Below, piece by piece: positions 1-64,000 of a stretch of DNA of 64,000 nt. The position numbers and the translations under genes were made by a program. The notes beneath the pieces were generated by a model. That model was not told where the DNA came from. It worked only from the letters and a program-made list of their open reading frames with translations, and did not search any database. Every line of letters begins with the position of its first letter. Position 1 is the stretch's first letter. This stretch comes from a bacterium HR29 (GTDB taxonomy: Bacteria > Chloroflexota > Dehalococcoidia > Tepidiformales > Tepidiformaceae), in contig BEIF01000001.1 in assembly GCA_002898215.1 (NCBI GenBank), positions 905,602 through 969,601 on the forward strand. Direction: 5' to 3'.

Positions 1-1291
1 GGACAGCGCTGAGGATGCCGCCGTTGCCGAAGAGGTGGACGCCTCGGCAGATCATCGCCAGGTGCAGCAGGCGAAGGGTCTCGCTTTCGGTGCCGGCGGC
101 CAGCGCGTCGTCCGGAAGGTCGAGCCCGTCGCTGTCGCCGTCCGGCGGCTCGACACCTTCGCGCAGGAGGATGCGGAAGACGCTCGCCTGCCCGTAGACG
201 GCTCCGGGAATGTCCAGGTCGCGGAGGACCGAGTTCATCCCTTCGCGCAGCGCCCTTGCCCGCGCGGATGCGGTCCGCTGCGGCTCGCCTTCGCTCACCA
301 GTTGCAGGCAGGCGACCCCCGCCGCGGCCGAGAGCGGGTTCGCGTTGAACGTCCCGGGATGCCCCACCTTCACCCCCCGGGGCTTGCCCGGCTCGGGGAA
401 GGCGAGCAGCCCAAGGAGGTCGGCGCGCCCCGCCACCGCACCGCCCGGCAGGCCACCGGCGAGCACTTTGGCGAGGGCCGTCAGGTCCGGGCGAACGCCC
501 TCCAGCGCCTGCACCCCTCCGGGGGCCCACCGGAACCCGGTCACGACTTCGTCCAGCACGAGGAGAACCCCGGCGTCCCGGCAGATTCCCGCGAGCTCCC
601 GAAGGAACCCGCGCGGCAGGGGCACGGTCCCCATCGAGGCGCCCGAGGCCTCGACGATGACGGCGGCGATGTCCTTCCGGGAAGCGAGCGTCTCGCGAAC
701 GGCAGCGATATCCACCGGAAGGACGACCACCGTCCCGAGCGCCTCCTCCGGGATGCCGGCCGGGGCCGAGCCATCGTACCGGGCGGCCGCCACGACGTAG
801 TCGTGCCAGCCGTGGAAGTGGCGTTCGAACTTCACGACGGCCGGCTTGCCGGTGGCCGCGCGGGCGAGACGGAGCGCCATCAGCGTCGCCTCGGTGCCCG
901 ACGAGGTGAATCGCACCGCTTCCGCGGAGGGCACGAGGCCGCAAACGAGCTCGGCCCAGCGGACCTCCAGCTCGTGGCCGGCACCGTAGTGCGTCCCGCG
1001 CTGCGCCTGACGGACCACGGCCTCGGTCACGACAGGGTGAGCGTGGCCCAGGAGGAGCGCACCGTGGCCCATGACGTAGTCGATGAGCTCGTGCCCATCG
1101 ACATCCCATTTCCGGCTCCCGGCAGCCCTCTCCACCGCCACAGGGAAAGGGCGGAGGTAGCGGGCATCGTGCGTTACGCCGCTCGGAAGCACGCGCCGCG
1201 CCCGTTCGGCAAGCCGGCGCGAGTTCGGGTGGCGTTCGGCGTACTCAGCCTCGATGCCCATGGCAGCTCCGGGTTCGATGATACGGGACAT
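1..1291 (-). CDS. Class-III PLP aminotransferase, glutamate-1-semialdehyde aminomutase-like (3' end outside window)
   Basis: Reads leftward from an ATG at 1291 and runs off the window edge with no stop, so at least 430 residues are present. PLP-fold landmarks are clear: SSGTEATLMALRLARA near residues 130-145 (phosphate-binding region), DEVVTGFR near 246-253, and ALAKVLAGGLPGG with the likely Schiff-base lysine at about residue 274. The arrangement is that of glutamate-1-semialdehyde 2,1-aminomutase and related class-III aminotransferases. The exact substrate cannot be fixed: family members outside the haem pathway look very similar, and no other haem gene lies nearby. A second in-frame ATG at 1261 is an alternative start; neither has a good ribosome binding site. 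Confidence 0.85.
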   Translation of the reverse strand, partial: MSRIIEPGAAMGIEAEYAERHPNSRRLAERARRVLPSGVTHDARYLRPFPVAVERAAGSRKWDVDGHELIDYVMGHGALLLGHAHPVVTEAVVRQAQRGTHYGAGHELEVRWAELVCGLVPSAEAVRFTSSGTEATLMALRLARAATGKPAVVKFERHFHGWHDYVVAAARYDGSAPAGIPEEALGTVVVLPVDIAAVRETLASRKDIAAVIVEASGASMGTVPLPRGFLRELAGICRDAGVLLVLDEVVTGFRWAPGGVQALEGVRPDLTALAKVLAGGLPGGAVAGRADLLGLLAFPEPGKPRGVKVGHPGTFNANPLSAAAGVACLQLVSEGEPQRTASARARALREGMNSVLRDLDIPGAVYGQASVFRILLREGVEPPDGDSDGLDLPDDALAAGTESETLRLLHLAMICRGVHLFGNGGILSAV

Positions 1292-1352
1292 GGAGATTCC
1301 GATGGGGGCCGCGTAGAGTAGGACGCGTCAATTCCGCGTGCGAGGAGCGGCG

Positions 1353-2027
1353 ATGTCATCCGAGCGGCGCGAGCGGCATGCAGTGATGGAGCCCGGCAAC
1401 CTCCTGATGCTCCAGGAACGTGAGCGGCTGTTGGCACGAATCCTGCGCCGGCACGGGTACCGGCGCCTCGACGGTGTGCGGGTCTTCGAAGCCGGTTGTG
1501 GCGGCGGCTACAACCTCCGCGTGCTCATCCAGTGGGGGGCCGACCCGGAACTCCTCGCGGGCATGGACATCGACGAGGAGGCACTGGAGTACGCCCGACG
1601 ACATTCGCCCCCGCTTCGCCTCCATCACGGTTCGGCCGACCGCGTCCCGGAGCCCGACCAGAGCTTCGACCTGTCGTTGGCGTTCACCCTTTTCAGCTCG
1701 GTGCGGAACGAGGAAACAGCCGAGGGCATCGCCGCCGAACTCTTCCGGGTCACGCGGCCAGGCGGCCTCATCCTGGTGTACGACATGCGCCGCAGCAACC
1801 CCCGGAACCCGGCCGTGCACGCTATCGAGTTCGACGATATCCGCCGATGGTTTCCACGCTGTCCGGTGCGACGGTACACGCTCACCCTCGCGCCGCCCAT
1901 CGCCCGTCTCCTCGGCGGCGCCGCGCCCTGGCTGTACGGCCCACTCGCGGCCATCCCGGTGCTGCGGACCCACGCGCTGTACGTCCTGCGGCGTCCGGCG
2001 ACCTCGCCCTTTGCCGATACGCCGTAG
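1353..2027 (+). CDS. Class I SAM-dependent methyltransferase
   Basis: Predicted 224-residue cytoplasmic methyltransferase. The SAM-binding motif I is visible as VFEAGCGGGYNLRVL around residues 39-53, followed by an acidic strand end (GMDIDEEALEYA, motif II) and LSLAFTLFSS (motif IV/post I region). The C-terminal third (VTRPGGLILVYDMRR) matches the usual Rossmann methyltransferase strand 5. The ATG at 1353 is chosen over an upstream GTG at 1338 because GAGGAG lies 5-6 bases before it. A TAGAGT -10-like hexamer at 1314-1319 could drive it. The substrate is unknown; it is divergent from the aminotransferase and upstream of the PDH operon without obvious coupling. Confidence 0.8.
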   Translation: MSSERRERHAVMEPGNLLMLQERERLLARILRRHGYRRLDGVRVFEAGCGGGYNLRVLIQWGADPELLAGMDIDEEALEYARRHSPPLRLHHGSADRVPEPDQSFDLSLAFTLFSSVRNEETAEGIAAELFRVTRPGGLILVYDMRRSNPRNPAVHAIEFDDIRRWFPRCPVRRYTLTLAPPIARLLGGAAPWLYGPLAAIPVLRTHALYVLRRPATSPFADTP

Positions 2028-2108
2028 CGGCCCGTCTGCCGATGTGGCAGGGTGTGAAGAGTACGTTACGAGGCCCGAGAGAAGGAGTGCTCTCGGCTCA
2101 GGCTATGG

Positions 2109-2114
2109 TACTCT
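2109..2114 (+). promoter_or_regulatory. -10 element for lpd, near-leaderless
   Basis: TACTCT, with the predicted +1 near 2120-2121. That coincides with the GTG codon at 2120 and leaves at most five bases before the alternative ATG at 2126. No ribosome binding site precedes either start, in line with the leaderless pattern seen elsewhere in the window. Confidence 0.45.
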
Positions 2115-2119
2115 AGGGC

Positions 2120-3550
2120 GTGGCTATGGGTTCGTACGATATCGCGGTCATCGGCGGCGGCCCCGGCGGGTACGTGGCCGCCATTCGCGCAGCCCAGCTC
2201 GGCTTCCGCACCGTCCTCTTCGAAGCCGACCGCGTGGGCGGCCTGTGCCTCAACTGGGGGTGCATCCCATCGAAAGCGCTCCTCCGCAACGCCGACGTCC
2301 TCACCCTCGTCCGGAACGCTTCGGCATGGGGGATCCGTGTCGATGGCGTCGAAGCCGACTACGGGGCCGCCGTGGACCGGAGCCGGAAGGTCGTCGACCA
2401 GATCGTCAGCGGCGTCGAAGGCCTCCTGCGGGACAACGGCGTGGACGTGGTATCGGCGCGGGCGCGTATCGCCGCGCCGGGCGTCGTGGAAGGTGGCGGG
2501 GAGAGGTTCGAGGCTCGATGGATCGTCGTCGCAACAGGCGGGACGCCGCGCCAGCTCCCCGGCGTCGAAGTCGACGGTGACGTCGTCATCACCAGCCGCG
2601 AGGCCCTCGCCAGGCGGAACGTGCCCGAACGGGCCGTCATCATCGGGGCCGGGCCTATCGGCGTGGAGTTCGCCCACCTCTGGTCCACCTACGGAGCGGA
2701 CGTCACGCTGGTGGAACTGCTGGATACGGTCCTCCCCCAGGAGGACCCGGACGTGAGCCGGGCGCTACGGAGGTCGTTCGAGGCACGGGGCATCCGCTGC
2801 CTCACCAGCGCACGGGTGGGCGCAGTGGAGCGAAGCCCTTCGGGCGCCCGCGTCACCGTCGAGCACGCCGGCGCTCGGACCACCCTCGATGCCGACACGG
2901 TCCTCGTGGCCGTCGGATTCGTCGCCAACACGGCGGGCCTCGGGCTCGAGGAGCTGGGCGTCGCGACTGACCGCGGCTTCATCGCCATCGACGACGCCAT
3001 GGCGACGAACGTGCCCGGCGTCCTGGCCATCGGCGATGTAACGGGGAAGCTCATGCTCGCGCATGTGGCTATGCAGCAAGGCGTCGCGGCGGTGGAGCGG
3101 CTCGCAGGCCGTTCCGTTCCGCCGCTCGACTATGTCCAAATGCCGCGGGCCACGTTCTGCCAGCCCCAGGTGGGCTCGGTCGGATACACCGAACCCGCCG
3201 CCCGGGCAGCCGGATTCGAAGTCCGCACGGGGCGGTTCCCGTTCACCGCCCTCGGAAAGGCGATCGCGGTCGGCGAAACCGAGGGCTTCGTGAAGGTCGT
3301 GGCCGACGCGGAGACGAAGCAGGTGCTCGGCATCCACGTCATCGGCCACGACGTCGTGGACCTCCTGGGGGAGGCATCGTTGGCCGTGCTCCTGGAAGTC
3401 ACCACCGAGGAGCTCGGGTTCGCCGTGCGGGTGCACCCGACGCTCCCGGAGGCCGTGAAAGAGGCCGCGTTGGCAGTCGACGGCGAGGCAATCCACATCG
3501 CGCGGCGCCGCGCCCAGCGGGCAGCGGCGACCGGAGGAGGCAGCGCATGA
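2120..3550 (+). CDS. lpdA: Dihydrolipoyl dehydrogenase (E3 of pyruvate dehydrogenase complex)
   Basis: E3 flavoprotein that reoxidises the dihydrolipoyl group of E2 and passes electrons to NAD. The 476-residue length is normal. FAD-binding GGGPGG lies at residues 12-17, and the redox-active disulfide is GGLCLNWGCIPSK with Cys43 and Cys48. NAD-binding GAGPIGVEFA sits mid-protein, and HPTLPE near residue 439 supplies the catalytic His-Glu of the dimer partner. It is the first gene of a four-gene operon: its stop overlaps the start of E1 alpha by four bases (ATGA). The start is GTG 2120 or ATG 2126. The basic tail after the HPTLPE helix is somewhat longer than usual. Confidence 0.95.
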   Translation: MAMGSYDIAVIGGGPGGYVAAIRAAQLGFRTVLFEADRVGGLCLNWGCIPSKALLRNADVLTLVRNASAWGIRVDGVEADYGAAVDRSRKVVDQIVSGVEGLLRDNGVDVVSARARIAAPGVVEGGGERFEARWIVVATGGTPRQLPGVEVDGDVVITSREALARRNVPERAVIIGAGPIGVEFAHLWSTYGADVTLVELLDTVLPQEDPDVSRALRRSFEARGIRCLTSARVGAVERSPSGARVTVEHAGARTTLDADTVLVAVGFVANTAGLGLEELGVATDRGFIAIDDAMATNVPGVLAIGDVTGKLMLAHVAMQQGVAAVERLAGRSVPPLDYVQMPRATFCQPQVGSVGYTEPAARAAGFEVRTGRFPFTALGKAIAVGETEGFVKVVADAETKQVLGIHVIGHDVVDLLGEASLAVLLEVTTEELGFAVRVHPTLPEAVKEAALAVDGEAIHIARRRAQRAAATGGGSA

Positions 3551-4566
3551 CGACTCGAACGACAACGCCGGAAGTCTTGGAGCGGATCGGCCGCGAGCGT
3601 CTCTTGGACTTCCTGTACCAAATGGTGTTCCTCCGGCGCTTCGAGGAACGTGCCGGCGAGCTTTACACGAAGGGGAAGATTCGCGGCTTCCTTCACCTCT
3701 ACACCGGCCAGGAGGCCTGTGCCGTCGGCTCCATCTCCGTCCTCAGGCCGGAGGACCGAGTCGTTTCCCATTACCGCGACCATGGTCACGCCATCGTGAA
3801 GGGCGTCGACCCGAAGACGGTGATGGCGGAGCTCTTCGGGAAAGCGACGGGGTGCGCCGGGGGCCGGGGCGGCTCGATGCACCTCTTCGACGTCCAGAAG
3901 AACTTCCTCGGCGGCTACGCCATCGTGGCCGGGCACATGCCCATCGCCGTCGGGCTCGCCTTGGCCGCCAAGATGTCGGGCGAAGACTGGATCGCCATGT
4001 GCATCTTCGGCGACGGCAGCATCGCCGAGGGCGAGTTCCACGAATCCCTGAACCTCGCGGCGCTGTGGAAGGTCCCGGTGCTCTGGTTCTGCGAGAACAA
4101 CCTGTACGGCATGGGCGTCCACCTGAAGGAATCGCTGGTGACGGACATAACCAAGCTCGCCGCCGCCTACGAAATCCCCGCCGTCAAAGTCGACGGTATG
4201 GACGTCGTCGCCGTGCACGAAGCGACGCGCGAGGCAGTGGAGTACGTCCGGCGGGAGAAGCGCCCGTACTTCATCGAGGCCGAAACGTACCGATACCGTG
4301 GCCACTCGATGGCCGACCCCGAGCTGTACCGGGTGAAGGAGGAGGTGGAGCAGGCCCGGAAGCGCGATTGTATCGAGCGCCTGCGGAGGCAGCTCGAGGA
4401 GGTCGGTTGGCTCGACGAGGCCGGCTTCCACGCCATCAACGAGCGAGCCGAGGCGGAAGTCGAGGCGTGCGTGCAGTTTGCCGAAGAGAGCCCCGAGCCG
4501 GGCATCGAGACGCTGTACGACCACGTGTTGAAGGGGGACCCTCATGGCCGTCCTACGAATGCGTGA
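3547..4566 (+). CDS. pdhA: Pyruvate dehydrogenase E1 component, alpha subunit
   Basis: Thiamine-diphosphate-dependent E1 alpha (339 residues), which with E1 beta decarboxylates pyruvate and acetylates the E2 lipoyl arm. The TPP motif begins with GDGS at about residue 155 and ends at FCENN about 30 residues later. YRDHGHAI and GGRGGSMHLFD are typical E1 alpha signatures, and YRYRGHSMADP is the phosphorylation-loop region. It overlaps lpd by ATGA and the following E1 beta gene by 23 bases, so translation is probably coupled. Acetoin dehydrogenase E1 is a close relative, but the lpd-E1a-E1b-E2 order with a full E2 favours pyruvate or a mixed 2-oxoacid substrate. Confidence 0.93.
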   Translation: MTTRTTTPEVLERIGRERLLDFLYQMVFLRRFEERAGELYTKGKIRGFLHLYTGQEACAVGSISVLRPEDRVVSHYRDHGHAIVKGVDPKTVMAELFGKATGCAGGRGGSMHLFDVQKNFLGGYAIVAGHMPIAVGLALAAKMSGEDWIAMCIFGDGSIAEGEFHESLNLAALWKVPVLWFCENNLYGMGVHLKESLVTDITKLAAAYEIPAVKVDGMDVVAVHEATREAVEYVRREKRPYFIEAETYRYRGHSMADPELYRVKEEVEQARKRDCIERLRRQLEEVGWLDEAGFHAINERAEAEVEACVQFAEESPEPGIETLYDHVLKGDPHGRPTNA

Positions 4567-5521
4567 CGCCCTGCGCGAGGCCCTCCGCGAGGAGATGCGG
4601 CGCAACCCGAAAATCTTCCTCATGGGCGAGGACATCGGGAAGTACGGGGGCTCGTACGCGGTCACGGCCGGCCTGCTCGAAGAATTCGGCGAGGAGCGCG
4701 TCCGCGACACGCCCATCGCCGAATCGGTGATCGTGGGGGCGGGCATCGGCGCGGCGATGGCCGGCTACCACCCGATGGTCGAGCTGATGACCATCAACTT
4801 CAGCTTCTTGGCCCTCGACCAGATCGTGAACAACGCCGCCAAGCTCCTCTACATGTCGAACGGCCAGATCAACGTCCCGCTCGTCATCCGGATGGCCAGC
4901 GGAGGCGGCAGCCAGCTCGGCGCCACCCACAGCCACAGCCTCGAAGGGCTGTACGCGCACTTTCCCGGGCTGAAGGTCGTCTGTCCGGCGTTCCCGGCCG
5001 ATGCCAAGGGTCTCCTCAAGCGGGCCTTCCGCGACCAGAACACCGTCATCTTCATCGAGCACACGGCGAACTACGGCCTCAGGGGCGAAGTCCCCGACGA
5101 CCCGGATTTCCTCATCGAGTTCGGGCAGGCGAACATCGTGCGTGAAGGGCGCGACGTGACCATCGTCGGCTATTCGGGAAGCGTCCATCAGGCGCTGCGA
5201 GCGGCCGAGATCCTCGCGGAACAGGAGGAGGTCGAGGCGGAGGTCATCGACCTGCGCACCCTGCGACCCCTCGACATCGCCACCGTGGTCGAATCGGTGA
5301 AGAAGACCAACCGCTGCGTCGTCGTCGAAGACGATTGGAAGTTCGGGGGCTTCGCGGGCGAAATCGCCGCCCTGGTGATGGAGCACGCCTTCGACTGGCT
5401 GGATGCGCCAGTGGCGCGCGTCTGCAGCAAGGACGTTCCCATGCCCTACAATCGCACCCTCGAGTACGCGGCCTTGCCATCGGAGGAGGACGTCGTCGAC
5501 GCCGTCCTCGCCATGTTCTAG
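4544..5521 (+). CDS. pdhB: Pyruvate dehydrogenase E1 component, beta subunit
   Basis: E1 beta of 325 residues, the normal size. MGEDIGKYGGSYAVTAGL near the N terminus and DTPIAESVIVGAGIGAA carry the conserved acidic residues that activate thiamine diphosphate in E1 alpha. The C-terminal transketolase domain is seen as EVIDLRTLRPLD followed by VVVEDDWKFGG. The start overlaps the end of pdhA. The stop codon TAG at 5519-5521 is immediately followed by GAGG, so the stop and the ribosome binding site of the E2 gene overlap (TAGGAGG). Confidence 0.93.
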   Translation: MAVLRMRDALREALREEMRRNPKIFLMGEDIGKYGGSYAVTAGLLEEFGEERVRDTPIAESVIVGAGIGAAMAGYHPMVELMTINFSFLALDQIVNNAAKLLYMSNGQINVPLVIRMASGGGSQLGATHSHSLEGLYAHFPGLKVVCPAFPADAKGLLKRAFRDQNTVIFIEHTANYGLRGEVPDDPDFLIEFGQANIVREGRDVTIVGYSGSVHQALRAAEILAEQEEVEAEVIDLRTLRPLDIATVVESVKKTNRCVVVEDDWKFGGFAGEIAALVMEHAFDWLDAPVARVCSKDVPMPYNRTLEYAALPSEEDVVDAVLAMF

Positions 5522-5529
5522 GAGGCACC

Positions 5530-6852
5530 ATGGCCTACGAAGTGACGATGCCCCAGATGGGCGCCGATATGACCGAGGGCACCCTCGTCCGTTGGCTGAA
5601 GAAGGTGGGCGACCGGGTGGAGAAGGGCGAGGTGATAGCCGAAATCGAGACGGATAAAGCGAACGTGGAACTCGAGGCGTTCCACAGCGGCACCGTCCTC
5701 GCCCTCATCGCGGAGGAGGGCCAGGTCGTACCGGTGGGCGAGGTCATCGCCTACCTTGGCGAACCTGGCGAGGAGGTGCCCACCGGGAAGGCTCCTTCCG
5801 TCGCGGCGGCGCCTTCGCGCCGTCGCGCGCCCTCGACCGACGGTGGAGCGGCCCCGGCAGCCGGCGCGCCGGCGGCGGAAGCTGCCGCGCCTTCCGCGCC
5901 CGCAGCGGGGGCCATGGAAGCCCCGTCCGCTGCGGGCGAGCGCCTGCGCGTTTCGCCGGTCGCGCGGCGCCTCGCGGAGGAAGCGGGCATCGACTTGAGC
6001 ACGCTGCGCGGCACGGGCCCCGGCGGCCGGATCGTCCGGCGGGACGTGGAAGAGGCGATTCGCGCCCGGCAGGCTGCTCCCCCACCGACAGCCCCTGCGC
6101 CGACGCCCGCTGCGGCGGGAGCGCCTCCAACCGCGACCCCGGCCGCCGAGGCGGTGCCCACACCCGCCGGAGCGCGCACGGAGCCGCTGACGCGCATCCG
6201 CCAGGCCATCGCTCGGCGGATGACGCAATCGAAGCGGGAGCAGCCGCACTACTACCTCACCCTCGACATCGATATGACCGAGGCCCTCGCCTTCCGCGAG
6301 GCCCTGAACGCGACCGTTCCGCAGGACCAAAGGGTGACCATCAACGACCTCATCGTGAAGGCGTGCGCCATCGCCCTGCAGCGGCACCCGAAGTTCACGG
6401 CGAGCTATAGCGAGGAGGGTCTGCGGTACCCGAGCCAGATCAACATCGACCTCGGAATCGCCCTCGAGGAGGGGCTCATCGCCGCCTCCCTGCTGGACGT
6501 CGGAAACAAGACCCTCGGCCGGATCGCTGCCGAAAGCAAAGCCCTCATCGAGCGGGCGCGCGGCGGTCGCCTGCGAGCCGAGGAGTACGGAAGCGGCTGC
6601 TTCACGGTCACGAACCTGGGCGCCTACGGGGTCGAGACCCTCATCGGCATCATCAACCCGCCCCAGGCGGCGATCCTCGGCGTGGGCTCGGTGATGCCGA
6701 AGCCGGTGGTGCGCGACGGCCAGGTCGTGGTGCGCCAGATCATGAAGGTCGCGCTCTCGGCAGACCACCGAGTGACCGATGGTGCCGAAGGCGCGCGCTT
6801 CCTGAAGGAGATCCAGTCCCTCCTGGAGAATCCGGCAAGCCTGGCCCTCTAG
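5530..6852 (+). CDS. pdhC: Dihydrolipoamide acetyltransferase (E2)
   Basis: E2 core of the complex, 440 residues, starting at the ATG eight bases after pdhB with GGAGG in front. Domain order: a lipoyl domain at residues 1-80 with the lipoylated Lys43 in EIETDKA; an Ala/Pro-rich linker; a peripheral E1/E3-binding domain around residues 138-175 (VSPVARRLAEEAGIDL); a second Pro/Ala linker; and the catalytic domain ending in DHRVTDGAEGARF with active-site His413. There is a single lipoyl domain. The longer open frame upstream into pdhB is not used because the lipoyl domain begins right at this ATG. Confidence 0.94.
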   Translation: MAYEVTMPQMGADMTEGTLVRWLKKVGDRVEKGEVIAEIETDKANVELEAFHSGTVLALIAEEGQVVPVGEVIAYLGEPGEEVPTGKAPSVAAAPSRRRAPSTDGGAAPAAGAPAAEAAAPSAPAAGAMEAPSAAGERLRVSPVARRLAEEAGIDLSTLRGTGPGGRIVRRDVEEAIRARQAAPPPTAPAPTPAAAGAPPTATPAAEAVPTPAGARTEPLTRIRQAIARRMTQSKREQPHYYLTLDIDMTEALAFREALNATVPQDQRVTINDLIVKACAIALQRHPKFTASYSEEGLRYPSQINIDLGIALEEGLIAASLLDVGNKTLGRIAAESKALIERARGGRLRAEEYGSGCFTVTNLGAYGVETLIGIINPPQAAILGVGSVMPKPVVRDGQVVVRQIMKVALSADHRVTDGAEGARFLKEIQSLLENPASLAL

Positions 6853-6858
6853 GGGGAG

Positions 6859-7449
6859 TCACACGGGCGCCGGGCGCCCCTCCTCGCCGGGCTGCGGCGC
6901 GGCTACGGCATCGAACGGCAAGGGGCGCCCCATGACGTAGAAGGGCGCGCCGCCCGGTGCAAACCGCATCTCCGTGAGCACTTGGAAGCCGAGCCGCCGA
7001 TACAGCCGATGAGCCCGGCTGTCACTGCGCGTCGAAAGGACGCAGGTCGCCTGGCGCACCCCCTCCAACAGGGCGGCGATGAGGGCGGTGCCGATACCGC
7101 GGTTCTGCCAGACGGGATGCACGGCGAGTTCCACAAGCTCGTACGCGTCCGAGAGCCAGCGCTCAGCGGCAGCCGGCTCGAGGGCGGCCGCGACGGCGTC
7201 GTGCCACCACTGACCGGGGGCACCGCGGTAGCCGTAGGTCATGCCCACGACCTCGCCAGTGTCGCTCACGGCGCAGAACGCCCGGAACCCCTCCCGGTAC
7301 TGGTGGATCTCCACGATCCGCTCCCGCACCTCGTCGCCCCGGTCCGGGTCGCTGTAGGGAGGGAGGGCGAAGGCGGCGCTGTACACATCGATGGCCCCCG
7401 CGAAGAGGGGGCCATGGGTGGGAAGCGGCACGATTCGCCAGGCGCTCAT
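6859..7449 (-). CDS. GNAT family N-acetyltransferase
   Basis: Predicted 196-residue acetyl-CoA-dependent acetyltransferase. The GNAT core is recognisable: AVHPVWQNRGIGTALIAALLEG is the acetyl-CoA-binding motif A (Q/R-x-x-G-x-G/A) near residues 123-144, followed by LSTRSDSRAHRLYRRLGF (motif B). The start ATG overlaps the TGA of the upstream AAA+ ATPase gene (ATGA), so the two are translationally coupled. Substrate unknown. The gene ends six bases from the convergent pdhC stop. Confidence 0.8.
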   Translation of the reverse strand: MSAWRIVPLPTHGPLFAGAIDVYSAAFALPPYSDPDRGDEVRERIVEIHQYREGFRAFCAVSDTGEVVGMTYGYRGAPGQWWHDAVAAALEPAAAERWLSDAYELVELAVHPVWQNRGIGTALIAALLEGVRQATCVLSTRSDSRAHRLYRRLGFQVLTEMRFAPGGAPFYVMGRPLPFDAVAAPQPGEEGRPAPV

Positions 7450-8843
7450 CCCCGATACTGGACGCGCTGGCCCAAGCGGTCCTTGTTCAGCCGCTTGTTC
7501 AGGTGGAGACCCTCGAGGATGAACTCGATCGCCGAGGCCACTTCGCCCGGGGAAGCATTCGGTGCGACACGCGCCACCGCTTCGGCCATGCCCGGGATGT
7601 CGCGCTGGAGCTTCAGGTACTGGCCGCTCGGCACCATGTCGCCGACCTCGACCGAGATGCCCGACTTGAAGCGGGCCACGATGGGTTCGAGCTCGGAGAG
7701 ATTGAAGGTGCGGTTGAAAACGGCCGCCACCGCGCCCTGCAACAGCTTCTCGATGATCTGCTCCTCGCGGCCCTCTTCCACCGTCTCGAATTCGACCTTT
7801 CCCGAGAAGGAGGGGATCACGTAGGGGAGGTCGCTGATTCGGGGCACGACCCGGTCCTCCCCCGTGATGATGGCCCGCCGCATGGCGTTGGCCAACAGGC
7901 TTTCGTAGTTGGCGATGCTCGCCCGTACGCTGACGCCCGAGCGCTGGTTCACATCGGGGCTGCGGCGCGCCAGCCGGCTGATCTCGGCGATGATCTCCTT
8001 CATGTAGCCCGGGACGGCCACGTCGAAATCGGCCGGCACGGGATGCGCCTCGGCCTCCATGATGTCGATCTCGTGCTCGATGCGGAGCGGGTAGTGGGTA
8101 CGCACTTGGGCTCCGTACCGGTCCTTGAGCGGCGTGATGATCCGCCCGCGGTTCGTGTAGTCCTCCGGGTTCGCGCTGGCCACGATGTAGACGTCGAGGG
8201 GGAGGCGGATGCGGTAGCCGCGGATCTGGATGTCCCGCTCCTCCATGATGTTGAGGAGGCCGACCTGGATGCGCTCGGCGAGGTCGGGGAGCTCGTTGAT
8301 GCAGAAGATGCCGCGGTTCGTCCGCGGGATCAGCCCGTAGTGGATGGTGAGCTCGTCGCTCAAATACCGTCCCTCGGCAACCTTGATCGGGTCCACCTCC
8401 CCGATGAGGTCGGCGATGGTGATATCCGGGGTGGCGAGCTTTTCGCCGTACCGCTCGCTGCGGTGGAGCCACTCGATGGGAGCCTCGTCTCCCGCTTCGG
8501 CAACGAGGTCGCGGCCCTGCTTCGTGATCGGCGCGTACGGGTTTTCCGGGATTTCACAGCCCGCCAGCACCGGCGTGTACTCATCGAGGAGGTTGACGAG
8601 CGAGCGGATGATGCGTGACTTCGCCTGGCCGCGCTCGCCGAGGAAGATGATGTCCTGCCCGGCGAGGATGGCGTTCACGATGTGCGGGATGACCGTCTCG
8701 TCGTAGCCGAAGATGCCGGGGAAGAGCCGCTCGCCGCGACGGATCTTCTCGATGAGGTTCCGCCGCATCTCCTCGCGGACCGGGAGAACCTTGTATCCCG
8801 ATGCCTTCAGCTCTCCCAGCGTCCGCGGTCGTTCTAGACTCAT
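7446..8843 (-). CDS. AAA+ ATPase related to magnesium chelatase subunit I (BchI/ChlI-like, MoxR-like)
   Basis: A 465-residue ATPase of the helix-2-insert AAA+ clade. Walker A is GERGQAKS at residues 69-76, a variant P-loop common in this uncharacterised BchI-like group. Walker B is GIFCINELPDLAERIQ, followed by a sensor-1 region IVASANPEDYTNRGRI. Relatives act with a vWA/MIDAS partner as metal-insertion or chaperone machines; no vWA gene is adjacent here, only the GNAT gene overlapped at its 3' end. No other chlorophyll or cobalamin gene is nearby, so a chelatase role is not supported. A strong promoter lies about 110 bases upstream. Confidence 0.85.
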   Translation of the reverse strand: MSLERPRTLGELKASGYKVLPVREEMRRNLIEKIRRGERLFPGIFGYDETVIPHIVNAILAGQDIIFLGERGQAKSRIIRSLVNLLDEYTPVLAGCEIPENPYAPITKQGRDLVAEAGDEAPIEWLHRSERYGEKLATPDITIADLIGEVDPIKVAEGRYLSDELTIHYGLIPRTNRGIFCINELPDLAERIQVGLLNIMEERDIQIRGYRIRLPLDVYIVASANPEDYTNRGRIITPLKDRYGAQVRTHYPLRIEHEIDIMEAEAHPVPADFDVAVPGYMKEIIAEISRLARRSPDVNQRSGVSVRASIANYESLLANAMRRAIITGEDRVVPRISDLPYVIPSFSGKVEFETVEEGREEQIIEKLLQGAVAAVFNRTFNLSELEPIVARFKSGISVEVGDMVPSGQYLKLQRDIPGMAEAVARVAPNASPGEVASAIEFILEGLHLNKRLNKDRLGQRVQYRG

Positions 8844-8956
8844 GATGGTTCCTCTCCTCCCAACACTCCCCGGGACGGCACGGACGGGGCGTCGGTCTTG
8901 CGGTGGTGGGGGGACGGCCGGTGCGAACGCGCGTTCGGCATGGCTCCCTTCGATTC

Positions 8957-8984
8957 ACTATAGGTAGCCAGGTAGGCGTGTCAA
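8957..8984 (-). promoter_or_regulatory. Sigma-70/SigA-type promoter of the AAA+ ATPase gene
   Basis: Read on the minus strand: TTGACA at 8984-8979, a 16-base spacer, TATAGT at 8962-8957. This is close to perfect consensus and predicts +1 near 8950, giving a leader of about 107 bases before the ATG at 8843. The 183-base interval also holds a TAGACT at 9007-9012 that may serve the divergent gene at 9027. Confidence 0.7.
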
Positions 8985-9026
8985 CCAAGCGTCATCGCCA
9001 CCGCGTTAGACTCGGGAGAGGACGCG

Positions 9027-9419
9027 ATGAAGCTGTGGCCCTTTCGCCGGAAGCCGCTCATCACCGAGGACGTCTACGGCCGGCTGATGACCTCCTTCGG
9101 GCGCATCATCGACCGGGAGCCGTTCCTCAAAGGCCCGGCCGAGGCATTGGCCGACCGCGTCGCTCGCGAACGGCCCGAGCTGGTGGAGCGGGTCGACACG
9201 CGGTTCTATCGGGGTGCGGCCATCTACCACCTCCGTCTCCTCGCCGGCTCGTGGATCATGGCGCGCGAAGGAGGGGTGCCGTTCGAAACGGCAGAGGTTT
9301 TCGAAGAGGCGGTGATTTGGAAGTTCGCCGGCGCCGGCAAGGAGACGGGCTGGCTCGCTAAACGGGTCTCCCAGCTCGCCCGAGGCGAATTCGAACGCCG
9401 GACCGCTCAGGACGATTGA
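9027..9419 (+). CDS. Hypothetical protein, 130 residues
   Basis: No family recognised. A soluble, charged, probably all-helical protein beginning MKLWPFRRKP, with repeated amphipathic stretches (EALADRVARERPELVERVD; AEVFEEAVIWKFAGAG) and no cysteines or signal peptide. The start has GAGAGGA seven bases upstream and a TAGACT -10-like element at 9007-9012. The 3' end overlaps the convergent M20 peptidase gene by 13 bases. Codon use looks like its neighbours, which supports a real gene. Confidence 0.65.
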   Translation: MKLWPFRRKPLITEDVYGRLMTSFGRIIDREPFLKGPAEALADRVARERPELVERVDTRFYRGAAIYHLRLLAGSWIMAREGGVPFETAEVFEEAVIWKFAGAGKETGWLAKRVSQLARGEFERRTAQDD

Positions 9420-10525
9420 GGAGCCGCGTCGCCGGAGGAGTCCAGCCTCCGCAACGCCGCTTCCACCACGCGGGCGCAATCGACCATCTCGGGAACGACG
9501 AGGTACTCCTCCTTCGTGTGCTGGGCGTATCCCCCGCGCCCGATGACGACGCTGGCGATGCCGAAGCCGCGGAGGATGTTGCCGTCGGTTCCGCCGCCGA
9601 GCGGCTTCGGCTCCGGTTCGAACCCGAGCTCTCGGAGGACCGGGAACAGGAGCTGGACGGCGGGGTCGTCATCGCGCAAGGTGTAGCCGGGGTACTCGAG
9701 GCGAACGTCGACCTCGAGGCGCGCATCGGGATGACGAGCGCGAACTTCGTCCACCGCGCCCCGCACGCGCTCCGACAGCTCCTCCGCCCGCTTAGGGTCC
9801 ATGGAGCGGAACTCGCCCTCGATGCGGCAGTAATCGGGGACGGCGTTGCGCACCGTCCCTCCGACGATCCGTCCTACGTTCGCCGTCGTCTCCGGGTCGA
9901 GGCGGCCCTGCGGCAGGCGAGTCACGACCTCCGCGGCGATGGCGATCGCGGGAACCCCCTTCTCGGGTTCGACTCCGGCGTGGGCCGCACGACCGTGCAC
10001 CTCGATGTCGTACGTGTAGTGGTACGGCGCCTGGCCCTGGATATGGGACGGAGGCCCGCCGCTATCGATGACGATGGCCGTGCGCGCCCGGAATGCCGTG
10101 GGGTCGAGATGGCGCGCCCCGACCAGCCCGATCTCCTCTCCGCGCGTGATCGCGACTTCGACCGGGCGGTGAGGAACGCCGTCCTCGGTAAGCGAGGCCG
10201 CTACCTCGAGGATGACCGCGCAGCCGGCCTTGTCGTCGGCGCCGAGGATCGTGGTGCCGTCGGAGCGAATGACGTCGGGGCCGTCGAACCGGGGGCGGAT
10301 GCCGCGGCCGGGCTCCACCGTGTCCATGTGCGCCGAGAGCAGGACGGGCTCGCCGGTTCCCTCGCGGCGGGCGATCACGTTCCCGAACGCGTCCTGGTGC
10401 GCTTCCCAGCCGAGGGCTTGGAAGCGGCGCACCAGCTCGGCGGCGACGGCATCCTCGCTCCCCGAGGGAGAATCGATGGCGACGAGGTCGAGGAAGGTCG
10501 ACACGAGGCGGTCACGGTCGATCAC
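9407..10525 (-). CDS. M20/M42-type metallopeptidase (tripeptidase/PepT- or ArgE-like)
   Basis: Zinc-dependent exopeptidase of 372 residues. Metal-binding motifs in order: LLSAHMDTVEPG (first His-x-Asp), GADDKAGCAVILE (bridging Asp), ITRGEEIGLVGARHLD (catalytic Glu pair), VIDSGG, and a C-terminal GGYAQHTKEEYL with the last His ligand. The dimerisation (lid) domain is GRAAHAGVEPEKGVPA. The GTG start at 10525 is chosen because GGAGG lies five bases upstream and the conserved N terminus begins just after it; the long upstream reading frame is the shadow of the thioredoxin gene. It resembles PepT-like di/tripeptidases, but substrate is not determinable. Probably cytoplasmic. Confidence 0.88.
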   Translation of the reverse strand: MIDRDRLVSTFLDLVAIDSPSGSEDAVAAELVRRFQALGWEAHQDAFGNVIARREGTGEPVLLSAHMDTVEPGRGIRPRFDGPDVIRSDGTTILGADDKAGCAVILEVAASLTEDGVPHRPVEVAITRGEEIGLVGARHLDPTAFRARTAIVIDSGGPPSHIQGQAPYHYTYDIEVHGRAAHAGVEPEKGVPAIAIAAEVVTRLPQGRLDPETTANVGRIVGGTVRNAVPDYCRIEGEFRSMDPKRAEELSERVRGAVDEVRARHPDARLEVDVRLEYPGYTLRDDDPAVQLLFPVLRELGFEPEPKPLGGGTDGNILRGFGIASVVIGRGGYAQHTKEEYLVVPEMVDCARVVEAALRRLDSSGDAAPQSS

Positions 10526-10558
10526 GGCGGCCTCCACGAAGGGTTCCTTCGAGGCCCG

Positions 10559-10564
10559 AGCATA
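10559..10564 (-). promoter_or_regulatory. -10 element of the M20 peptidase gene
   Basis: TATGCT on the minus strand, predicting +1 near 10552 and a 27-base leader that contains the GGAGG used by the GTG start at 10525. The same hexamer precedes the hemerythrin-like gene at 58203-58208 with similar geometry. Confidence 0.45.
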
Positions 10565-10607
10565 CGCTATCGGCAACGCCGACCAGGAGCGGCGGGAGCC
10601 TCGCCGC

Positions 10608-11456
10608 CTAGAAGAGCGCCTGCGCCAGCTTCCGCTGGTACTCCTTGGTAACCGGGGAGTCGAGGCCGAGGATGTCGAAGACAGCCAGCATCGCTTTCCT
10701 GGCGGCGCCGTCAGCGAAGTTCCGGTCCAGCCGCACCGACTCGAGCAGCTCGTCGAGGGCGCGTTCGTACTCCCCTTGCGCCGCGAGCCAGACGCCGTAC
10801 CGGTAACGAGCCCGTGGGTCGCGAGGGTTCCGGGCCGCTTCGCCGGCAAGGTCCTCGTGCGCGTGACGTTTCGCGAACCCCTCGAGGAAGATGCGGTGAC
10901 GGATGACTTTCGCCTGGCGGTCGGCGGGCAATCGGGCGAGAAGCTGCTCCGCCTCCTCCGTTCGCCCCAGGCGAGCGAGCGTATCGCCGAGGCCGACGAT
11001 GGCATCGCGGTTGGAGGGTTCGGCCGCCAGGACCTCCCGGAACTTCGCCTCCGCCGTGGCAAGGTCGCCCGCTCGGAGCGCGGCCTGGGCGGCCGCCAGG
11101 GCGGGGTTGGCCGGAGCGCCGACCACCCGTTCGAAGAAGGCGCGAACCTGGGGTTCCGGCAGGGCACCGACGAACTCGGCCACGACGCGGCCGTCTCGGA
11201 AGGCCTTTACCGCGGGGATTCCGCGGATGTTGTACTGCATGGCCGTGCGCGGGTTTTCGTCGGTGTTCAGCTTCGCCAGCACAACGCGGCCATCGAACTG
11301 CGCCGCGACGCGTTCGATGATGGGGCCGAGCATGCGGCAAGGGCCGCACCACGGTGCCCAGAAATCGACGACGACAGGCACCTCTTTCGACCTCTCGAGC
11401 ACCTTGGAGGCGAAATCGGCGTCGCTCACCTCGATGACCGCAGCGTCGGCCGGCAT
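10608..11456 (-). CDS. Thioredoxin-TPR protein, CnoX/YbbN-like co-chaperone
   Basis: 282 residues: an N-terminal thioredoxin fold (about 1-110) with the complete WCGPC redox site at residues 36-40 and the cis-proline (GIPAVKAF), then a C-terminal tetratricopeptide array (about 120-280: ALRAGDLATAEAKFREVL, IVGLGDTLARLGRTEEAEQLL). This is the architecture of CnoX (YbbN), which holds oxidation-prone clients and hands them to chaperones. The active-site cysteines are intact, unlike E. coli YbbN (SQHC), so it should retain thiol-disulfide exchange. ATG preceded by GGAGG; own promoter at 11490-11495. Confidence 0.88.
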   Translation of the reverse strand: MPADAAVIEVSDADFASKVLERSKEVPVVVDFWAPWCGPCRMLGPIIERVAAQFDGRVVLAKLNTDENPRTAMQYNIRGIPAVKAFRDGRVVAEFVGALPEPQVRAFFERVVGAPANPALAAAQAALRAGDLATAEAKFREVLAAEPSNRDAIVGLGDTLARLGRTEEAEQLLARLPADRQAKVIRHRIFLEGFAKRHAHEDLAGEAARNPRDPRARYRYGVWLAAQGEYERALDELLESVRLDRNFADGAARKAMLAVFDILGLDSPVTKEYQRKLAQALF

Positions 11457-11489
11457 CGCGACCTCCTTCGTGAAGGAAGGTTTGCTTCT

Positions 11490-11495
11490 AGCGTA
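11490..11495 (-). promoter_or_regulatory. -10 element of the thioredoxin-TPR gene
   Basis: TACGCT on the minus strand; predicted +1 near 11483 and a 27-base leader with GGAGG. The divergent RNase P RNA promoter uses the same hexamer 45 bases away. Confidence 0.45.
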
Positions 11496-11539
11496 CGGAA
11501 CCGGCAGGAGGGATCGCCAACAGCGGGGCCGCAGTGGTG

Positions 11540-11545
11540 TACGCT
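11540..11545 (+). promoter_or_regulatory. -10 element of rnpB
   Basis: TACGCT preceded by GGTG. The predicted +1 at about 11552 falls within two bases of the 5' strand of RNase P helix P1 (11554), which independently supports this element. The identical ten bases (GGTGTACGCT) precede pfkA. Confidence 0.55.
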
Positions 11546-11553
11546 AGAGGGGG

Positions 11554-11915
11554 ACGCCCAGCGGGCCGGGTGGCCGCTGCGGGCGCTGCCCGCAGAGGAA
11601 AGTCCGGACTCCACCGGGCAGGGTGCCAGGTAACACCTGGGCGGCGCGAGCCGACGGAAAGTGCCACAGAAACATACCGCCGGGAGTTTCCCGGTAAGGG
11701 TGAAATGGTGCGGTAAGAGCGCACCGGCGTCCCGGTAACGGGGCGGCCAGGCAAACCCCACCCGGAGCAAGGCCGAATAGGGGAGGAGGGAGCCCGGCCC
11801 GTTCGCACTCCCGGGTAGGCCGCTAGAGCGCCGCAGCGATGCGGCGCCCAGAGAGATGGCCACCGCCCGCGCCGCGGCGCGGGTACAGAATCCGGCTTAT
11901 AGGCCCGCTGGGCGT
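11554..11915 (+). ncRNA. rnpB: RNase P RNA, bacterial type A
   Basis: Catalytic RNA that removes tRNA 5' leaders. Helix P1 closes perfectly over 14 base pairs between 11554-11567 and 11902-11915. The universally conserved core is present: GAGGAAAGTCCGGAC near 11596, the ACAGAAACATA region, GGTAAGGGTGAAA, GCAAACCCCACC, and the 3' signature ACAGAATCCGGCTTA near 11885-11899. The size (about 360 nt) and the extra P-helices fit type A. The 3' end stops one base short of the convergent rnhA stop codon. Confidence 0.96.
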
Positions 11916-11916
11916 T

Positions 11917-12315
11917 CTACGACCGTTCGAAGGCGAGGTTCGCCAAGGCGTCCGCTCGGCGGTTCTCCTCCCGGCGCACGTGGCTCACTCGCCATTCGCG
12001 AAACCTCCCCAGCTCCCGCATCAGCTCGTCGTACAGGGGCCGCAGCTTCGCATCCTTCACGCGGTACCGGCCCTCGAGCTGGCGCGCCAACAGCTCGCTG
12101 TCGACGCGAAGTTCGACGCTCTGGGCCCCGAGGCGAGCGGCGAGCCGGACACCCTCGATGGCGGCGGTGTACTCCGCCTGGTTGTTCGTGGCCACCCCGA
12201 GCTGCCGGCTGAGAGAGGCGAGCTCGCGCCCCTCGCTATCGACCACCGACACGCCGATGGCCGCCGGGCCGGGGTTGCCCCGGCTGGCGCCGTCGGCGTA
12301 GACGACCAGCTTCAT
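11917..12315 (-). CDS. rnhA: Ribonuclease HI
   Basis: 132-residue RNase H fold that cleaves the RNA strand of RNA-DNA hybrids. The catalytic carboxylates are visible: Asp8 in YADGASRGNPGP, Glu48 in NNQAEYTA, Asp72 in LRVDSELL, and a C-terminal Asp near 122 in ENRRADALAN. It lacks the basic-protrusion helix of E. coli RNase HI, like the short type found in many Gram-positives. The ATG at 12315 lies seven bases downstream of the recombinase-like gene stop, so both are probably on one transcript with the zinc-ribbon gene. The stop codon abuts the 3' end of the convergent rnpB. Confidence 0.92.
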   Translation of the reverse strand: MKLVVYADGASRGNPGPAAIGVSVVDSEGRELASLSRQLGVATNNQAEYTAAIEGVRLAARLGAQSVELRVDSELLARQLEGRYRVKDAKLRPLYDELMRELGRFREWRVSHVRREENRRADALANLAFERS

Positions 12316-12322
12316 CGTCGGC

Positions 12323-13738
12323 TCACGCCCGGAGGAACACCCGCACCTGGGCCCCGTCGACCTCGACCCGGTCGACGACCTCCCGCAGGGCGGCTTGGAG
12401 TTCCTCGAAGGGGAGCTGGTCCCACAGCGCCGCGAGCCGGTCGCGGAGCTCGGCCATGCGCCGGCGGCGGTCCGCTTCGTCCCGCTCGGCGGCGAGCCGG
12501 TCGCGCAGGTGACGGATCTCCGCGTCGACCTCCTGCATTTCCGCCACCACGTCCGACCCGAGAGCACGCATCCGTTCGACGGTGATGTGACCGTGGGCGG
12601 CATCGGCCACGAGCTCTTCGAGCTGGCGCTGCAGGCGGCGCCGGCGGCCTTCCAGTCGCTCGATCTGGTTCTGGAGGTCGAGCGTGAAGGCATCGGAGTC
12701 CCCCGCCCGTCGCACCCGGGTTGCCGTCTCACCGCCTTCGGCGAGCTGTTCGCGGACCTTCGCTTCCAGTTCGGCCGCGCGCTGCGTGTTGTAGTCGCAG
12801 GCGTTCTGGTTCGTGCGCGTTTCGCACTGGTAGTAGCGGTAGAGCCCGGCTCTGCGCTCCCCATCCTTCGTCATCCACGATTGCCGGCGCGAGACCCCGA
12901 TCATCCGGTTGCCGCAGCGGGCGCAATGCACGAGGCCGCTCAAGAGGAACGGCGTGACACTGCGCGCGCGAGCCTTCGCGCCCCGACGCTCCATCCGCTC
13001 CTGGACGCGACGGAAGTCCTCCGGCGAGACGAGCGCGGGATGGCTACCCGGGACCCGAACGCCGAAGCGTGAGTAGGTCCCCAGGTAGACGCGGTTGCGA
13101 AGGATGTCGCGCACGGTCACCATCGACCACCGGCCGCCCTTCCTGGTGCGGATCCCCTCCTGGTTGAGCTGGCCGGCGATACGTCGGATGCCCATGCCCT
13201 CCTGGAGGTAGAGCCGGAAGATGTACCGCACGACCACGGCCTCGTCCGGGACGAGCTCGAGGCGATTCCGCGGGCCCACGCGGTAGCCGTAGGGCGGGCG
13301 GCCCAGCACCTCGCCCCGCACAGCCTTTCGCCGCATCGCCGAACGCACACGCTCCGAGATGGGCGTGCCTTCACCTCGTTCGGCCCAAGTATCGACCAGT
13401 TGGCGGGCGGCTTCGCCCCCTGTGTCGGCCGTCACGACGCGCACTCCCAGGGCCTCGATAGCGAGGAGCTTGGCGGCGGCTTTGCCGAGATCCTTGCCGA
13501 GCACCCCGAGCGAATCGACCACGACGAGCGTGAACCCGTGGCCGGCCTGCCGGAGGTACTCCAGCATCTGGCGGAAGCCGGGAGGGTCGGGGGCGTCGAG
13601 GTCGGTATCGAGGAAGGTCGCCGCCACTTCGTACCCGTGCGCCTGACAGAATTCGAGGAAGGCGCGGCTCTGGTCGGCGATGGGACGGCGGACCCCGCCC
13701 CGCTTGGCGCCATCGACGAAGTACGCCACGGCACGCAT
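12323..13738 (-). CDS. Large serine recombinase homologue with a degenerate catalytic domain
   Basis: 471 residues with the domain order of a large serine recombinase: resolvase-like domain (1-140), recombinase DNA-binding domain (about 155-270, GRPPYGYRVGPRNRLEL, YLQEGMGIRRIAGQLNQEG, ILRNRVYLGTY), zinc beta-ribbon (CARCGNRMIG with later cysteines in YYQCETRTNQNACDY) and a long C-terminal coiled coil. The catalytic domain has lost its chemistry. The Y-x-R-x-S active site reads YFVDG, the L-x-R-L-x-R motif reads LGVLGK, and the D-R-P-G segment reads PDPPG. It sits between rnhA and a zinc-ribbon gene with 4-7 base gaps and has ordinary codon use. It therefore looks domesticated, not a recent mobile-element gene. 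DNA binding is plausible; recombination is not. Confidence 0.82.
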   Translation of the reverse strand: MRAVAYFVDGAKRGGVRRPIADQSRAFLEFCQAHGYEVAATFLDTDLDAPDPPGFRQMLEYLRQAGHGFTLVVVDSLGVLGKDLGKAAAKLLAIEALGVRVVTADTGGEAARQLVDTWAERGEGTPISERVRSAMRRKAVRGEVLGRPPYGYRVGPRNRLELVPDEAVVVRYIFRLYLQEGMGIRRIAGQLNQEGIRTRKGGRWSMVTVRDILRNRVYLGTYSRFGVRVPGSHPALVSPEDFRRVQERMERRGAKARARSVTPFLLSGLVHCARCGNRMIGVSRRQSWMTKDGERRAGLYRYYQCETRTNQNACDYNTQRAAELEAKVREQLAEGGETATRVRRAGDSDAFTLDLQNQIERLEGRRRRLQRQLEELVADAAHGHITVERMRALGSDVVAEMQEVDAEIRHLRDRLAAERDEADRRRRMAELRDRLAALWDQLPFEELQAALREVVDRVEVDGAQVRVFLRA

Positions 13739-13742
13739 CGCG

Positions 13743-14444
13743 TCAGCCTACCACGAGGATGCGCTCGCAGTTGGGGCAGCGAGCCACCCCTTCCGGAGCG
13801 CGGGCGGCGCGCCGAACCGCATCGGGGACGGTGACGTGGCAGGCGGTGCACGTACCGGCTTGGATGCGGGCCACCGCCATGCCTCCCTTCCGACGACGGA
13901 GTTCCTCGTACAGAGCGACGAGCTGCGGTGGCACGGCCGGGAGGCGGCGCTCACGCTCGGCCGCCGTGCGGTCGAGCGCCGCCTCGAGGGCGGTGCGCTC
14001 CTGGCGGAGGGCGGCCGATTCGGCCTCCCACTCCCGCTCCCGCGCCGCGAGCTCCCTCCGCGCTTCCTCCAACCGACCCTCGGCCTCCTCGACCTGGGCC
14101 AAGACGTCCAGCAGCGCGTCTTCGTGCCGGCCGCGCTGCGCCTTCAGCGACTCCACCTCGCGGGCGATGCTCTCCAGCTCTTTCGGGCTCCGCACCGAGC
14201 CGTCGTACAGCCGCCGCTCTTCGGGGACGATCTTGGCGTTCAGGTCAGCGATACGAGCCTCCTCCTCCCGCTGGCGGCGACGGAGCTCGCGCAGTTCCGC
14301 CTCACGGTCGGCAACGGCAGCGCGCGCCTCCTCGAGCGCTTCGTTGTGCGCCAAGCGGGCATCGATCGCTTCGATGCGCGCCCGAAGGCGGGCGAGTTCG
14401 TCGTCGGCAAGCTGGAGCGCTAGGAGGGCAGTCGCGTGGCTCAT
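13743..14444 (-). CDS. Coiled-coil zinc-ribbon protein (COG1579 type)
   Basis: 233 residues: a very long Glu/Arg/Ala-rich antiparallel coiled coil (about residues 5-180) followed by a C4 zinc ribbon (AGTCTACHVTVP ... VARCPNCERILVV, two C-x2-C pairs about 25 residues apart). This family is widespread, often beside RNase H genes, and is thought to bind nucleic acid or to act as an adaptor; no enzymatic role is known. The first gene of a three-gene unit with the recombinase homologue and rnhA. The ATG at 14444 has no ribosome binding site and lies one base after the predicted transcription start. Confidence 0.85.
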   Translation of the reverse strand: MSHATALLALQLADDELARLRARIEAIDARLAHNEALEEARAAVADREAELRELRRRQREEEARIADLNAKIVPEERRLYDGSVRSPKELESIAREVESLKAQRGRHEDALLDVLAQVEEAEGRLEEARRELAAREREWEAESAALRQERTALEAALDRTAAERERRLPAVPPQLVALYEELRRRKGGMAVARIQAGTCTACHVTVPDAVRRAARAPEGVARCPNCERILVVG

Positions 14445-14451
14445 GAGGCTA

Positions 14452-14457
14452 ACCCTA
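14452..14457 (-). promoter_or_regulatory. -10 element giving a leaderless zinc-ribbon mRNA
   Basis: TAGGGT on the minus strand followed by exactly seven bases and the ATG at 14444, so +1 is predicted at 14445. Confidence 0.4.
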
Positions 14458-14573
14458 GCGCAAACAGTAGCGGGACGGTGCTCCCCGCTCCAGACCGCGG
14501 GAGGCGATCGAGAAGATTTGAACGGTGGAGGGGCGATTATGACGCCTCGTGCCGAAGGGCTCGAAGGTGCGGA

Positions 14574-14579
14574 TATACT
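14574..14579 (+). promoter_or_regulatory. -10 element of the yceD-rpmF-fab operon
   Basis: TATACT, predicted +1 near 14586, leaving a 23-base leader with GGAGGGG before the ATG at 14609. It is the only convincing promoter at the head of the housekeeping block. Confidence 0.55.
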
Positions 14580-14608
14580 GAGCGTGAGGCTGCTGGAGGG
14601 GATCCCCG

Positions 14609-15109
14609 ATGATCTTCAACGCCGCCCAGCTGCTGCGGGAGCGCCCTGGCGCGACCCGCTCGTACGACTTGGAGCCGGAGTTCCCGGTCCACCGCGGACA
14701 CGTGGAGCTGTTGCGGGTGCCCAAGGGGGTGCTCGTGACGGCCGATATCGACGTCATCCTCGAGGCGGAGTGCGCCCGTTGCCTCGTCGCGTTTGGCTAT
14801 CCGGCCACGCTGCACATCGAGGAGGTGTTCTACCAGCAGGTGGACGTCGACACCGGCGCGCGGATCGAGAGCGGGGCGCAGCCGGGCGACTTCCTCATCG
14901 GGCTGGACCACACGATCGACATTACCGAGGCCGTCCGGCAATATAGCCTGATGGCGGCTGCCATGCAGCCGCTATGCCGGCCCGATTGCCCCGGGCTCTG
15001 CCCGGAATGCGGTCAGGACCTGAGCATGAGCGACTGCGGCTGCGACCGCACGCAGAGCGACCCGCGGTGGTCGGCGCTGGCAGCGCTGAAGCAACGACTC
15101 GATGGATGA
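14609..15109 (+). CDS. YceD family protein (DUF177), 23S rRNA accumulation factor
   Basis: 166 residues. The family is recognised by VILEAECARCLVAF (first C-x2-C) and the C-terminal DITEAVRQYSLMAAAMQPLCRPDCPGLCPECGQDL, and by its position just before rpmF, which is nearly universal. In E. coli and plants YceD/DUF177 proteins are needed for normal 23S rRNA levels. The clustered cysteines probably bind zinc. GGAGGGG precedes the ATG. Confidence 0.9.
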   Translation: MIFNAAQLLRERPGATRSYDLEPEFPVHRGHVELLRVPKGVLVTADIDVILEAECARCLVAFGYPATLHIEEVFYQQVDVDTGARIESGAQPGDFLIGLDHTIDITEAVRQYSLMAAAMQPLCRPDCPGLCPECGQDLSMSDCGCDRTQSDPRWSALAALKQRLDG

Positions 15110-15129
15110 GCACGTGAAGGAGCGACCGG

Positions 15130-15327
15130 ATGCCGCCGCTTCCGAAACGGAAGTACCCGAAGTCGCGTCAGGGGAAGCGCCGCAGTCACCTGGCCGTCAA
15201 GATCCCCCACATCGTGGAGTGCCCCCGGTGTCGGAATCCTCGTCCAGCGCACCACGCCTGCCCGATCTGTGGAACGTACCGTGGACGGGAAGCGGTGCGC
15301 ATCCCCTCGCCGGACCTGGAGAGCTGA
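15130..15327 (+). CDS. rpmF: 50S ribosomal protein L32
   Basis: 65 residues, starting MPPLPKRKYPKSRQGKRRSH, the standard L32 opening, followed by a zinc ribbon with CPRC and CPIC. It lies 20 bases after yceD and ends in CTGA, whose CTG may be the start of fabD. This is the zinc-bound (C+) paralogue form. Confidence 0.95.
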   Translation: MPPLPKRKYPKSRQGKRRSHLAVKIPHIVECPRCRNPRPAHHACPICGTYRGREAVRIPSPDLES

Positions 15328-16292
15328 GCGCCACATCCCCGCAGCGGTTCGTCCCGCTGGAGGAGCCTGTCCGGACGGGCGAGGCGTGGGTATTCCCCGG
15401 CCAGGGCTCGCAGTTCGTCGGGATGGGGAAGGAGCTGTACGAGGCCTTCCCCTCGGCGCGTGAGCTGTACGACCGAGCGGACGAAATCCTCGGATTTCCG
15501 TTGAGCCGCATCTGCTTCGAGGGCCCCGAGGAGGAGCTTCAGCAGACCCGGAACACACAGCCTGCCATTGCCGTGACCAGTCTCGCCTTCCTCCGGGCGG
15601 CCTGCGAGGTGAACCCGGAGCTCCGGCGGCGGCCGCAATTCGTGGCCGGGCACTCCCTCGGGGAGTACTCCGCACTCGTGGCCGCGGGCGCCATGGACTT
15701 CGACGACGCCGTCCGCCTCCTCCGCGTGCGCGGCGAGCTGATGCAGCAGGCGGGCGAGCGGAATCCAGGCACGATGGCGGCCATCATCGGCCTCGACATC
15801 GCCGACTGCGAGGAGGTGTGCCGGGAGGCCGGTGCGGAGATCTGCAACGTCAACGCGCCCGGACAGATCGTCATCGGCGGTCGGCGCGAGGCGGTGGTCC
15901 GCGCGATGGACTACGCCAAGGCGCGCGGGGCGGCGAAGGTGATCCCGCTCGCCGTAAGCGGCGCTTTCCACAGCTCCCTGATGCGGCCGGCGGGAGAGGG
16001 TATGGTCGCACCGATCGGCGAGGCGGCCATTCGGGACGCTATCGTGCCGGTGGTCGCCAACTGCACGGCGCGCCCCATCACCGACGAGCTCTCCATCCGG
16101 CACGAGCTCATCGACCAGGTGTGCCGTCCAGTGCAGTGGAGCGCGACCGTGGAGTTCCTCGAGGCTCAGGGCGTGACGAACTTCGTCGAGTTCGGCCCGG
16201 GCCGCGTCCTCACCGGCATCATCAAGCGGATGGTGCGGAAGGCGAACGTCCACAACGTGAACAGCGTCGACACCCTTCGGCTCCCGTGGTGA
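15324..16292 (+). CDS. fabD: Malonyl-CoA:ACP transacylase
   Basis: Loads malonyl groups from malonyl-CoA onto ACP for fatty-acid synthesis. The N-terminal WVFPGQGSQFVGMG, nucleophile GHSLGEYS (Ser at about residue 111) and AVSGAFHSSLM (His near 216) are complete. The start is a problem. From the GTG at 15228, deep inside rpmF, down to the conserved FPGQGSQ motif there is no ATG, GTG or TTG in frame. A CTG at 15324 overlaps the rpmF stop as CTGA, mimicking the ATGA/GTGA couplings in this operon, and is proposed as the start (322 residues). GTG 15228 is the alternative. Confidence 0.9.
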   Translation: MSATSPQRFVPLEEPVRTGEAWVFPGQGSQFVGMGKELYEAFPSARELYDRADEILGFPLSRICFEGPEEELQQTRNTQPAIAVTSLAFLRAACEVNPELRRRPQFVAGHSLGEYSALVAAGAMDFDDAVRLLRVRGELMQQAGERNPGTMAAIIGLDIADCEEVCREAGAEICNVNAPGQIVIGGRREAVVRAMDYAKARGAAKVIPLAVSGAFHSSLMRPAGEGMVAPIGEAAIRDAIVPVVANCTARPITDELSIRHELIDQVCRPVQWSATVEFLEAQGVTNFVEFGPGRVLTGIIKRMVRKANVHNVNSVDTLRLPW

Positions 16293-16293
16293 G

Positions 16294-17052
16294 ATGAGCG
16301 CAGGACGGCCCCTCGAGGGACGGGTGGCCCTCGTGACCGGCGGGTCCCGAGGTATCGGCCGGGCGATCTGTATCGAGCTCGGTCGACAAGGGGCGCGCGT
16401 GGCGGTGAACTATCGGGAACGGGCCGACGCCGCCGAGGAGGTCGCGCGCATCATCCGGGAGAGCGGGAGCGAGGCCATCGTCGTGCGGGGCGACGTGGCG
16501 AGCCCGGACGACGCCGCTTCCATCGTCCAGGAGACGGTGGCGGCGTTCGGCGGACTCGACATCCTGGTGAACAACGCCGGCATCACGCGTGACGGCCTCC
16601 TCCTCCGCATGTCCGAGCAGGACTGGGATGCCGTTCACGACACGAACCTGCGTGGAGCCTTCCTCGTTACCAAGGCCGCCCTTCGCCACCTCTTGCGTTC
16701 GAAGGCCGGGCGGGTGGTGAACATCTCCAGCGTCGTCGGCGTGATGGGGAACGCGGGCCAGGCCAATTACGCCGCAGCGAAGGCAGGGCTGATCGGGTTC
16801 ACGCGCGCCCTGGCGCGGGAAGTCGCCTCGCGGGCGGTCACCGTGAACGCCGTGGCCCCAGGCTTCATCGAGACGGACATCACCGCCCAACTCTCGGAGA
16901 AGCAGCTCGCAGCCATCCTGCCGCAGATTCCCCTGGGGCGAGTGGCGAAGCCCGAGGAGGTGGCGCCGCTGGTGGCCTTCCTTGCCAGCGACGCTGCCGC
17001 GTACATCACGGGGCAGTGCATCCACGTGGACGGCGGTATGGTGATGGCGTGA
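16294..17052 (+). CDS. fabG: 3-oxoacyl-ACP reductase
   Basis: NADPH-dependent short-chain dehydrogenase that reduces 3-ketoacyl-ACP. 252 residues with the cofactor motif VTGGSRGIGRA near residues 13-23, NNAG near 88, the catalytic Ser in NISSVVGVMG, and YAAAK (Tyr-x3-Lys). The C terminus ITGQCIHVDGGMVMA is typical of FabG. It starts one base after the fabD stop and its stop overlaps the nusB start (GTGA). Confidence 0.93.
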   Translation: MSAGRPLEGRVALVTGGSRGIGRAICIELGRQGARVAVNYRERADAAEEVARIIRESGSEAIVVRGDVASPDDAASIVQETVAAFGGLDILVNNAGITRDGLLLRMSEQDWDAVHDTNLRGAFLVTKAALRHLLRSKAGRVVNISSVVGVMGNAGQANYAAAKAGLIGFTRALAREVASRAVTVNAVAPGFIETDITAQLSEKQLAAILPQIPLGRVAKPEEVAPLVAFLASDAAAYITGQCIHVDGGMVMA

Positions 17053-17510
17053 TCGACACCACCGACAGTGTCCTCCGTCGGGTTCGCTGCTTGGCCCTGG
17101 AAGCGCTCTACGAAGCCGACACGGCAGGGCACGACGCTGAGCGCGCCTACAATCGCCGCCTCCACGAGGTGGCCGAGGAAGACCCGGAGGTGGCCAAGCC
17201 CGGCCCGGCCGGCTACGGCCGCGGAATGGTCCGCGGGGTGATGCGCATGCGCGAAACCATCGACCGTTACATCGCTGCGGCAGCGACCCAGCGGCCCCTC
17301 GACGCGATGCCCGTCATCGACCGGAACATCCTCCGCCTTGCCATCTGGGAGCTCCTCTCCGATAATGCGGCGCCGGTCGGAGCCGTCGTGAACGAGGCGG
17401 TGGAGCTCGCACATCGTTATGGAGGGGAGGCGTCGCCAGGGTTCGTGAACGCCGTCCTGCATACCGTGAGCGAACGCATCCGCGGCCAGCGGAAGCGCAC
17501 GGAGGGATAG
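17049..17510 (+). CDS. nusB: Transcription antitermination factor NusB
   Basis: 153-residue all-helical RNA-binding protein that forms the NusB-NusE(S10) complex on boxA during rRNA transcription. Family signatures: CLALEALYEAD near the N terminus, MPVIDRNILRLAIWELL, and APVGAVVNEAVELAHRYGGEASPGFVNAVL. The GTG at 17049 is chosen because it overlaps the fabG stop; the 11 codons upstream encode fabG sequence in another frame. Lying inside a fatty-acid cluster is unusual. Confidence 0.92.
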   Translation: MIDTTDSVLRRVRCLALEALYEADTAGHDAERAYNRRLHEVAEEDPEVAKPGPAGYGRGMVRGVMRMRETIDRYIAAAATQRPLDAMPVIDRNILRLAIWELLSDNAAPVGAVVNEAVELAHRYGGEASPGFVNAVLHTVSERIRGQRKRTEG

Positions 17511-17570
17511 CGCGGAGCGGGCCGTCCCTGCATCCTCAAATACCACACAACGACGAAGGAGATTGCACCC

Positions 17571-17828
17571 GTGGCTACAGTCTTCGAGCGTGTCCGCGCG
17601 ATCGTCTGCGAACAGCTGGGAGTGGACGAGGACCAGGTGACTCCCACGACCTCGTTCGTCGAGGACCTGAACGCCGACTCTCTCGACCTCGTGGAGCTGA
17701 TCATGGCGCTGGAGGAAGAGTTCGGCGACGAGGCGCAGATCGAGATCAGCGACGAGGACGCTGAGAAGATCGTGACGGTCCAGGACGCCGTAGACTATCT
17801 GAAGGAGCACGGCGTCGAAGACAAGTAG
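17571..17828 (+). CDS. acpP: Acyl carrier protein
   Basis: 85-residue acidic four-helix carrier. The phosphopantetheine attachment site is DSLDLVEL with Ser37. GTG start with GAAGGAG 11 bases upstream. It works with FabD and FabG just upstream; the usual fabF is not next to it. Confidence 0.95.
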
Positions 17829-17848
17829 CCCTGCCCCCGGGGCAGGGC
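17828..17848 (+). repeat. GC-rich hairpin between acpP and tatA
   Basis: GCCCTGCCCC and GGGGCAGGGC are separated by one base and can fold as an 8-9 bp stem starting at the last base of the acpP stop. There is no U-run, so it is not a classical terminator. It could protect the abundant acpP message or lower readthrough into tatA. Confidence 0.5.
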
Positions 17849-17864
17849 CCCCGGGGAGGGGTGC

Positions 17865-18335
17865 GTGGAGTTCCTGGGGATCGGCTACCAGGAGATCCTG
17901 GCCATCCTGCTGGTGGCCCTGATCTTCCTCGGCCCCGAGCGGCTCCCGCAGGTGGCGTACCAGCTCGGACGGGCGGTGCGTACCATGCAGCGGTACGCCC
18001 GCCTCGTTCGCGACGAGTTCCGCGAAGAGCTGCAGATGCTCGAGGAGGAGTACAAGGGCATCCGGGCCGAGATGGAAGCCGCCCGGGCCGAGCTCCGCGC
18101 CCACGAGGCGGAGCTGCGCGCCCGTCTCGAGGAGACGAACCGGGAGCTGGAGCGCGTACGCCGGGAAGCACAGGCGGGGCTGCAGCCGCTCCCCGCGGCC
18201 ACATCCCGGGTCACGCCGGCGACGCCTCCATCCAACGGCTCCCCTCCCGCCGCCTCCGCTGCCACGTCGGCATCCTCTCCCGCCTCGGCGACACCGCGCG
18301 AGAGTGGGCCGCCACGCGACCCCCTGGTCTTTTAG
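17865..18335 (+). CDS. tatA: Twin-arginine translocase TatA/TatB-type subunit
   Basis: 156 residues: a single N-terminal membrane helix (ILAILLVALIFLGPERLP, with the conserved Phe-Leu-Gly-Pro-Glu hinge), then an amphipathic helix, a long charged coiled coil (about 45-115) and a low-complexity Ala/Ser/Pro tail. The length and long helical region look more like TatB than a minimal TatA; in monoderms one protein often serves both roles. GTG start preceded by GGGGAGGGG. tatC follows 15 bases later. Confidence 0.88.
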   Translation: MEFLGIGYQEILAILLVALIFLGPERLPQVAYQLGRAVRTMQRYARLVRDEFREELQMLEEEYKGIRAEMEAARAELRAHEAELRARLEETNRELERVRREAQAGLQPLPAATSRVTPATPPSNGSPPAASAATSASSPASATPRESGPPRDPLVF

Positions 18336-18350
18336 GGGAGGAGGTGCCGA

Positions 18351-19154
18351 ATGGCGCAGGGTACGAAAACGGAGGAGGGCCAGCGCCAGGAGCTCCGGAC
18401 CGCCGAGGAGTTCACCGGCGGACCGGAGATGACCCTCATCGAGCACCTCATCGAGCTCCGGCGACGGGTCATCATCTCGGCGCTGGCCGTGGTCGTCGGC
18501 ATCGTCATCTGCGCCGTCTTCTGGGAGGACATCCTCGGCTGGCTGTTGGCCCCCGCACGGGAGCGGAACCCCGACTTCCAGGTCTCGAGCTTCTCCCCCA
18601 CCGACCGGATCGCCATCCTCTTCCGCATCGCCCTGTACGGCGGCCTCCTCGTGGCGTCGCCGGTCGTCGTCTACGAGATCCTCGCCTTCGTGGTGCCGGG
18701 GCTCACCCCCCGGGAACGGCGCCTCGTCCTCCCGGTGCTGTTCGGCAGCGCTTTCTTCCTTCTCGGCGGGATGGCGTTCGCCTACTGGGTGATTCTCCCC
18801 GCCTCGCTCGGCTTCCTCCTCGACTTCGGCTCGGAGAACATCCGGAACGTCATCGGGATCCGCCAGTACGTCGACTTCGTGACCCGGATCGTCTTCTGGG
18901 TCGGCGTCTCCTTCGAGCTGCCGATGCTGATGATGTTCCTCTCCCGTCTGGGAGTGGTGACGGCGGGGAAGATGCTAGGCCTCTGGCGATACGCCCTGGT
19001 CGCCGTGTTCGTGGTTGCCGCGGTCGTCACGCCGACGCCCGACCCCCTCACGCAGTCCTTGGTGGCAGGGCCGCTGTTCGTTCTCTACTTCGTCGGGGTG
19101 GTCCTCGCCTGGATGGCGCGCCCGCGAACGCGTGAGGAAGATTTCGGGATATGA
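18351..19154 (+). CDS. tatC: Sec-independent protein translocase TatC
   Basis: 267-residue polytopic membrane protein that binds twin-arginine signal peptides. It has the expected six hydrophobic helices and the family motifs MTLIEHLIELRRRVI (N-terminal), SFSPTDRIAILFRIALYGGLL, and LPMLMMFLSRLGVV. It overlaps the next gene by ATGA. A Tat-type substrate is encoded at 63106. Confidence 0.94.
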   Translation: MAQGTKTEEGQRQELRTAEEFTGGPEMTLIEHLIELRRRVIISALAVVVGIVICAVFWEDILGWLLAPARERNPDFQVSSFSPTDRIAILFRIALYGGLLVASPVVVYEILAFVVPGLTPRERRLVLPVLFGSAFFLLGGMAFAYWVILPASLGFLLDFGSENIRNVIGIRQYVDFVTRIVFWVGVSFELPMLMMFLSRLGVVTAGKMLGLWRYALVAVFVVAAVVTPTPDPLTQSLVAGPLFVLYFVGVVLAWMARPRTREEDFGI

Positions 19155-19960
19155 GGGTCCCGCGCGGCGCGCGAGCGGCGGCCATCGGCGCGGCGGGCGG
19201 CCTCTTCGCGGGCCTGACAGGCGTGGGCGGAGGAGCCATCCTCGTTCCTTTGCTCGTGAGTGCGCTGCGCATGCGGCAGCATGCGGCGCACGGCACGTCG
19301 CTGGCGGTCATCGGCGCCGGGGCACTCGCCGGGGCGGCGACGTATGCCCGGACGACCAGCATCGACTGGCCGCTGGCGATGACCCTCCTGCCGACCGCGC
19401 TGCTCGGTGCGGCAGCGGGGGCAACGTTCGTCCAGCGCATCCCGGCCATCAGGCTGCGCGCGCTCTTCGGAGCCTTCCTCTTCGCGGTCGCTCTCCGCAT
19501 GGCGCTCCCCCTTGGCGGGGCTGCCGCGCACGTCGACGGAGTTTGGAGGCTCCTCCTCGGCGCCGGAACCGGCCTGGCGGGCGGCCTCCTCTCGGGCGCG
19601 CTCGGAGTGGGTGGCGGAGCAGTCTTCGTACCGGCGCTCGTGCTCCTCTTCGGCGAAAGTCAGCACGCCGCCCAGGGCGTCTCGCTGGCGGTCATCGTTC
19701 CCACCGCGGCTGCGGGCACGGCGACCCACTGGCGCCACGGGAGCGTCGACGGCTCCGTCGCCGCCTGGCTGGCGCTGGGAGCGGTGCCGGGTAGCGCCGC
19801 AGGAGCGGCGGTGGCATCATCCCTCCGAGCCGATGTCCTCCAGCGCGGCTTCGCAGCCGTCCTGCTGGCCGTCGGCGCCCAGATGGTGTGGAGCGGCTGG
19901 CGTGCCGCCCGCACTCCCGCAGCGCAGGTGGAGGGAACCCCGACGCATGACGCCGGATGA
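19151..19960 (+). CDS. TauE/SafE family membrane transporter (copy 1)
   Basis: 269 residues with two homologous halves, each opening with a G-rich helix ([19 protein letters not shown] and [19 protein letters not shown]) and HAAxGxSLAV motifs. These are hallmarks of the sulfite/organosulfonate exporter family, with 7-8 predicted membrane helices. The substrate in this organism is unknown. ATGA overlap with tatC; the uracil-DNA glycosylase gene starts inside its last 14 bases. A distinct paralogue is at 26671. Confidence 0.85.
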
Positions 19961-20582
19961 GAAGCGCGCAGCCATCGAGCAGCTCGAGCGTGAGGTGCGC
20001 AGCTGTACGCGGTGCGCCCTCGCCGCGACCCGTACCAACGCCGTTCCCGGTGAAGGCCCCGTCACCGCGGAGGTCATGTTCATCGGCGAAGCGCCGGGGG
20101 CGAACGAAGACCGCCTGGGCCGCCCGTTCGTGGGCCAGGCCGGCGCGTTCCTCGACGAGCTCCTCGCTGCCGCAGGCCTGCGCCGGAGCGAGGTCTACAT
20201 CTGCAACGTGCTGAAGTGCCGCCCGCCCGGCAACCGGGATCCCCTGCCGGGCGAAATCGAGGCCTGCCGCGACTACCTCGACCGCCAGATCGCGATCGTC
20301 GATCCCCTCGTCATCGTGACCCTGGGGCGGTACTCCATGGCCCGCTTCTTCCCGAACCAGTCGATTTCGAAGATCCACGGGAAGGCGAGGCAGGTCGGTA
20401 CGCGTTGGTACGTCCCGATGTACCATCCGGCCGCAGCCTTGCACCAGCAGAGCCTGCGCGAGACGATCGTGGAGGACTTTCGCGCGCTGGCCGATGTGCT
20501 GCGCGCGGCTCGGGCAGCCCGCGCGAGCCGTTCCCCTGAACCTCGCGAGGTGCCCGCCTCGCAGATGCGATTGTTCGATTGA
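19947..20582 (+). CDS. Uracil-DNA glycosylase, family 4 (iron-sulfur type)
   Basis: 211-residue DNA repair enzyme that excises uracil. Motif 1 is [20 protein letters not shown] and the second motif is YHPAAAL. The four [4Fe-4S] cysteines are present as C-x2-C at residues 20 and 23 and a second pair in [22 protein letters not shown]. Such family 4 enzymes are typical of thermophiles and many high-GC bacteria. The ATG at 19947 is chosen since the cluster motif begins about 20 residues later; the longer open frame upstream is the tauE shadow. Confidence 0.92.
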
Positions 20583-20587
20583 GCTTT

Positions 20588-22243
20588 ATGTCACGTCCTC
20601 CCCTCCGTGTCATCCCCCTCGGCGGACTCGGTGAGATCGGCCGGAACATGATGCTCCTCGAGTACGCCGATGACCTCATCGTCATCGACGTCGGGCTCAT
20701 GTTCCCGGAAGAGGAGATGCTCGGCGTCGACCTCGTGATTCCCGATTTCACCTACGTGCGTGAGCGGCGGGATGCGCTCCGCGCCGTGTTCCTTACGCAC
20801 GGACACGAGGACCACGTCGGCGCCCTGCCGTACTTCCTCCGCGAGTTCCAGGTTCCCGTGTACAGCACGAGGCTCACGGACGGACTCGTCCGGGTGAAGC
20901 TCGCGGAGCATCGGCTGCTCGACCGCGCGGAACTCCACGTCGTCAAACCCGGCGACGTCATCCGCGCGGGCGTCTTCGAAGTGGAGTTCTTCCAGGTGGC
21001 GCACAGCATCCCCGATGCCTGCGGGCTCATCATTCGCACTCCGTACGGTCCCGTCGTTCACACGGGCGACTTCAAGTTGGACCACACCCCGGTGATGAAC
21101 CAGCACACCGACCTCATCCGCCTGGCCCAGGTGGGCGCGGAAGGGTGCCTCCTCCTGCTAGCGGATTCGACCTACGCGGAGCAGGAGGGCTTCACGCCCA
21201 GCGAGGAGTTGGTCGGCCACGCCTTGCGAAACATCATGGCCGAGGCGCCCGGGCGCGTGATCGTAGCGACGTTCGCTTCGCTCATCTCCCGCGTCCAGCA
21301 GGTCATCGATGCAGCCGTCGCCACCGGGCGAAAGGTGTTCGTCACCGGCCGCTCCATGATCGACAACGTCGCCATGGCGCAGCGGCTCGGCTACCTGAAC
21401 GTACCGGAAGGACTCCTCATCGGCGTCGATGAGATGCGCAGCCTCCCGCACCGGCAGCTCGCCGTGATCACGACCGGCAGCCAAGGAGAGCCGACGAGCG
21501 CCCTGACGCGCATGGCGAACGGTGACCACCGCCACATCACCATCACCAAGGGGGACACGGTGGTCCTTTCCGCCACGGCCATCCCCGGGAACGAGCACGC
21601 CGTCTTCCGGAACGTCGATAACCTCTTCAGGCTCGGGGCGAACGTGCTGTACAACCGCGTGGCGAACGTGCACGTCCGCGGCCACGCGAGCCGCGAGGAG
21701 CTGAAGATCATCCAGAGCATCGTCCAACCGGAGTACTTCGTTCCCATCCACGGCGAGTACCGGCACCTGGTGGTCCACGCGCGCCTCGCCGAGGCGGTGG
21801 GGGTGCCGGAAGGGAACGCCTTCGTCCTCACCGACGGGGACGTCCTGGAAATCGACGACACGTGCGCCCGCATCGCTGGTCGCGTTCCCGCGAGTTATGT
21901 TTATGTCGACGGGCTCGGCATCGGCGACATCGACCAGCACATCCTCCGCGACCGGGCCCACCTCTCGACCGACGGCGTCGTTGTCGTCATCGCTACCGTC
22001 GACAAGCTGACCGGGAAGCTCACACGGCCGGCCGACATCCTGACGCGCGGGTTCGTCGACGAGGCCGAACAGAGCGAGCTGCTGGACCAGTGCCGAGAGG
22101 TGGTGGCGAAGTCGCTCGCGCTCGCCGACCACATCGCCGATTTCGGTGAGGTGAACAGCCGCATCAAGGACGCGGTGGGGCGATTCCTCTACGAGAGGAC
22201 CCGCCGCCGCCCCATGGTGCTGACGGTAACGGTCGAGGTGTAG
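20588..22243 (+). CDS. rnj: Ribonuclease J
   Basis: Metallo-beta-lactamase/beta-CASP ribonuclease for mRNA decay and rRNA maturation (endonuclease and 5'-3' exonuclease). About 551 residues with metal motif THGHEDHVGALP (motif 2), HTGDFKLDHTP (motif 4), the beta-CASP helices (VTGRSMIDNVAMAQRL), TTGSQGEPTSALTRMA, and the C-terminal HVRGHASREELK with PIHGEYRHL. ATG 20588 is preferred; a TTG at 20579 overlaps the upstream stop (TTGA) and is an alternative adding three residues. Confidence 0.95.
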   Translation: MSRPPLRVIPLGGLGEIGRNMMLLEYADDLIVIDVGLMFPEEEMLGVDLVIPDFTYVRERRDALRAVFLTHGHEDHVGALPYFLREFQVPVYSTRLTDGLVRVKLAEHRLLDRAELHVVKPGDVIRAGVFEVEFFQVAHSIPDACGLIIRTPYGPVVHTGDFKLDHTPVMNQHTDLIRLAQVGAEGCLLLLADSTYAEQEGFTPSEELVGHALRNIMAEAPGRVIVATFASLISRVQQVIDAAVATGRKVFVTGRSMIDNVAMAQRLGYLNVPEGLLIGVDEMRSLPHRQLAVITTGSQGEPTSALTRMANGDHRHITITKGDTVVLSATAIPGNEHAVFRNVDNLFRLGANVLYNRVANVHVRGHASREELKIIQSIVQPEYFVPIHGEYRHLVVHARLAEAVGVPEGNAFVLTDGDVLEIDDTCARIAGRVPASYVYVDGLGIGDIDQHILRDRAHLSTDGVVVVIATVDKLTGKLTRPADILTRGFVDEAEQSELLDQCREVVAKSLALADHIADFGEVNSRIKDAVGRFLYERTRRRPMVLTVTVEV

Positions 22244-22310
22244 TATTCCTAAGTCGAAAGGCCTCCGGAGCGCTGGCGGGGTGGGCTCCGGTGGCGAGCG
22301 AGGTGCGCCC

Positions 22311-24770
22311 ATGGCTGCACGTGCAGGCGCGCGGCCCCGCCCAGTCCGCGCGCGCCGGCGACGCCGGTCCCGCAATCTTTGGCAACGGCTTCAGCTCCGG
22401 CGGCTCGCACGGGCCGAATTCATCGGCCTCGCCCTGGCAGCGGGCGCCGCCGCAGCAGTCCCTTGGCTCATCGACGTCCCGACGGCCGCGCAGGCCGTCC
22501 GGCGAGCGGTGCTCGAATCGCTCGGCTTCGGCGTGCTGCTCCTCTCCCTGGCAGCCATCGCCGGCGGCATCGTCGTGCATCGGCGCCTGCACCGCAGGCA
22601 CCCCCAGGCCGTGCTGCGCTACGGAGTCGGCACGCTCGCCCTGCTCCTGTTCGCATGGGGAGCGCTAGGCCTGAACCACGCCGACTGGACGATCGGCGGG
22701 GTTTCGATGCGAGACGTCTCCCTCGGCGGTCGGGCGGGCGAGGCTATCGTCGGCTCCTGGTGGCGCATCCTCCTGTGGCTGGCAGCAGGCGGAGCGGCCG
22801 CCTGGCTCCTGGCGCCGCGCCCGACGGCCTGGGCGGTCCGCAACGCGCCGCGTTGGGCCGCGGAAGCGTGGAAGCGACGGTACCCACACCGCACGGCTTC
22901 CGCAGCCTGGCGAGCGACCCGCACCCTCAGGCGAGCCGCCGCCCTGCCGTTCCGGCGCCGCACCCCCGGCGACATCGTGATCGACGCGACCCTCACCGGG
23001 TTCGCTCCGCCCGTCGAGGAGCAGCCGCGCGTCTTCCGACCGTCCTTCGACCCCGCCTCGCCCGGCTCGATCATCGGGGTGGGCGCCGCCGCTGCCTTCC
23101 GGCACGAGCCTCCCCCCGAGCCGCCGGCCCTCGACGAGCCGGCCTCCGACGCCGAGTCGGTACCGGACGCCGAGGCGCCGGAGGAGCCTCGACAGCTCCC
23201 GCTCACGCTGGAGGCCACGCCGAGCGGCTGGCAGCTCCCGCCGCTCGACCTCCTGAACCCGCCCCAGCCCACTTCGAACCGGAAGCACGACAACGCCGCT
23301 CGGGCGCAGCTCATCGTGGATACCCTCGCCTCCTTCGGCGTAGACGCATCGGTGGTGGAGATCAACGAGGGCCCGACGGTGACCCAGTTCGGCGTGGAGC
23401 CGGGCTGGGAGATCCGCTACAAGGAAGTGCCCCTGAAGGACGAGCGCGGGCGGCCGATCATCGGCCCGGACGGCCGCCCGAAGACGGAGCGCATCGAGGT
23501 CGGGCGCACACGCGTGCGGGTGAATCGCATCACCGCCCTCCAGAACGACCTCGCTCTGGCACTCGCCGCGCCGAGCCTGCGCATCGAAGCACCCGTGCCC
23601 GGCCGGGCCATCGTCGGCATCGAGGTTCCGAACGATACCGCCTCCGTCGTGACCCTGCGCGGCGTGATGGAGACGAAGGAGTTCCGGGAGCTGGCACGGA
23701 AGTCGAAGCTCGCCCTTGCCCTCGGTCGGGGTGTGGCCGGGACGCCGGTGGTCGCCGATTTGGCGAAGATGCCTCACCTCCTCATCGCGGGCGCGACGGG
23801 AAGCGGCAAGAGCGTCTGCATGAACGCCATCATCACCTGCCTGATGATGAACGCCACGCCCGACGAGGTGCGCTTCGTCATGATCGACCCGAAGCGGGTG
23901 GAGCTCACCGCGTACCGGGGCATCCCGCATCTGGCCTTCAGCGAGGTCATCGTCGACGTCGACAAGGTCGTCGGCGTCCTCCAGGCGGTCGTGTCCGAAA
24001 TGGAGGCCCGGTACAGGAAGTTCGCCGAAATGGCTGTCCGGAACATCGAGGCGTACAACCGCCATCCCCGGGTGCTGCGGAAGCTGCCGTACTGGGTCGT
24101 CATCATCGACGAGCTGGCCGACCTGATGATGGCGGCCCCCTTCGAAGTCGAGAAGCTTCTCTGCCGGCTGGCCCAGCTGGCACGCGCGACGGGCATCCAC
24201 CTCGTGGTGGCCACCCAGCGGCCCTCGGTCGACGTCGTCACCGGACTCATCAAGGCGAACTTCCCCACCCGCATCGCCTTCGCCGTCACATCCCAGACCG
24301 ACTCGCGCACCATCCTCGACATGGGCGGCGCCGAGAAGCTCCTCGGCCGGGGCGACATGCTCTACCTGCCCACCGATGCGGCGAAGCCCATCCGCATCCA
24401 GGGCGTCTACGTTTCCGATGCCGAAATCGAGCGAGTGGTCCAGTACTGGAAGGACGAGCGCTTCGCCGGGCTCGCCCCCGAACGCGCCGACGCGCTCCTG
24501 GAGCAGGCACTTGTGGCGAGGAACGGCGGCGACGAGGACCTGGGCATGTCGCCGGACGACCCGCTTCTCTCCAGGGCGCGAACACTGGCGATGAGCCACC
24601 GGCGCATCTCTCCGTCGATGCTCCAGCGGCGCCTCGGCATCGGTTACATGAAGGCCGCGAAGCTCATCGAGGCGCTGGAGGCCGAGGGCATCGTCGGCCC
24701 CAGGGAGGAGGGGGAATCGCGCCGCGTGCTCGTCCGCGACGTAGCCGACGAGGACGAGGCGTGGAGCTGA
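22311..24770 (+). CDS. ftsK: DNA translocase FtsK/SpoIIIE
   Basis: Hexameric DNA pump for chromosome segregation at division. About 819 residues: a basic N terminus, four predicted membrane helices (within about residues 30-180), a short Pro/Glu-rich linker, and the motor. The Walker A GATGSGKS is at about 494-501 and Walker B is VVIIDELADLMM. The C-terminal winged-helix gamma domain (ISPSMLQRRLGIGYMKAAKLIEALE) would read polarity sequences. The ATG at 22311 is preferred, with GAGGTG seven bases upstream; GTG 22281 is possible. A charged insert of about 36 residues sits in the alpha domain after the GPTVTQF strand. Confidence 0.93.
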   Translation: MAARAGARPRPVRARRRRRSRNLWQRLQLRRLARAEFIGLALAAGAAAAVPWLIDVPTAAQAVRRAVLESLGFGVLLLSLAAIAGGIVVHRRLHRRHPQAVLRYGVGTLALLLFAWGALGLNHADWTIGGVSMRDVSLGGRAGEAIVGSWWRILLWLAAGGAAAWLLAPRPTAWAVRNAPRWAAEAWKRRYPHRTASAAWRATRTLRRAAALPFRRRTPGDIVIDATLTGFAPPVEEQPRVFRPSFDPASPGSIIGVGAAAAFRHEPPPEPPALDEPASDAESVPDAEAPEEPRQLPLTLEATPSGWQLPPLDLLNPPQPTSNRKHDNAARAQLIVDTLASFGVDASVVEINEGPTVTQFGVEPGWEIRYKEVPLKDERGRPIIGPDGRPKTERIEVGRTRVRVNRITALQNDLALALAAPSLRIEAPVPGRAIVGIEVPNDTASVVTLRGVMETKEFRELARKSKLALALGRGVAGTPVVADLAKMPHLLIAGATGSGKSVCMNAIITCLMMNATPDEVRFVMIDPKRVELTAYRGIPHLAFSEVIVDVDKVVGVLQAVVSEMEARYRKFAEMAVRNIEAYNRHPRVLRKLPYWVVIIDELADLMMAAPFEVEKLLCRLAQLARATGIHLVVATQRPSVDVVTGLIKANFPTRIAFAVTSQTDSRTILDMGGAEKLLGRGDMLYLPTDAAKPIRIQGVYVSDAEIERVVQYWKDERFAGLAPERADALLEQALVARNGGDEDLGMSPDDPLLSRARTLAMSHRRISPSMLQRRLGIGYMKAAKLIEALEAEGIVGPREEGESRRVLVRDVADEDEAWS

Positions 24771-24776
24771 TAGACT
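24771..24776 (+). promoter_or_regulatory. -10 element in front of accDA
   Basis: TAGACT overlapping the end of ftsK. The predicted +1 at 24783 is one base before an in-frame GTG at 24784, which would then be a leaderless start two codons after the ATG at 24778. Confidence 0.4.
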
Positions 24777-24777
24777 G

Positions 24778-26577
24778 ATGCCCGTGAAGCCGTTCCGAGG
24801 ATTGCTCCGGCGGCAGCCGGGCGAGCGGACGCCCGAGGCCGAGCCGGAGCGCTGTCTCTCCTGTCAGGCGGACCTGCGCGAATCGCGGCTGTACGCGCAG
24901 TACAAGGTCTGCCACGCGTGCGGGTTCCACTACCACCTCACCGCCCGGGAGCGCATCGCCCTGCTCGCCGACCCGGGCACGTTCGACCCCCACGACGAGG
25001 ACGTTTCCGCGCTCGACCCGCTCGACTTCGCCCTCCGCCGGCCGTACCGCAGCCGCATCATCGAGGCGCAGCGGCGAACGGGCCTCGCCGAGGCCGCCCT
25101 CACGGGTACGGCAGCCATGTTCGGCCGGGAAGTCGTGCTGGCAGCGATCGATTTCGGCTTTCTGGGCGGCTCCATCGGGGTGGCGGCTGGCGAGCGGTTG
25201 GCCCGGGCGTTCGAACGGGCTGCCCGACGCCGCGCACCCCTCGTCATCGTGTACTCCTCGGCGGGAACGCGCATGCAGGAGGGGTTGCTGGCGCTCATGC
25301 AGGTGCCGCGGGTGGCGACGGCGGCCCGCGCCCTCGCCCAGGCGAGAGTCCCGCATGTCGCCGTCCTCACAGACCCCACCACGGGGCTCGCCTACGTCGG
25401 GCTCGCCAACCTCGCCGATTACCTCATCGCCGAGCCGAACGCAGTGCTCGGGTACGCCGCCCTCCGCGTCGTCCAGGCAGTTGAACACGAGGGGCTCCCC
25501 GAGGGGGCGCACACGTCCGCATCGCACGCCGCAGCCGGCCTCGTCGACGCCGTGATCCCGCGGCCGGACCTTCGGGACGGGATCGGGCTCGTCCTCGATG
25601 TCATCATGAACAGCTACCGGCTTTCCCCGGCACGGGAAGCGCGGGTGCGAGCATCGGGGCACACCTACCGGGCCGCCTGGGAGCAGGTCCAGCTCTCGCG
25701 GCACGAAGGCCGGCCCACGGCAGCCGAGTTCGCGCTGGGCGCCGTCGCTCCGTTCGTCGAACTCCGAGGGGACCGCTGCGGCACGGATGACGATTCGGTC
25801 GTGGCGGGCATCGGTTCCCTCGCTGGGCAATCGGTGGTCGTCATCGCCCACAACCGCCGAAGCAAGACCGGCCAGTCTTGGGTGCGCGCGGCGGGCCTCC
25901 GCAAGGCGAGGCGCGCGATCGCCTTGGCGAACCGGTTCGAGCTACCGCTCCTCGCCTTCATCGACACGCCGGGCTTCGAGCCGACCCTCGAGAACGAGGA
26001 GGCCGGGCTCGGCGCTGCGGCCACCGCGGTCGTGCGCGAGCTGCTGGAGGCGAAGGTGCCGACCATCGCCGTCATCACCGGCGAGGGCGGCTCCGAAGCA
26101 GCGATGACCTTCGCCATCGCCGACCGGGTGCTCATGCTCGACAACGCCGTCTTCGAAGTCATCCGGCCGGAGGACGCAGCGAGCATCCTGGCCGGCCGAC
26201 CGGCCGCCGCCCAGGATACGCGCGAGGTGGCCGAACGCCTGCGCCTCACCTCGCACGACTGCCTACGCCTCCGCGTCGTCGATGCGACCGTCCCCGAGCC
26301 GGCCGACGGCGCCCACGCCAACCGCGAGGAGGCGATACGCCTGCTCCGCCGCGCCCTGGTCAGTCACCTGGTCGACGTGCAGCGCCAGCGGACGGGGCGG
26401 CGCCTGAAGCGCCGCTGGAAGCGGTACCGCGAGCTCGGACCGGTGCACAGCTCGGTCCGGGGCAAGCTCGAGCGGCGCCTTGCACACCTCGCCGAACGTC
26501 TGACGGAGCTGCGCACGCGGGTTCGCCGACGCGGCCAGCGCTTCCCGAACGACGATGTGCCCGGCATTCCCCTCTAG
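24778..26577 (+). CDS. accDA: Acetyl-CoA carboxylase carboxyltransferase, fused beta (AccD) and alpha (AccA) subunits
   Basis: Transfers carboxyl from carboxybiotin to acetyl-CoA to make malonyl-CoA. At 599 residues it holds both crotonase-fold halves. The N-terminal AccD half has the zinc finger (Cys26, Cys29, Cys45, Cys48) and an acyl-CoA oxyanion region (VYSSAGTRMQEGLLALMQ). From about residue 310 the AccA half has DDDSVVAGIG, FIDTPGFEPTLENEE and a GGSEAAMTF glycine loop. The two subunits are separate genes in most bacteria. The gene starts seven bases after ftsK. Translation may begin at ATG 24778 or leaderless at GTG 24784. Confidence 0.92.
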   Translation: MPVKPFRGLLRRQPGERTPEAEPERCLSCQADLRESRLYAQYKVCHACGFHYHLTARERIALLADPGTFDPHDEDVSALDPLDFALRRPYRSRIIEAQRRTGLAEAALTGTAAMFGREVVLAAIDFGFLGGSIGVAAGERLARAFERAARRRAPLVIVYSSAGTRMQEGLLALMQVPRVATAARALAQARVPHVAVLTDPTTGLAYVGLANLADYLIAEPNAVLGYAALRVVQAVEHEGLPEGAHTSASHAAAGLVDAVIPRPDLRDGIGLVLDVIMNSYRLSPAREARVRASGHTYRAAWEQVQLSRHEGRPTAAEFALGAVAPFVELRGDRCGTDDDSVVAGIGSLAGQSVVVIAHNRRSKTGQSWVRAAGLRKARRAIALANRFELPLLAFIDTPGFEPTLENEEAGLGAAATAVVRELLEAKVPTIAVITGEGGSEAAMTFAIADRVLMLDNAVFEVIRPEDAASILAGRPAAAQDTREVAERLRLTSHDCLRLRVVDATVPEPADGAHANREEAIRLLRRALVSHLVDVQRQRTGRRLKRRWKRYRELGPVHSSVRGKLERRLAHLAERLTELRTRVRRRGQRFPNDDVPGIPL

Positions 26578-26670
26578 CGACCGAACGAGGGAGGACTGGG
26601 ACGCCCCGAGGAGGCCGCCATCGCGCCGGCGGTAGCGGTCGGCCTCCTGGCCCTGGGCGCCGCCGTCGGC

Positions 26671-27450
26671 ATGGCGGGTACGCTCGTCGGGGCCGGAGGC
26701 GGCTTCCTCCTCGTGCCGGCGCTCCTGCTCTTGGAGCCGCACGCGGCGCCGGTGTCGATCACGGCCACCTCGCTGCTCGTCGTGTGGGCGAATGCGACGT
26801 CCGGAAGCATGGCCTACGCCCGCCAGCGGAGGATCGACTACCGGTCCGGGCTCGTCTTCGCCGCCGCCACCCTGCCGGGAGCGGTTGCCGGCGCGCTCGT
26901 GGTGGGATGGGTGCCCCGGCGCGCCTTCGACCTGCTGTTCGGGGTACTGCTGGTCGCCATCGGTGGCTGGCTCGCCCTACGACGGTGGAGCGAAGGTATC
27001 CGCGAGCCGCCCAGAGGCCGCTGGGTGGTGGTCCGCCAGCTTCGCGACCGGGAAGGGAACGTGTTTCGCTACGCCTACCCGTTTTGGCGGGGCATCGGAA
27101 TCAGCGCTGCCGTCGGCTTCTTGAGCAGCCTGTTGGGAATCGGCGGCGGGATCATGCACGTCCCGGCGATGGTGGTCGGCCTCCACTTCCCCGTCCACGT
27201 GGCCGCCGCTACGTCCCACTTCGTCCTCGCCTTCGCGGCCGGAGAGGCGACCCTCGTCCACGCCGCCCGCGGCGTACTCGGCTGGAACGAAACGCTCGCG
27301 CGCGGCGGCCTCCTGGCTGCGGGGGCCGTACCCGGGGCCCAGGCCGGCGCGCTCCTCGCCCGGCGCGCCCCGGGGGCGGCGATCATGCGGGGTCTCGCCC
27401 TGGGGCTGATCCTCGTCGGAGTGCGCCTCTTGCTCCTCGGCGCGGGCTGA
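26671..27450 (+). CDS. TauE/SafE family membrane transporter (copy 2)
   Basis: At least 259 residues, with duplicated glycine-rich helices (GTLVGAGGGFLLVPALLLL and FLSSLLGIGGGIMHVPAMV) and a hydrophilic loop (EGIREPPRGRWVVVRQLRD) between halves that copy 1 lacks. The ATG at 26671 falls within the first membrane helix. The frame is open upstream to 26578 and encodes AIAPAVAVGLLALGAAVG, the missing start of that helix, so real initiation is probably earlier. An ATC at 26620 has GAGGAGG five bases before it; no ATG, GTG or TTG is available. Substrate unknown. Confidence 0.8.
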   Translation: MAGTLVGAGGGFLLVPALLLLEPHAAPVSITATSLLVVWANATSGSMAYARQRRIDYRSGLVFAAATLPGAVAGALVVGWVPRRAFDLLFGVLLVAIGGWLALRRWSEGIREPPRGRWVVVRQLRDREGNVFRYAYPFWRGIGISAAVGFLSSLLGIGGGIMHVPAMVVGLHFPVHVAAATSHFVLAFAAGEATLVHAARGVLGWNETLARGGLLAAGAVPGAQAGALLARRAPGAAIMRGLALGLILVGVRLLLLGAG

Positions 27451-27457
27451 GCCGCGG

Positions 27458-27931
27458 TTACGACTCGCGACTTTCGGCCGCCTTCTTCGCCTGGCGGCGC
27501 CTTCCGGCCTGCACGAAGCGTTCGAACGCGCGGGCGATGGCCGCCGCCTCCTCCTCGGAAAGGTCGGCGATGAGGTCGGCCACGTACCGACGGATGGCGG
27601 GCCGGAGCGAGGTGACGGCCTCCCGGCCCGCGGGCTCGAGGAAGATGCGAATGCCTCGGCGGTCGTCGGGCGAAATCTCGCGGCGGATGAACCCCCTCCG
27701 TTCGAGCCGGTCGAGGAGCGCCGAGATCGATGGGCGGGTGACGTACATGGCATCGGCTAGCTCGGCGTTCGACATCCCTTCCCGCTCGAAGAGATGGAAG
27801 AGAAGCCGGAGCTGGGTGACGGTCAGCCCTTGGCTGTCCCAGATCGCGAGCCGCACCGGGTCGAGGAGGGCGCTCGCCCGAAAGAACCAGGTGATGAGGT
27901 CTTCGCGCGCGGGGGAGCTTTCGGCCGTCAT
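27458..27931 (-). CDS. MarR family transcriptional regulator
   Basis: 157 residues with a winged helix-turn-helix: LRLLFHLFEREGMSNAELADAM, YVTRPSISALLDRLERRGFIRRE (recognition helix), and the wing SPDDRRGIRIFLEPAG. MarR proteins are dimeric repressors often released by phenolic or oxidising ligands. It lies 19 bases after the LLM oxidoreductase gene on the same strand, so it may control that gene as part of its own transcript. Confidence 0.9.
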   Translation of the reverse strand: MTAESSPAREDLITWFFRASALLDPVRLAIWDSQGLTVTQLRLLFHLFEREGMSNAELADAMYVTRPSISALLDRLERRGFIRREISPDDRRGIRIFLEPAGREAVTSLRPAIRRYVADLIADLSEEEAAAIARAFERFVQAGRRRQAKKAAESRES

Positions 27932-27950
27932 CGCTGTTCCTGTTGCGCGG

Positions 27951-28976
27951 TCAGTCTTTCTGGAGCTCGCGGATGATCGCCTTCGCGGCCTCCTCGTCCT
28001 CGGGGCTTCGAATCGGGATGCCGAACCCTACACGGTCACATACGCCCTCGTACCGCTCGCGGATGGCATCGACGACTTTGTCGTACGGTGCGACGACGGC
28101 GAACTCCTGGACCATGTCGTCGGTGATGAGCTTCGGCATCTCCTCCCACTTCCCCTGGAGGCTCATCTCGTGGAGGCGTGCGGTGACATCGCCCCAGCCG
28201 TGGGCATCGAAGACCGCCTGGTAGGTGCGGGTCGACCCGTAGAAGCTAATCTGGCGCTTGACGTCTTCGACGGCGCGCTCGACGTCGCTCCACATCTTGC
28301 CGGTCGCCAGGAAGCCGCCGCCGCAGACCTCGAACTGGTCGCGGCTGCGACCGCTATTGGCGAGGCCCTTCATCACCGCCGGCAGGAGGACTTCCTTCGT
28401 GTACTTCATGGTGTTGAAGCCGTGGAGCTTGATGCCGTCGCACACCTCGCCGGCGACGCGCGCGTTGTGTTCGTTCACGGCGGCGATGTGAACGGGAATG
28501 TGGGGATGATCGATGGGGCCGGGATTGAAGTTCGGCGTCATCAGCGTGAAGGTGTAGTGCTCGCCGACGAAATTCAATGGCTCGCCCGTTTGGAAGGTAC
28601 GCCAGATGGCACGCAAGGCGAGGACGTACTCGCGGATGCGCGGCGCTGGAGGCGACCACTTCACGCTGAAGCGGCGTTCGTTGTGACCTTTGACCTGCGT
28701 TCCCAATCCGAGGATGAGACGGCCCTTGCTGAAGCGCTGGAGGTCCCAGGCCATCATGGCCGTCACCATCGGGCTGCGGGGGAAGGCGATCGCCACGGAC
28801 GTGCCGATCTGGATGCGCTGGGTATGCTCCGCCGCGAGCACCAGCGGAAGGAAGGCATCGTGCGCCGTTTCGGCCACGTTGATGCCGTCGTAGCCGAGCT
28901 CCTCCGCCCGCCTCGCCTGTGCCGGAACCTCTTCCAGCCGCGCCGAGTAGATGCCGGTATCGACCTTGAAGCCCAT
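27951..28976 (-). CDS. LLM class flavin-dependent oxidoreductase (luciferase-like)
   Basis: 341-residue TIM-barrel monooxygenase/dehydrogenase of the bacterial luciferase-like superfamily, using FMN or F420. Landmarks: VAETAHDAFLPLVLAAEHT, IQIGTSVAIAFPRSPM, GRLILGLGTQVKGHNERRF, and a C-terminal VGFGIPIRSPEDEEAAK. The TIGR03617-type F420-binding group is a reasonable guess, but the cofactor cannot be settled by eye. The ATG at 28976 is preferred (GAAGGGAA upstream; the barrel's first strand starts here) over longer upstream frames. Confidence 0.88.
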   Translation of the reverse strand: MGFKVDTGIYSARLEEVPAQARRAEELGYDGINVAETAHDAFLPLVLAAEHTQRIQIGTSVAIAFPRSPMVTAMMAWDLQRFSKGRLILGLGTQVKGHNERRFSVKWSPPAPRIREYVLALRAIWRTFQTGEPLNFVGEHYTFTLMTPNFNPGPIDHPHIPVHIAAVNEHNARVAGEVCDGIKLHGFNTMKYTKEVLLPAVMKGLANSGRSRDQFEVCGGGFLATGKMWSDVERAVEDVKRQISFYGSTRTYQAVFDAHGWGDVTARLHEMSLQGKWEEMPKLITDDMVQEFAVVAPYDKVVDAIRERYEGVCDRVGFGIPIRSPEDEEAAKAIIRELQKD

Positions 28977-29163
28977 CGTTCGTTCCCTTCGAAACAACGT
29001 CCGGCCGGATTCTTGCAGGGCCGCGGGGGTTCGGCAAGCTTCATTTCGGGGAGGCGGACAGGGATTCCTAAGGGCCAACCCCCACTGTGCCGGCCGATAT
29101 GGCAGCCGAAGATGGAAGTGAAGGGACTGCCCCGCCAGGGCCGGCCCGTCGGGGAGGATAGCC

Positions 29164-29370
29164 GTGGAACGGAAGAACCCGCACATCCGCATCTGCAAAC
29201 GGTGCAAGCTGCCCTACGACTGGCGTCGGTCGCCGAGTGCTTGCATGAAGATGACGTACTGCGGGTCGCTGTGCGAACGAGCGGACCTCGGCTTCACAAT
29301 CGAGGGGCTCGTCAACGACGTCGTCTTCCTGCCGCGATCGGCGGTCCTGAAGCGGCTGCTGGCGGCCTAG
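29164..29370 (+). CDS. Small cysteine-rich protein, copy A (68 residues)
   Basis: No described family recognised. Sequence features: CKRCKLPYDWRRSPS, then KMTYCGSLCERADLGFTIEGL, giving a C-x2-C and a C-x3-C pair about 20 residues apart, a probable single zinc site. The remainder is basic. GTG start with GGGAGGA four to five bases ahead. A close paralogue of the same length follows 75 bases downstream (29445). The shared core is C-x-R-C-x3-YDWR-x-SPS with KMTYC-x-SLCERADLGFT. Function unknown; nucleic acid binding or a protein adaptor role is only a guess. Confidence 0.7.
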   Translation: MERKNPHIRICKRCKLPYDWRRSPSACMKMTYCGSLCERADLGFTIEGLVNDVVFLPRSAVLKRLLAA

Positions 29371-29404
29371 CCGGAGCCTGTTCGCCCGCACCGAAAGGAT
29401 GTTC

Positions 29405-29441
29405 TACGCTGGAACCAGGGGAGGTTGCCCCTGGAGGTTCC
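29405..29441 (+). promoter_or_regulatory. Promoter -10 and hairpin covering the ribosome binding site of copy B
   Basis: TACGCT at 29405-29410 could be a -10 with +1 near 29417. CCAGGGG (29415-29421) pairs with CCCCTGG (29428-29434) around a six-base loop, and GGAACC/GGTTCC extend the outer stem. The GGAGG ribosome binding site at 29433-29437 is partly inside the 3' arm. If transcription begins upstream, as in read-through from copy A, the full stem forms. If it begins at 29417, only part of it does. Confidence 0.4.
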
Positions 29442-29444
29442 CAC

Positions 29445-29651
29445 GTGACCACCCTGACCGAACTCGGCAACATCAAACGGTGCCGGCGCTGCGGCCAGCG
29501 GTACGACTGGCGGAAGTCGCCCAGCTCGACGTTGAAGATGACCTACTGCAGCTCCCTGTGCGAACGAGCCGACCTCGGCTTCACGCTGGAGGCGCTGCTG
29601 AAGTTCGAACCGAAGCAGGCACGGGAGGAAACGCCGGCCACGGTCGAATAG
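29445..29651 (+). CDS. Small cysteine-rich protein, copy B (68 residues)
   Basis: Paralogue of the gene at 29164. It begins MTTLTELGNIKRCRRCGQRY and shares YDWRKSPSS, KMTYC and SLCERADLGFTLEALL with copy A; the DNA around the SLCERADLGF segment is nearly identical. The N-terminal ten residues and the C-terminal tail (acidic here, hydrophobic/basic in copy A) differ, suggesting diverged roles after duplication. GTG start with GGAGG seven bases upstream. The gene ends three bases before the convergent sulfurtransferase stop. Confidence 0.7.
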   Translation: MTTLTELGNIKRCRRCGQRYDWRKSPSSTLKMTYCSSLCERADLGFTLEALLKFEPKQAREETPATVE

Positions 29652-29654
29652 CCC

Positions 29655-30488
29655 CTACACTTCCAGCGGCGTGTCGTCCCGGTTCGCCCAGTCGCGCATC
29701 GAGCCGTCGTAGACGCGGACGTGCTCGTAGCCGAGGAGCTCGAGCACGAAGGCGGCGTGCGCGGCCCGAATGCCCCCCTGGCAGTAGGTGATGACCGGAG
29801 CGTCGCGCGGGACCCCCGCCTCGTCGAGCAGCCGCCGAAGCTCGGCGGCAGGGAGGAAGACGCGCCGGTCATCCCGGCTGACGAACCGGATCCATTCCAG
29901 GTGACGCGCTCCAGGGACGTGCCCGCGGCGCTTGTTGCCCCGGTCGTTGCGGCCATCCCACTCCTCGTCGGTGCGCGCGTCGAGGACGCACCACGCCGGG
30001 TCGGCGTAGTGCTGCAGGAGGAACTCCGCGTCGGCGATGACGTCGGGATTGGGACGCGCGACGAAGCTCCTCGGTGCCGGATGGGAGGCGTGGAACGTCA
30101 CCGGCCGGCGCTCGGTAAGCCAGCGGTGCCAGCCCCCGTTCAGCACTTTCGCCTTGGTGTGCCCGTAGTACTTCAGCACCCACCACAGGCGAGCGGCCAG
30201 GAGGCTGTTGTTGTCGTCGTAGGCCACGACGAGGGTGTCGTTGTCGATGCCGAGGGAGCCCATGAGCTGCGCGAAGGATTCCGGCGGCATCACGAAGGTG
30301 CCGAACTCTTCGCCAGGCGGGCCCGGCTCCTTGATGTAGTAGTGCACGGGAAGGTACACGGCCCCGGGGATGTGGGCACGGCGATACGCCTCCAGCCGGG
30401 CGCAGTCGACGATCCGCACCCCCGGGTCGTCCAGGTGCTCCTGCAGCCAATCGGGCTCGGCCAAGAGCTCGGGGCGGGCGTATTCCAT
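29655..30488 (-). CDS. Sulfurtransferase with two rhodanese domains
   Basis: 277 residues: an N-terminal inactive rhodanese domain (about 1-140, VRIVDCARLEAYRRAHIPGAV, VVAYDDNNSLLAARLWW) and a C-terminal catalytic domain with VLDARTDEEWDGR and the active-site loop CQGGIRAAHA, where the Cys carries the persulfide. This is the thiosulfate/3-mercaptopyruvate sulfurtransferase family; the loop does not clearly assign one donor. No signal peptide, so cytoplasmic. Confidence 0.9.
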   Translation of the reverse strand: MEYARPELLAEPDWLQEHLDDPGVRIVDCARLEAYRRAHIPGAVYLPVHYYIKEPGPPGEEFGTFVMPPESFAQLMGSLGIDNDTLVVAYDDNNSLLAARLWWVLKYYGHTKAKVLNGGWHRWLTERRPVTFHASHPAPRSFVARPNPDVIADAEFLLQHYADPAWCVLDARTDEEWDGRNDRGNKRRGHVPGARHLEWIRFVSRDDRRVFLPAAELRRLLDEAGVPRDAPVITYCQGGIRAAHAAFVLELLGYEHVRVYDGSMRDWANRDDTPLEV

Positions 30489-30520
30489 GAGGAAGCCTCC
30501 GCCTTGGTCTCGGGCGCACG

Positions 30521-32743
30521 CTAGCCGCCTAGGTCGGGGCCGTCAACAAGCGGGAGGCCCAGATGCCGACCGAGGAACTCCATCACGCGGCGCTCCTGGT
30601 ATTCGAGGCCGGCTGCGTCGCGGGGCATGTGGCGCTCTTCCGGGAAGAAGAGGAGTTCGTACGGCTTCTGCGCCTCCGTCAGGGCCACGATGAGCCGGGC
30701 GGTGTGCCGGAAGTGGACGTTCTCGTCGATGCCGCCGTGTACGAGGAGCAAGGCGCTTCGGAGGTTCCGGGCGTGGGTCAGAACCGACGCCTCGCGGTAC
30801 CCCTCGGGATTCGAATTGGGGGTGCCCATGTACCGTTCGGTATAGGCGGTGTCGTACCCCTCCCAATCGGTGACAGGCGCCCCGGCGACGGCGGCACGGA
30901 AGAGGTTGCCCGCCTTCGCAGCCGCGAGGCAGGCCATATACCCCCCGTAGCTCCAGCCGTAAATCGCGATGCGCTGGGAATCGGCGAGGCCTCGATCGAT
31001 CAACGTCCGGACGGCTGCCACCTGGTCTTCGAGCTCCACCGTGCCCAACCGGCCGGCTATGGCCGCCTCGAACGCAAGCCCTCGGCCGGCTGCTCCGCGG
31101 TTGTCCACCTTCAGGACAGCCACTCCCCGTTGAGCGAGGTACTGGGCGCGCAGGTCGACCGTGAGGGACCACTCGTTCGCGACCCGCTGGGCGTGGGGTC
31201 CTCCGTAGACCGACACGACGAGCGGCCAGCCGGCGGGGGGACGTTCGCCGTCGGGGAGGTAGAGGGCAGCATCGAGCGCCGTCGCCCCGTCGGCGGCGGT
31301 CACTTCGAACAGCTTCGGCGGCCGGAGCCCGAGGGACCCGGGCGTCACGCCCTCGCTCGGGACGATGGCCCGCCGTTCGCCGCTCCGCAGGTCGACGAGC
31401 CACGCCGACCACGGTTGCTCGAGGCTGCTCCAGAGGTCGACGAGCCACCGGCCATCGGGGGAGAGCACGCCCGCATGCCAGCCTGCTTCAGCCGTGAGCC
31501 GCTCGGGCTCACCACCGTCCAGCGAGACTCGGTAGAGGTGCCGCTCACGGGGAGTCTCCTTCGTGGCAGCGAACACCACCATCCGAGCGCGCTCGTCGAC
31601 GCCCGCGACGTCGGTAACCATCCAGGGGCCGGCCGTGAGCTGCCGAACGAGGCGTCCCTCGGCGCCGTGGAGGTAGAGGTGCTTGTAGCCAGACGCCTCG
31701 CTCGCCCGGAGGAACTCTCCCGACTCGAGGAAGCGAGTGTGGTGGTCGAGATTGATCCAGGGCTCCTGCTCGTCGTGCCAGAGCGAGAGCGGCGCCCCCG
31801 GGAAGGCCGACCATCCGGACGGAGCGGCGAGCGCGGCTTCTCCGTCGGCGGCGAGTCGGAACTGGAGCGCGTCGGCGGAGCGCTGGTCACGCGCCAGCCA
31901 GTACACCACCAGGTTCTCTCGGTCGCGCCACCAGACACGGGCCAGGTAGCCTTCGCCCTCGGCCAGCGCCGGGAGGTCCAGCCGGCGTGTCGTCCCCGCT
32001 TCGAGGTCCCGCACGAAGAGCTCCACCTTCGCGTTCTCGGCGCCCGCGAAGGGGTAGCGGTGGTACTCCACCTCGGGCCGCGGCCGTCCGAGGTGGGCGA
32101 TGGCGAAGAGCGGAATGTGGCGTTCGTCGGTGCGCTGGAAGGCGAGGAAGCGGCCGTCGGGGCTCCACCAGAAGCCCTCGCTCCGGTCCAGCTCCTCCTG
32201 GGCGATGAACTCGGCGGCGCCGTAGGAAACTCCTTCTCCCTCGGGCAGGGCCACAGGCACGGGCGGGCCCGCATCGAGGGTGACCACCCAGAGCCCGCCG
32301 TCGCGGTGGAAGGCCGCCCGCCTGCCGTCGGGCGAGAGGCGCGCGTCGAGCGCCCCCTCCGTGCCAGGGAGGAGGCGCGGCTCGCCGAGCCCGCGCGACA
32401 CCATCAGCCCCGCTGGCGTCGGCCAGAGGAGCGTCACCTCCGCCGATCGCGTGGCGACGTCGTAGGTGGTGACACCGACCGCCCGTTGGCGCGCCCGCTC
32501 CCGTCGGAGCTGCTCCTCCAGGGAAAGGCGGGACTCGTCCGCCTGCTCCGGTTGGGGCCCGGCGACGACCCGGCGCTGGCCCGTCTCCAGGTCGAGAGCC
32601 CAGAGCGAGAGGATTAGGTCTCCTCGTTCGCTCCAGAGGAAGAAGAGCCAGCGGCCATCGGAGCTGAACCGGCAGCGCTGGGGGACGAGCGTTCCCGGAC
32701 GGGGGAACCGAGCCAGGTCGGCGAGGGTCAGCTTCCGGTCCAT
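30521..32743 (-). CDS. S9 family peptidase (dipeptidyl peptidase IV/acylaminoacyl peptidase-like)
   Basis: 740 residues: an N-terminal seven-bladed beta-propeller (many SPDGRxxxF/W repeats, about residues 20-480) and a C-terminal alpha/beta hydrolase. The nucleophile is GWSYGGY with Ser598, followed by the Asp in GGIDENVHFRH and the His in FPEERHMPRD. No secretion signal is visible. The ATG at 32743 lies 16 bases inside the upstream M24 peptidase gene, so they form an operon that should degrade proline-containing peptides together. Confidence 0.9.
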   Translation of the reverse strand: MDRKLTLADLARFPRPGTLVPQRCRFSSDGRWLFFLWSERGDLILSLWALDLETGQRRVVAGPQPEQADESRLSLEEQLRRERARQRAVGVTTYDVATRSAEVTLLWPTPAGLMVSRGLGEPRLLPGTEGALDARLSPDGRRAAFHRDGGLWVVTLDAGPPVPVALPEGEGVSYGAAEFIAQEELDRSEGFWWSPDGRFLAFQRTDERHIPLFAIAHLGRPRPEVEYHRYPFAGAENAKVELFVRDLEAGTTRRLDLPALAEGEGYLARVWWRDRENLVVYWLARDQRSADALQFRLAADGEAALAAPSGWSAFPGAPLSLWHDEQEPWINLDHHTRFLESGEFLRASEASGYKHLYLHGAEGRLVRQLTAGPWMVTDVAGVDERARMVVFAATKETPRERHLYRVSLDGGEPERLTAEAGWHAGVLSPDGRWLVDLWSSLEQPWSAWLVDLRSGERRAIVPSEGVTPGSLGLRPPKLFEVTAADGATALDAALYLPDGERPPAGWPLVVSVYGGPHAQRVANEWSLTVDLRAQYLAQRGVAVLKVDNRGAAGRGLAFEAAIAGRLGTVELEDQVAAVRTLIDRGLADSQRIAIYGWSYGGYMACLAAAKAGNLFRAAVAGAPVTDWEGYDTAYTERYMGTPNSNPEGYREASVLTHARNLRSALLLVHGGIDENVHFRHTARLIVALTEAQKPYELLFFPEERHMPRDAAGLEYQERRVMEFLGRHLGLPLVDGPDLGG

Positions 32744-34140
32744 GACCGCGGCGCCTCCGACCTCAGCGCTTCGATGGCGTCGATGTCTTTCGGGAGGGCA
32801 GCGCTCAGCACCTCCACCCCCGTCTCCGTCACCAGTACGTCGTCCTCGATGCGGATTCCGCCGAAGCCGCGCAGCGCGTCGACCCGGCCCCAATCGACCT
32901 CCTCGGCGTACCGGCGGCGGATCGCGGGGTCGTCGAGGAGGGCAGGGATGAAGTAGATGCCCGGCTCGATGGTGACGACGAAACCCGGCTCGAGGGGCGC
33001 GTCGAGGCGAAGGTACCGCAGCGACGGGCGGTCGGGGCGGGGGCGCGCCGGGATGCAGCCGCCCGCGTCGTGGGTGGCAAGGCCGAGCAAGTGCCCGAGG
33101 CCGTGGGGGAAGAAGAGCGCTTGCGCGTCCCGCTCGAGGATGGCGTCGAGGCCTCCGCGGAGGAACCCGAGCTGCTGGAGCCCCTCGGCCAGACGCCTCG
33201 ATGCCCCGAGATGGAGGTCCCGATAGTCGACCCCGGGGGCGGCGGTGGCGATGGCCCAGCGCTGAACGTCCAGCACGAGCTGGTACAGGTCCCGCTGGAC
33301 GCCCGTGAACCGGCGGCCCGCAGGAAAGGTCCGGGTGATGTCGCTCGCGTAGCCTTCGACCTCCGCTCCGGCGTCGATGAGCACGAGGTCGCCATCGAGG
33401 AGGGCCCGGCGGGACGGGCTGACGTGGAGCGTGGCGCCGTTGGGGCCGCTGCCCACGATGGAGCTATAGGCGGTGCGGTCTCCCCCGCGTCGGAAGAATT
33501 CCGCTTCCAGCTCGACCTGCAGCTCCCGCTCGGTCATGCCCGGACGAGCGAGCCTGAGGGCGAGGCGGTGCCCCTCGATACTGGCAGCGACCGCGCGGCG
33601 GATTCGTTCCAGCTCCTCGGCGTCCTTGCGTCGCCGCAGGACGTCGACCGCTTCGCGCAGCCTCGCGCTCAGCGTCGTGTCCAGGGCCAGCTCGAACTCG
33701 GCCCAGCCGGGAAGGCGGTAACCCTCGGGCGCCCGCGTGATGTCATCGTTGCCGAGAAGGGCGACCGTGCGTCCGCGCTTCCGCTCCAGCCAGTTCGCGA
33801 ACTCCGACACTGGCCGGACGGTCGCGAGGCCGGTGCGGGCCGCGTACTCGTCGAGCGGGCGCCCGGGGCCAGTCCAGACCGCTTCCTCCAGGGTGACGAC
33901 CGGGGCGAAGTAGGTCCAGCCCTCGGTCGCGTCGAAGGTGAGCACGCCGCCGGGGTCGGCAACGCCGGCGAGGTAGTAGTGTTCCGGGTGCGCGTGGAAC
34001 TCGTGGAACTGATCGGTGCCAGCGATGGGGATGGGGATCCCCGCCGGCACGACCACGAGCTCGCTGCGGAGCTGCCACGCGGCCGCCGCGCGCTCCCGGC
34101 GGGATCTCACCGCGGCAGCCCATCGCTCGATGGCATCCAT
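32728..34140 (-). CDS. pepP: M24 family Xaa-Pro aminopeptidase
   Basis: 470 residues. The pita-bread catalytic domain (from about residue 175) shows the five metal ligands: DAGAEVEGYASDITRTFP (two Asp), FPHGLGHLLGLATHD (His), VVTIEPGIYFIP (Glu) and GIRIEDDVLV (Glu). The N-terminal domain (FHAHPEHYYLAGV) matches aminopeptidase P, not methionine aminopeptidase. It is predicted to be near-leaderless: a -10 element at 34150-34155 puts +1 three bases before the ATG. It overlaps the S9 gene downstream. Confidence 0.9.
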   Translation of the reverse strand: MDAIERWAAAVRSRRERAAAAWQLRSELVVVPAGIPIPIAGTDQFHEFHAHPEHYYLAGVADPGGVLTFDATEGWTYFAPVVTLEEAVWTGPGRPLDEYAARTGLATVRPVSEFANWLERKRGRTVALLGNDDITRAPEGYRLPGWAEFELALDTTLSARLREAVDVLRRRKDAEELERIRRAVAASIEGHRLALRLARPGMTERELQVELEAEFFRRGGDRTAYSSIVGSGPNGATLHVSPSRRALLDGDLVLIDAGAEVEGYASDITRTFPAGRRFTGVQRDLYQLVLDVQRWAIATAAPGVDYRDLHLGASRRLAEGLQQLGFLRGGLDAILERDAQALFFPHGLGHLLGLATHDAGGCIPARPRPDRPSLRYLRLDAPLEPGFVVTIEPGIYFIPALLDDPAIRRRYAEEVDWGRVDALRGFGGIRIEDDVLVTETGVEVLSAALPKDIDAIEALRSEAPRSWTGS

Positions 34141-34149
34141 CCTGGGGGT

Positions 34150-34155
34150 AGTCTA
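34150..34155 (-). promoter_or_regulatory. -10 element of the M24-S9 peptidase operon
   Basis: TAGACT on the minus strand, overlapping the stop codon of the WYL regulator gene; predicted +1 near 34143 and ATG at 34140. Confidence 0.45.
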
Positions 34156-35145
34156 CGCGGAGGCCGGTTCGGCGGACGAGGCGTAGTTGGCGGCGGCCTG
34201 GGAGAAGGAGCTCGCCACCGCATCACGGAGGCTCGGCGGCTCGCGGACGATGGCGTCGTGACCCCAGCTCCGCACCCAGGGCAACAGCTCGAGCGTGGAG
34301 GGCAGCACGAGCTCCAGCCGGACCCCGCCTCCCTCCAGCGGCGTCAGCACCTGCGTCGGGTGCCAGAACGTCTCCGTGACGCGCCCCGCCACCGCCGGAC
34401 TGAAGTCGATGACGACTCGGACTTCGTCCTCGGCGAGGACGATCCCGCTCCAGCTCCGGCCGAGCTGCTCGAGGAGGCCCCCGACATCGGGCGGGTCGAA
34501 GCGCTCGTCGCGCAGGCGCGCGTTGGCGATGCGGTCGAGCTTGAACGTCCGGACCTCGTTGCCGTGGGCCGAGCTGCGGCCGATGACGTAGCTGGTCAGC
34601 CCGCTGGCCGTGGGTTCGAGGAAGAACGGTTCGATGGTGGTGGTGCGCGTCCCCTCACCGTGGCGGTACTCGATCTCCACGCGCCGCGTCTCCGCCCACC
34701 CCTCGGTGAGCGTGCGAAGAACGTCGGTGCGCTCCTGGAGGCTCGGCCGCCGGCGGAGCTGGTCCCCCGTGAAACGCACGAAGCTCTGGAGCGGGCCCCA
34801 CAGCACCTCGCCCAACTTGTCGACGGCGGAGATGGCATCGGGGTCCTGCTCGTCGGCGTACCGGAGGAAGAGGCGGAGGGCGAAGAGGATGGCGCGCGCT
34901 TCGTGGAGGTTGAGATGCAGCGGCGCGAGGGGGTCGGCCGCCTCGTGGATGCGCCACCGTCGCCCATCGCTCGTCAGCGGCACGCGCAGGTCGACGTCGA
35001 GCGACTGCAGGTCGCGCTGCACCGTACGCACGCTGCACCCGAGCTCGCGCGCGAGCTCCCTCGTGGAAAGCCCTCGCGCGCCGGCGCGGCGCAGCAGCCG
35101 CTCCAGTTCGATGAGCCGGGAGGCTCGGCGAGTCTGCTCTGTCAT
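34153..35145 (-). CDS. WYL-domain transcriptional regulator
   Basis: 330 residues: an N-terminal HTH (TRELARELGCSVRTVQRDLQSL, about residues 25-46), then the WYL ligand domain (about 145-215: VEIEYRHGEGTRTTTIEPFFL, SYVIGRSSAHGNEVRTFKLDRI) and the WCX C-terminal extension. WYL proteins sense nucleic acids or nucleotides and regulate stress, DNA damage or phage defence genes; the PafBC pair is the best-known relative. No obvious partner defence genes are present. ATG preceded by GGAGGAGGA; TAGAGT at 35186-35181 is a likely -10. Confidence 0.88.
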   Translation of the reverse strand: MTEQTRRASRLIELERLLRRAGARGLSTRELARELGCSVRTVQRDLQSLDVDLRVPLTSDGRRWRIHEAADPLAPLHLNLHEARAILFALRLFLRYADEQDPDAISAVDKLGEVLWGPLQSFVRFTGDQLRRRPSLQERTDVLRTLTEGWAETRRVEIEYRHGEGTRTTTIEPFFLEPTASGLTSYVIGRSSAHGNEVRTFKLDRIANARLRDERFDPPDVGGLLEQLGRSWSGIVLAEDEVRVVIDFSPAVAGRVTETFWHPTQVLTPLEGGGVRLELVLPSTLELLPWVRSWGHDAIVREPPSLRDAVASSFSQAAANYASSAEPASA

Positions 35146-35180
35146 TCCGTCCTCCTCCGGAAGGGAACCAGGTTGGCGAC

Positions 35181-35186
35181 ACTCTA
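35181..35186 (-). promoter_or_regulatory. -10 element of the WYL regulator gene
   Basis: TAGAGT on the minus strand, predicting +1 near 35174 and a 29-base leader with a strong ribosome binding site. Two direct copies of GTCGCG (35194-35199, 35209-35214) lie just upstream and could be a regulator site. Confidence 0.4.
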
Positions 35187-35258
35187 CCGGCTCGTCGCGT
35201 CACCTCCTGTCGCGATTCCGCCGCACCGCGGGGAATCGTTCGCCGGGGCCGCGTCCGG

Positions 35259-35264
35259 TACGAT
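35259..35264 (+). promoter_or_regulatory. -10 element of the DUF3090 gene, leaderless
   Basis: TACGAT overlaps the first possible ATG (35263) and predicts +1 at 35271, one base before the ATG at 35272. This favours the second ATG as the real start. Confidence 0.45.
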
Positions 35265-35271
35265 GGTGAAG

Positions 35272-35775
35272 ATGCGGGAGCCGTTCGACCTGGGGTTGGC
35301 CGCGTACGTCTCCGCCGAGGCCATCGGCGAGCCGGGACGCCGCCGATTCCGCATCATGGCGCTCGGCAGCGGCACCGACGCGGTCTGTATCTGGCTCGAA
35401 AAGGAGCAGCTCGCCGCGCTCGGCGACGCGCTGCGCCAGGTGCTCAGCGACGAAGCCGGCGGCGAGCCCCCCGCCGAGACCCCGGAGGAGCCGGTCTTCC
35501 CAGCCATCTGGCGATGCGAATTCAAGGCCGGCCAGCTCACCCTCTCGATGGACCGGCAGGAGCGGCAGTTCGAGCTGCGCGCGGAGCCGCTCGCGCCCGA
35601 CGATGACGTCCCGACCTCCTGTTCCTTCCGCTTCGGCTTCGACCAGGGGCGGGCGCTCGTGCCGCGGATCGCAGCCATCATCGCCGCCGGCAGGAAGCCG
35701 TGCCCGCTCTGCTCCGCGCCGATGGACCCTCAGGGTCACGTCTGCGTCCGGGCCAACGGCCACCACCCGCGCTAA
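35272..35775 (+). CDS. DUF3090 family protein
   Basis: 167 residues of a family found mainly in Actinobacteria and Chloroflexota. Features: an N-terminal FDLG ... EAIGEPGRRRFRIMA strand region and a C-terminal zinc-binding tail CPLCSAPMDPQGHVC followed by RANGHHP. The function is not established; in Actinobacteria it usually neighbours a phosphoglycerate-mutase-like gene, which is absent here. The ATG at 35272 is preferred on promoter geometry; ATG 35263 adds three residues. The stop overlaps the convergent DUF3048 stop by a few bases. Confidence 0.85.
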   Translation: MREPFDLGLAAYVSAEAIGEPGRRRFRIMALGSGTDAVCIWLEKEQLAALGDALRQVLSDEAGGEPPAETPEEPVFPAIWRCEFKAGQLTLSMDRQERQFELRAEPLAPDDDVPTSCSFRFGFDQGRALVPRIAAIIAAGRKPCPLCSAPMDPQGHVCVRANGHHPR

Positions 35776-37163
35776 CCTCCCGCCGCGGTTGGGCTCGCCG
35801 GAGGTTCCGGCGGCGTCGGCGTGGACTCGGGCGTCGGGGAGGCCGTGGGGCTCGGCTCGGGCGTCGCCGTAGCGGTCGGGGACGGCTCCAGGGTAGGCGT
35901 GGCGGTGGGGGTCTCCGCGGGCGGCGTGGGAGTCGGCTCTTCCGGCTCCGTGGCCGGGTCGGGAGCGACCGCAGGCGGCTGATAGGGCGGGAGCGGCGGC
36001 AGGTCGGGCACGCGCCAGTAGACCCGTACGAAGGAATCGGGCGCGACCATCTGGATGAAGATGGGGCCCCGGTTGAGCCGGATTTCGTTCCCAGCGCGGT
36101 CGTAGAAGCGGGTCCTGCTCGCCCGGTCCGCCTTCCGCCAGGTGCCCTCGACCACGCGGCCGTCGAGGAAAACCTGCGCCCGGCCCTCCCCGAACTGTTC
36201 GAGGAGGACATGGCCACGGTCATCGGCCACGTAGGCGGGGACGTACATCACGATGACGTTCTTGAAGCGCAGCTGCTCGCCGGTGAGGAGGTCGATGTCC
36301 GGTCCACCCCGATAGAAGCGGAGGTAGGTGTTCGTCGCCGGGTCCCACTGCCATTGCCGCAGGTCCCAGGGCACGGGCGCGCTCCGGTACGAGAGTTCGA
36401 TCGCACCGGCGAGCGGGGCGTTCGCTGTCTCCTCGAAATCGGCCTTGAAGGGCCACACCTCGACCGTCGGAAAGCCGGACGAGAGCCCGAGGCGAGCTGC
36501 CGCATCGCGCAACGCGGCGGTCGAGGTGGTGAGGTTGTAGGGCGCCACCCGCGTGGGGTCCCGGTAGAAGGCCGAACTCGCGGGCGGGAGGAGCCCGTCG
36601 AGGTCCCGGATGCCCCACTCCCGGACCTGCTGTTCGGCATTCGCCACCGTGCCGGTGGCAGCGCTGCCGGCGTGGGCGTAGAGGGCGTCGAATTCGAGCA
36701 CCCAGTAGAGGAAGGGCGTGCGCGCCGACCGCACCGGTTCGATGCGGCTGGCGTCGTTTCGCCAGAAGAACGCCAGGTAGCGGGTGATGCCGCCTTCCAC
36801 GAAGGCCTCCACCACCAGCTCCGCGCGCGAGAGGCCGTACTGCGGCACGGCGAGGGCGCTGTTGTCGACCATCACGCCGATGGGGAAGCGCGCGGCGAGC
36901 TGCCGAAACTCCGCCTCCGTGAGCTCCACCCCATCGATGAGGGAGGGGTAGCGCGGCTCGGGCGTGGGCGTCGCCGTCGGCGTCGGTTCGGGCGTCGGCG
37001 AAGCCGCGGCCGTCACCTCGCGCACGGAGGGCGGAGCCTCCGGCGTCGCCTGGCCGCCCCCGCGCGTGAAGGCGAACGTCGTCCCCGCGGCTGCCAGGGC
37101 GAGAAAGACGACCGCTCCGAGGAAGCCGCCGAACCGCCATCGAAGCTGAAGCCGGCGGGCCAC
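35772..37163 (-). CDS. DUF3048 (YerB-like) surface protein
   Basis: 463 residues: an N-terminal membrane anchor (about 12-33), a Pro/Thr spacer, a two-part DUF3048 domain (about 70-385: RFPIGVMVDNSALAVPQYGLSRAELVVEAFVEG, IEPVRSARTPFLYW, FKNVIVMYVP) and a long Pro/Thr/Glu repeat tail. The YerB/DUF3048 family is of unknown function, attached to the cell surface. The tail here is C-terminal and repetitive, with TPTPxP-type units encoded by imperfect DNA repeats. The GTG start at 37163 coincides exactly with the predicted +1 from TAGGAT. Confidence 0.87.
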   Translation of the reverse strand: MARRLQLRWRFGGFLGAVVFLALAAAGTTFAFTRGGGQATPEAPPSVREVTAAASPTPEPTPTATPTPEPRYPSLIDGVELTEAEFRQLAARFPIGVMVDNSALAVPQYGLSRAELVVEAFVEGGITRYLAFFWRNDASRIEPVRSARTPFLYWVLEFDALYAHAGSAATGTVANAEQQVREWGIRDLDGLLPPASSAFYRDPTRVAPYNLTTSTAALRDAAARLGLSSGFPTVEVWPFKADFEETANAPLAGAIELSYRSAPVPWDLRQWQWDPATNTYLRFYRGGPDIDLLTGEQLRFKNVIVMYVPAYVADDRGHVLLEQFGEGRAQVFLDGRVVEGTWRKADRASRTRFYDRAGNEIRLNRGPIFIQMVAPDSFVRVYWRVPDLPPLPPYQPPAVAPDPATEPEEPTPTPPAETPTATPTLEPSPTATATPEPSPTASPTPESTPTPPEPPASPTAAGG

Positions 37164-37169
37164 GGCAGC

Positions 37170-37219
37170 ATCCTAGCTCGCCGGCCCAGGATCGAAAAGA
37201 CAGGGCGGTGGTGTACGCT
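37170..37219. promoter_or_regulatory. Divergent promoters for DUF3048 (leaderless) and pfkA
   Basis: Minus strand: TAGGAT at 37175-37170 with +1 predicted exactly at the GTG at 37163. Plus strand: TACGCT at 37214-37219 preceded by GGTG, +1 near 37226, with a 22-base pfkA leader carrying AAGGAG. The ten-base block GGTGTACGCT is identical to the one before rnpB. Confidence 0.5.
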
Positions 37220-37247
37220 CGATCGCAGGCCCCGGCAAGGAGCACGT

Positions 37248-38222
37248 ATGCGGACCATCGGCATCCTCACCAGCGGTGGCGATGCTCCCGGAATGAACGC
37301 GGCCATCCGCGCCGCAGTGCGCACCGCCACCTGCCACGACATCCGGGTCGTCGCCTACCTCGACGGCTACGCGGGGTTCGTCGCCGGGGAGTTCGTCGCC
37401 CTCGACGACCGGGCGGTCGGAAACATCCTCCACCGCGGGGGGACGGTCATCGGCACCTCCCGCTGCCCAGAGTTCTTCGACCCGGCCGTGCGGGCAGCGG
37501 CGGCCGCCCGCATGCGCGATGCCGGCGTCGAGGGCCTCATCGTCATCGGCGGCGATGGCAGCTTCCGCGGCGCGCTCGCCCTGCAGGAGGAGCACGGCGT
37601 CCCCGTCGTCGGCATTCCCGGCACCATCGACAACGACATCTGGGGCACGGAGGAGACCATCGGGTTCGACACGGCCGTGAACACGGCCGTCCGTGCCATC
37701 GACCAGGTGCGTGATACGAGCGAATCGACGGGCATGATGTTCTTCGTCGAGGTGATGGGCCGAACCTCGGGCGCCATCGCGCTCCACGTCGGGGTCGCCG
37801 CCGGGGCGGCGAGCGTCGTCGTGCCCGAATCTCACGAAGACGTCGAGGCGATCGCCGAACGGATCCGGCGCTCCATCGGCCGGGGGAAGCGGAGCCACAT
37901 CATCGTGGTGGCGGAGGGGGACGAAGCCGGGGGCGCCTTCGGCTTCGCCAAACGCTTCGAAGCGGTGATGCCCGACCACCCGTACCGCGTGCTCGTGCTC
38001 GGCCACATCCAGCGCGGAGGCTCACCGACGGCCCGGGACCGCATCATCGCCTCCCTCTCCGGGGCGTCGGCCGTCGAAGCGCTCGCCAACGGCCGCTCGG
38101 GCGTGATGATCGGCATCCAGTGCGGGCGCCCGGTCGAGGTGCCCCTTCGCGACGTCATCGCCCACGGGAAGCCCGACCCGGACTTCGGTATGCTCCAGTT
38201 GGCCCAAGCGCTCGCGGGCTGA
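37248..38222 (+). CDS. pfkA: 6-phosphofructokinase, ATP-type
   Basis: Phosphorylates fructose 6-phosphate, the committed step of glycolysis. 324 residues, the usual bacterial length: ILTSGGDAPGMNAAI at the N terminus, GGDGSFRG near residue 103 (the Gly-Asp-Gly form of ATP enzymes; PPi enzymes usually have GGDDS), GIPGTIDNDIWGTEETIGFDTA with the catalytic Asp, EVMGRTSG and GHIQRGGSP. AAGGAG is five bases ahead of the ATG at 37248. A large frame upstream overlaps DUF3048 in antisense and is not coding. Confidence 0.94.
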   Translation: MRTIGILTSGGDAPGMNAAIRAAVRTATCHDIRVVAYLDGYAGFVAGEFVALDDRAVGNILHRGGTVIGTSRCPEFFDPAVRAAAAARMRDAGVEGLIVIGGDGSFRGALALQEEHGVPVVGIPGTIDNDIWGTEETIGFDTAVNTAVRAIDQVRDTSESTGMMFFVEVMGRTSGAIALHVGVAAGAASVVVPESHEDVEAIAERIRRSIGRGKRSHIIVVAEGDEAGGAFGFAKRFEAVMPDHPYRVLVLGHIQRGGSPTARDRIIASLSGASAVEALANGRSGVMIGIQCGRPVEVPLRDVIAHGKPDPDFGMLQLAQALAG

Positions 38223-38249
38223 AACGCGGCAGCCAAAGGGGGAACGTTC

Positions 38250-38735
38250 ATGACCGTCGGGACGGAGCTGAGCGAAGGAGCGCCCGCACCCTCCTTCGCC
38301 CTCGAGGACCAGAACGGGAACACGGTGCGTCTCGAGGACCTGCGTGGGAAGTGGGTCGTGCTCTACTTCTACCCGAAGGACGACACGCCGGGTTGCACGG
38401 CCGAGGCCTGCGGCTTCCGGGATGCCTCCAGCGAGCTCGCAGCCGAGGGGGCCATCGTGCTGGGCGTGAGCGGCGACGACGCGGCCAGCCATCGCAAGTT
38501 CGCGGCGAAGCACGACCTCCCCTTCCCTCTCCTCGTGGACGCCGACCACGCCGTAGCGAAGGCGTACGGCGCCTACGGCGTGAAGCGGATGTACGGCCGG
38601 GAGTTCGAAGGGGTGCTGCGCCAGACCTTCCTCATCGACCCGGAGGGCCGGCTGGCGAGGGTCTGGCGAACGGTGAAGCCGGCTCAGCACGCGGCCGAGG
38701 TGCTGGAGGCCTTGCGGTCGCTTCGCCGCGGATAG
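38250..38735 (+). CDS. bcp: Thioredoxin-dependent thiol peroxidase (Bcp/PrxQ)
   Basis: 161-residue peroxiredoxin reducing hydroperoxides. The peroxidatic motif is YFYPKDDTPGCTAEACGFRD with Cys49 (peroxidatic) and Cys54 (resolving), the C-x4-C arrangement of PrxQ proteins. GGGGGAA precedes the ATG. The thioredoxin-TPR protein at 10608 is a possible reductant, but this is inference. Confidence 0.94.
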   Translation: MTVGTELSEGAPAPSFALEDQNGNTVRLEDLRGKWVVLYFYPKDDTPGCTAEACGFRDASSELAAEGAIVLGVSGDDAASHRKFAAKHDLPFPLLVDADHAVAKAYGAYGVKRMYGREFEGVLRQTFLIDPEGRLARVWRTVKPAQHAAEVLEALRSLRRG

Positions 38736-38743
38736 GGCCCGGG

Positions 38744-38749
38744 TATACT
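38744..38749 (+). promoter_or_regulatory. -10 element of the glpKD operon, leaderless
   Basis: TATACT with +1 predicted at 38756, one base before the glpK ATG at 38757. No ribosome binding site precedes the ATG. Confidence 0.6.
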
Positions 38750-38756
38750 TTCGGGC

Positions 38757-40259
38757 ATGCCGGACCGGTACATCCTCGCCATCGACCAGGGGACGACGAG
38801 TTCCCGGGCGGCCCTCGTCGACGAGCAGGGGACGATCGTCGCGATGGGCCAGCGGGAGTTGCCCCAGTACTACCCCCGGGCCGGCTGGGTGGAGCACGAC
38901 CCGGAGGAGATCTGGGCGAGCTGCATCGCTGCCATCGAAGACGCTCTCCAGGCGGCCGGGGCAAGGCCATCCGACATCGCCGCCATCGGCATCGCCAACC
39001 AGCGCGAGACGGTGGTCGTGTGGGAGCGCTCCACCGGTGCACCGCTCGCCCGGGCCATCGTCTGGCAGGACCGGAGGACGGCTGACCTCTGCGACGAGCT
39101 GCGAGCCGAGGGAGCCGAGCCACTCGTCCGCAAGGCGACGGGGCTGACCCTCGACCCGTACTTCAGCGCGACGAAGCTCGCCTGGCTCCTGCGCGAACAG
39201 CCGGAGCTGCGAAGGCGGGCCGAGGCCGGCGAAGTCGCCGCCGGCACCGTCGACTCCTGGCTCATCTGGAAGCTGACGGGCGGCCGCGTGCACGCCACCG
39301 ATTACAGCAACGCCAGCCGCACGGCCCTCTTCCACATCGGGCGAGGACGGTGGCACGAGGGGCTCTGCAACCTCTTCGGAGTGCCACCGGCGATGCTGCC
39401 CCACACCCAGCCCTCGGCGTCGCGGTTCGGCTTCACGGACCCGGAGGTGCTCGGAGCGCGCGTCGCCATCACCGGCGTGGCCGGCGACCAGCAGGCGGCC
39501 CTCATCGGCCAGATGTGCCTCCACCCCGGCCAGGCGAAGAACACGTACGGCACGGGCGCCTTCCTCCTCGCCCCGGCCGGGAAGCGTCCCCCCCTTCCCG
39601 AGAACGGGCTCCTCCTCTCCGTGGGAGCAGCCGCCACCGACAGCGCGCCGGACTACGTCCTCGAAGGCTCGGTGCTCGTCGCGGGCGCGGCCATCCAGTG
39701 GCTGCGGGACCAGCTCGGAATCATCGCCAGCGCCGACGAGGTTGAGGCGCTCGCCGCAGCCGTGCCGGATACGGAGGGCGTCACCTTCGTGCCCGCCTTC
39801 GCCGGGCTCGGCACGCCCCACTGGGACCCGCACGCCCGCGGGCTCATCGTGGGAATCACCCGAGGCACGACGCGGGCCCATCTCGCCCGCGCCGCGCTCG
39901 AAGCCATCGCCTTCTCCGTAGCCGAACTCCTCGATGCCTTCGCCACGGCGCTCCCGAAACCGATCGCCGAGCTGCGGGCCGACGGTGGCGCGGCCCGGAA
40001 CGACCTCCTCCTCCAGCTCCAGGCCGACCTCGCGGGCGTCCCCGTGGTCCGGCCGGTCCAGACCGAGACCACCGCGCTGGGGGCCGCATTCCTCGCTGGC
40101 GTCGGCAACGGCCTCTACACCTCCCTCGACGAGGTCGCCGCGCTCTGGCGGCCCGACCGCACCTTCGAGCCGAAGATGACCGCCGAGGAACGCGAAGAGC
40201 ACCGCGCCCGGTGGCGCCGGGCCGTGGAGCGGGCGCGCGGATGGGCCGCGTCGGGATGA
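38757..40259 (+). CDS. glpK: Glycerol kinase
   Basis: Converts glycerol and ATP to glycerol 3-phosphate. 500 residues, normal length: AIDQGTTSSRAALVDEQG (ATP-binding first lobe), RAIVWQDRRTAD, TDYSNASRTALFHI, GVAGDQQAALIGQ, NTYGTGAFLL and GLGTPHWDPHARG are all diagnostic. The ATG at 38757 is the predicted first codon of a leaderless mRNA. The gene overlaps glpD by ATGA, so glycerol is oxidised to dihydroxyacetone phosphate by the pair, feeding into glycolysis near pfkA. Confidence 0.96.
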   Translation: MPDRYILAIDQGTTSSRAALVDEQGTIVAMGQRELPQYYPRAGWVEHDPEEIWASCIAAIEDALQAAGARPSDIAAIGIANQRETVVVWERSTGAPLARAIVWQDRRTADLCDELRAEGAEPLVRKATGLTLDPYFSATKLAWLLREQPELRRRAEAGEVAAGTVDSWLIWKLTGGRVHATDYSNASRTALFHIGRGRWHEGLCNLFGVPPAMLPHTQPSASRFGFTDPEVLGARVAITGVAGDQQAALIGQMCLHPGQAKNTYGTGAFLLAPAGKRPPLPENGLLLSVGAAATDSAPDYVLEGSVLVAGAAIQWLRDQLGIIASADEVEALAAAVPDTEGVTFVPAFAGLGTPHWDPHARGLIVGITRGTTRAHLARAALEAIAFSVAELLDAFATALPKPIAELRADGGAARNDLLLQLQADLAGVPVVRPVQTETTALGAAFLAGVGNGLYTSLDEVAALWRPDRTFEPKMTAEEREEHRARWRRAVERARGWAASG

Positions 40260-41821
40260 CCATCGAGGAGCTCGCCTCTGGGCCGCCCCTCGACCTCGCC
40301 ATCATCGGCGGGGGCATCAACGGCGCCGGCATCTTCGCCGAAGCGGCCCGGGCAGGCCTCCGCGTCGCCCTCTTCGAAGCCGAGGACTTCGGCTTCGGCA
40401 CGACCTGGCGCTCCACCAAGCTCATCCACGGCGGCCTTCGCTACCTCGAGCACGGCGACGTCCGCCTCGTGGTCGAAACGCTGCGGGAGCGGGAGTGGCT
40501 CCTGCGGACGCGCCCCCACCTGGTGGAGCCGCTCCGCTTCCTCTTCCCCCTCCTGCCCTGGACGCGACGACCCCGCTGGCAGATCCATCTCGGCCTGGCG
40601 GCGTACGACCTCCTGGCCTGGAGGCGGAGCCTCCCCGGCCACCAGCGGCTGACCGCCGCGGCCCTCGCGGAGCGCTTCCCCGCCCTCGCGGACGAGCAGC
40701 GAGGCGGGTTCGCGTTCTCGGACGCGCGCTGCTGGGCGCCGGAGCGCCTCGCCCTGGAGCTCGTGCTCGAAGGGGTCGAGGCGGGCGGCTTCGCCTTCAA
40801 CCACACCCCGGTCACCGGCATCATCACCGCCGGAGGACGCGTCACGGGCATCGTGGTGCGCTCACCCGGGGGAGGCGAATGCGCGCTGCCCGCCCGCGCC
40901 GTGCTGAACGCCGCCGGTCCGTGGGCCGACGCGGTGCGCGAGCTGGCGGGCGAACGGGGCGAGCGGCCGCTCCTGGACCTGACACGGGGGACGCACATCG
41001 TCGTCCCTGCCGAGGGGCCTCTTCCGCGCTACGCCCTCATCTCGACAGCCCGCTCCGACGGGCGGGTCTTCTTCATCATCCCCCAGCGGGACGCCTACCT
41101 TGTCGGCACGACGGACGTCCGCCACCAGGGCGACCCCGGGGACGTGCGGCCGACACCGGAGGAGGTGGAGTACCTCGTCGCCGAGGCCCAGGCCCTGGCG
41201 CCGGGGCTGGGCGTCACGCGGGAGCGCGTCGCCTACGCCTACGCCGGCCTCCGCCCGCTGCGGCGCTCCGGGAAGGGACCCGAGGGCGACATCAGCCGGC
41301 GGCACGAGCTCGTCGACCACGGCCGGCAGGGTGGCGTGCGCGGCCTCTACAGCGCCACAGGCGGGAAACTGAGTACCTACCGCGCGCTCGGCCGGGAGCT
41401 CCTGGAGCGGCTCGGCGTTCGCCCGGCGGCCGAGCCGGCCGCGCCGCCGGCCGCGCCGCCCGCCGAGGCGCCGCATCCGCGGCTCCTCCAGTACGGTGGC
41501 CGCCTGGCGGCCGTGCTCGCCGCCGGACGTGAGGAGCTCTGCAGCCGCTGCGGCCTGCTGGCAGGCGAAGTGCGCCACGCCGTGCGCACGGAGCTCGCCG
41601 TCACCCTCTCCGACGTCCTCCTCAGGCGCACGGGGGCGGCGTGGAGCGTACACCGGGCGGTGGAGTGCGCCCCATTGGCGGCGGCGGTCATGGCCGAGGA
41701 GCTCGGGTGGGACGAGGGCGAGCGGGAACGGCAGCTCGCCGCCTTCCGAGCCGACCTGGCCCGCCACCTGCCCACCCCCGACGAGATCGCGGCCACGCTC
41801 GGCGCGGCCGCCGCTCAGTAG
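40256..41821 (+). CDS. glpD: Glycerol-3-phosphate dehydrogenase/oxidase (GlpD/GlpO family)
   Basis: FAD-dependent oxidation of glycerol 3-phosphate to dihydroxyacetone phosphate. 521 residues: LAIIGGGINGAGIFAEAA at the N terminus (FAD), FGTTWRSTKLIHGGLRYLEHGD, TRGTHIVVP, FFIIPQRDAYLVGTTD, and YAGLRPLRR. The C-terminal helical DAO_C-like domain follows an Ala/Pro-rich linker (about 385-405) that is longer than usual. Start ATG overlaps the glpK stop. Electrons could go to quinone (GlpD) or oxygen (GlpO); sequence alone does not decide. Confidence 0.93.
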   Translation: MTIEELASGPPLDLAIIGGGINGAGIFAEAARAGLRVALFEAEDFGFGTTWRSTKLIHGGLRYLEHGDVRLVVETLREREWLLRTRPHLVEPLRFLFPLLPWTRRPRWQIHLGLAAYDLLAWRRSLPGHQRLTAAALAERFPALADEQRGGFAFSDARCWAPERLALELVLEGVEAGGFAFNHTPVTGIITAGGRVTGIVVRSPGGGECALPARAVLNAAGPWADAVRELAGERGERPLLDLTRGTHIVVPAEGPLPRYALISTARSDGRVFFIIPQRDAYLVGTTDVRHQGDPGDVRPTPEEVEYLVAEAQALAPGLGVTRERVAYAYAGLRPLRRSGKGPEGDISRRHELVDHGRQGGVRGLYSATGGKLSTYRALGRELLERLGVRPAAEPAAPPAAPPAEAPHPRLLQYGGRLAAVLAAGREELCSRCGLLAGEVRHAVRTELAVTLSDVLLRRTGAAWSVHRAVECAPLAAAVMAEELGWDEGERERQLAAFRADLARHLPTPDEIAATLGAAAAQ

Positions 41822-42471
41822 ACGAAGGGGACGAGGCGCCAACGCACGCGGTCGGCGTACGCCGCGTAGTCAGCGGTGGCGAGGAGGAGGCGCTCCTCTG
41901 CCCGAATCCGGAGGATTTGGCCCGCGACGACGGCCGAGAAAAGGAGCGCGTTCAAAGCCGAAGCGTTCGCCACGAGGAACCCCAAGCCGGTGACGAGGTG
42001 CGCCGCATAGATCGGATGGCGGACGATGCGGTACGGGCCCGACGTCTTCAGTCCGCGGTCGGCTGCGACGACCCCGAAACTCCGCCCGAGGTAGAGGATG
42101 CAGCATGCCGCTGCGCTGACGCCCACAGCCTGGACCGTCGTTCCGATGCGCTCCGCCGTTGGGGCGGCAGCCTCGATCTGGTAGGCGAGCGGCAGCCAGC
42201 CGCCGATGGCTGCCGCTCCCCAATCGAACGGCCGCGTCGTGACGGCACGCGGACGCCGGCGGGTGAGGAAGAGCGCCACGAGGACGAGCTGCTCGGCGAC
42301 GAAGGGCAGGTTTTTCAGCGAGCCGCCGAGCACGGCCTGGAGGTGGACCCAAACGAAAACGGACGTGAGGATTACGAGCGCAGCGTCCTGGCCGTAGGAG
42401 AGGCGCCGACGCCAGGCGTGGCGATGGTACCACGGGAGCGATGCAGGGGCAGGCGTAGCTGTGGACGTCAT
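41815..42471 (-). CDS. Isoprenylcysteine carboxyl methyltransferase/phospholipid methyltransferase family membrane protein
   Basis: 218 residues with about five hydrophobic helices and the family C-terminal signature: LGRSFGVVAADRGLKTSGPYRIVRHPIYAAHLV (G-P-Y-x-x-x-R-H-P-x-Y) and IRAEERLLLATADYAAYADRVRWRLVP (E-E-x2-L). These form the SAM- and substrate-binding core of ICMT/PEMT enzymes. Substrate unknown. The ATG at 42471 is chosen over upstream starts because the preceding 98 codons are low-complexity. GGAGG sits directly before it. The 3' end overlaps glpD by seven bases. Confidence 0.82.
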   Translation of the reverse strand: MTSTATPAPASLPWYHRHAWRRRLSYGQDAALVILTSVFVWVHLQAVLGGSLKNLPFVAEQLVLVALFLTRRRPRAVTTRPFDWGAAAIGGWLPLAYQIEAAAPTAERIGTTVQAVGVSAAACCILYLGRSFGVVAADRGLKTSGPYRIVRHPIYAAHLVTGLGFLVANASALNALLFSAVVAGQILRIRAEERLLLATADYAAYADRVRWRLVPFVY

Positions 42472-42604
42472 CCTCCGCGAGCCTCCTCGAGCCGCATTGC
42501 TGGCGGCTCTACCGTCAGAATCGGCAGACGGGGCAGGAGCCGCCACGGCGGCCCCGATGCGGCCGCGGCGGGTGAGAGCGGGGGAAGTTGGGTAACCACA
42601 GGGT

Positions 42605-42754
42605 GACCCCTCTTTACGCCTGCTGAAGAGGGTCGACATTGCGAGTAGCTCCACCGATCCGGAGCCCGGGAACGACGGAGGGGAGGCGGGCGAAGGGCAG
42701 GGGAGCGGAAGCCGGGGGAGGAACCCCGAGACCCGAAGAGGAGAGGTAGGAGAG
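42605..42754 (+). promoter_or_regulatory. Structured leader upstream of the Flp pilin gene
   Basis: Three stems can be drawn: GACCCCTCTT with AAGAGGGTC (42605-42614/42626-42634, one bulge), GCTCC with GGAGC (42648-42652/42661-42665), and CGGGG with CCCCG (42713-42717/42724-42728). After these comes a purine-rich stretch ending in the ribosome binding site GGAGAG. The 283-base gap between the divergent genes is long for this window. No known riboswitch class is recognised with confidence; a c-di-GMP riboswitch was considered but the conserved core is not there. Confidence 0.4.
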
Positions 42755-42934
42755 ATGCTCAACAAGCTCTACACCTGGGTGCAGGCCCGCAAGCAGCCCC
42801 GTGAGGAGGAGGGTCAGAGCCTGGCCGAGTATGGCCTGATTCTGGCGCTGATTGCGGTCGTTGCGATCGCGGCCCTCACCACGCTCGGTGGCGGGATCGC
42901 CCAAACGCTGAACGACGTCGCTAGCCAGCTCTAA
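42755..42934 (+). CDS. flp: Flp/Fap pilin subunit (prepilin)
   Basis: A 59-residue prepilin. The leader is MLNKLYTWVQARKQPREEEG, and the mature protein should start at Gln21: G|QSLAEYGLI has Glu at +5 and Tyr at +6, the signature of Flp pilins cut by the TadV/CpaA peptidase. A single hydrophobic helix follows (LILALIAVVAIAALTTLGGG) and a short polar tail. It is the first gene of the Tad locus and normally the most strongly expressed. GGAGAG is directly upstream. Confidence 0.93.
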   Translation: MLNKLYTWVQARKQPREEEGQSLAEYGLILALIAVVAIAALTTLGGGIAQTLNDVASQL

Positions 42935-43048
42935 CCGCCGGCCCGAAGGGACTGCAACGGCAGGGTGGCGCGGGGTCCCCCGCCCACCCTGTCCCCGCAT
43001 CCAGGGCCAGGCCGGCGCCCCTCCGGAGGGCGGAGAGGAGACCCGCGT

Positions 43049-43495
43049 ATGACCGCTCCGACGGCACCCATCCGCAGCCTGCGGCGCTTCCTCCCCCGCC
43101 TCGCACCACGCGAGCGGGGGCAGACGCTCGTGGAGTTCGCCCTCATCCTGCCCCTCATGCTCCTCCTCATCTTCGCCCTCGTCGATTTCGGCCGCGGCTT
43201 CTATACCTGGCTCATCGTCACGAACGGCGCGCGGGAGGGGGCGCGGGTCGGTGCCACCCAGCAGGACTACAACGCCATCATGACGCGAATCCGGCAGGCC
43301 ACCGACACGCTCGACCAAGACCGAATGACCGTCACCCTGAAGAACGTTCAGGGACCGCGCGGGGAACCCATCACGGTCGAAATCCGATACGACTTCGACT
43401 GGGTGACGCCCATCGGGCCACTCCTGAACATCGTCAGCGGGGGGAACCTGGACGATATCACCATCCGGGGGTACGCCTCGATGCGCCTCGAGTAG
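43049..43495 (+). CDS. tadE: TadE-like pilus assembly protein (pseudopilin)
   Basis: 148 residues. A basic N terminus ends in RERGQTLVEFALILPLMLLLIFALVDFGR, the TadE/TadG pseudopilin motif with Glu at +5 after Gly (G|QTLVE), and is followed by a small extracytoplasmic domain (NGAREGARVGATQ). In Tad systems TadE is processed by the same peptidase as Flp and primes or caps the pilus. The ATG at 43049 has GAGAGGAG upstream. Confidence 0.88.
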   Translation: MTAPTAPIRSLRRFLPRLAPRERGQTLVEFALILPLMLLLIFALVDFGRGFYTWLIVTNGAREGARVGATQQDYNAIMTRIRQATDTLDQDRMTVTLKNVQGPRGEPITVEIRYDFDWVTPIGPLLNIVSGGNLDDITIRGYASMRLE

Positions 43496-43561
43496 GGCGC
43501 CCGGCGGGGAGGACGGCGTCGCCGGCACCCGGGAGGACGTGTCGGCAGAGGAGACGGAGCC

Positions 43562-45010
43562 ATGGTTCGGACGCTTCTTCAACGCCGCGAGGCCGGGCAG
43601 GCGCTCGTGCTCTTCGCCGCCGGGCTGCTCGGCTTCCTCGTGGTCCTCGGGCTGAGCATCGATGTCGGCCGCTTCCTCTGGGCCCGCACGCAGATCCAGG
43701 CAGCGGTCGACGCAGCCGCGCTCGCCGCCGCCCAAAGCATGCCCGACCAGCAGGACGCGGCCCAGCAGGCTGAGTGGTTCTGGCTCGACAACAGCGGCTT
43801 CATCCGCTCCCAGGGGCGGAACGTCCAGTTCCGCGTGACCTACCCACCGGGGAACAAGGCCGTGCGCGTGGAAGCGTCGGCGGAGATCCCGACCTGGTTT
43901 GTGCGCCTCGTGGGCTTCGACCGCTGGAACGTGTCGGCAGCGGGCGAGGCCGAGTCGCAGGTGCTCGACATCGCCATGGTGCTCGACATCTCGGGGTCGA
44001 TGTGCTTCGACACCTACCCGCAAGTGGAAGCCCAGACGGCGTGGATGTCGCCGGGACGTGCGGACCGCATCCCGCGGCTGACGCAGCCGATCCCGGCGGG
44101 CGGCCCCGACGTCATCACCATCTACTTAGATAGCGTCGCCATCTTCAACAGCACGTCGTCGTCGGCGAACAGCCAAAACTTCGGCTACAACGCCTCGACA
44201 CCCTACTACCAGCGGAGCATCGGTGGCCGTGCCGGGACCATCATGATCGACCGCGAGCTCTTCACCATCCAGAGCATCAACGCGACGAACAACAGCATGC
44301 AGGTCCGCCGTGCCCGACAGAATCTGAACACCGGTCAGTGGACGACGAAGGACGCTCACGCTGCGGGAGCGGAGGTGTGGGCGAACCGGCTGAGCTGCGT
44401 CCGCGCCGCGCCGAACGGAACGGCAGGCCCCTTCGAGCCATACGATTCGATGGTCGATGCCGCGGATTACTTCGTCACGCTGTTCGACCCGCAGTACGAC
44501 AAGATCGGAGTGGCGAACTTCTCCAACCGTGCCAACCTGGTCACGAACCTCTCCAGTAGCTTCTCGGCGGTCCGGAATGCGCTGCACTCGATGAATCCGC
44601 CCAACGGCGCGACCAACATCGCCCACGCCATCGCAGTCGGCCGCCAGATCCTCGACGGAGCAGGGAAGCGGGCGAACGCCGTGCGCGTGCTCGTCCTCCT
44701 CACCGACGGCGTGGCGAACACGTACTGCGGATCGGCGACGTACAGTCCCAACGCCTACAACAGCACGAGCTGCTCCGAGGGGAGCGGCACCTCCGCCGCC
44801 GTGCAACACGCCTTCGCGGAGGCGCAGCGGGCGAAGAACGGCCAGATCATCATCTACACCATCGGGCTCGGGAACGAGGTCGACCACGACTTCCTCCGGC
44901 AGATCGCCGAGATGACCGGAGGGAAGTACTTCTACTCGCCGACGGCGGAGCAGCTCGACGAGGCGTTCCAGGCCGTGGCGGAGCAGACGCACATCGCCCT
45001 GGTGCGCTGA
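43562..45010 (+). CDS. tadG: TadG-like pilus protein with a vWA domain
   Basis: 482 residues: an N-terminal pseudopilin helix (GQALVLFAAGLLGFLVVLGL, then the D-A-A-A-L-A-A-A repeat typical of TadG/Tad_N) and a vWA domain whose MIDAS starts with DISGSM at about residue 142. An insertion of roughly 140 residues (about 150-290, Ser/Asn/Thr-rich with VITIYLDSVAIFNSTSSS and IMIDRELFTIQSINATN) splits the vWA domain before it resumes at YDSMVDAADYFVTLF and ends with FLLTDG-like VLLTDGVAN. Anchored outside; may contact surfaces or a host/partner. Confidence 0.87.
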   Translation: MVRTLLQRREAGQALVLFAAGLLGFLVVLGLSIDVGRFLWARTQIQAAVDAAALAAAQSMPDQQDAAQQAEWFWLDNSGFIRSQGRNVQFRVTYPPGNKAVRVEASAEIPTWFVRLVGFDRWNVSAAGEAESQVLDIAMVLDISGSMCFDTYPQVEAQTAWMSPGRADRIPRLTQPIPAGGPDVITIYLDSVAIFNSTSSSANSQNFGYNASTPYYQRSIGGRAGTIMIDRELFTIQSINATNNSMQVRRARQNLNTGQWTTKDAHAAGAEVWANRLSCVRAAPNGTAGPFEPYDSMVDAADYFVTLFDPQYDKIGVANFSNRANLVTNLSSSFSAVRNALHSMNPPNGATNIAHAIAVGRQILDGAGKRANAVRVLVLLTDGVANTYCGSATYSPNAYNSTSCSEGSGTSAAVQHAFAEAQRAKNGQIIIYTIGLGNEVDHDFLRQIAEMTGGKYFYSPTAEQLDEAFQAVAEQTHIALVR

Positions 45011-45029
45011 GCACCGGCGCACGGCAGCC

Positions 45030-45068
45030 CCGGCCGCCAAGCCGCCCTGTAGGGCGTTCGGCGGCCGG
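45030..45068 (+). repeat. Strong two-part hairpin between tadG and cpaB
   Basis: CCGGCCGCC (45030-45038) pairs perfectly with GGCGGCCGG (45060-45068). Inside the loop CGCCCT pairs with AGGGCG. No U-run follows. It may act as an RNA-processing or attenuation point that separates the pilin/TadEG part from the machinery genes. Confidence 0.6.
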
Positions 45069-45094
45069 TCGATATTGCTAGGGGAGGCAAGGAA

Positions 45095-45958
45095 GTGGCT
45101 CGACAGGCAACCGCAACCGCAGGAACGAAGGCCGGGCGCAGCCCCGGTCTCTTGCTCGTGGCTGTGCTGGCCGGCGTGCTGGCGGCGGCCCTGATGCTCG
45201 CCTACCTGAACAGCCAGGAAGGAAGCGAGACGCCCACCGTACCGGCCGCCGAGGGAGGCCCGACGGTGTCGGTCGTCGTGGCCAAGCGGGAGATCCCCTT
45301 CGGCACGAAGATCACCGCCGACATGCTCGAGGTGCGAGAGCTCCCCGCGGCCGCGGCGCTTGCCGGCGCCCTGACCGACCCGCAGCAGCTCATCGGCAAG
45401 GTCACCACCGCCCCGATGGTTCCTGGCGAGCAGTTCGTGCCGAGCAAGGTGAGCGACTATTCGGGCCAGGACACGCTCTCGTACCGGGTGCCGGAAGGCC
45501 GGCGGGGTGTCTCCGTCCAAATTCCGCACGAGGCGTGGGCGGCCGCAGGACTCGTCCAACCCGGTGACTACGTCGACATCCTCGCCCTCGTGGCCGTCAC
45601 GACCACCAACCCGGCAACGGGCGAGGAGAAGGAGTACTGGACTGCCCGCATCATCGCCCAGAACGTGCCGGTGCTCGCCGTGGCGCAGACGCTGGTCCCC
45701 ATCATTCCGCAAGTGGACCGGGCCGGGAACGTGACCGGCAACCCCGAGGGCGGGTACCGGCCGGTGGGGAACAAGGATTTCCACGAGGCGGTATCGGTGA
45801 CCTTCGGGCTGACGCCCGAAGAAGCAGCCATGGTGGCGATGGTCGACGCCATGCCCGACAACGCGGCGCAGTTCCGTATCCTGGTCCGCCAGACCGGCGA
45901 CCAGAAGCCGGCGCCGACGACGACGTGGGATCAGCTCGAGATTCTGGGCGGCCAGTGA
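45095..45958 (+). CDS. cpaB: Flp pilus assembly protein CpaB/RcpC
   Basis: 287 residues: a short cytoplasmic N terminus, one membrane helix (GLLLVAVLAGVLAAALMLAYL), then a SAF domain (VSVVVAKREIPFGTKITADMLEVRELP) and the RcpC-type C-terminal domain. CpaB usually stabilises the secretin in diderms; here no secretin gene is present, so it probably works at the membrane or wall. GTG start with AAGGA directly upstream. Confidence 0.9.
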   Translation: MARQATATAGTKAGRSPGLLLVAVLAGVLAAALMLAYLNSQEGSETPTVPAAEGGPTVSVVVAKREIPFGTKITADMLEVRELPAAAALAGALTDPQQLIGKVTTAPMVPGEQFVPSKVSDYSGQDTLSYRVPEGRRGVSVQIPHEAWAAAGLVQPGDYVDILALVAVTTTNPATGEEKEYWTARIIAQNVPVLAVAQTLVPIIPQVDRAGNVTGNPEGGYRPVGNKDFHEAVSVTFGLTPEEAAMVAMVDAMPDNAAQFRILVRQTGDQKPAPTTTWDQLEILGGQ

Positions 45959-46037
45959 TGGCCGTCGAAGCCCCTGGCGTCCCGTCTCGGACGGACGGGG
46001 CGCCAGCGGGGGATGCCGCGACGGTGGAGGACAGGTG

Positions 46038-47258
46038 ATGGCGAAGGTTCCGCGGGTGATCATCATCGACCCAGACCGGGAGAGCGCCGTCGAGTTGCAG
46101 AAGATGCTGCAGCTCATCGGCTTCGAGGTGCTGGCCAGCGCCGGCTACGGCGTCGAGGCCTTCACCCTCGCCCTCCAGCTCCGGCCCGACCTGGTGCTCC
46201 TGCGGGTAGAGGAGCCGCTCGTCCGGCCCATCCAGACCCTCGTAAAGCTGAACGACGGCATGCCCGACCTGCCCATCATCGTCTACTCCACCGAGGCGAA
46301 CATCCGGCTGATGCGCCAGTCGATGGTCGGCGGCGCATCCGACTACCTCCAGGAGCCGCTGACGGAGGAGGAGCTGGAGTCGTCCATCCTCCGCGTCCTG
46401 GAGCGGAAGGAGCGGGAGATGGCTCGCCGCCGGGGCGAGCTGGAGGACCCGGTGCCGCAGGGCACCATCGTGACCGTCTTCGGCGCCAAGGGAGGCATCG
46501 GCAAGACGACCATCGCCTCGAACCTCGCCGTCGCCCTGGCGATGGACGCCCATCAAACGGTCGCCCTGGTGGACATGGACACCCGCTTCGGGGACGTCGC
46601 CATCACCATGGACATCCCCGTGGAACGGTCCATCGCCGACCTCGCCCGGAACCTGCACAACATCGACCGGGTGACGCTCCGCGACTACCTGGTGGAACAC
46701 GAGTCGGGGGTGCGGATCCTCCCGGCGCCAACCCGGCCCAGCGACTGGCGGAACCTTACCGCTGCCCATATCCGCGACGTCGTCGACGTCCTGGCGCAGA
46801 CCCACGACTTCGTGGTTCTGGACACGCCGGGGACGTTCAACGAGATCGTGGCGGCAGCGATCGAGGTGGGGACGATCATCCTCCTCATCACGACGCTCGA
46901 CATGGCGAGCATCAAGGACACCGTGCTCGCCCTCGAGATGCTCCACGAACGGTTCGGAAACGACGAGGAGCGGATCAAGGTCATCCTCAACCGCTCCGGC
47001 ATGGACACCGGCGTGAGAGAGAAGGACGTCGAGCGGACGCTGGACAGTCCGCTCTGGTGGAAGATCCCGCAGGACCCGGAGGTCATGAAGGCCGGCCAGC
47101 TCGGCCGGCCCATCGTCATGAGCCGGCCGAACAGCAAGGCAGCCGTGGAGATGCGGGAGATCGCCCGGGCGTTGGCCGGCATCCGCAATCGCAACCGGGC
47201 GGCGAAGGGTAGCGGGCTCGGTCGCCTCATCCGACCGCTCTTCAAACGGTCCGCGTGA
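46038..47258 (+). CDS. cpaE: CpaE/TadZ pilus-localisation ATPase with a degenerate receiver domain
   Basis: About 406 residues: an N-terminal receiver-like fold (about 5-120) and a MinD/ParA-type ATPase with the deviant Walker A GAKGGIGKTT at about 149-157. The receiver has lost its phosphorylation chemistry: the strand that should end in Asp reads DLVLLRVEEPL, and the usual Lys-Pro reads QEPL. TadZ proteins find the pole and recruit the other Tad proteins. ATG 46038 preferred with GGAGG upstream; GTG 46035 is possible. Confidence 0.9.
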   Translation: MAKVPRVIIIDPDRESAVELQKMLQLIGFEVLASAGYGVEAFTLALQLRPDLVLLRVEEPLVRPIQTLVKLNDGMPDLPIIVYSTEANIRLMRQSMVGGASDYLQEPLTEEELESSILRVLERKEREMARRRGELEDPVPQGTIVTVFGAKGGIGKTTIASNLAVALAMDAHQTVALVDMDTRFGDVAITMDIPVERSIADLARNLHNIDRVTLRDYLVEHESGVRILPAPTRPSDWRNLTAAHIRDVVDVLAQTHDFVVLDTPGTFNEIVAAAIEVGTIILLITTLDMASIKDTVLALEMLHERFGNDEERIKVILNRSGMDTGVREKDVERTLDSPLWWKIPQDPEVMKAGQLGRPIVMSRPNSKAAVEMREIARALAGIRNRNRAAKGSGLGRLIRPLFKRSA

Positions 47259-47294
47259 GGGGTGCGCGGGCACGACGTGAGGAGGTGACTGGGC

Positions 47295-48932
47295 ATGACG
47301 GAGGAACGGGAGGAACGGAGAGCGGCGGACGCCCGAGGGCCGGGGTTCGGCTGGTCGAGCTTCCGGCGCCGGCTGGCCGCCAGCGGCGACAGCACGGCGC
47401 CGAAGCTCGACCAGGCGGAGTCGCCCCAGGAGGGAAGCCCCGCACGCCCGCCGGCGCCGCCGCTGCGCCCCTCCGGGCAGTTCGCGGCGCGCCGGCGGGC
47501 GTGGGGAACTCCCGACGACGCTTCTACCGCCCAGCCGGAAGGGGACGGGCCCGCGCCGGTGCCGCTGAATCGCCGGACGGCGGGCGCCGTCCCGCCGCAA
47601 GGTCCCCGGCCGACGCCGCGGCTGGAGACGGTAGGTTCGGGCCCGCCCACCCGCGGCAACCCCCAGGCCGAAGCGGCGAAGGTGCGCCTCCACGAGCTGC
47701 TCATCGAGGAGCTCGACCAGACGATCCTGGAGGACCTCCCCCCGGAGAAGCAGCGGGAGGTCGTCATCCGCGCAGCCCGCGAGCTGATCAATCAGGAGGG
47801 GATCCAGCTCGGAGGCGTCAGCCGGGAGGAGCTGCTGGAGCAGGTGGCCGACGAGGTGTTGGGCCTCGGTCCGCTGGAACCGCTCCTCCGCGACCCGTCC
47901 ATCTCCGAGGTCATGGTGAACGACGTCGACAAGATCTACTTCGAGCAGGACGGGCGCATCTTCCGGAGCCCGGCGCGCTTCCGCGACAAACAGCACCTGA
48001 TGCGCATCATCGAGCGCATCGTCGCCCCGCTGGGTCGGCGCATCGACGAGGCGAGCCCGATGGTCGACGCCCGCCTGCCCGACGGCTCGCGCGTGAACAT
48101 CACCATCCCGCCGATCTCACCGAAGTCCCCGACCATCACCATCCGGAAGTTCCGGGCGGACAAGATGCGCATGGCCGACCTCATCGCCGTCGGGACGCTG
48201 TCCGAACAGACGGCCGAGTTCCTGGCGATGTGCGTCCGGGCGCACCTGAACATCATCATCTCCGGCGGCACGGGGACCGGGAAGACGACGCTCCTCAACG
48301 CGCTCTCCTCGTACATCCCCAACACGGAGCGCATCATCACCATCGAGGACCCCGCTGAGCTCCGGCTGCAGCAGGAGCACGTGATCACGCTGGAGGCGCG
48401 GCCGCCCAGCATCGAGGGGAAGAACGCGGTCCTGCAGCGCGACCTCGTGCGGAACGCGCTCCGCATGCGCCCCGACCGCATCATCGTCGGCGAGGTTCGC
48501 GGGCCGGAAGCGTTCGACATGCTCCAGGCGATGAACACCGGCCACGACGGCTCGATCTCCACCATCCACGCGAACTCGCCCCGAGACGCGGTGGCGCGCC
48601 TGGAGAACATGGTGCTGATGGCGGGGATGGACCTGCCCGCCCGGGCAATTCGGGAGCAGATCGCCTCCGCGGTCGACCTCATCATCCAGGTTCAGCGTCT
48701 TCAGGACGGCTCGCGCAAGATCACACACGTCACGGAGGTGTCCGGGATGGAGGGTGAAACGGTCACCCTCCAGGACATCTTCCTCTTCAAGCTCGACTAC
48801 GTGGACGAGGACGGGAAGGTGTACGGCTCGATGCAGCCGACGGGCATCCGGCCCGGCTTCGCCCACAAGTTCGCCCTGCACGGCATCGAGCTGCCGCCAC
48901 ACCTCTTCGGTCGGCCTGAGGGGGCGTTCTGA
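47295..48932 (+). CDS. cpaF: Tad secretion ATPase CpaF/TadA
   Basis: 545-residue hexameric ATPase that powers pilus extension and probably retraction. A disordered Arg/Pro-rich N terminus (about 1-120) is longer than in most homologues. The core follows, with GGVSREELLEQVADEVLGLGPLEPLLRD, Walker A GGTGTGKTT near 323-331, the Asp box IITIEDPAELRLQQEHV, and Walker B with MRPDRIIVGEVRGPEAFDML and the His box NTGHDGSISTIHANS. The stop overlaps tadB's start by one base (TGATG). Confidence 0.94.
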   Translation: MTEEREERRAADARGPGFGWSSFRRRLAASGDSTAPKLDQAESPQEGSPARPPAPPLRPSGQFAARRRAWGTPDDASTAQPEGDGPAPVPLNRRTAGAVPPQGPRPTPRLETVGSGPPTRGNPQAEAAKVRLHELLIEELDQTILEDLPPEKQREVVIRAARELINQEGIQLGGVSREELLEQVADEVLGLGPLEPLLRDPSISEVMVNDVDKIYFEQDGRIFRSPARFRDKQHLMRIIERIVAPLGRRIDEASPMVDARLPDGSRVNITIPPISPKSPTITIRKFRADKMRMADLIAVGTLSEQTAEFLAMCVRAHLNIIISGGTGTGKTTLLNALSSYIPNTERIITIEDPAELRLQQEHVITLEARPPSIEGKNAVLQRDLVRNALRMRPDRIIVGEVRGPEAFDMLQAMNTGHDGSISTIHANSPRDAVARLENMVLMAGMDLPARAIREQIASAVDLIIQVQRLQDGSRKITHVTEVSGMEGETVTLQDIFLFKLDYVDEDGKVYGSMQPTGIRPGFAHKFALHGIELPPHLFGRPEGAF

Positions 48933-49894
48933 TGGAGCCGCTCGCCATCCTTGCCGCATCCTCGGTCGGCGCTGCAGCGGCGGCCTTCGTGGCCTGGCTC
49001 GGCGGGGCGGGCCGGCAGACCGAACCCTCCAGCCGGCTAGAGCGCATCCGCGCCCCTCGTGAGCAACAAAGGGGGACGGTTCCGGTGCGCATCTCCCTGC
49101 GCCGCCGGGCGGCCGTCCAGCTGGCGGGGCTCACGTTGGTGCCGAGCGACCTCGCCCAGCGGTGGACGTTGGAGCTGGAACGAGCCGGCCTGACGCTCAC
49201 GCCGCGGGAGTACTTCACCACCCGCATCCTGGCCGGAGTCATCCTGGCGGCCGTGATCGCCGTCATCGCCCCGGCGCCGGCGCTCGGGCTCGCGGGCATC
49301 CCCGTGGGCTTCTTCGGCGTGCGTTTCTGGGTGCAACGGCGGATCGCCACCCGACGGAAGAAGTTGGAGAGCCAGCTCGTCGAGCTTCTCTCCTTGGTGG
49401 CGAGCGGGCTGCGGGCGGGCTTCGGGTTCATCCAAGCCCTCGACCATTCCGCCCAGCAGCTTCCGCCCCCGCTCTCCGTCGAGATCCGCCGCACCCTGCG
49501 CGACATCTCCGTCGGCGCCTCGGTGGAGCAGGCCCTGCAGAACCTGAACGAACGCGTGGGGAGCCCGGACTTCGACATCGTCATCACGGCGGTGCTCATC
49601 CAGCGGCAGGTGGGCGGGAACCTGGCGGAGATCCTCGACAACGTCGCCCACACCATGCGGGAGCGAGACCGCATCCGGGGCGAGATCCGCACGCTGACCG
49701 CTCAGCAGCGATTGACGGGGTACGTAATCGGCGGGATCCCCATCGGGCTGCTGCTCATCTTCTCGGTCATCAGTCCCGACTTCACCTCGCTGCTCTTCAC
49801 CGACCCGCTCGGGCGGATGATGCTCGGGGCAGCAGCGGTGATGGAGGTGATCGGCTTCTTCATCATCCGCAACATCGTGAACATCGAGGTGTGA
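48932..49894 (+). CDS. tadB: Tad inner-membrane platform protein TadB
   Basis: 320-residue GspF-family membrane protein: an N-terminal helix, a pair of helices around residues 95-130, a cytoplasmic T2SSF domain (LLSLVASGLRAGFGFIQALDHSA, VEQALQNLNERVGSPDFDIVITAVLIQRQVGGNLAEILDNVAHTMRERDRI), and C-terminal helices. TadB and TadC form the platform that couples CpaF to pilin insertion. It overlaps cpaF by one base. Confidence 0.92.
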   Translation: MEPLAILAASSVGAAAAAFVAWLGGAGRQTEPSSRLERIRAPREQQRGTVPVRISLRRRAAVQLAGLTLVPSDLAQRWTLELERAGLTLTPREYFTTRILAGVILAAVIAVIAPAPALGLAGIPVGFFGVRFWVQRRIATRRKKLESQLVELLSLVASGLRAGFGFIQALDHSAQQLPPPLSVEIRRTLRDISVGASVEQALQNLNERVGSPDFDIVITAVLIQRQVGGNLAEILDNVAHTMRERDRIRGEIRTLTAQQRLTGYVIGGIPIGLLLIFSVISPDFTSLLFTDPLGRMMLGAAAVMEVIGFFIIRNIVNIEV

Positions 49895-49895
49895 G

Positions 49896-50801
49896 ATGCC
49901 GTACCTCATCGCTCTGGCCACCTTCCTGGCCGTGACGTTCGGCATCTACGGCCTCCTCTACCGGCGCCCCGCGGAGGACCCCGTTGCCGCCCGGCTGGGA
50001 GGGTTGCGGTACAACCGCCCTCGGCCCCTGCCGGTCACCGACCCGGAAGCGCCGTTCAGCCAGCGGGTGCTGCGGCCGCTCATCGAAAGCCTCGCGCAGC
50101 GGGTGAACGCGCTCCTGCCGTCGACCATCTCGCGGCGCCTGGAAGGCGCACTCGTCCAGGCCGGCCTCCGGATGAAGCCGGGACAGTTCATGATCGCCGT
50201 CGGGCTGTTGGCCGGAGCCCTGCCCGTGGTCATGGCAGCCTTGGCCATCAGCGCCGGCAATCCACCGCGGAACGTCCTACTCGTCTGGGGAGGGCTCACC
50301 GCTGTCGGCATCTACGGGCCCCGACTGTGGCTCCTAGGGAAGATTCGGCGGCGCCAGAAGGAGATCTGGCGCTCCCTGCCCGACGCCTTCGACCTCATCA
50401 TGGCATCGGTCGAAGCCGGGCTCGGCATCGACGCCGCCTTCCAACGTGTGGTGGAGAAGTTCGACGGGCCCTTCGCCGAGGAGCTCGGACGCGCGCTCCG
50501 GGAGATCTCCATGGGCCGCTCCCGACGTGAGGCCCTGATGGACATGGTGGAGCGCACGGGCGTCGACGAGCTCCGGTCGCTCATCAACGCCATCGTGCAG
50601 GCGGAGGTGATGGGCATCTCCATCGGCTCGGTCATCCGCGTGCAGACGGGCGTCATCCGGACGAAGCGGCGCCAGAAGGCGGAGGAACAAGCTTTCAAGG
50701 CGCCCATCAAGATGGTGTTCCCGCTGGTGTTCTTCATCTTTCCCGCGATCATGGTCGTCATCGGCGGTCCGGCCATCATCCAGCTCCGCGACGCGTTCTA
50801 A
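49896..50801 (+). CDS. tadC: Tad inner-membrane platform protein TadC
   Basis: 301-residue paralogue of TadB with a T2SSF domain (LPDAFDLIMASVEAGLGIDAAFQRVVEKF, ALREISMGRSRREALMDMVERTGVDELRSLINAIVQAEVMGISIGSVIRVQ, KRRQKAEEQAFKAPIKMVFPL). It starts one base after tadB and is the last plus-strand gene of the locus. It ends overlapping the convergent prepilin peptidase stop by four bases. Confidence 0.92.
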   Translation: MPYLIALATFLAVTFGIYGLLYRRPAEDPVAARLGGLRYNRPRPLPVTDPEAPFSQRVLRPLIESLAQRVNALLPSTISRRLEGALVQAGLRMKPGQFMIAVGLLAGALPVVMAALAISAGNPPRNVLLVWGGLTAVGIYGPRLWLLGKIRRRQKEIWRSLPDAFDLIMASVEAGLGIDAAFQRVVEKFDGPFAEELGRALREISMGRSRREALMDMVERTGVDELRSLINAIVQAEVMGISIGSVIRVQTGVIRTKRRQKAEEQAFKAPIKMVFPLVFFIFPAIMVVIGGPAIIQLRDAF

Positions 50802-51472
50802 CCGCCGAACGCGCCGGGAAAGAGCAGGACCACGGTCGCGCCGAGGGCGAGGTAGGGCCCGTAGCTGAACACCGACCGCGAACGCCGGGCGAAGAGCAGC
50901 ACTACCGCGGGAACGCCCGCCGCGACGACGCCCAGGAGCAGCGCGGAGAGGATCGCCGGCCACCCGGTGACGAGCCCGATGAAAAGGATGAGCTTCACGT
51001 CGCCGAGGCCGAACGGTGTCTCCTGGATTCGCAGGAGCGCGCCGAAGAGGAGCCCGCCCGCGAAGAGTGCCGCGCCAATGCCGAAGGCTACGGCCGCACC
51101 GAGCCAGAACTCGCCAAATGTTCGCTCCGGCCAGAAGGGGATCGCCGCCGCCGCACCGGCGATGGCAGGGTACATCAACCGATCCGGGATAAGACGGCGG
51201 TGCAGGTCGGTGCTCGAGGCGACGACCAGCACCGCGACGGCGAGAGCTGTCAGGGTGGAGGTCGCCGTCCCGCCGAAGCCCGGCCGGAAGCCGAGGCCGA
51301 CGGCCGCGCCTCCCAGAACGGCCGCGGCCGTGGCATGGACCGCCAGCCGCCGCCCGGCGAGGGGCTCCGCCCGGTACTCCGGCTGGCGGTAGAGGACGTG
51401 CTGCCAGCGGACCGCCAGCGCGAACGCTCCCGCTGCCGCGACGCCCGCTGCGACCGCCGCCGTAGCTGCCAT
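50798..51472 (-). CDS. cpaA: Prepilin peptidase, A24 family (TadV/CpaA type)
   Basis: 224-residue membrane aspartic peptidase that cuts the Flp, TadE and TadG leaders. The two catalytic Asp residues are Asp89 in SSTDLHRRLIPDRL and Asp158 in GLGDVKL, each at a membrane helix edge. It lacks the cysteine-rich N-methylation domain of PilD, as expected for CpaA, but has an extra N-terminal helix region (about 1-60). It is the only Tad gene on the minus strand and is convergent to tadC. Confidence 0.9.
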   Translation of the reverse strand: MAATAAVAAGVAAAGAFALAVRWQHVLYRQPEYRAEPLAGRRLAVHATAAAVLGGAAVGLGFRPGFGGTATSTLTALAVAVLVVASSTDLHRRLIPDRLMYPAIAGAAAAIPFWPERTFGEFWLGAAVAFGIGAALFAGGLLFGALLRIQETPFGLGDVKLILFIGLVTGWPAILSALLLGVVAAGVPAVVLLFARRSRSVFSYGPYLALGATVVLLFPGAFGG

Positions 51473-51542
51473 GGGGCCACTATCCGCGGCCGCACCCGAA
51501 CGGACAAACGCCGGCAGCGCTGCAGGCCGCCCGCGGGCACGG

Positions 51543-51548
51543 TAGACT
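51543..51548 (+). promoter_or_regulatory. -10 element, leaderless, for the PEP-synthase-like gene
   Basis: TAGACT with +1 predicted at 51555; the ATG is at 51557 and no ribosome binding site precedes it. Confidence 0.5.
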
Positions 51549-51556
51549 CGCGACCG

Positions 51557-52507
51557 ATGAGCTCTGGCTTCGTCCGCTGGCTTTCGGAGGCCGAGCCCAA
51601 CCCCACGGTCCTCGGAGGGAAGGGCGCCTCACTGGCCCGGCTCGCCGCCGCAGGCTTCCCCGTGCCCCCGGGCTTCGTGCTGACGGCCGAGGCGTACAGG
51701 AGGTTCCACGCCGCCGCGGACCTCGACGCCTGCCTGGCTCCCGTTCGCGCCCTCTCCGGCATGCCCTCCCTGGCCGCGGTGCGCGAGGCGTGCCAGCCGG
51801 TCCTGGAGCGGGCCCTCTCGACACCACTCCCGAGCGAGGTGGTGGAGGTGCTCCGGGAAGCCTTCGCCGCCCTCGCCGCCGAGACCGGCGCGGAGTTGTT
51901 CGCCGCCCGCTCGAGCGCGGTGGCCGAAGACGGCCGCAGCGCGAGCTTCGCCGGACTGTACGAAACCGCCCTGGGGCTCCGAACGGCCGACGACGTCACC
52001 GATGCCGTCAAGCGATGTTATGTCGCACTATGGCAACCGCGCGCTGTGCACTACCGAACCATCAAGCGCCTGGGACACGAGGAGGCGATGGCCATCGTCG
52101 TGATGCCGCTCGTGAGCGCCCGTGCGTCCGGCGTCGCCTTCACCCGTCACCCCCTGAGAGGCAGCGACGAGGTGGTCATCGAGGCCGCCTGGGGGCTGGG
52201 CGAAGCGGTGGTTTCGGGGCGAGTGACGCCCGACCGCTTCGTCGTCGACCGCGGGACCCGCGCCATCGTCGAGCGAGCGATTGCGGCGAAGACGGCGATG
52301 GCCGCCCCGCGGGAGGGAGTGGTCGAACTCGTCGAGACGCCAGCAGACCTCGTCGAAGCGCCGTCTCTCGGCGACGAGCAGGTCGTGGCGGCGGCGGAGC
52401 TCGCCCTCGCCATCGAGGCTGCCTACGGGTTCCCCGTCGACGTCGAATTCGCCGTCGACGAGAAGGGGACGCTCGTGGCGTTGCAGGCGCGGCCGGTGAC
52501 GGCCTAG
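51557..52507 (+). CDS. Stand-alone PEP synthase/PPDK nucleotide-binding domain protein
   Basis: 316 residues corresponding only to the N-terminal ATP-grasp domain of phosphoenolpyruvate synthase, PPDK and rifampicin phosphotransferase: VLGGKGASLARLAAAGFPVPPGFVLT, FAARSSAVAEDGRSASFAGLYET, AIVVMPLVSARASGVAFTRHP, EAAWGLGEAVVSGRVTPDRFVV, VDVEFAVDEKGTLVALQARPV. The swivelling phosphohistidine domain and the PEP/pyruvate-binding barrel are missing, and the stop is clean. It might work with a partner encoded elsewhere or phosphorylate a different acceptor. It is not a truncated pseudogene fragment by obvious signs. Confidence 0.82.
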   Translation: MSSGFVRWLSEAEPNPTVLGGKGASLARLAAAGFPVPPGFVLTAEAYRRFHAAADLDACLAPVRALSGMPSLAAVREACQPVLERALSTPLPSEVVEVLREAFAALAAETGAELFAARSSAVAEDGRSASFAGLYETALGLRTADDVTDAVKRCYVALWQPRAVHYRTIKRLGHEEAMAIVVMPLVSARASGVAFTRHPLRGSDEVVIEAAWGLGEAVVSGRVTPDRFVVDRGTRAIVERAIAAKTAMAAPREGVVELVETPADLVEAPSLGDEQVVAAAELALAIEAAYGFPVDVEFAVDEKGTLVALQARPVTA

Positions 52508-52508
52508 G

Positions 52509-52847
52509 TCAGCTGCTTCGCCGTGCCTCGTGTTCCCGAGCGCGCGCCTCGGCGAGGAGGATGTCGAGCGCGGTGTCGTCGAGGGAGGCCTCCGCGTCGG
52601 ACCCGAGGCGGAGGTACCAGTCGTGCACGAGCTCCCGCAGTGCCGGCGCCAGGCGCGAAAAGGGGTCGCCCGTCCCGATGAAGGGGGCCACGGGCGTGCC
52701 GGTATCCTCGAACGAGCGGTGCCCGCGGAGGATGTCGGCAGCGAGGGCGAGGTGTTCCGCACCCACCTCCTCCGCCCCCTGATAGGCCGCGACGGTGGCG
52801 GCCGTGGAGAGGAGGTCGATGAACCGGATGTCGTCGTCGATGGCCAT
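52509..52847 (-). CDS. Small helical protein, possibly Clp N-domain-like (112 residues)
   Basis: An acidic, helical protein. The segment LLSTAATVAAYQGAEEVGAEHLALAADILRG resembles one repeat of the Clp/Hsp100 N-terminal domain (A-x(n)-EHLLLAL), and a second similar segment is not obvious, so the assignment is weak. The ATG at 52847 has AAAGGA seven bases upstream. It is downstream of nothing closely coupled: the acyltransferase fusion begins 26 bases further on the same strand. Function unknown. Confidence 0.6.
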   Translation of the reverse strand: MAIDDDIRFIDLLSTAATVAAYQGAEEVGAEHLALAADILRGHRSFEDTGTPVAPFIGTGDPFSRLAPALRELVHDWYLRLGSDAEASLDDTALDILLAEARAREHEARRSS

Positions 52848-52873
52848 GAGGGGTCCTTTCTTCGCGGCCGTGT

Positions 52874-55417
52874 TCAGGCGGTACGCACCGCTTCTTCGAG
52901 GGCGGCGGTGGCAGCGGCGTATGGCGTGCCGCGTTCGAAACGGCGGGGGACGCCCACACTCACCCTGACACGAGCGCGGGGATGGGGCAACCACTTCCCT
53001 TCATAGAAGCCCGGCCGGAGGATGTCGATGCGCATCGGCAGGACCGGCGCACCGGTCTCCACCGCCAACAGCCCGATCCCGGACTTGAAAGGCTGCATCG
53101 GCCCGCCCACGGTGAGCTTCCCCTCGGGGAAGATGAGGACATGCCACCCTTCGGCAAGCATGTGGGCTACGTATTCGAGGCTCTCGCGCACCCCCGCGCC
53201 CTCCTTGGCGAAGGGGAAGGCGTTCCCCAACAGGGCGGAGCCGAACCCTCGGATACGGTTGCCGAAGATGTCGCTCGCCGCGGCGGCGATCGCCAACCGG
53301 TCGCGGAACCGCTCGGGCATCGCCCGGAGGAGCATCCCCTGGTCGAGGTGCATGTTGTGGTTGCTGATGACCAGCGCCGGCTCGTCGATCAGGTCGAAGT
53401 TCTCCCGTCCCCGAACTTCGAGGGCGTACCCAATCCGCAGCAACGGGAAGACGAGCCCGCGGAGCAGGACGCGGCGGAGGAGCCGCACCGGCCGTGAGCG
53501 CGGCCAGGTAGGGAACTTCGCCACCCGCCGTGCCCGCCCCTTCGTCGCAGCCGTCATCTCCAGCAGCTCCCCAACCGTGGTGTTCGGTCCGACGGCGTCG
53601 TCGGGGACGAAAACCCCCAGCTCCTCCTCGATCGCCGAGAGGAGCTCCACCCGTGCAAGCGAATCGAGCCCGAGGTCGCCTCCCAGCGTCGCCTCATCGG
53701 CGACATGATGCGGCTCACGGGCGATTTCGGCTATCAAGGCTCTCACCCGGTCCGCGGGCGATTCCGCCGCACGCCCCCTCGGGGGCTCCTCCCGCCTCGA
53801 AGGGGTGCGCTCTTCCCGCAGACGGGCCTCGACCAGCTGCTGCACGACCGGACGGCGGACTTTGAGGGTGTGGGTGCGGGGGAAGTCCTCCTCCGGCCAG
53901 ACGGTAAAGCCGAGGATCTGCTGCCGCGCGTCGAGCCGCTCGTTCGCAGCGCGAACGGCCGCCGCCGCAGCGCCAGGCTCCCGTTCGAGGATGACCGCGT
54001 GGACCTGTACGCCCGTTCCCGGGTCGATGCCGAGCACCACGGCATCGGCCACGCCCGGCTGTTCGAGGAGCACACGCTCGACGTCCTCCGGGTACACGTT
54101 CTGACCGTCGGGGAGGACGATGAGGTCTTTCTTCCGCCCCCGGAGGTAGAGGAACCCGTCGCGCAGCTCCCCCAGGTCCCCGGTGGCGTACCATCCGTCG
54201 CGGAAGGCGGCGGCGGTCGCCGCTTCGTTCCGCCAGTACCCGGCGAAGACGTTCGGGCCGCGCACGAGCACTTCCCCGTCGTCGGCGATGCGGATCTGCG
54301 TCCCTGGCAGCACCTTCCCGACGCTTCCGGGCCGCCGGTCCTCGGGAGGGTTGATGGTCACGATGGGGGAACACTCGGTGGTGCCGTAGCCCTGGATCAC
54401 CGGCACGCCCAAGAGCTCCCACTTCCGCTGCAGCGCCGGGTCGAGCGGCGCACCCCCGGAAGCGACGAAATCGAGCGCACCCCCGAACTCCCGGTGGACC
54501 GCGGCGAACAGCCGGCGGCGCTCCGCCATCCCCAGATGGGGCGCAAGCCGCATCGCCGCCGCGAAGAGGGGCCGGCGGAGGCCACGCCGGGCCTGTGCCT
54601 CGATGCCGTTCCAGAAGAGGGCGAGCACTTGAGGGACCGCGATGATGATCGTCGGCCGCCATTCCTTCATGAGCGCACGCAGGGCGGCTGGCTGGCGGGT
54701 CCCGACGTAACACACCGAGGCCCCGACGGCCAGGGGAGCGAAACACCCGGCCACCTGCTCGAACATGTGGCTCAACGGCAGGAGGGAGAGCATCCTGCTC
54801 CATTCGGAGATCCGGATCGCCGTAAGCCCTGCCTCGACGTTGCTCACGATGTTCCCGTGGGTGAGCATGACGCCCTTCGGCTCGCCCGTGGTTCCCGAGG
54901 TGAAGACGACCTCCGCGAGGTCTTCGGGGCCGATTTCGGCGCGAGGCGGGTCGGCTAGCCCTGGCGGGAGCCGCCCGAGCGGTACGGCCTCGACGCCGAG
55001 CTTTTCGAGGGCAGCCACGAAGCGGGAGTCGGCGAAGGCGAGACGAGGCTCGGCCTGGGAAACGACACGCTGCACGAACTCCTCGCTGGAGCGCACGTCG
55101 AGCGGGACGAGCACGCCGCCGGCGAGGAAGGTCCCGAACATGGCGGCAACCCATTCCGGGTGGTTCGCCGCCCAGATGACGACGCGGTCGCCCTTCTCCA
55201 CGCCTCGCGCCCTGAGAAGGGCGGCGTAGGACCGTGCGCGCTCCACGAGCTGCCGGTAGCTCCAGCGCTCGATGGTGACGCCGGCGCGATACTGCAGGGC
55301 GAGCCGGTCGGGAACGCGGCTCGCCGAAGTCTCGAGCAGAGCCGGCAGCGTGGCGACCCCGCTACCGTGGCGAGACGGGGAGCGAACGGACGAATTCGCG
55401 GACTCGCTTGTCAGCAT
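52874..55417 (-). CDS. Three-module protein: AMP-dependent acyl ligase, acyl carrier domain, PlsC-type acyltransferase
   Basis: 847 residues. Residues 20-550 are an AMP-forming ligase: FTSGTTGEPKG near 171-182, QGYGTTECSP, GWYATGDLGELRDG, RGRKKDLIV. Residues about 560-640 are a carrier domain with GLDSLARVEL and the phosphopantetheine Ser586. Residues about 655-840 are a PlsC acyltransferase: SNHNMHLDQ with His687-x4-Asp692, then FPEGKLT. It could activate a fatty acid, hold it on its own carrier arm and transfer it to a lysolipid or glycerol 3-phosphate. E. coli Aas has the reverse order and no carrier. The start overlaps the MBL gene by 56 bases. Confidence 0.88.
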   Translation of the reverse strand: MLTSESANSSVRSPSRHGSGVATLPALLETSASRVPDRLALQYRAGVTIERWSYRQLVERARSYAALLRARGVEKGDRVVIWAANHPEWVAAMFGTFLAGGVLVPLDVRSSEEFVQRVVSQAEPRLAFADSRFVAALEKLGVEAVPLGRLPPGLADPPRAEIGPEDLAEVVFTSGTTGEPKGVMLTHGNIVSNVEAGLTAIRISEWSRMLSLLPLSHMFEQVAGCFAPLAVGASVCYVGTRQPAALRALMKEWRPTIIIAVPQVLALFWNGIEAQARRGLRRPLFAAAMRLAPHLGMAERRRLFAAVHREFGGALDFVASGGAPLDPALQRKWELLGVPVIQGYGTTECSPIVTINPPEDRRPGSVGKVLPGTQIRIADDGEVLVRGPNVFAGYWRNEAATAAAFRDGWYATGDLGELRDGFLYLRGRKKDLIVLPDGQNVYPEDVERVLLEQPGVADAVVLGIDPGTGVQVHAVILEREPGAAAAAVRAANERLDARQQILGFTVWPEEDFPRTHTLKVRRPVVQQLVEARLREERTPSRREEPPRGRAAESPADRVRALIAEIAREPHHVADEATLGGDLGLDSLARVELLSAIEEELGVFVPDDAVGPNTTVGELLEMTAATKGRARRVAKFPTWPRSRPVRLLRRVLLRGLVFPLLRIGYALEVRGRENFDLIDEPALVISNHNMHLDQGMLLRAMPERFRDRLAIAAAASDIFGNRIRGFGSALLGNAFPFAKEGAGVRESLEYVAHMLAEGWHVLIFPEGKLTVGGPMQPFKSGIGLLAVETGAPVLPMRIDILRPGFYEGKWLPHPRARVRVSVGVPRRFERGTPYAAATAALEEAVRTA

Positions 55418-56150
55418 CGCGGAGGATCGGGCGGAAGTGGCTGAAACAGAGGGTATCGAAGTCGAGCTCGGCCAGCTTCCGGATGGAGTCGGCCGCCTGG
55501 CGCATGTCCTGCGTGAAGAGGCGGTTCGGCAGCATCAGCCGTCCGAACCGGTACTGCATCGCATCGCCCACGAGGAGCACACCCCGCTCGGGGAAATGGA
55601 TAGAGATGCTGCCCGCGGTGTGGCCCGGGGCGTGGACGATGCGCATGCCTCCCAAGCCCGGCAGTTCGTCGCCGTCGCGGAGGACGAGGTCCACCCGGGC
55701 TGCCCCGGGGTCCTGGCGGAGGAGGAACGGCTCCGTGATCCGCGCCAACAGCGGGTGCTGGAACGGGTTGGGCAGGGGAGCATCCGAGACGATGAAGGGA
55801 GCCTCCACCGCGTGGACGGCCGTCCGGGCAGGGAGATGACGCTGCAGCTCGGGCAGGCCACCGACGTGATCGATGTGGTAGTGCGTGATGACGATCGTTT
55901 CGACGTCCTCGGGGGAGCGCCCGAGTTCGCGCAGCGCCTCGAGGATGCGGCGGCCAGAGCCGGGGCTTCCCGTGTCGATGATCGTCACCCGGTCATCGAC
56001 GACGAGGTAAGCGCGGGATCCGCGAGTACGGACCTGGTAGAGCCCTGGCACGACCTCCCGAGCCCAGGGGAAGACGTCCTCCCGAAACTCTTCGAGACGG
56101 GCGAGCCAGGCGGGTTTGGTGGCCGCGGTCGAGCCCACGGGGGCAATCAT
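55362..56150 (-). CDS. MBL-fold metallo-hydrolase
   Basis: About 262 residues. The metal-binding motif THYHIDHVGG (H-x-H-x-D-H), then HAPGHTAGS and a GDAMQ Asp, and a C-terminal SHFRPI His. It resembles the YflN/GloB-like group; substrate unknown. ATG 56150 overlaps a TATGAT -10 element, and the predicted +1 at 56139 is one base before an in-frame GTG at 56138 (codon 5), which is probably the real, leaderless start. Its 3' end overlaps the three-module gene, so the two are likely co-expressed. Confidence 0.88.
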   Translation of the reverse strand: MIAPVGSTAATKPAWLARLEEFREDVFPWAREVVPGLYQVRTRGSRAYLVVDDRVTIIDTGSPGSGRRILEALRELGRSPEDVETIVITHYHIDHVGGLPELQRHLPARTAVHAVEAPFIVSDAPLPNPFQHPLLARITEPFLLRQDPGAARVDLVLRDGDELPGLGGMRIVHAPGHTAGSISIHFPERGVLLVGDAMQYRFGRLMLPNRLFTQDMRQAADSIRKLAELDFDTLCFSHFRPILRDADKRVREFVRSLPVSPR

Positions 56151-56151
56151 A
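56146..56151 (-). promoter_or_regulatory. -10 element of the MBL hydrolase/acyl-ligase operon
   Basis: TATGAT on the minus strand overlapping the first ATG; +1 predicted at 56139. It is next to the hairpin and half-sites at 56169-56286. Confidence 0.4.
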
Positions 56152-56168
56152 CCAGCGGGAGAGTGTCG

Positions 56169-56286
56169 TCGGCCCCTCCTTTCGGAGGGGCCGACCCGGG
56201 TGTGACAGCTGCGAGGGCGACAGTGAGCAGAGCAGTTCAGGGAGGGACAGTCACGACGCTGTCACACCGCCTCCACAGAGGGACAG
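56169..56286. promoter_or_regulatory. Regulatory interval: perfect inverted repeat plus GACAG half-site cluster
   Basis: TCGGCCCCTCC and GGAGGGGCCGA form a perfect 11-base-pair inverted repeat around TTTC (56169-56194) in the -35 area of the MBL promoter. Downstream, GTGTGACAGC (56200-56209) and GCTGTCACAC (56258-56267) form a second perfect 10-base inverted repeat, with further GACAG copies at 56219, 56246 and 56282. The interval separates the divergent MBL/acyl-ligase operon from the acyl-CoA dehydrogenase, so it may bind a shared fatty-acid regulator. Confidence 0.45.
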
Positions 56287-56414
56287 CTTGAGCGTAGCAA
56301 GCGAAACGTCGTTCGTGAAGGGTCTCACGATAGAAGTCGGCGAAGGCGCGATTGACGGCGCCGATAGCGACGGGAACCGTTCGCCGCTTGCCAGGCGCCG
56401 GGCCCGAGGCGAGA

Positions 56415-57623
56415 ATGAGGGAGCGAATTCGAGAGCGGTTCGACTTCACGGAGGCTGCAGACGATATGGTCACCTTTGCCGATAGCGAACGCGAGGCGGC
56501 CTGGCGCCGCGAGGTCCGTGAGTTCATCCAAAAGGAGGCGCCGAAGGAGCTTTTGGGAGCCGGGGAGCTGGGAGAGGGGGCGTTCTTCTCTCGCCTCGGA
56601 GCCATCAAAGCGTGGCGCGACAAGCTCGCCCAGAAGGGTTGGATCGCGCCCGCCTGGCCGAAGGAGTACGGCGGCGCGGGACTGAGCGTGGTCGAGCAGT
56701 TCATCATGAACGAGGAGTTCGCCGAGGCGGGGTTGCCCGCCAATGTCGGCGGCTTCGGCGTCACCATGGTGGGGCCGACGCTCATCGTCCACGGGACGGA
56801 AGAGCAGAAGGCCGAACACCTGCCGCGCATCCTGAAGGGCGAAGTCATCTGGTGCCAGGGGTACAGCGAGCCGGGCGCCGGGAGCGACCTGGCTTCGCTC
56901 CAGACCCGCGCCGTGCGCGACGGAGACGAGTACGTCATCAACGGCCAGAAGATTTGGACAACGGGGGCACAGTTCGCCGACTGGATGTACATGTTGGTGC
57001 GGACTGACCCGGATGCGCCCAAGCACCGGGGCATCACGTACCTGCTGGTCGACATGAAGACGCCGGGGATCACCGTACGCCCGCTCACGACCCTCGCCGG
57101 CACGCAGACGTTCAACGAGGTGTTCTTCGAAGACGTGCGGGTGCCGGTTAAGAACCGGGTGGGCGAGGAGAACCGGGGCTGGTACGTGGGGACGACCACG
57201 CTGGACTTCGAGCGCAGCTCCATCGGGAGCGCGATCGGCATCCGGAAGAACCTCGAGAGCCTCCTGCAGCGAGCGAAGGAGGGGAAGGACGCGTCCTTCG
57301 CCCGCAGCCCGATGTTGCGGTACGAGTTCGCCGATCGGTGGATCGAGGCGGAAGTGGCCCGCATGCTGAGCTACCGGGTCGTGAGCCTCCAGGCGCGCGG
57401 CCTCATCCCGAACTACGAGGCGAGCATGTGCAAGCTCTTCACGAGCGAGCTGCAGCAGCGCATCGCCAACCTCTCGATGCACCTCTTCGGCATGCACGGG
57501 AACATCCGGAACCGGGCATCGATGGGATACATGATGTCGGTGGCCGCCACCATCGCCGGCGGCACGAGCGAAATCCAGCGGAACATCATCGCGACGCGAG
57601 GGCTCAGCCTGCCCCGCGGCTAA
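56415..57623 (+). CDS. Acyl-CoA dehydrogenase family protein
   Basis: About 402 residues. FAD enzyme that introduces a trans-2 double bond in acyl-CoA. Recognised by WIAPAWPKEYGGAGLSVVEQ, WCQGYSEPGAGSDLASLQT (FAD/substrate loop), INGQKIWTTGAQFADW, NEVFFEDVRVP, and the C-terminal IAGGTSEIQRNIIATRGL. Of the possible starts, ATG 56415 has GAGG five bases upstream; ATG 56466 also fits the conserved FADSEREAAWRREVREF opening. The substrate chain length is not readable by eye. It faces the acyl-ligase/MBL operon across the regulatory interval. Confidence 0.9.
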   Translation: MRERIRERFDFTEAADDMVTFADSEREAAWRREVREFIQKEAPKELLGAGELGEGAFFSRLGAIKAWRDKLAQKGWIAPAWPKEYGGAGLSVVEQFIMNEEFAEAGLPANVGGFGVTMVGPTLIVHGTEEQKAEHLPRILKGEVIWCQGYSEPGAGSDLASLQTRAVRDGDEYVINGQKIWTTGAQFADWMYMLVRTDPDAPKHRGITYLLVDMKTPGITVRPLTTLAGTQTFNEVFFEDVRVPVKNRVGEENRGWYVGTTTLDFERSSIGSAIGIRKNLESLLQRAKEGKDASFARSPMLRYEFADRWIEAEVARMLSYRVVSLQARGLIPNYEASMCKLFTSELQQRIANLSMHLFGMHGNIRNRASMGYMMSVAATIAGGTSEIQRNIIATRGLSLPRG

Positions 57624-57639
57624 CCTCGCCCCCGAGCGG

Positions 57640-58173
57640 TCACGAGGCGCGGGACGGCGACCGCGAAGCGGCCGCCGTCCTCGCTTCTTCGGCCACTCGC
57701 TCGAGGTTCTCGACGATGACGTCCACCTGCGGCTGCGAGAGCTTCGACTCGAGGAAGGTGAGGTACGAGTCGTCCTCGGCGGCGAAGTGCGCCCGCGCCG
57801 CCCCGTACAGGCTGTACAGGAGCGGCAGGAGGTAACGCCGGAAGGGCGTGTGACTCTCGGCAGCGGAGGCGGCGTCGGCGACCCGCTTCAGGTCGACAGC
57901 CATCGCACGCAGCTGGTCGTGGAAGGCGGCCATGATGTGGGCCGTTCCCACTTGCCCGAACGCACCGTCGATGGCCGTGAAGAGCACCCACTCCTCGGCG
58001 ACGAGGTGCGGGAAGAGATCGCGTTCCAGGTAACGCATGGCGCTGTCGAGCGCCTCCCGAGCCTCGCTCGGGTCGTCACCGAGAACGGCCTCGGCAGCGC
58101 GAAGCAGCGTCCGGAGGCCATCCTGCACCGGCCGTCGAAGTTCGCGGACGGGTTCGAAGCTGGTCTCCGACAC
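57640..58173 (-). CDS. Hemerythrin-like domain protein
   Basis: 177 residues, all-helical. His/Glu pairs spaced as in HHE cation-binding proteins: RDLFPHLVAEEWVLF, HIMAAFHDQLRAM and ARAHFAAEDDSYLTFLE, which could hold a di-iron centre. No membrane segments. The GTG at 58173 is preferred over a further-upstream start because GGAGG precedes it and TATGCT at 58208-58203 puts transcription just upstream. Role unknown; relatives sense oxygen or store iron/react with nitric oxide. Confidence 0.75.
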   Translation of the reverse strand: MSETSFEPVRELRRPVQDGLRTLLRAAEAVLGDDPSEAREALDSAMRYLERDLFPHLVAEEWVLFTAIDGAFGQVGTAHIMAAFHDQLRAMAVDLKRVADAASAAESHTPFRRYLLPLLYSLYGAARAHFAAEDDSYLTFLESKLSQPQVDVIVENLERVAEEARTAAASRSPSRAS

Positions 58174-58202
58174 GGGTACACCTCCAGCGGACGTGCGCGG
58201 GT

Positions 58203-58208
58203 AGCATA
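58203..58208 (-). promoter_or_regulatory. -10 element of the hemerythrin-like gene
   Basis: TATGCT on the minus strand, +1 near 58196 and a 23-base leader with GGAGG before the GTG at 58173. Confidence 0.45.
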
Positions 58209-58263
58209 CCGCGCCCACGACCCTCCCTGCGACAGAGAGCGTGCGCTCCCGAGCCGCCGCTCC

Positions 58264-58950
58264 TCATAGGGAGCTTCTGCCGAGAATAGCGGGCAGGCCA
58301 TCGAGGGAAAGGACCTCGTGGTCGGGCTCGATGCCCAGCCGCTCCGGTGGGGCCCCTGTCCGGTTCACCCAGACGCTCGGGAACCCGTAGCTCTTGGCTC
58401 CGGCCGCGTCCCAGTAGTTGCTCGAAACGAACAGAATCCGGTCTGCGGGCAGCCCGAGCGCCGCCGGAACCAACCCGTAGGCGGCGGGATGGGGCTTGAA
58501 CCGCCGTGCAGGGTCGACGCTGATGATTCGCTCGAACATCCCCGCAAGGCCGGCATGCTCGACCACGTCTGCGATCATGCTCGGCGAGCCGTTGGTGAAG
58601 ATCGCCCGCGTGTATCCCTCGAGCGATTCGAGGACGCGGCGGACCTCGGGAAACGGCTCGACCCGCGCGAAGGCCCGCAGGAGCTCCTCCTGCTGCTCAC
58701 CGTCGGCCCCAAGGCCGAGGGCGGCGAGGGAGGCGGCGAGGGCATCGGCCGTGACCCGCGAGAAATCGGCATACCTCCCCATCAGCGTGCGGAGCCAGGA
58801 GTACTGAAGCTGCTTCTCCCGCCAGAGCTGGGCCAGTGCATCGCCCCGGCCGGGGAAGAAGGCTTCGCAGGCGTCGCGCAGGGAGCGCACGTCGAAGAGC
58901 GTGCCGAACGCGTCGAACACGCAAGCCCGAGGCGCGGCGTCATCCGGCAT
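58264..58950 (-). CDS. HAD-superfamily hydrolase, haloacid dehalogenase type II-like
   Basis: 228 residues. Nucleophile Asp13 in VFDAFGTLFDV, motif II Ser/Thr in IFTNGSPSM, motif III Lys in RRFKPHPAAYGL, and the motif IV acidic residue with SSNYWDAAGAKSYGF. That last motif (S-S-N-x-W-D) is typical of L-2-haloacid dehalogenases, but many such genes hydrolyse phosphates. Predicted leaderless: the ATG lies two bases after +1 from TATCCT at 58964-58959. Confidence 0.88.
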   Translation of the reverse strand: MPDDAAPRACVFDAFGTLFDVRSLRDACEAFFPGRGDALAQLWREKQLQYSWLRTLMGRYADFSRVTADALAASLAALGLGADGEQQEELLRAFARVEPFPEVRRVLESLEGYTRAIFTNGSPSMIADVVEHAGLAGMFERIISVDPARRFKPHPAAYGLVPAALGLPADRILFVSSNYWDAAGAKSYGFPSVWVNRTGAPPERLGIEPDHEVLSLDGLPAILGRSSL

Positions 58951-58958
58951 GCACCGAC

Positions 58959-58964
58959 AGGATA
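58959..58964 (-). promoter_or_regulatory. -10 element of the HAD gene, leaderless
   Basis: TATCCT on the minus strand, +1 near 58952, ATG at 58950, no ribosome binding site. Confidence 0.45.
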
Positions 58965-59054
58965 CGCGGTACGGCGTGCCGGTTCAGCCGGACCTCCTCG
59001 CGGCCGACGAGGCCACAGCACGCTGATTGGGAGCGAGAAAGGCCACCTCCCCGC

Positions 59055-60239
59055 TCACCGGGCCGCCGGCGCAGGGCTGGGTTCCCAATCCCGGCCTATT
59101 TGCTGTTCGAGCCCAATGGCTGCCTCCCCCGGGTGAGGAGGAACCGGGGGAGCAGCCGGCTCGCTGGGGGATTGGCCGGCCTCCCGGCGGCGGCGGAGCC
59201 AGTTCACGACGCTCTCGGGCAGCAGGGCGAGGGCCTGCGCGAGCGCGAAGACGGCGGCGAGGAGCGCGATGGGCACGCCCACGAGCAGCCAGACGAGCGC
59301 CCGGAAGACGAACACCGCAAGGCCGAGGATGGCTCCGGCGAGGTAGAGGGCGACGCGTGCGAAGCCGTAGAAGCCCCGATCGGCAAGCGCCGCTGCGCCA
59401 GCCACGGCAAGCGCCGCCGCCGTCCAGAAGAAGGGCACAGGGTAATTGAGGAGCATCTCTACCAAGCTCCGCCACGCGCCGTCGCCCGCAAGGCGGGACT
59501 CGTCCTCCACGGACGCGCCGGACGTCCCGGCCGTCGCCCCAGCGGCCGCGGGGTCAACGGTATCACCCGATGCCGGAGGGACAACGTCAGCCGACAAGCT
59601 AGCCGCCGCCTGAGTAGCCCCGGCCTGGAGATCGTTGTCCGCTGCGGGAAGGAGGTAGTCAGCGGACTTAATCAGCGCGAAGAGGGCGAGCGCGGTCAGC
59701 GCCACGCCGAGCGTTGCGTACGCTACCCGTCTTCGGAAGCGCGACGCTTCCAGCTCCTGGGAACGGTTGTGGATCACGAAGAAGGGGAAGGCCGCCGCGA
59801 GGACGAGCGACGGACCGAGCATGTAGGTGAGCAGCGTGGCCGCCGCGGATTGGAACACGCCGTCGAGGCCTACGGTATTCACCGCCACGGCGATGAGGAG
59901 GAAGCCGGCAAAGAGCGTCGCCGCGAGCACCGAGAGGTCGACGAACTCCTCGAGCAATCCGCCCCGCGTCTCGGCCTGTGGCCGTTCACGCGCCGCCTCG
60001 CGCATGGCGAGCCCGAGCCGTGCCGGTTCAGCGGACGCAGACGATCGCCACAGCCGGTCCTGTAGGGCCGCCAGCCGGCGGATTCCCCGCACGCTGCCAT
60101 CCCTCAGCCACGTGGTCAGCGGAAGCAGCGGCGTGAGAAGGAGGAGCATGACGGCGATGACAACGGCGCCGGCGAAGCCGGCCAGGAGTCCGATGGAGAT
60201 GGTGTCGCTGAGGATTGAAGCGGCGGAGAGGAACGTCAC
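59055..60239 (-). CDS. Hypothetical polytopic membrane protein
   Basis: 394 residues, family not recognised. About seven hydrophobic segments: residues 15-42, 105-128, 133-158, 175-195, 280-300, 305-330 and 330-360. They are separated by a charged Arg-rich stretch (SVRGIRRLAALQDRLW) and an Ala/Asp/Thr-rich extracytoplasmic loop (about 205-265). The C terminus is Pro-rich. GTG start with GAAGGAGG seven bases ahead, 12 bases after the lipoprotein gene on the same strand. The pair is transcribed from the palindrome-covered promoter at 61144-61178. Confidence 0.7.
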   Translation of the reverse strand: MTFLSAASILSDTISIGLLAGFAGAVVIAVMLLLLTPLLPLTTWLRDGSVRGIRRLAALQDRLWRSSASAEPARLGLAMREAARERPQAETRGGLLEEFVDLSVLAATLFAGFLLIAVAVNTVGLDGVFQSAAATLLTYMLGPSLVLAAAFPFFVIHNRSQELEASRFRRRVAYATLGVALTALALFALIKSADYLLPAADNDLQAGATQAAASLSADVVPPASGDTVDPAAAGATAGTSGASVEDESRLAGDGAWRSLVEMLLNYPVPFFWTAAALAVAGAAALADRGFYGFARVALYLAGAILGLAVFVFRALVWLLVGVPIALLAAVFALAQALALLPESVVNWLRRRREAGQSPSEPAAPPVPPHPGEAAIGLEQQIGRDWEPSPAPAAR

Positions 60240-60251
60240 GGCAGACCTCCT

Positions 60252-61136
60252 TCAGCGTTCGGGGTTGGACTGCGTGCCAGGGGCGAGCGCCCTCACGACC
60301 GCTGTCGCCACTTGCGTGATCTCCGCGGGACCGAGGACGAAGATGGAGCGGTAGCCGGTGCCGTCGAACCAGGCCTTCGCGGGTTCCACTCCCGACGTGA
60401 GCCCGACGATCACGACGACGGCACCGTCCAACGACCGGGCGTTGAGGCGCGGCTGCTCGGGCTGTTCGTCCGGGTCACCCGTCTGGCAGGCATGGAGGAG
60501 GATCACCCAATCGCCCTCGCCCGGCACGCGGGCGTCGATGAACTGCTGGAGGGCGTCCCTCGGCCACCCGCTGACCCCGCCGCACCCCTGCTCCGGCGAC
60601 CATGGAGGAGCGCTCGCCACACCGGCCGCTTCACGGACGCGCCGCCAGACCTCGTCGAACGCCGGCCGAATGGCTGTTGCCGCGGCGATCGCAGTTCGAG
60701 CACGCTTCGCGACCGCTGCCGCCGTGGCCGCGCACGCCCTGCCGCCGCCGAGCTTCCTGCAGCTTTGCTCCTCGAACGGCGGCGGAGGGCAATCGCTGGC
60801 TGGGTCACCCGAGAGGATGCGGGTCGCGGGAAGCAGCACCCGTCCCGACGCCGTAACCACCGTCAGGGTATCGCCCGGCCCCACCAGATAGCGCAACGCT
60901 GGCTCCAGGTTCCCCAACACCCATGCGGCCTGACCGGGGTCATCCTGGACGACGACATCGAACCGCCGCGGCTCACCGTTGCAGAGGTACTCGCGCCGCT
61001 CACTGGAGGCGCCGGAAGCACCGCTCCCACCGCTCTCACTCGCGGTCGAACCGCCCCCACAGGACGCTGCCGCAGCGAAGAGGACGACACCCGCTGCCGT
61101 CGAAAGCAGGGGAAGGAGCCATGGGCGAACGGCCAT
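60252..61136 (-). CDS. Hypothetical lipoprotein
   Basis: 294 residues. An N-terminal signal ends in the lipobox LFAAAASCGGG with the lipid-anchored Cys near residue 26, then a Gly/Ser linker and a soluble domain of unknown family. In it: QDDPGQAAWVLGNLEPAL, GDTLTVVTASGRVLLPATRI, a Cys-rich patch (DCPPPPFEEQSC) and VILLHACQTGDPDEQ followed by VVIVGLTSGVEPAKAWFDG. Alternating beta/alpha stretches hint at a Rossmann- or vWA-like fold, without a clear MIDAS. The ATG at 61136 is chosen on promoter geometry over GTG/ATG further upstream. Confidence 0.7.
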   Translation of the reverse strand: MAVRPWLLPLLSTAAGVVLFAAAASCGGGSTASESGGSGASGASSERREYLCNGEPRRFDVVVQDDPGQAAWVLGNLEPALRYLVGPGDTLTVVTASGRVLLPATRILSGDPASDCPPPPFEEQSCRKLGGGRACAATAAAVAKRARTAIAAATAIRPAFDEVWRRVREAAGVASAPPWSPEQGCGGVSGWPRDALQQFIDARVPGEGDWVILLHACQTGDPDEQPEQPRLNARSLDGAVVVIVGLTSGVEPAKAWFDGTGYRSIFVLGPAEITQVATAVVRALAPGTQSNPER

Positions 61137-61143
61137 GCGCGGC

Positions 61144-61178
61144 ACTATAGCAACCATTCGCGACAACTGTTGTCGCGA
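61144..61178 (-). promoter_or_regulatory. Extended -10 promoter with an overlapping 21-bp palindromic operator
   Basis: Minus strand: TTGC-TATAGT with TATAGT at 61149-61144 gives +1 at 61137, one base before the ATG at 61136, so the lipoprotein mRNA is leaderless. Just upstream, TCGCGACAAC, a central A/T pair and its exact reverse complement form a perfect 21-base palindrome (61158-61178) across the -35 position. A dimeric repressor bound there would block RNA polymerase. No regulator gene is adjacent. Confidence 0.55.
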
Positions 61179-61222
61179 TCCGCGCGGTCGCCGCTACATT
61201 TTGTCAACCAAACGATAACGAA

Positions 61223-61297
61223 TGGTACCCCCGGCAGGACTCGAACCTGCGCTCCTGGCTCCGGAGGCCAGTGCTCTATCCGCTGAGCTACGGGGGC
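61223..61297 (-). tRNA. tRNA-Arg (anticodon CCG)
   Basis: A cloverleaf folds on the minus strand: acceptor GCCCCCG with CGGGGGT (G1-U72 wobble at the end), D arm GCTC...GAGC, anticodon stem CTGGC/GCCAG with loop CTCCGGA and anticodon CCG, a four-base variable loop and T arm GCAGG-TTCGAGT-CCTGC. The 3' CCA is encoded. It decodes CGG, a common arginine codon in this GC-rich genome. Confidence 0.95.
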
Positions 61298-61345
61298 ACC
61301 CGTCCTCCATGGTAGCCCGACGCCTGCCTTTCCGCACGGCCAAGG

Positions 61346-62875
61346 TCATTCGCCGCGTGACCGGTACTGCACCGCTTCGGCCACGTGATGGGCCTCGACG
61401 GTGTCCGACTCGGCCAGGTCGGCAATGGTGCGAGCGAGCTTCAACACCCGGTGGAAGGCCCGGGCCGAGAGCTCGAGCCGTTCGACCGCCCGTGCCAGCA
61501 AGGCGGCGGCCTCGGCGGTGAGGCATTCCTGCACGAAGGTGCGAACGTGGGCCGGCCCCATCTCGGCGTTGAGGGCGATGCCGACGCCCGTATCGGCGAA
61601 GCGGCGGCGCTGCCGTTGCCGGGCACGGGCCACGCGCGCCGCCACCGCCGCCGAGGGCTCCCCGCGCGAGGTCGAGACCAGCTTCTGGTACTCCACGCGA
61701 GGAACGTCGATGAACACGTCGATGCGGTCGAGGAGCGGGCCCGAGATTCGCCGCTGATAGCGGGCGACGAGCTGGGAGGGACAGCGGCACTCGCGGGCCG
61801 GGTCGCCGCGATGACCGCAGGGGCAGGGGTTCATCGCCGCCACCAGCATGAAATTCGCTGGGAAGGTGACCGAGAACCGCGCTCTGCTGATGGTGACCAC
61901 CCGGTCCTCGAGGGGTTGGCGGAGCACCTCCAGCACCTGGGGTGAGAACTCGGGGAGCTCGTCGAGGAACAGCACCCCACGATGGCTGAGCGTGACTTCT
62001 CCGGGACGGGGGACGGTGCCGCCGCCGACCAGGCCAGCGTGGGAGATAGTGTGGTGCGGGGCCCGGAACGGCCTGGCCGTGACGAGGCCCGCCCCGGGTG
62101 GCAGGAGCCCAGCCACGCTGTAGATCCGCGTGACTTCCAGCGCTTCCTCCCCGTTCATCGGTGGAAGGATTGATGGTAGCGCCCGCGCCAGGAGCGTCTT
62201 GCCGGCGCCGGGAGGTCCGCGCATGACGATGTTGTGCCCACCAGCGGCGGCGATCTCCAGCGCCCGCTTCGCCTGTTCCTGACCGACGATGTCGGCGAAA
62301 TCGGTGCACTCGTACAACGGCGGCGCCGCGCTCTCCGACCGCTGCTGCGGCGGTATCGACGCCGTGCCGCACAGATGGGCGGCCAACTGGGCGAGGCTCT
62401 CAACGGGATAGACAGCCACGCCATCGACGAGCGCGCCCTCGGCAGCGTTCGCGGCCGGCACGAAGGCCCGCCGCAGCCCCCGCTGTCGGGCAAGGGAGAC
62501 CATCGGCAGGACGCCACGGACCGGACGGAGGGAGCCCTCGAGGCTCAACTCCCCGACGAAGAGGGCGTCGTCGACGTCCCCTTCGATCTGGCCGCTCGAA
62601 ACCAGCACCCCGATGGCGATGGCGAGGTCGTACGAGGGCCCCTCCTTCCGCAGGTCGGCCGGCGCCAAGTTGACGAGGATCCGGCGATTGGCAGGCCAGG
62701 CGAAGCCGCTGTTGCGGATGGCCGCCCGAACGCGCTCCCGCGCCTCCTGCACCGCAGTGTCGGGGAGGCCGACGATGATCGCCGTCGGGTTTTCGGCACG
62801 GACGACATCGACTTCCACCTCGACGAGCTCGCCGTCGAGCCCGACGAGGGCGCAGCTGTACACCCGGGCCAGCAC
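61346..62875 (-). CDS. comM: ComM/YifB family Mg chelatase-like AAA ATPase
   Basis: 509 residues: an N-terminal Lon-protease-like S5-fold domain (about 1-170: PTAIIVGLPDTAVQEARERV, LAPADLRKEGPSYDLAIAIG), then AAA+ with Walker A GPPGAGKTLLARALPSILP, Walker B GVLFLDELPEF, and a C-terminal helical domain. ComM is a branch-migration helicase in natural transformation of diderms; the family occurs in many non-competent bacteria too. GTG start at 62875 without a clear ribosome binding site. The adjacent tRNA gene is on the same strand downstream. Confidence 0.92.
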   Translation of the reverse strand: MLARVYSCALVGLDGELVEVEVDVVRAENPTAIIVGLPDTAVQEARERVRAAIRNSGFAWPANRRILVNLAPADLRKEGPSYDLAIAIGVLVSSGQIEGDVDDALFVGELSLEGSLRPVRGVLPMVSLARQRGLRRAFVPAANAAEGALVDGVAVYPVESLAQLAAHLCGTASIPPQQRSESAAPPLYECTDFADIVGQEQAKRALEIAAAGGHNIVMRGPPGAGKTLLARALPSILPPMNGEEALEVTRIYSVAGLLPPGAGLVTARPFRAPHHTISHAGLVGGGTVPRPGEVTLSHRGVLFLDELPEFSPQVLEVLRQPLEDRVVTISRARFSVTFPANFMLVAAMNPCPCGHRGDPARECRCPSQLVARYQRRISGPLLDRIDVFIDVPRVEYQKLVSTSRGEPSAAVAARVARARQRQRRRFADTGVGIALNAEMGPAHVRTFVQECLTAEAAALLARAVERLELSARAFHRVLKLARTIADLAESDTVEAHHVAEAVQYRSRGE

Positions 62876-63025
62876 GGGGCGGATTGTGGAGGTGTGCCCG
62901 CCGATGCGTCAACGGGCCGCTCGGCGAACGCCGATCGAAATCGCACGCCGGAGAGATCCGAGGGGCACGCGGCGTCGTAGATCGGGGCAGCCGGCCAGCG
63001 AGCTCCTACGCAGGTCGAATGTCGG

Positions 63026-63054
63026 TTGACCCCGGCATTCACCGCGCCTATAGT
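63026..63054 (+). promoter_or_regulatory. Consensus SigA promoter of the solute-binding protein gene
   Basis: TTGACC (63026-63031), 17-base spacer, TATAGT (63049-63054). +1 predicted near 63061, leaving a 45-base leader with AAGGAGGAG. The best canonical promoter in the window on the plus strand. Confidence 0.7.
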
Positions 63055-63105
63055 GCGCTCGCTGTGCAGACGTTCGAGCCAGCAGCAAGGAGGAGAGCAC
63101 TGGTA

Positions 63106-64000
63106 ATGAGCGAGTATTGGGCCCGGTACTGGAAACACCGCGCCACCCGGCGGCGCTTCCTCGGGGGAGCCGCTGCCGCCACCGCGGGGGCTGCCGGCCT
63201 GGCACTCGTCGGCTGCGGCGGCGAGGAAGAGGCCCCGTCGCCCACCCCCGCCCCCGCGAGCCCCACGCCCGCCGGCCCGACGCCCACGCCGACCCCCGTC
63301 GACCCCTTCGCCAACGCCAAGCGAGGCGGCATCCTCAACGTCGCATCGACCGGCGACCCGCCGACCCTCGACCCCTATGGGAACCTCAGCTTCCTCACGA
63401 AGGGCTTCGCTGCCTACGTCTACAGCCGCCTCTTCATGTACGAAGCCGGCCCGGGGATCGCCTACGGCGAGAACCGCCCTGTCCCCGACCTCGCCGAGAG
63501 CGCCGAGCCGAACGCCGACGGCTCCGAGTGGGTCATCAAGCTGAAGCCGAACGCGAAGTTCCACAACGTCGCCCCCGTTAACGGCCGAAACGTCACCATC
63601 GAGGACGTGAAGTTCTCCTGGGGCCGCATGACGGCGGAGACGACCCCGAACCGCTCCCAGGTGGCGTTCGTCGAACGCGTCGAGTTCCCCGACGCGACGA
63701 CGGTGAAGTTCATCCTCAAGTCACCGAATGCGGCGTTTCTGGACTACCTCGCGGACGCCAACCTCTTCTGGATCATGCCGAAGGAGGCCGACGGCGGCTT
63801 CAACCCCGCGGAGAAGGCGATCGGTTCCGGGCCGTTCATCCTGAAGGAGTACGTGGCCTCGCAGTCCTTCACGTTCGACTCCAACCGGAACTGGCACTTC
63901 GAGGGCTTCCCGCTCATCGATGGGGTCAAGCTGGCGATCATCCCCGAGTACGCGACGCGGCTCGCCCAGTTCCTGGCCGGCAACCTGGACGTGGTCGACA
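63106..64000 (+). CDS. ABC transporter solute-binding lipoprotein, peptide/nickel family 5 (3' end outside window)
   Basis: 298 codons present, running off the edge. The N terminus carries a twin-arginine signal (ATRRRFLGG), a hydrophobic stretch and a lipobox ALVGC, then a Pro/Thr-rich linker (TPAPASPTPAGPTPTPTPVD). The SBP_bac_5 domain starts at GGILNVASTGDPPTLDP, and then PVPDLAESAEPNADGSEWVIKLKPNAKFH, EDVKFSWGRM and SGPFILKEYV are all standard. It binds an oligopeptide or similar ligand for an ABC importer whose permeases should lie beyond the window. Export is by Tat, anchored by lipid. Confidence 0.9.
   Translation, partial: MSEYWARYWKHRATRRRFLGGAAAATAGAAGLALVGCGGEEEAPSPTPAPASPTPAGPTPTPTPVDPFANAKRGGILNVASTGDPPTLDPYGNLSFLTKGFAAYVYSRLFMYEAGPGIAYGENRPVPDLAESAEPNADGSEWVIKLKPNAKFHNVAPVNGRNVTIEDVKFSWGRMTAETTPNRSQVAFVERVEFPDATTVKFILKSPNAAFLDYLADANLFWIMPKEADGGFNPAEKAIGSGPFILKEYVASQSFTFDSNRNWHFEGFPLIDGVKLAIIPEYATRLAQFLAGNLDVVD

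Follow-up and report, generated by a model that had tools for sequence, protein, structure and literature searches.

The window, by which we mean the whole stretch of 64,000 nucleotides analysed here, comes from a genome of the Tepidiforma-containing family of Dehalococcoidia (Chloroflexota) and carries at positions 12323..13738 (- strand) the gene for a catalytically dead homologue of large serine recombinases (LSRs). Judging from comparative sequence analysis, we consider it probable (roughly 0.58) that this 471-aa protein is an ancient domesticated, non-catalytic DNA-binding protein that reads one particular recognition sequence across the class. The assignment draws on the open reading frame, Pfam, alignment, AlphaFold models and structure matches. 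The frame runs from an ATG at 13738 to a TGA at 12325-12323, as the initial annotation had placed it.

A recombinase fold without its catalytic residues

Pfam searches of the 471-aa protein returned the Recombinase domain (PF07508, 7e-24) and the recombinase zinc ribbon (PF13408, Zn_ribbon_recom, 1e-11), and both are present in 31 of 31 aligned members. The Resolvase domain (PF00239) gave no Pfam match in the window protein, unlike several sister-family orthologues in which it was detected. Despite this miss, the resolvase fold is present at the N-terminus, since residues 1-129 of the AlphaFold model superpose on the TP901-1 catalytic domain (3bvp; Z 13.4, 3.1 Å over 121 residues). This model (31 homologues supplied, mean pLDDT 83) consists of a resolvase-like N-terminal domain, helix E, a recombinase domain, a zinc ribbon and a coiled coil, and it matches LSR structures from end to end (Foldseek 9y66, E 4e-20; VIA-align Z 18). 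The predicted model of a distant orthologue has the same fold.

All domains are encoded on the - strand. Alignment, AlphaFold and the 3bvp match place the resolvase-fold domain at residues 1-115 (13394..13738), and alignment and models place helix E and the hinge, with the conserved SERVRSAMRRKAVRGEVLGRPPYGY, at residues 116-152 (13283..13393). The recombinase (DNA-binding) domain covers residues 153-252 (12983..13282) according to Pfam, AlphaFold and conservation, followed by the zinc ribbon at residues 260-335 (12734..12961; Pfam and alignment) with C272, C275, C305 and C314 and a fixed hairpin, RRQxW / YRYYQC. The coiled coil at residues 345-438 (12425..12706) is modelled by AlphaFold as helices 348-381, 387-419 and 421-438, and its sequence has no class-wide conservation. 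Helix E is shorter than in LSRs and has a low-confidence break at 121-127 in two models, both of them single-chain predictions. As this helix forms part of the LSR dimer interface, dimerisation may be lost, and the predicted break fits a loss of the strand-exchange interface.

When aligned with 22 control LSRs, which come mostly from genomes of the same class and all have intact Y-x-R-x-S and R-x-x-R motifs, the window protein keeps Y6 and replaces R8, S10, R45, R68 and R71 by V8, G10, P45, V68 and K71. The claim of the initial annotation that the full LSR architecture is kept while the active-site serine and arginines are gone is thus borne out by Pfam, AlphaFold and this alignment. It had also read LGVLGK as a replacement of L-x-R-L-x-R; the loss of arginines stands, and the register is refined, in that LGVLGKD is the canonical D-R-L-G-R-D loop minus both arginines with the flanking L-G-D retained. 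L-G-x-D was considered as a new motif and rejected as a remnant of that loop.

The complete set of R8, S10, R45, R68 and R71 was kept in 0 of 117 aligned orthologues versus 22 of 22 control LSRs. Of these residues 48 orthologues retain none, 49 one, 18 two and 2 three, so that 97 of the 117 have at most one left. S10 together with R8 and either R68 or R71 was found in 0/117. A literal Y-x-R-x-S survives in seven of them, all seven lacking both R68 and R71. Orthologues with an intact active site at the same locus, which the initial annotation had named as grounds for discarding its reading, were absent among the 117. The residues kept differ by lineage (R8 in 50/117, R68 in four, R71 in three). 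Most simply, the ancestral copy at this locus would still have had the active-site sequence, and parallel losses would have come after the gene had been retained for another reason.

Such lineage-specific loss patterns could also be produced by a decaying mobile-element relic, or by a recombinase that works through other residues or an active partner, and we regard this pair of explanations as extremely improbable. In an A118-family integrase, S10A alone lowers recombination to <0.1% (PMC3783163), which speaks against activity. A search of the protein's own genome for a second serine recombinase as active partner found no PF00239 protein, a result that speaks against mixed oligomers with an active recombinase.

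Vertical descent under purifying selection

Strong matches to the protein were found in 137 of 285 good-quality Dehalococcoidia genomes, nearly always as a single copy. Over all genomes of the class, good-quality or not, the same search at E<=1e-60, a cut that leaves out more divergent orthologues existing below it, was positive in 156 of 345, again with almost always one copy each. Within the family nearly all genomes have the gene, contrary to an absence from all close relatives through recent decay, the other outcome that the initial annotation had set against its own reading. The relatives that carry it are Dehalococcoidia, including Tepidiforma, and in a phylum-wide sample every match beyond E 1e-60 belongs to this class. 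The next matches, from other classes, have an intact Y-x-R-x-S (L191, L193, L194), except for one whose frame contains a stop codon. All 65 orthologues tested in a tree fall on one side of a branch that separates them from LSRs (SH-aLRT 99). Dehalococcoides-type genomes and other members of the class (L171-L189, L196-L198, L200-L202, L204) are without the recombinase homologue and keep COG1579, often beside rnhA. The phage collection held no close relatives, the best phage integrases reaching ~22-30% identity, and a direct phage origin was rejected on this basis. One copy from family f7 (L038, 3746-5041, - strand) lies off the usual locus and has a rewritten N-terminus in which DRIPR, by chance or as a relic, replaces DRLGR.

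Within three genera pN/pS was 0.14-0.20, with the minimum in the recombinase domain (0.07-0.10); even the N-terminal domain, dead as it is, has low values (0.12-0.24). Distances among orthologues track those of fabD (Spearman 0.67; 0 of 499 permutations as high), with a median identity of 0.49 compared with 0.54 for FabD. Reading frames are intact in nearly all genomes and in all close strains. Taken together, the comparison of sequences demonstrates vertical inheritance under purifying selection of a class-wide single-copy gene. Decay to a relic, for which one copy from a metagenome-assembled genome (L207, G275) could be cited because of its in-frame TAA, is contradicted by the low pN/pS, the near-universal intact frames and the co-divergence with fabD; that stop codon is either an assembly error or local decay. 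Recent decay was likewise rejected given the low pN/pS, the intact frames and the presence in nearly all family genomes.

The operon and its candidate partners

The gene lies in a tight unit, as the initial annotation had described, between rnhA and a coiled-coil zinc-ribbon gene and by rnpB. The first gene of the operon (13743..14444, - strand; PF24481, PF02591) encodes a COG1579/CT398-like coiled-coil zinc-ribbon protein and is the most constant neighbour; its stop codon is 4 nt from the start of the recombinase gene, whose own stop is 7 nt from the start of rnhA (11917..12315, - strand; an open reading frame for RNase HI, 132 aa) downstream. Immediately beyond and convergent with rnhA is rnpB (11558..11915, + strand; RNase P RNA class A). 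Of 10 recombinase-bearing loci scanned, 6 have rnpB next; in the relatives scanned, rnpB and the recombinase gene share one strand. The locus is a housekeeping one with no mobile element around the gene, and the distribution of the gene is not sporadic.

The initial annotation proposed that the protein acts with RNase HI in processing R-loops or hybrids. Its adjacency to rnhA in the window and in about half of the loci would suit such a role, which we nevertheless think improbable. rnhA is directly downstream in 50 of 111 loci. The other 61 loci lack it, among them those of most Tepidiforma-type genomes, which elsewhere have distant RNase H matches at most, or none; one such genome has rnhA on another contig. 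An obligate link to rnhA was thus looked for in 111 loci and not found. Many Tepidiforma-type genomes (L071, L080, L081 and other Tepidiformaceae loci) do not have the type of RNase HI encoded at this locus. Pairing of rnhA with COG1579 is also general: in Mycobacterium tuberculosis the RNase H gene Rv2228c is in one operon with Rv2229c (PMC7466739), the M. smegmatis homologue of the latter being CT398-like (PMC5947703), and in Dehalococcoides-type genomes COG1579 and rnhA are side by side without the recombinase gene. Since the pair exists without it, the recombinase gene was either inserted into an older pair or lost from it in some lineages. Of the earlier proposal, domestication with a retained DNA-binding body is strongly supported by same-locus single-copy orthologues, purifying selection and the lack of any orthologue with an intact active site, while the part concerning RNase HI is not specifically supported.

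COG1579 itself is a closer associate: in 102 of 111 loci it directly precedes the recombinase gene, often at the same 4-nt spacing. The recombinase homologue could be the partner of the COG1579 protein in work related to RNA or translation, with the former DNA-reading surface binding RNA or a partner protein. The RNA-centred context (rnhA, rnpB and, divergently, yceD-rpmF-fabD), the recurrence of rnpB and the COG1579-family homologue HP0958, whose zinc ribbon binds flaA mRNA (PMC5947703), favour this explanation, which we judge rather unlikely. Genomes of family f2 that were tested have no PF24481, yet the recombinase homologue persists at their yceD-rpmF locus, and in family f7 the homologue is away from the usual locus without the COG1579 partner, so neither neighbour is obligatory. 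The COG1579-rnhA adjacency without the homologue indicates that the pair predates or outlives it, and the conserved positions of the protein cluster where LSRs read DNA.

Just upstream of the operon start is a leader element, GCTAGGGTTAGCC (14447..14459, - strand), a candidate operator that is conserved in the family and has one copy in the genome. Most Tepidiformaceae loci have GCTASGGTTAGCC upstream of the COG1579-recombinase operon, and it is unique in the genome even when one mismatch is allowed. The leader in this family (L071-L101, L136) often reads TTTACG, ~17 nt, a TACGCT-like hexamer and then GCTASGGTTAGCC, and another clade has a different common leader, AAGTCTATAATCC...TTGTCCA. This element could point to a narrow regulator that binds its own operon leader alone, or an att-like chromosomal site where it would block related mobile elements, but we hold either to be quite unlikely. 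No class-wide operator was found in the operon leaders, which are family-specific, distant families showing ordinary promoters alone; the element is absent from other families although they have the same recognition residues. LSR sites, at about 50 bp, are also longer than this element, and the phage collection held no close relatives among phage integrases. Autoregulation through the leader is accordingly a side role at most.

The DNA-reading surface and known serine recombinases

Conservation is concentrated in the domains with which LSRs contact DNA. At the >=90% level, 3% of positions are conserved in the N-terminal domain, 23% in the recombinase domain, 26% in the zinc ribbon and 0% in the coiled coil; the figures for the recombinase domain and zinc ribbon are somewhat inflated, because the orthologues were collected by conserved stretches of these two. 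Among 20 positions fixed in orthologues and variable or rare in LSRs, 17 are in the recombinase and zinc-ribbon domains (Y177 to L324), including R185, R210, R284, W288, R301, Q304, R308 and N310. In the A118-family integrase the att site is read by the zinc-ribbon hairpin and the interdomain linker (PMC3783163), and its DNA-contacting T288 and Y297 align with W288 and Y300 of the window protein. Integrases vary at recognition positions because their att sites differ, so positions fixed across the class suggest one conserved DNA target. Retention of the DNA-binding body, which the initial annotation had also claimed, is strongly supported by these nearly frozen positions.

On the preferred reading of a domesticated DNA-binding protein, some ancestor within Dehalococcoidia would have seen an LSR gene of a mobile element become fixed between COG1579 and rnhA, already ancient neighbours, and then be domesticated. 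With catalysis dispensable, its residues would have been lost piecemeal, different ones in each lineage. The product, now presumably expressed from a housekeeping operon, would be non-catalytic and probably dimeric, and would use its recombinase domain and zinc ribbon to bind DNA at a recognition sequence constant across the class. In Tepidiformaceae-type members the coiled coil is long and may connect two bound sites. The most likely role would be that of a chromosomal site-binding or architectural or regulatory protein. A more specific and speculative version, possible but clearly less probable, is that throughout much of Dehalococcoidia the dead LSR recognises one identical long DNA site, marking or bridging loci on the chromosome as a new nucleoid or segregation factor.

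The absence of the chemistry from every aligned orthologue together with a nearly frozen recognition surface implies that the DNA target is conserved and that the protein has a housekeeping role. Annotation names no such role, and the label would read recombinase family protein. As Tepidiforma is in culture, the question can be tested. In the literature searched, which comprised neither subscription papers nor preprints, no bacterial LSR that is both dead and domesticated was found to have been described before. To our knowledge, domesticated recombinases described in bacteria normally retain their chemistry.

The large serine integrases (A118/LI, SPbeta YokA, Bxb1, phiC31) resemble the window protein in domain order and fold, with a resolvase-like domain, a recombinase domain and a zinc ribbon with coiled coil. 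Unlike them, it has lost the catalytic Ser/Arg set and has a broken helix E in the models, and its gene is vertical and single copy, with no mobile element and a fixed recognition surface. Hin-type invertases, XisF and SpoIVCA-type proteins are alike in being serine recombinases recruited for a cellular role, and the XisF and Ccr models gave weak NCBIfam matches to the window protein. XisF and SpoIVCA keep catalysis and rearrange DNA, as do the Hin types, whereas the window protein is not expected to. In the passages found in a review of recruited mobile-element genes, the serine recombinases mentioned, Hin and excision examples that rearrange DNA, are active ones only (PMC8987985). The neighbouring gene belongs to the COG1579/CT398-HP0958-MSMEG_4306 family, whose pairing with RNase H extends to mycobacteria; what distinguishes Dehalococcoidia from the occurrence of this family elsewhere is a dead recombinase gene in about half of the genomes of the class, usually adjacent, although the pair also occurs without it.
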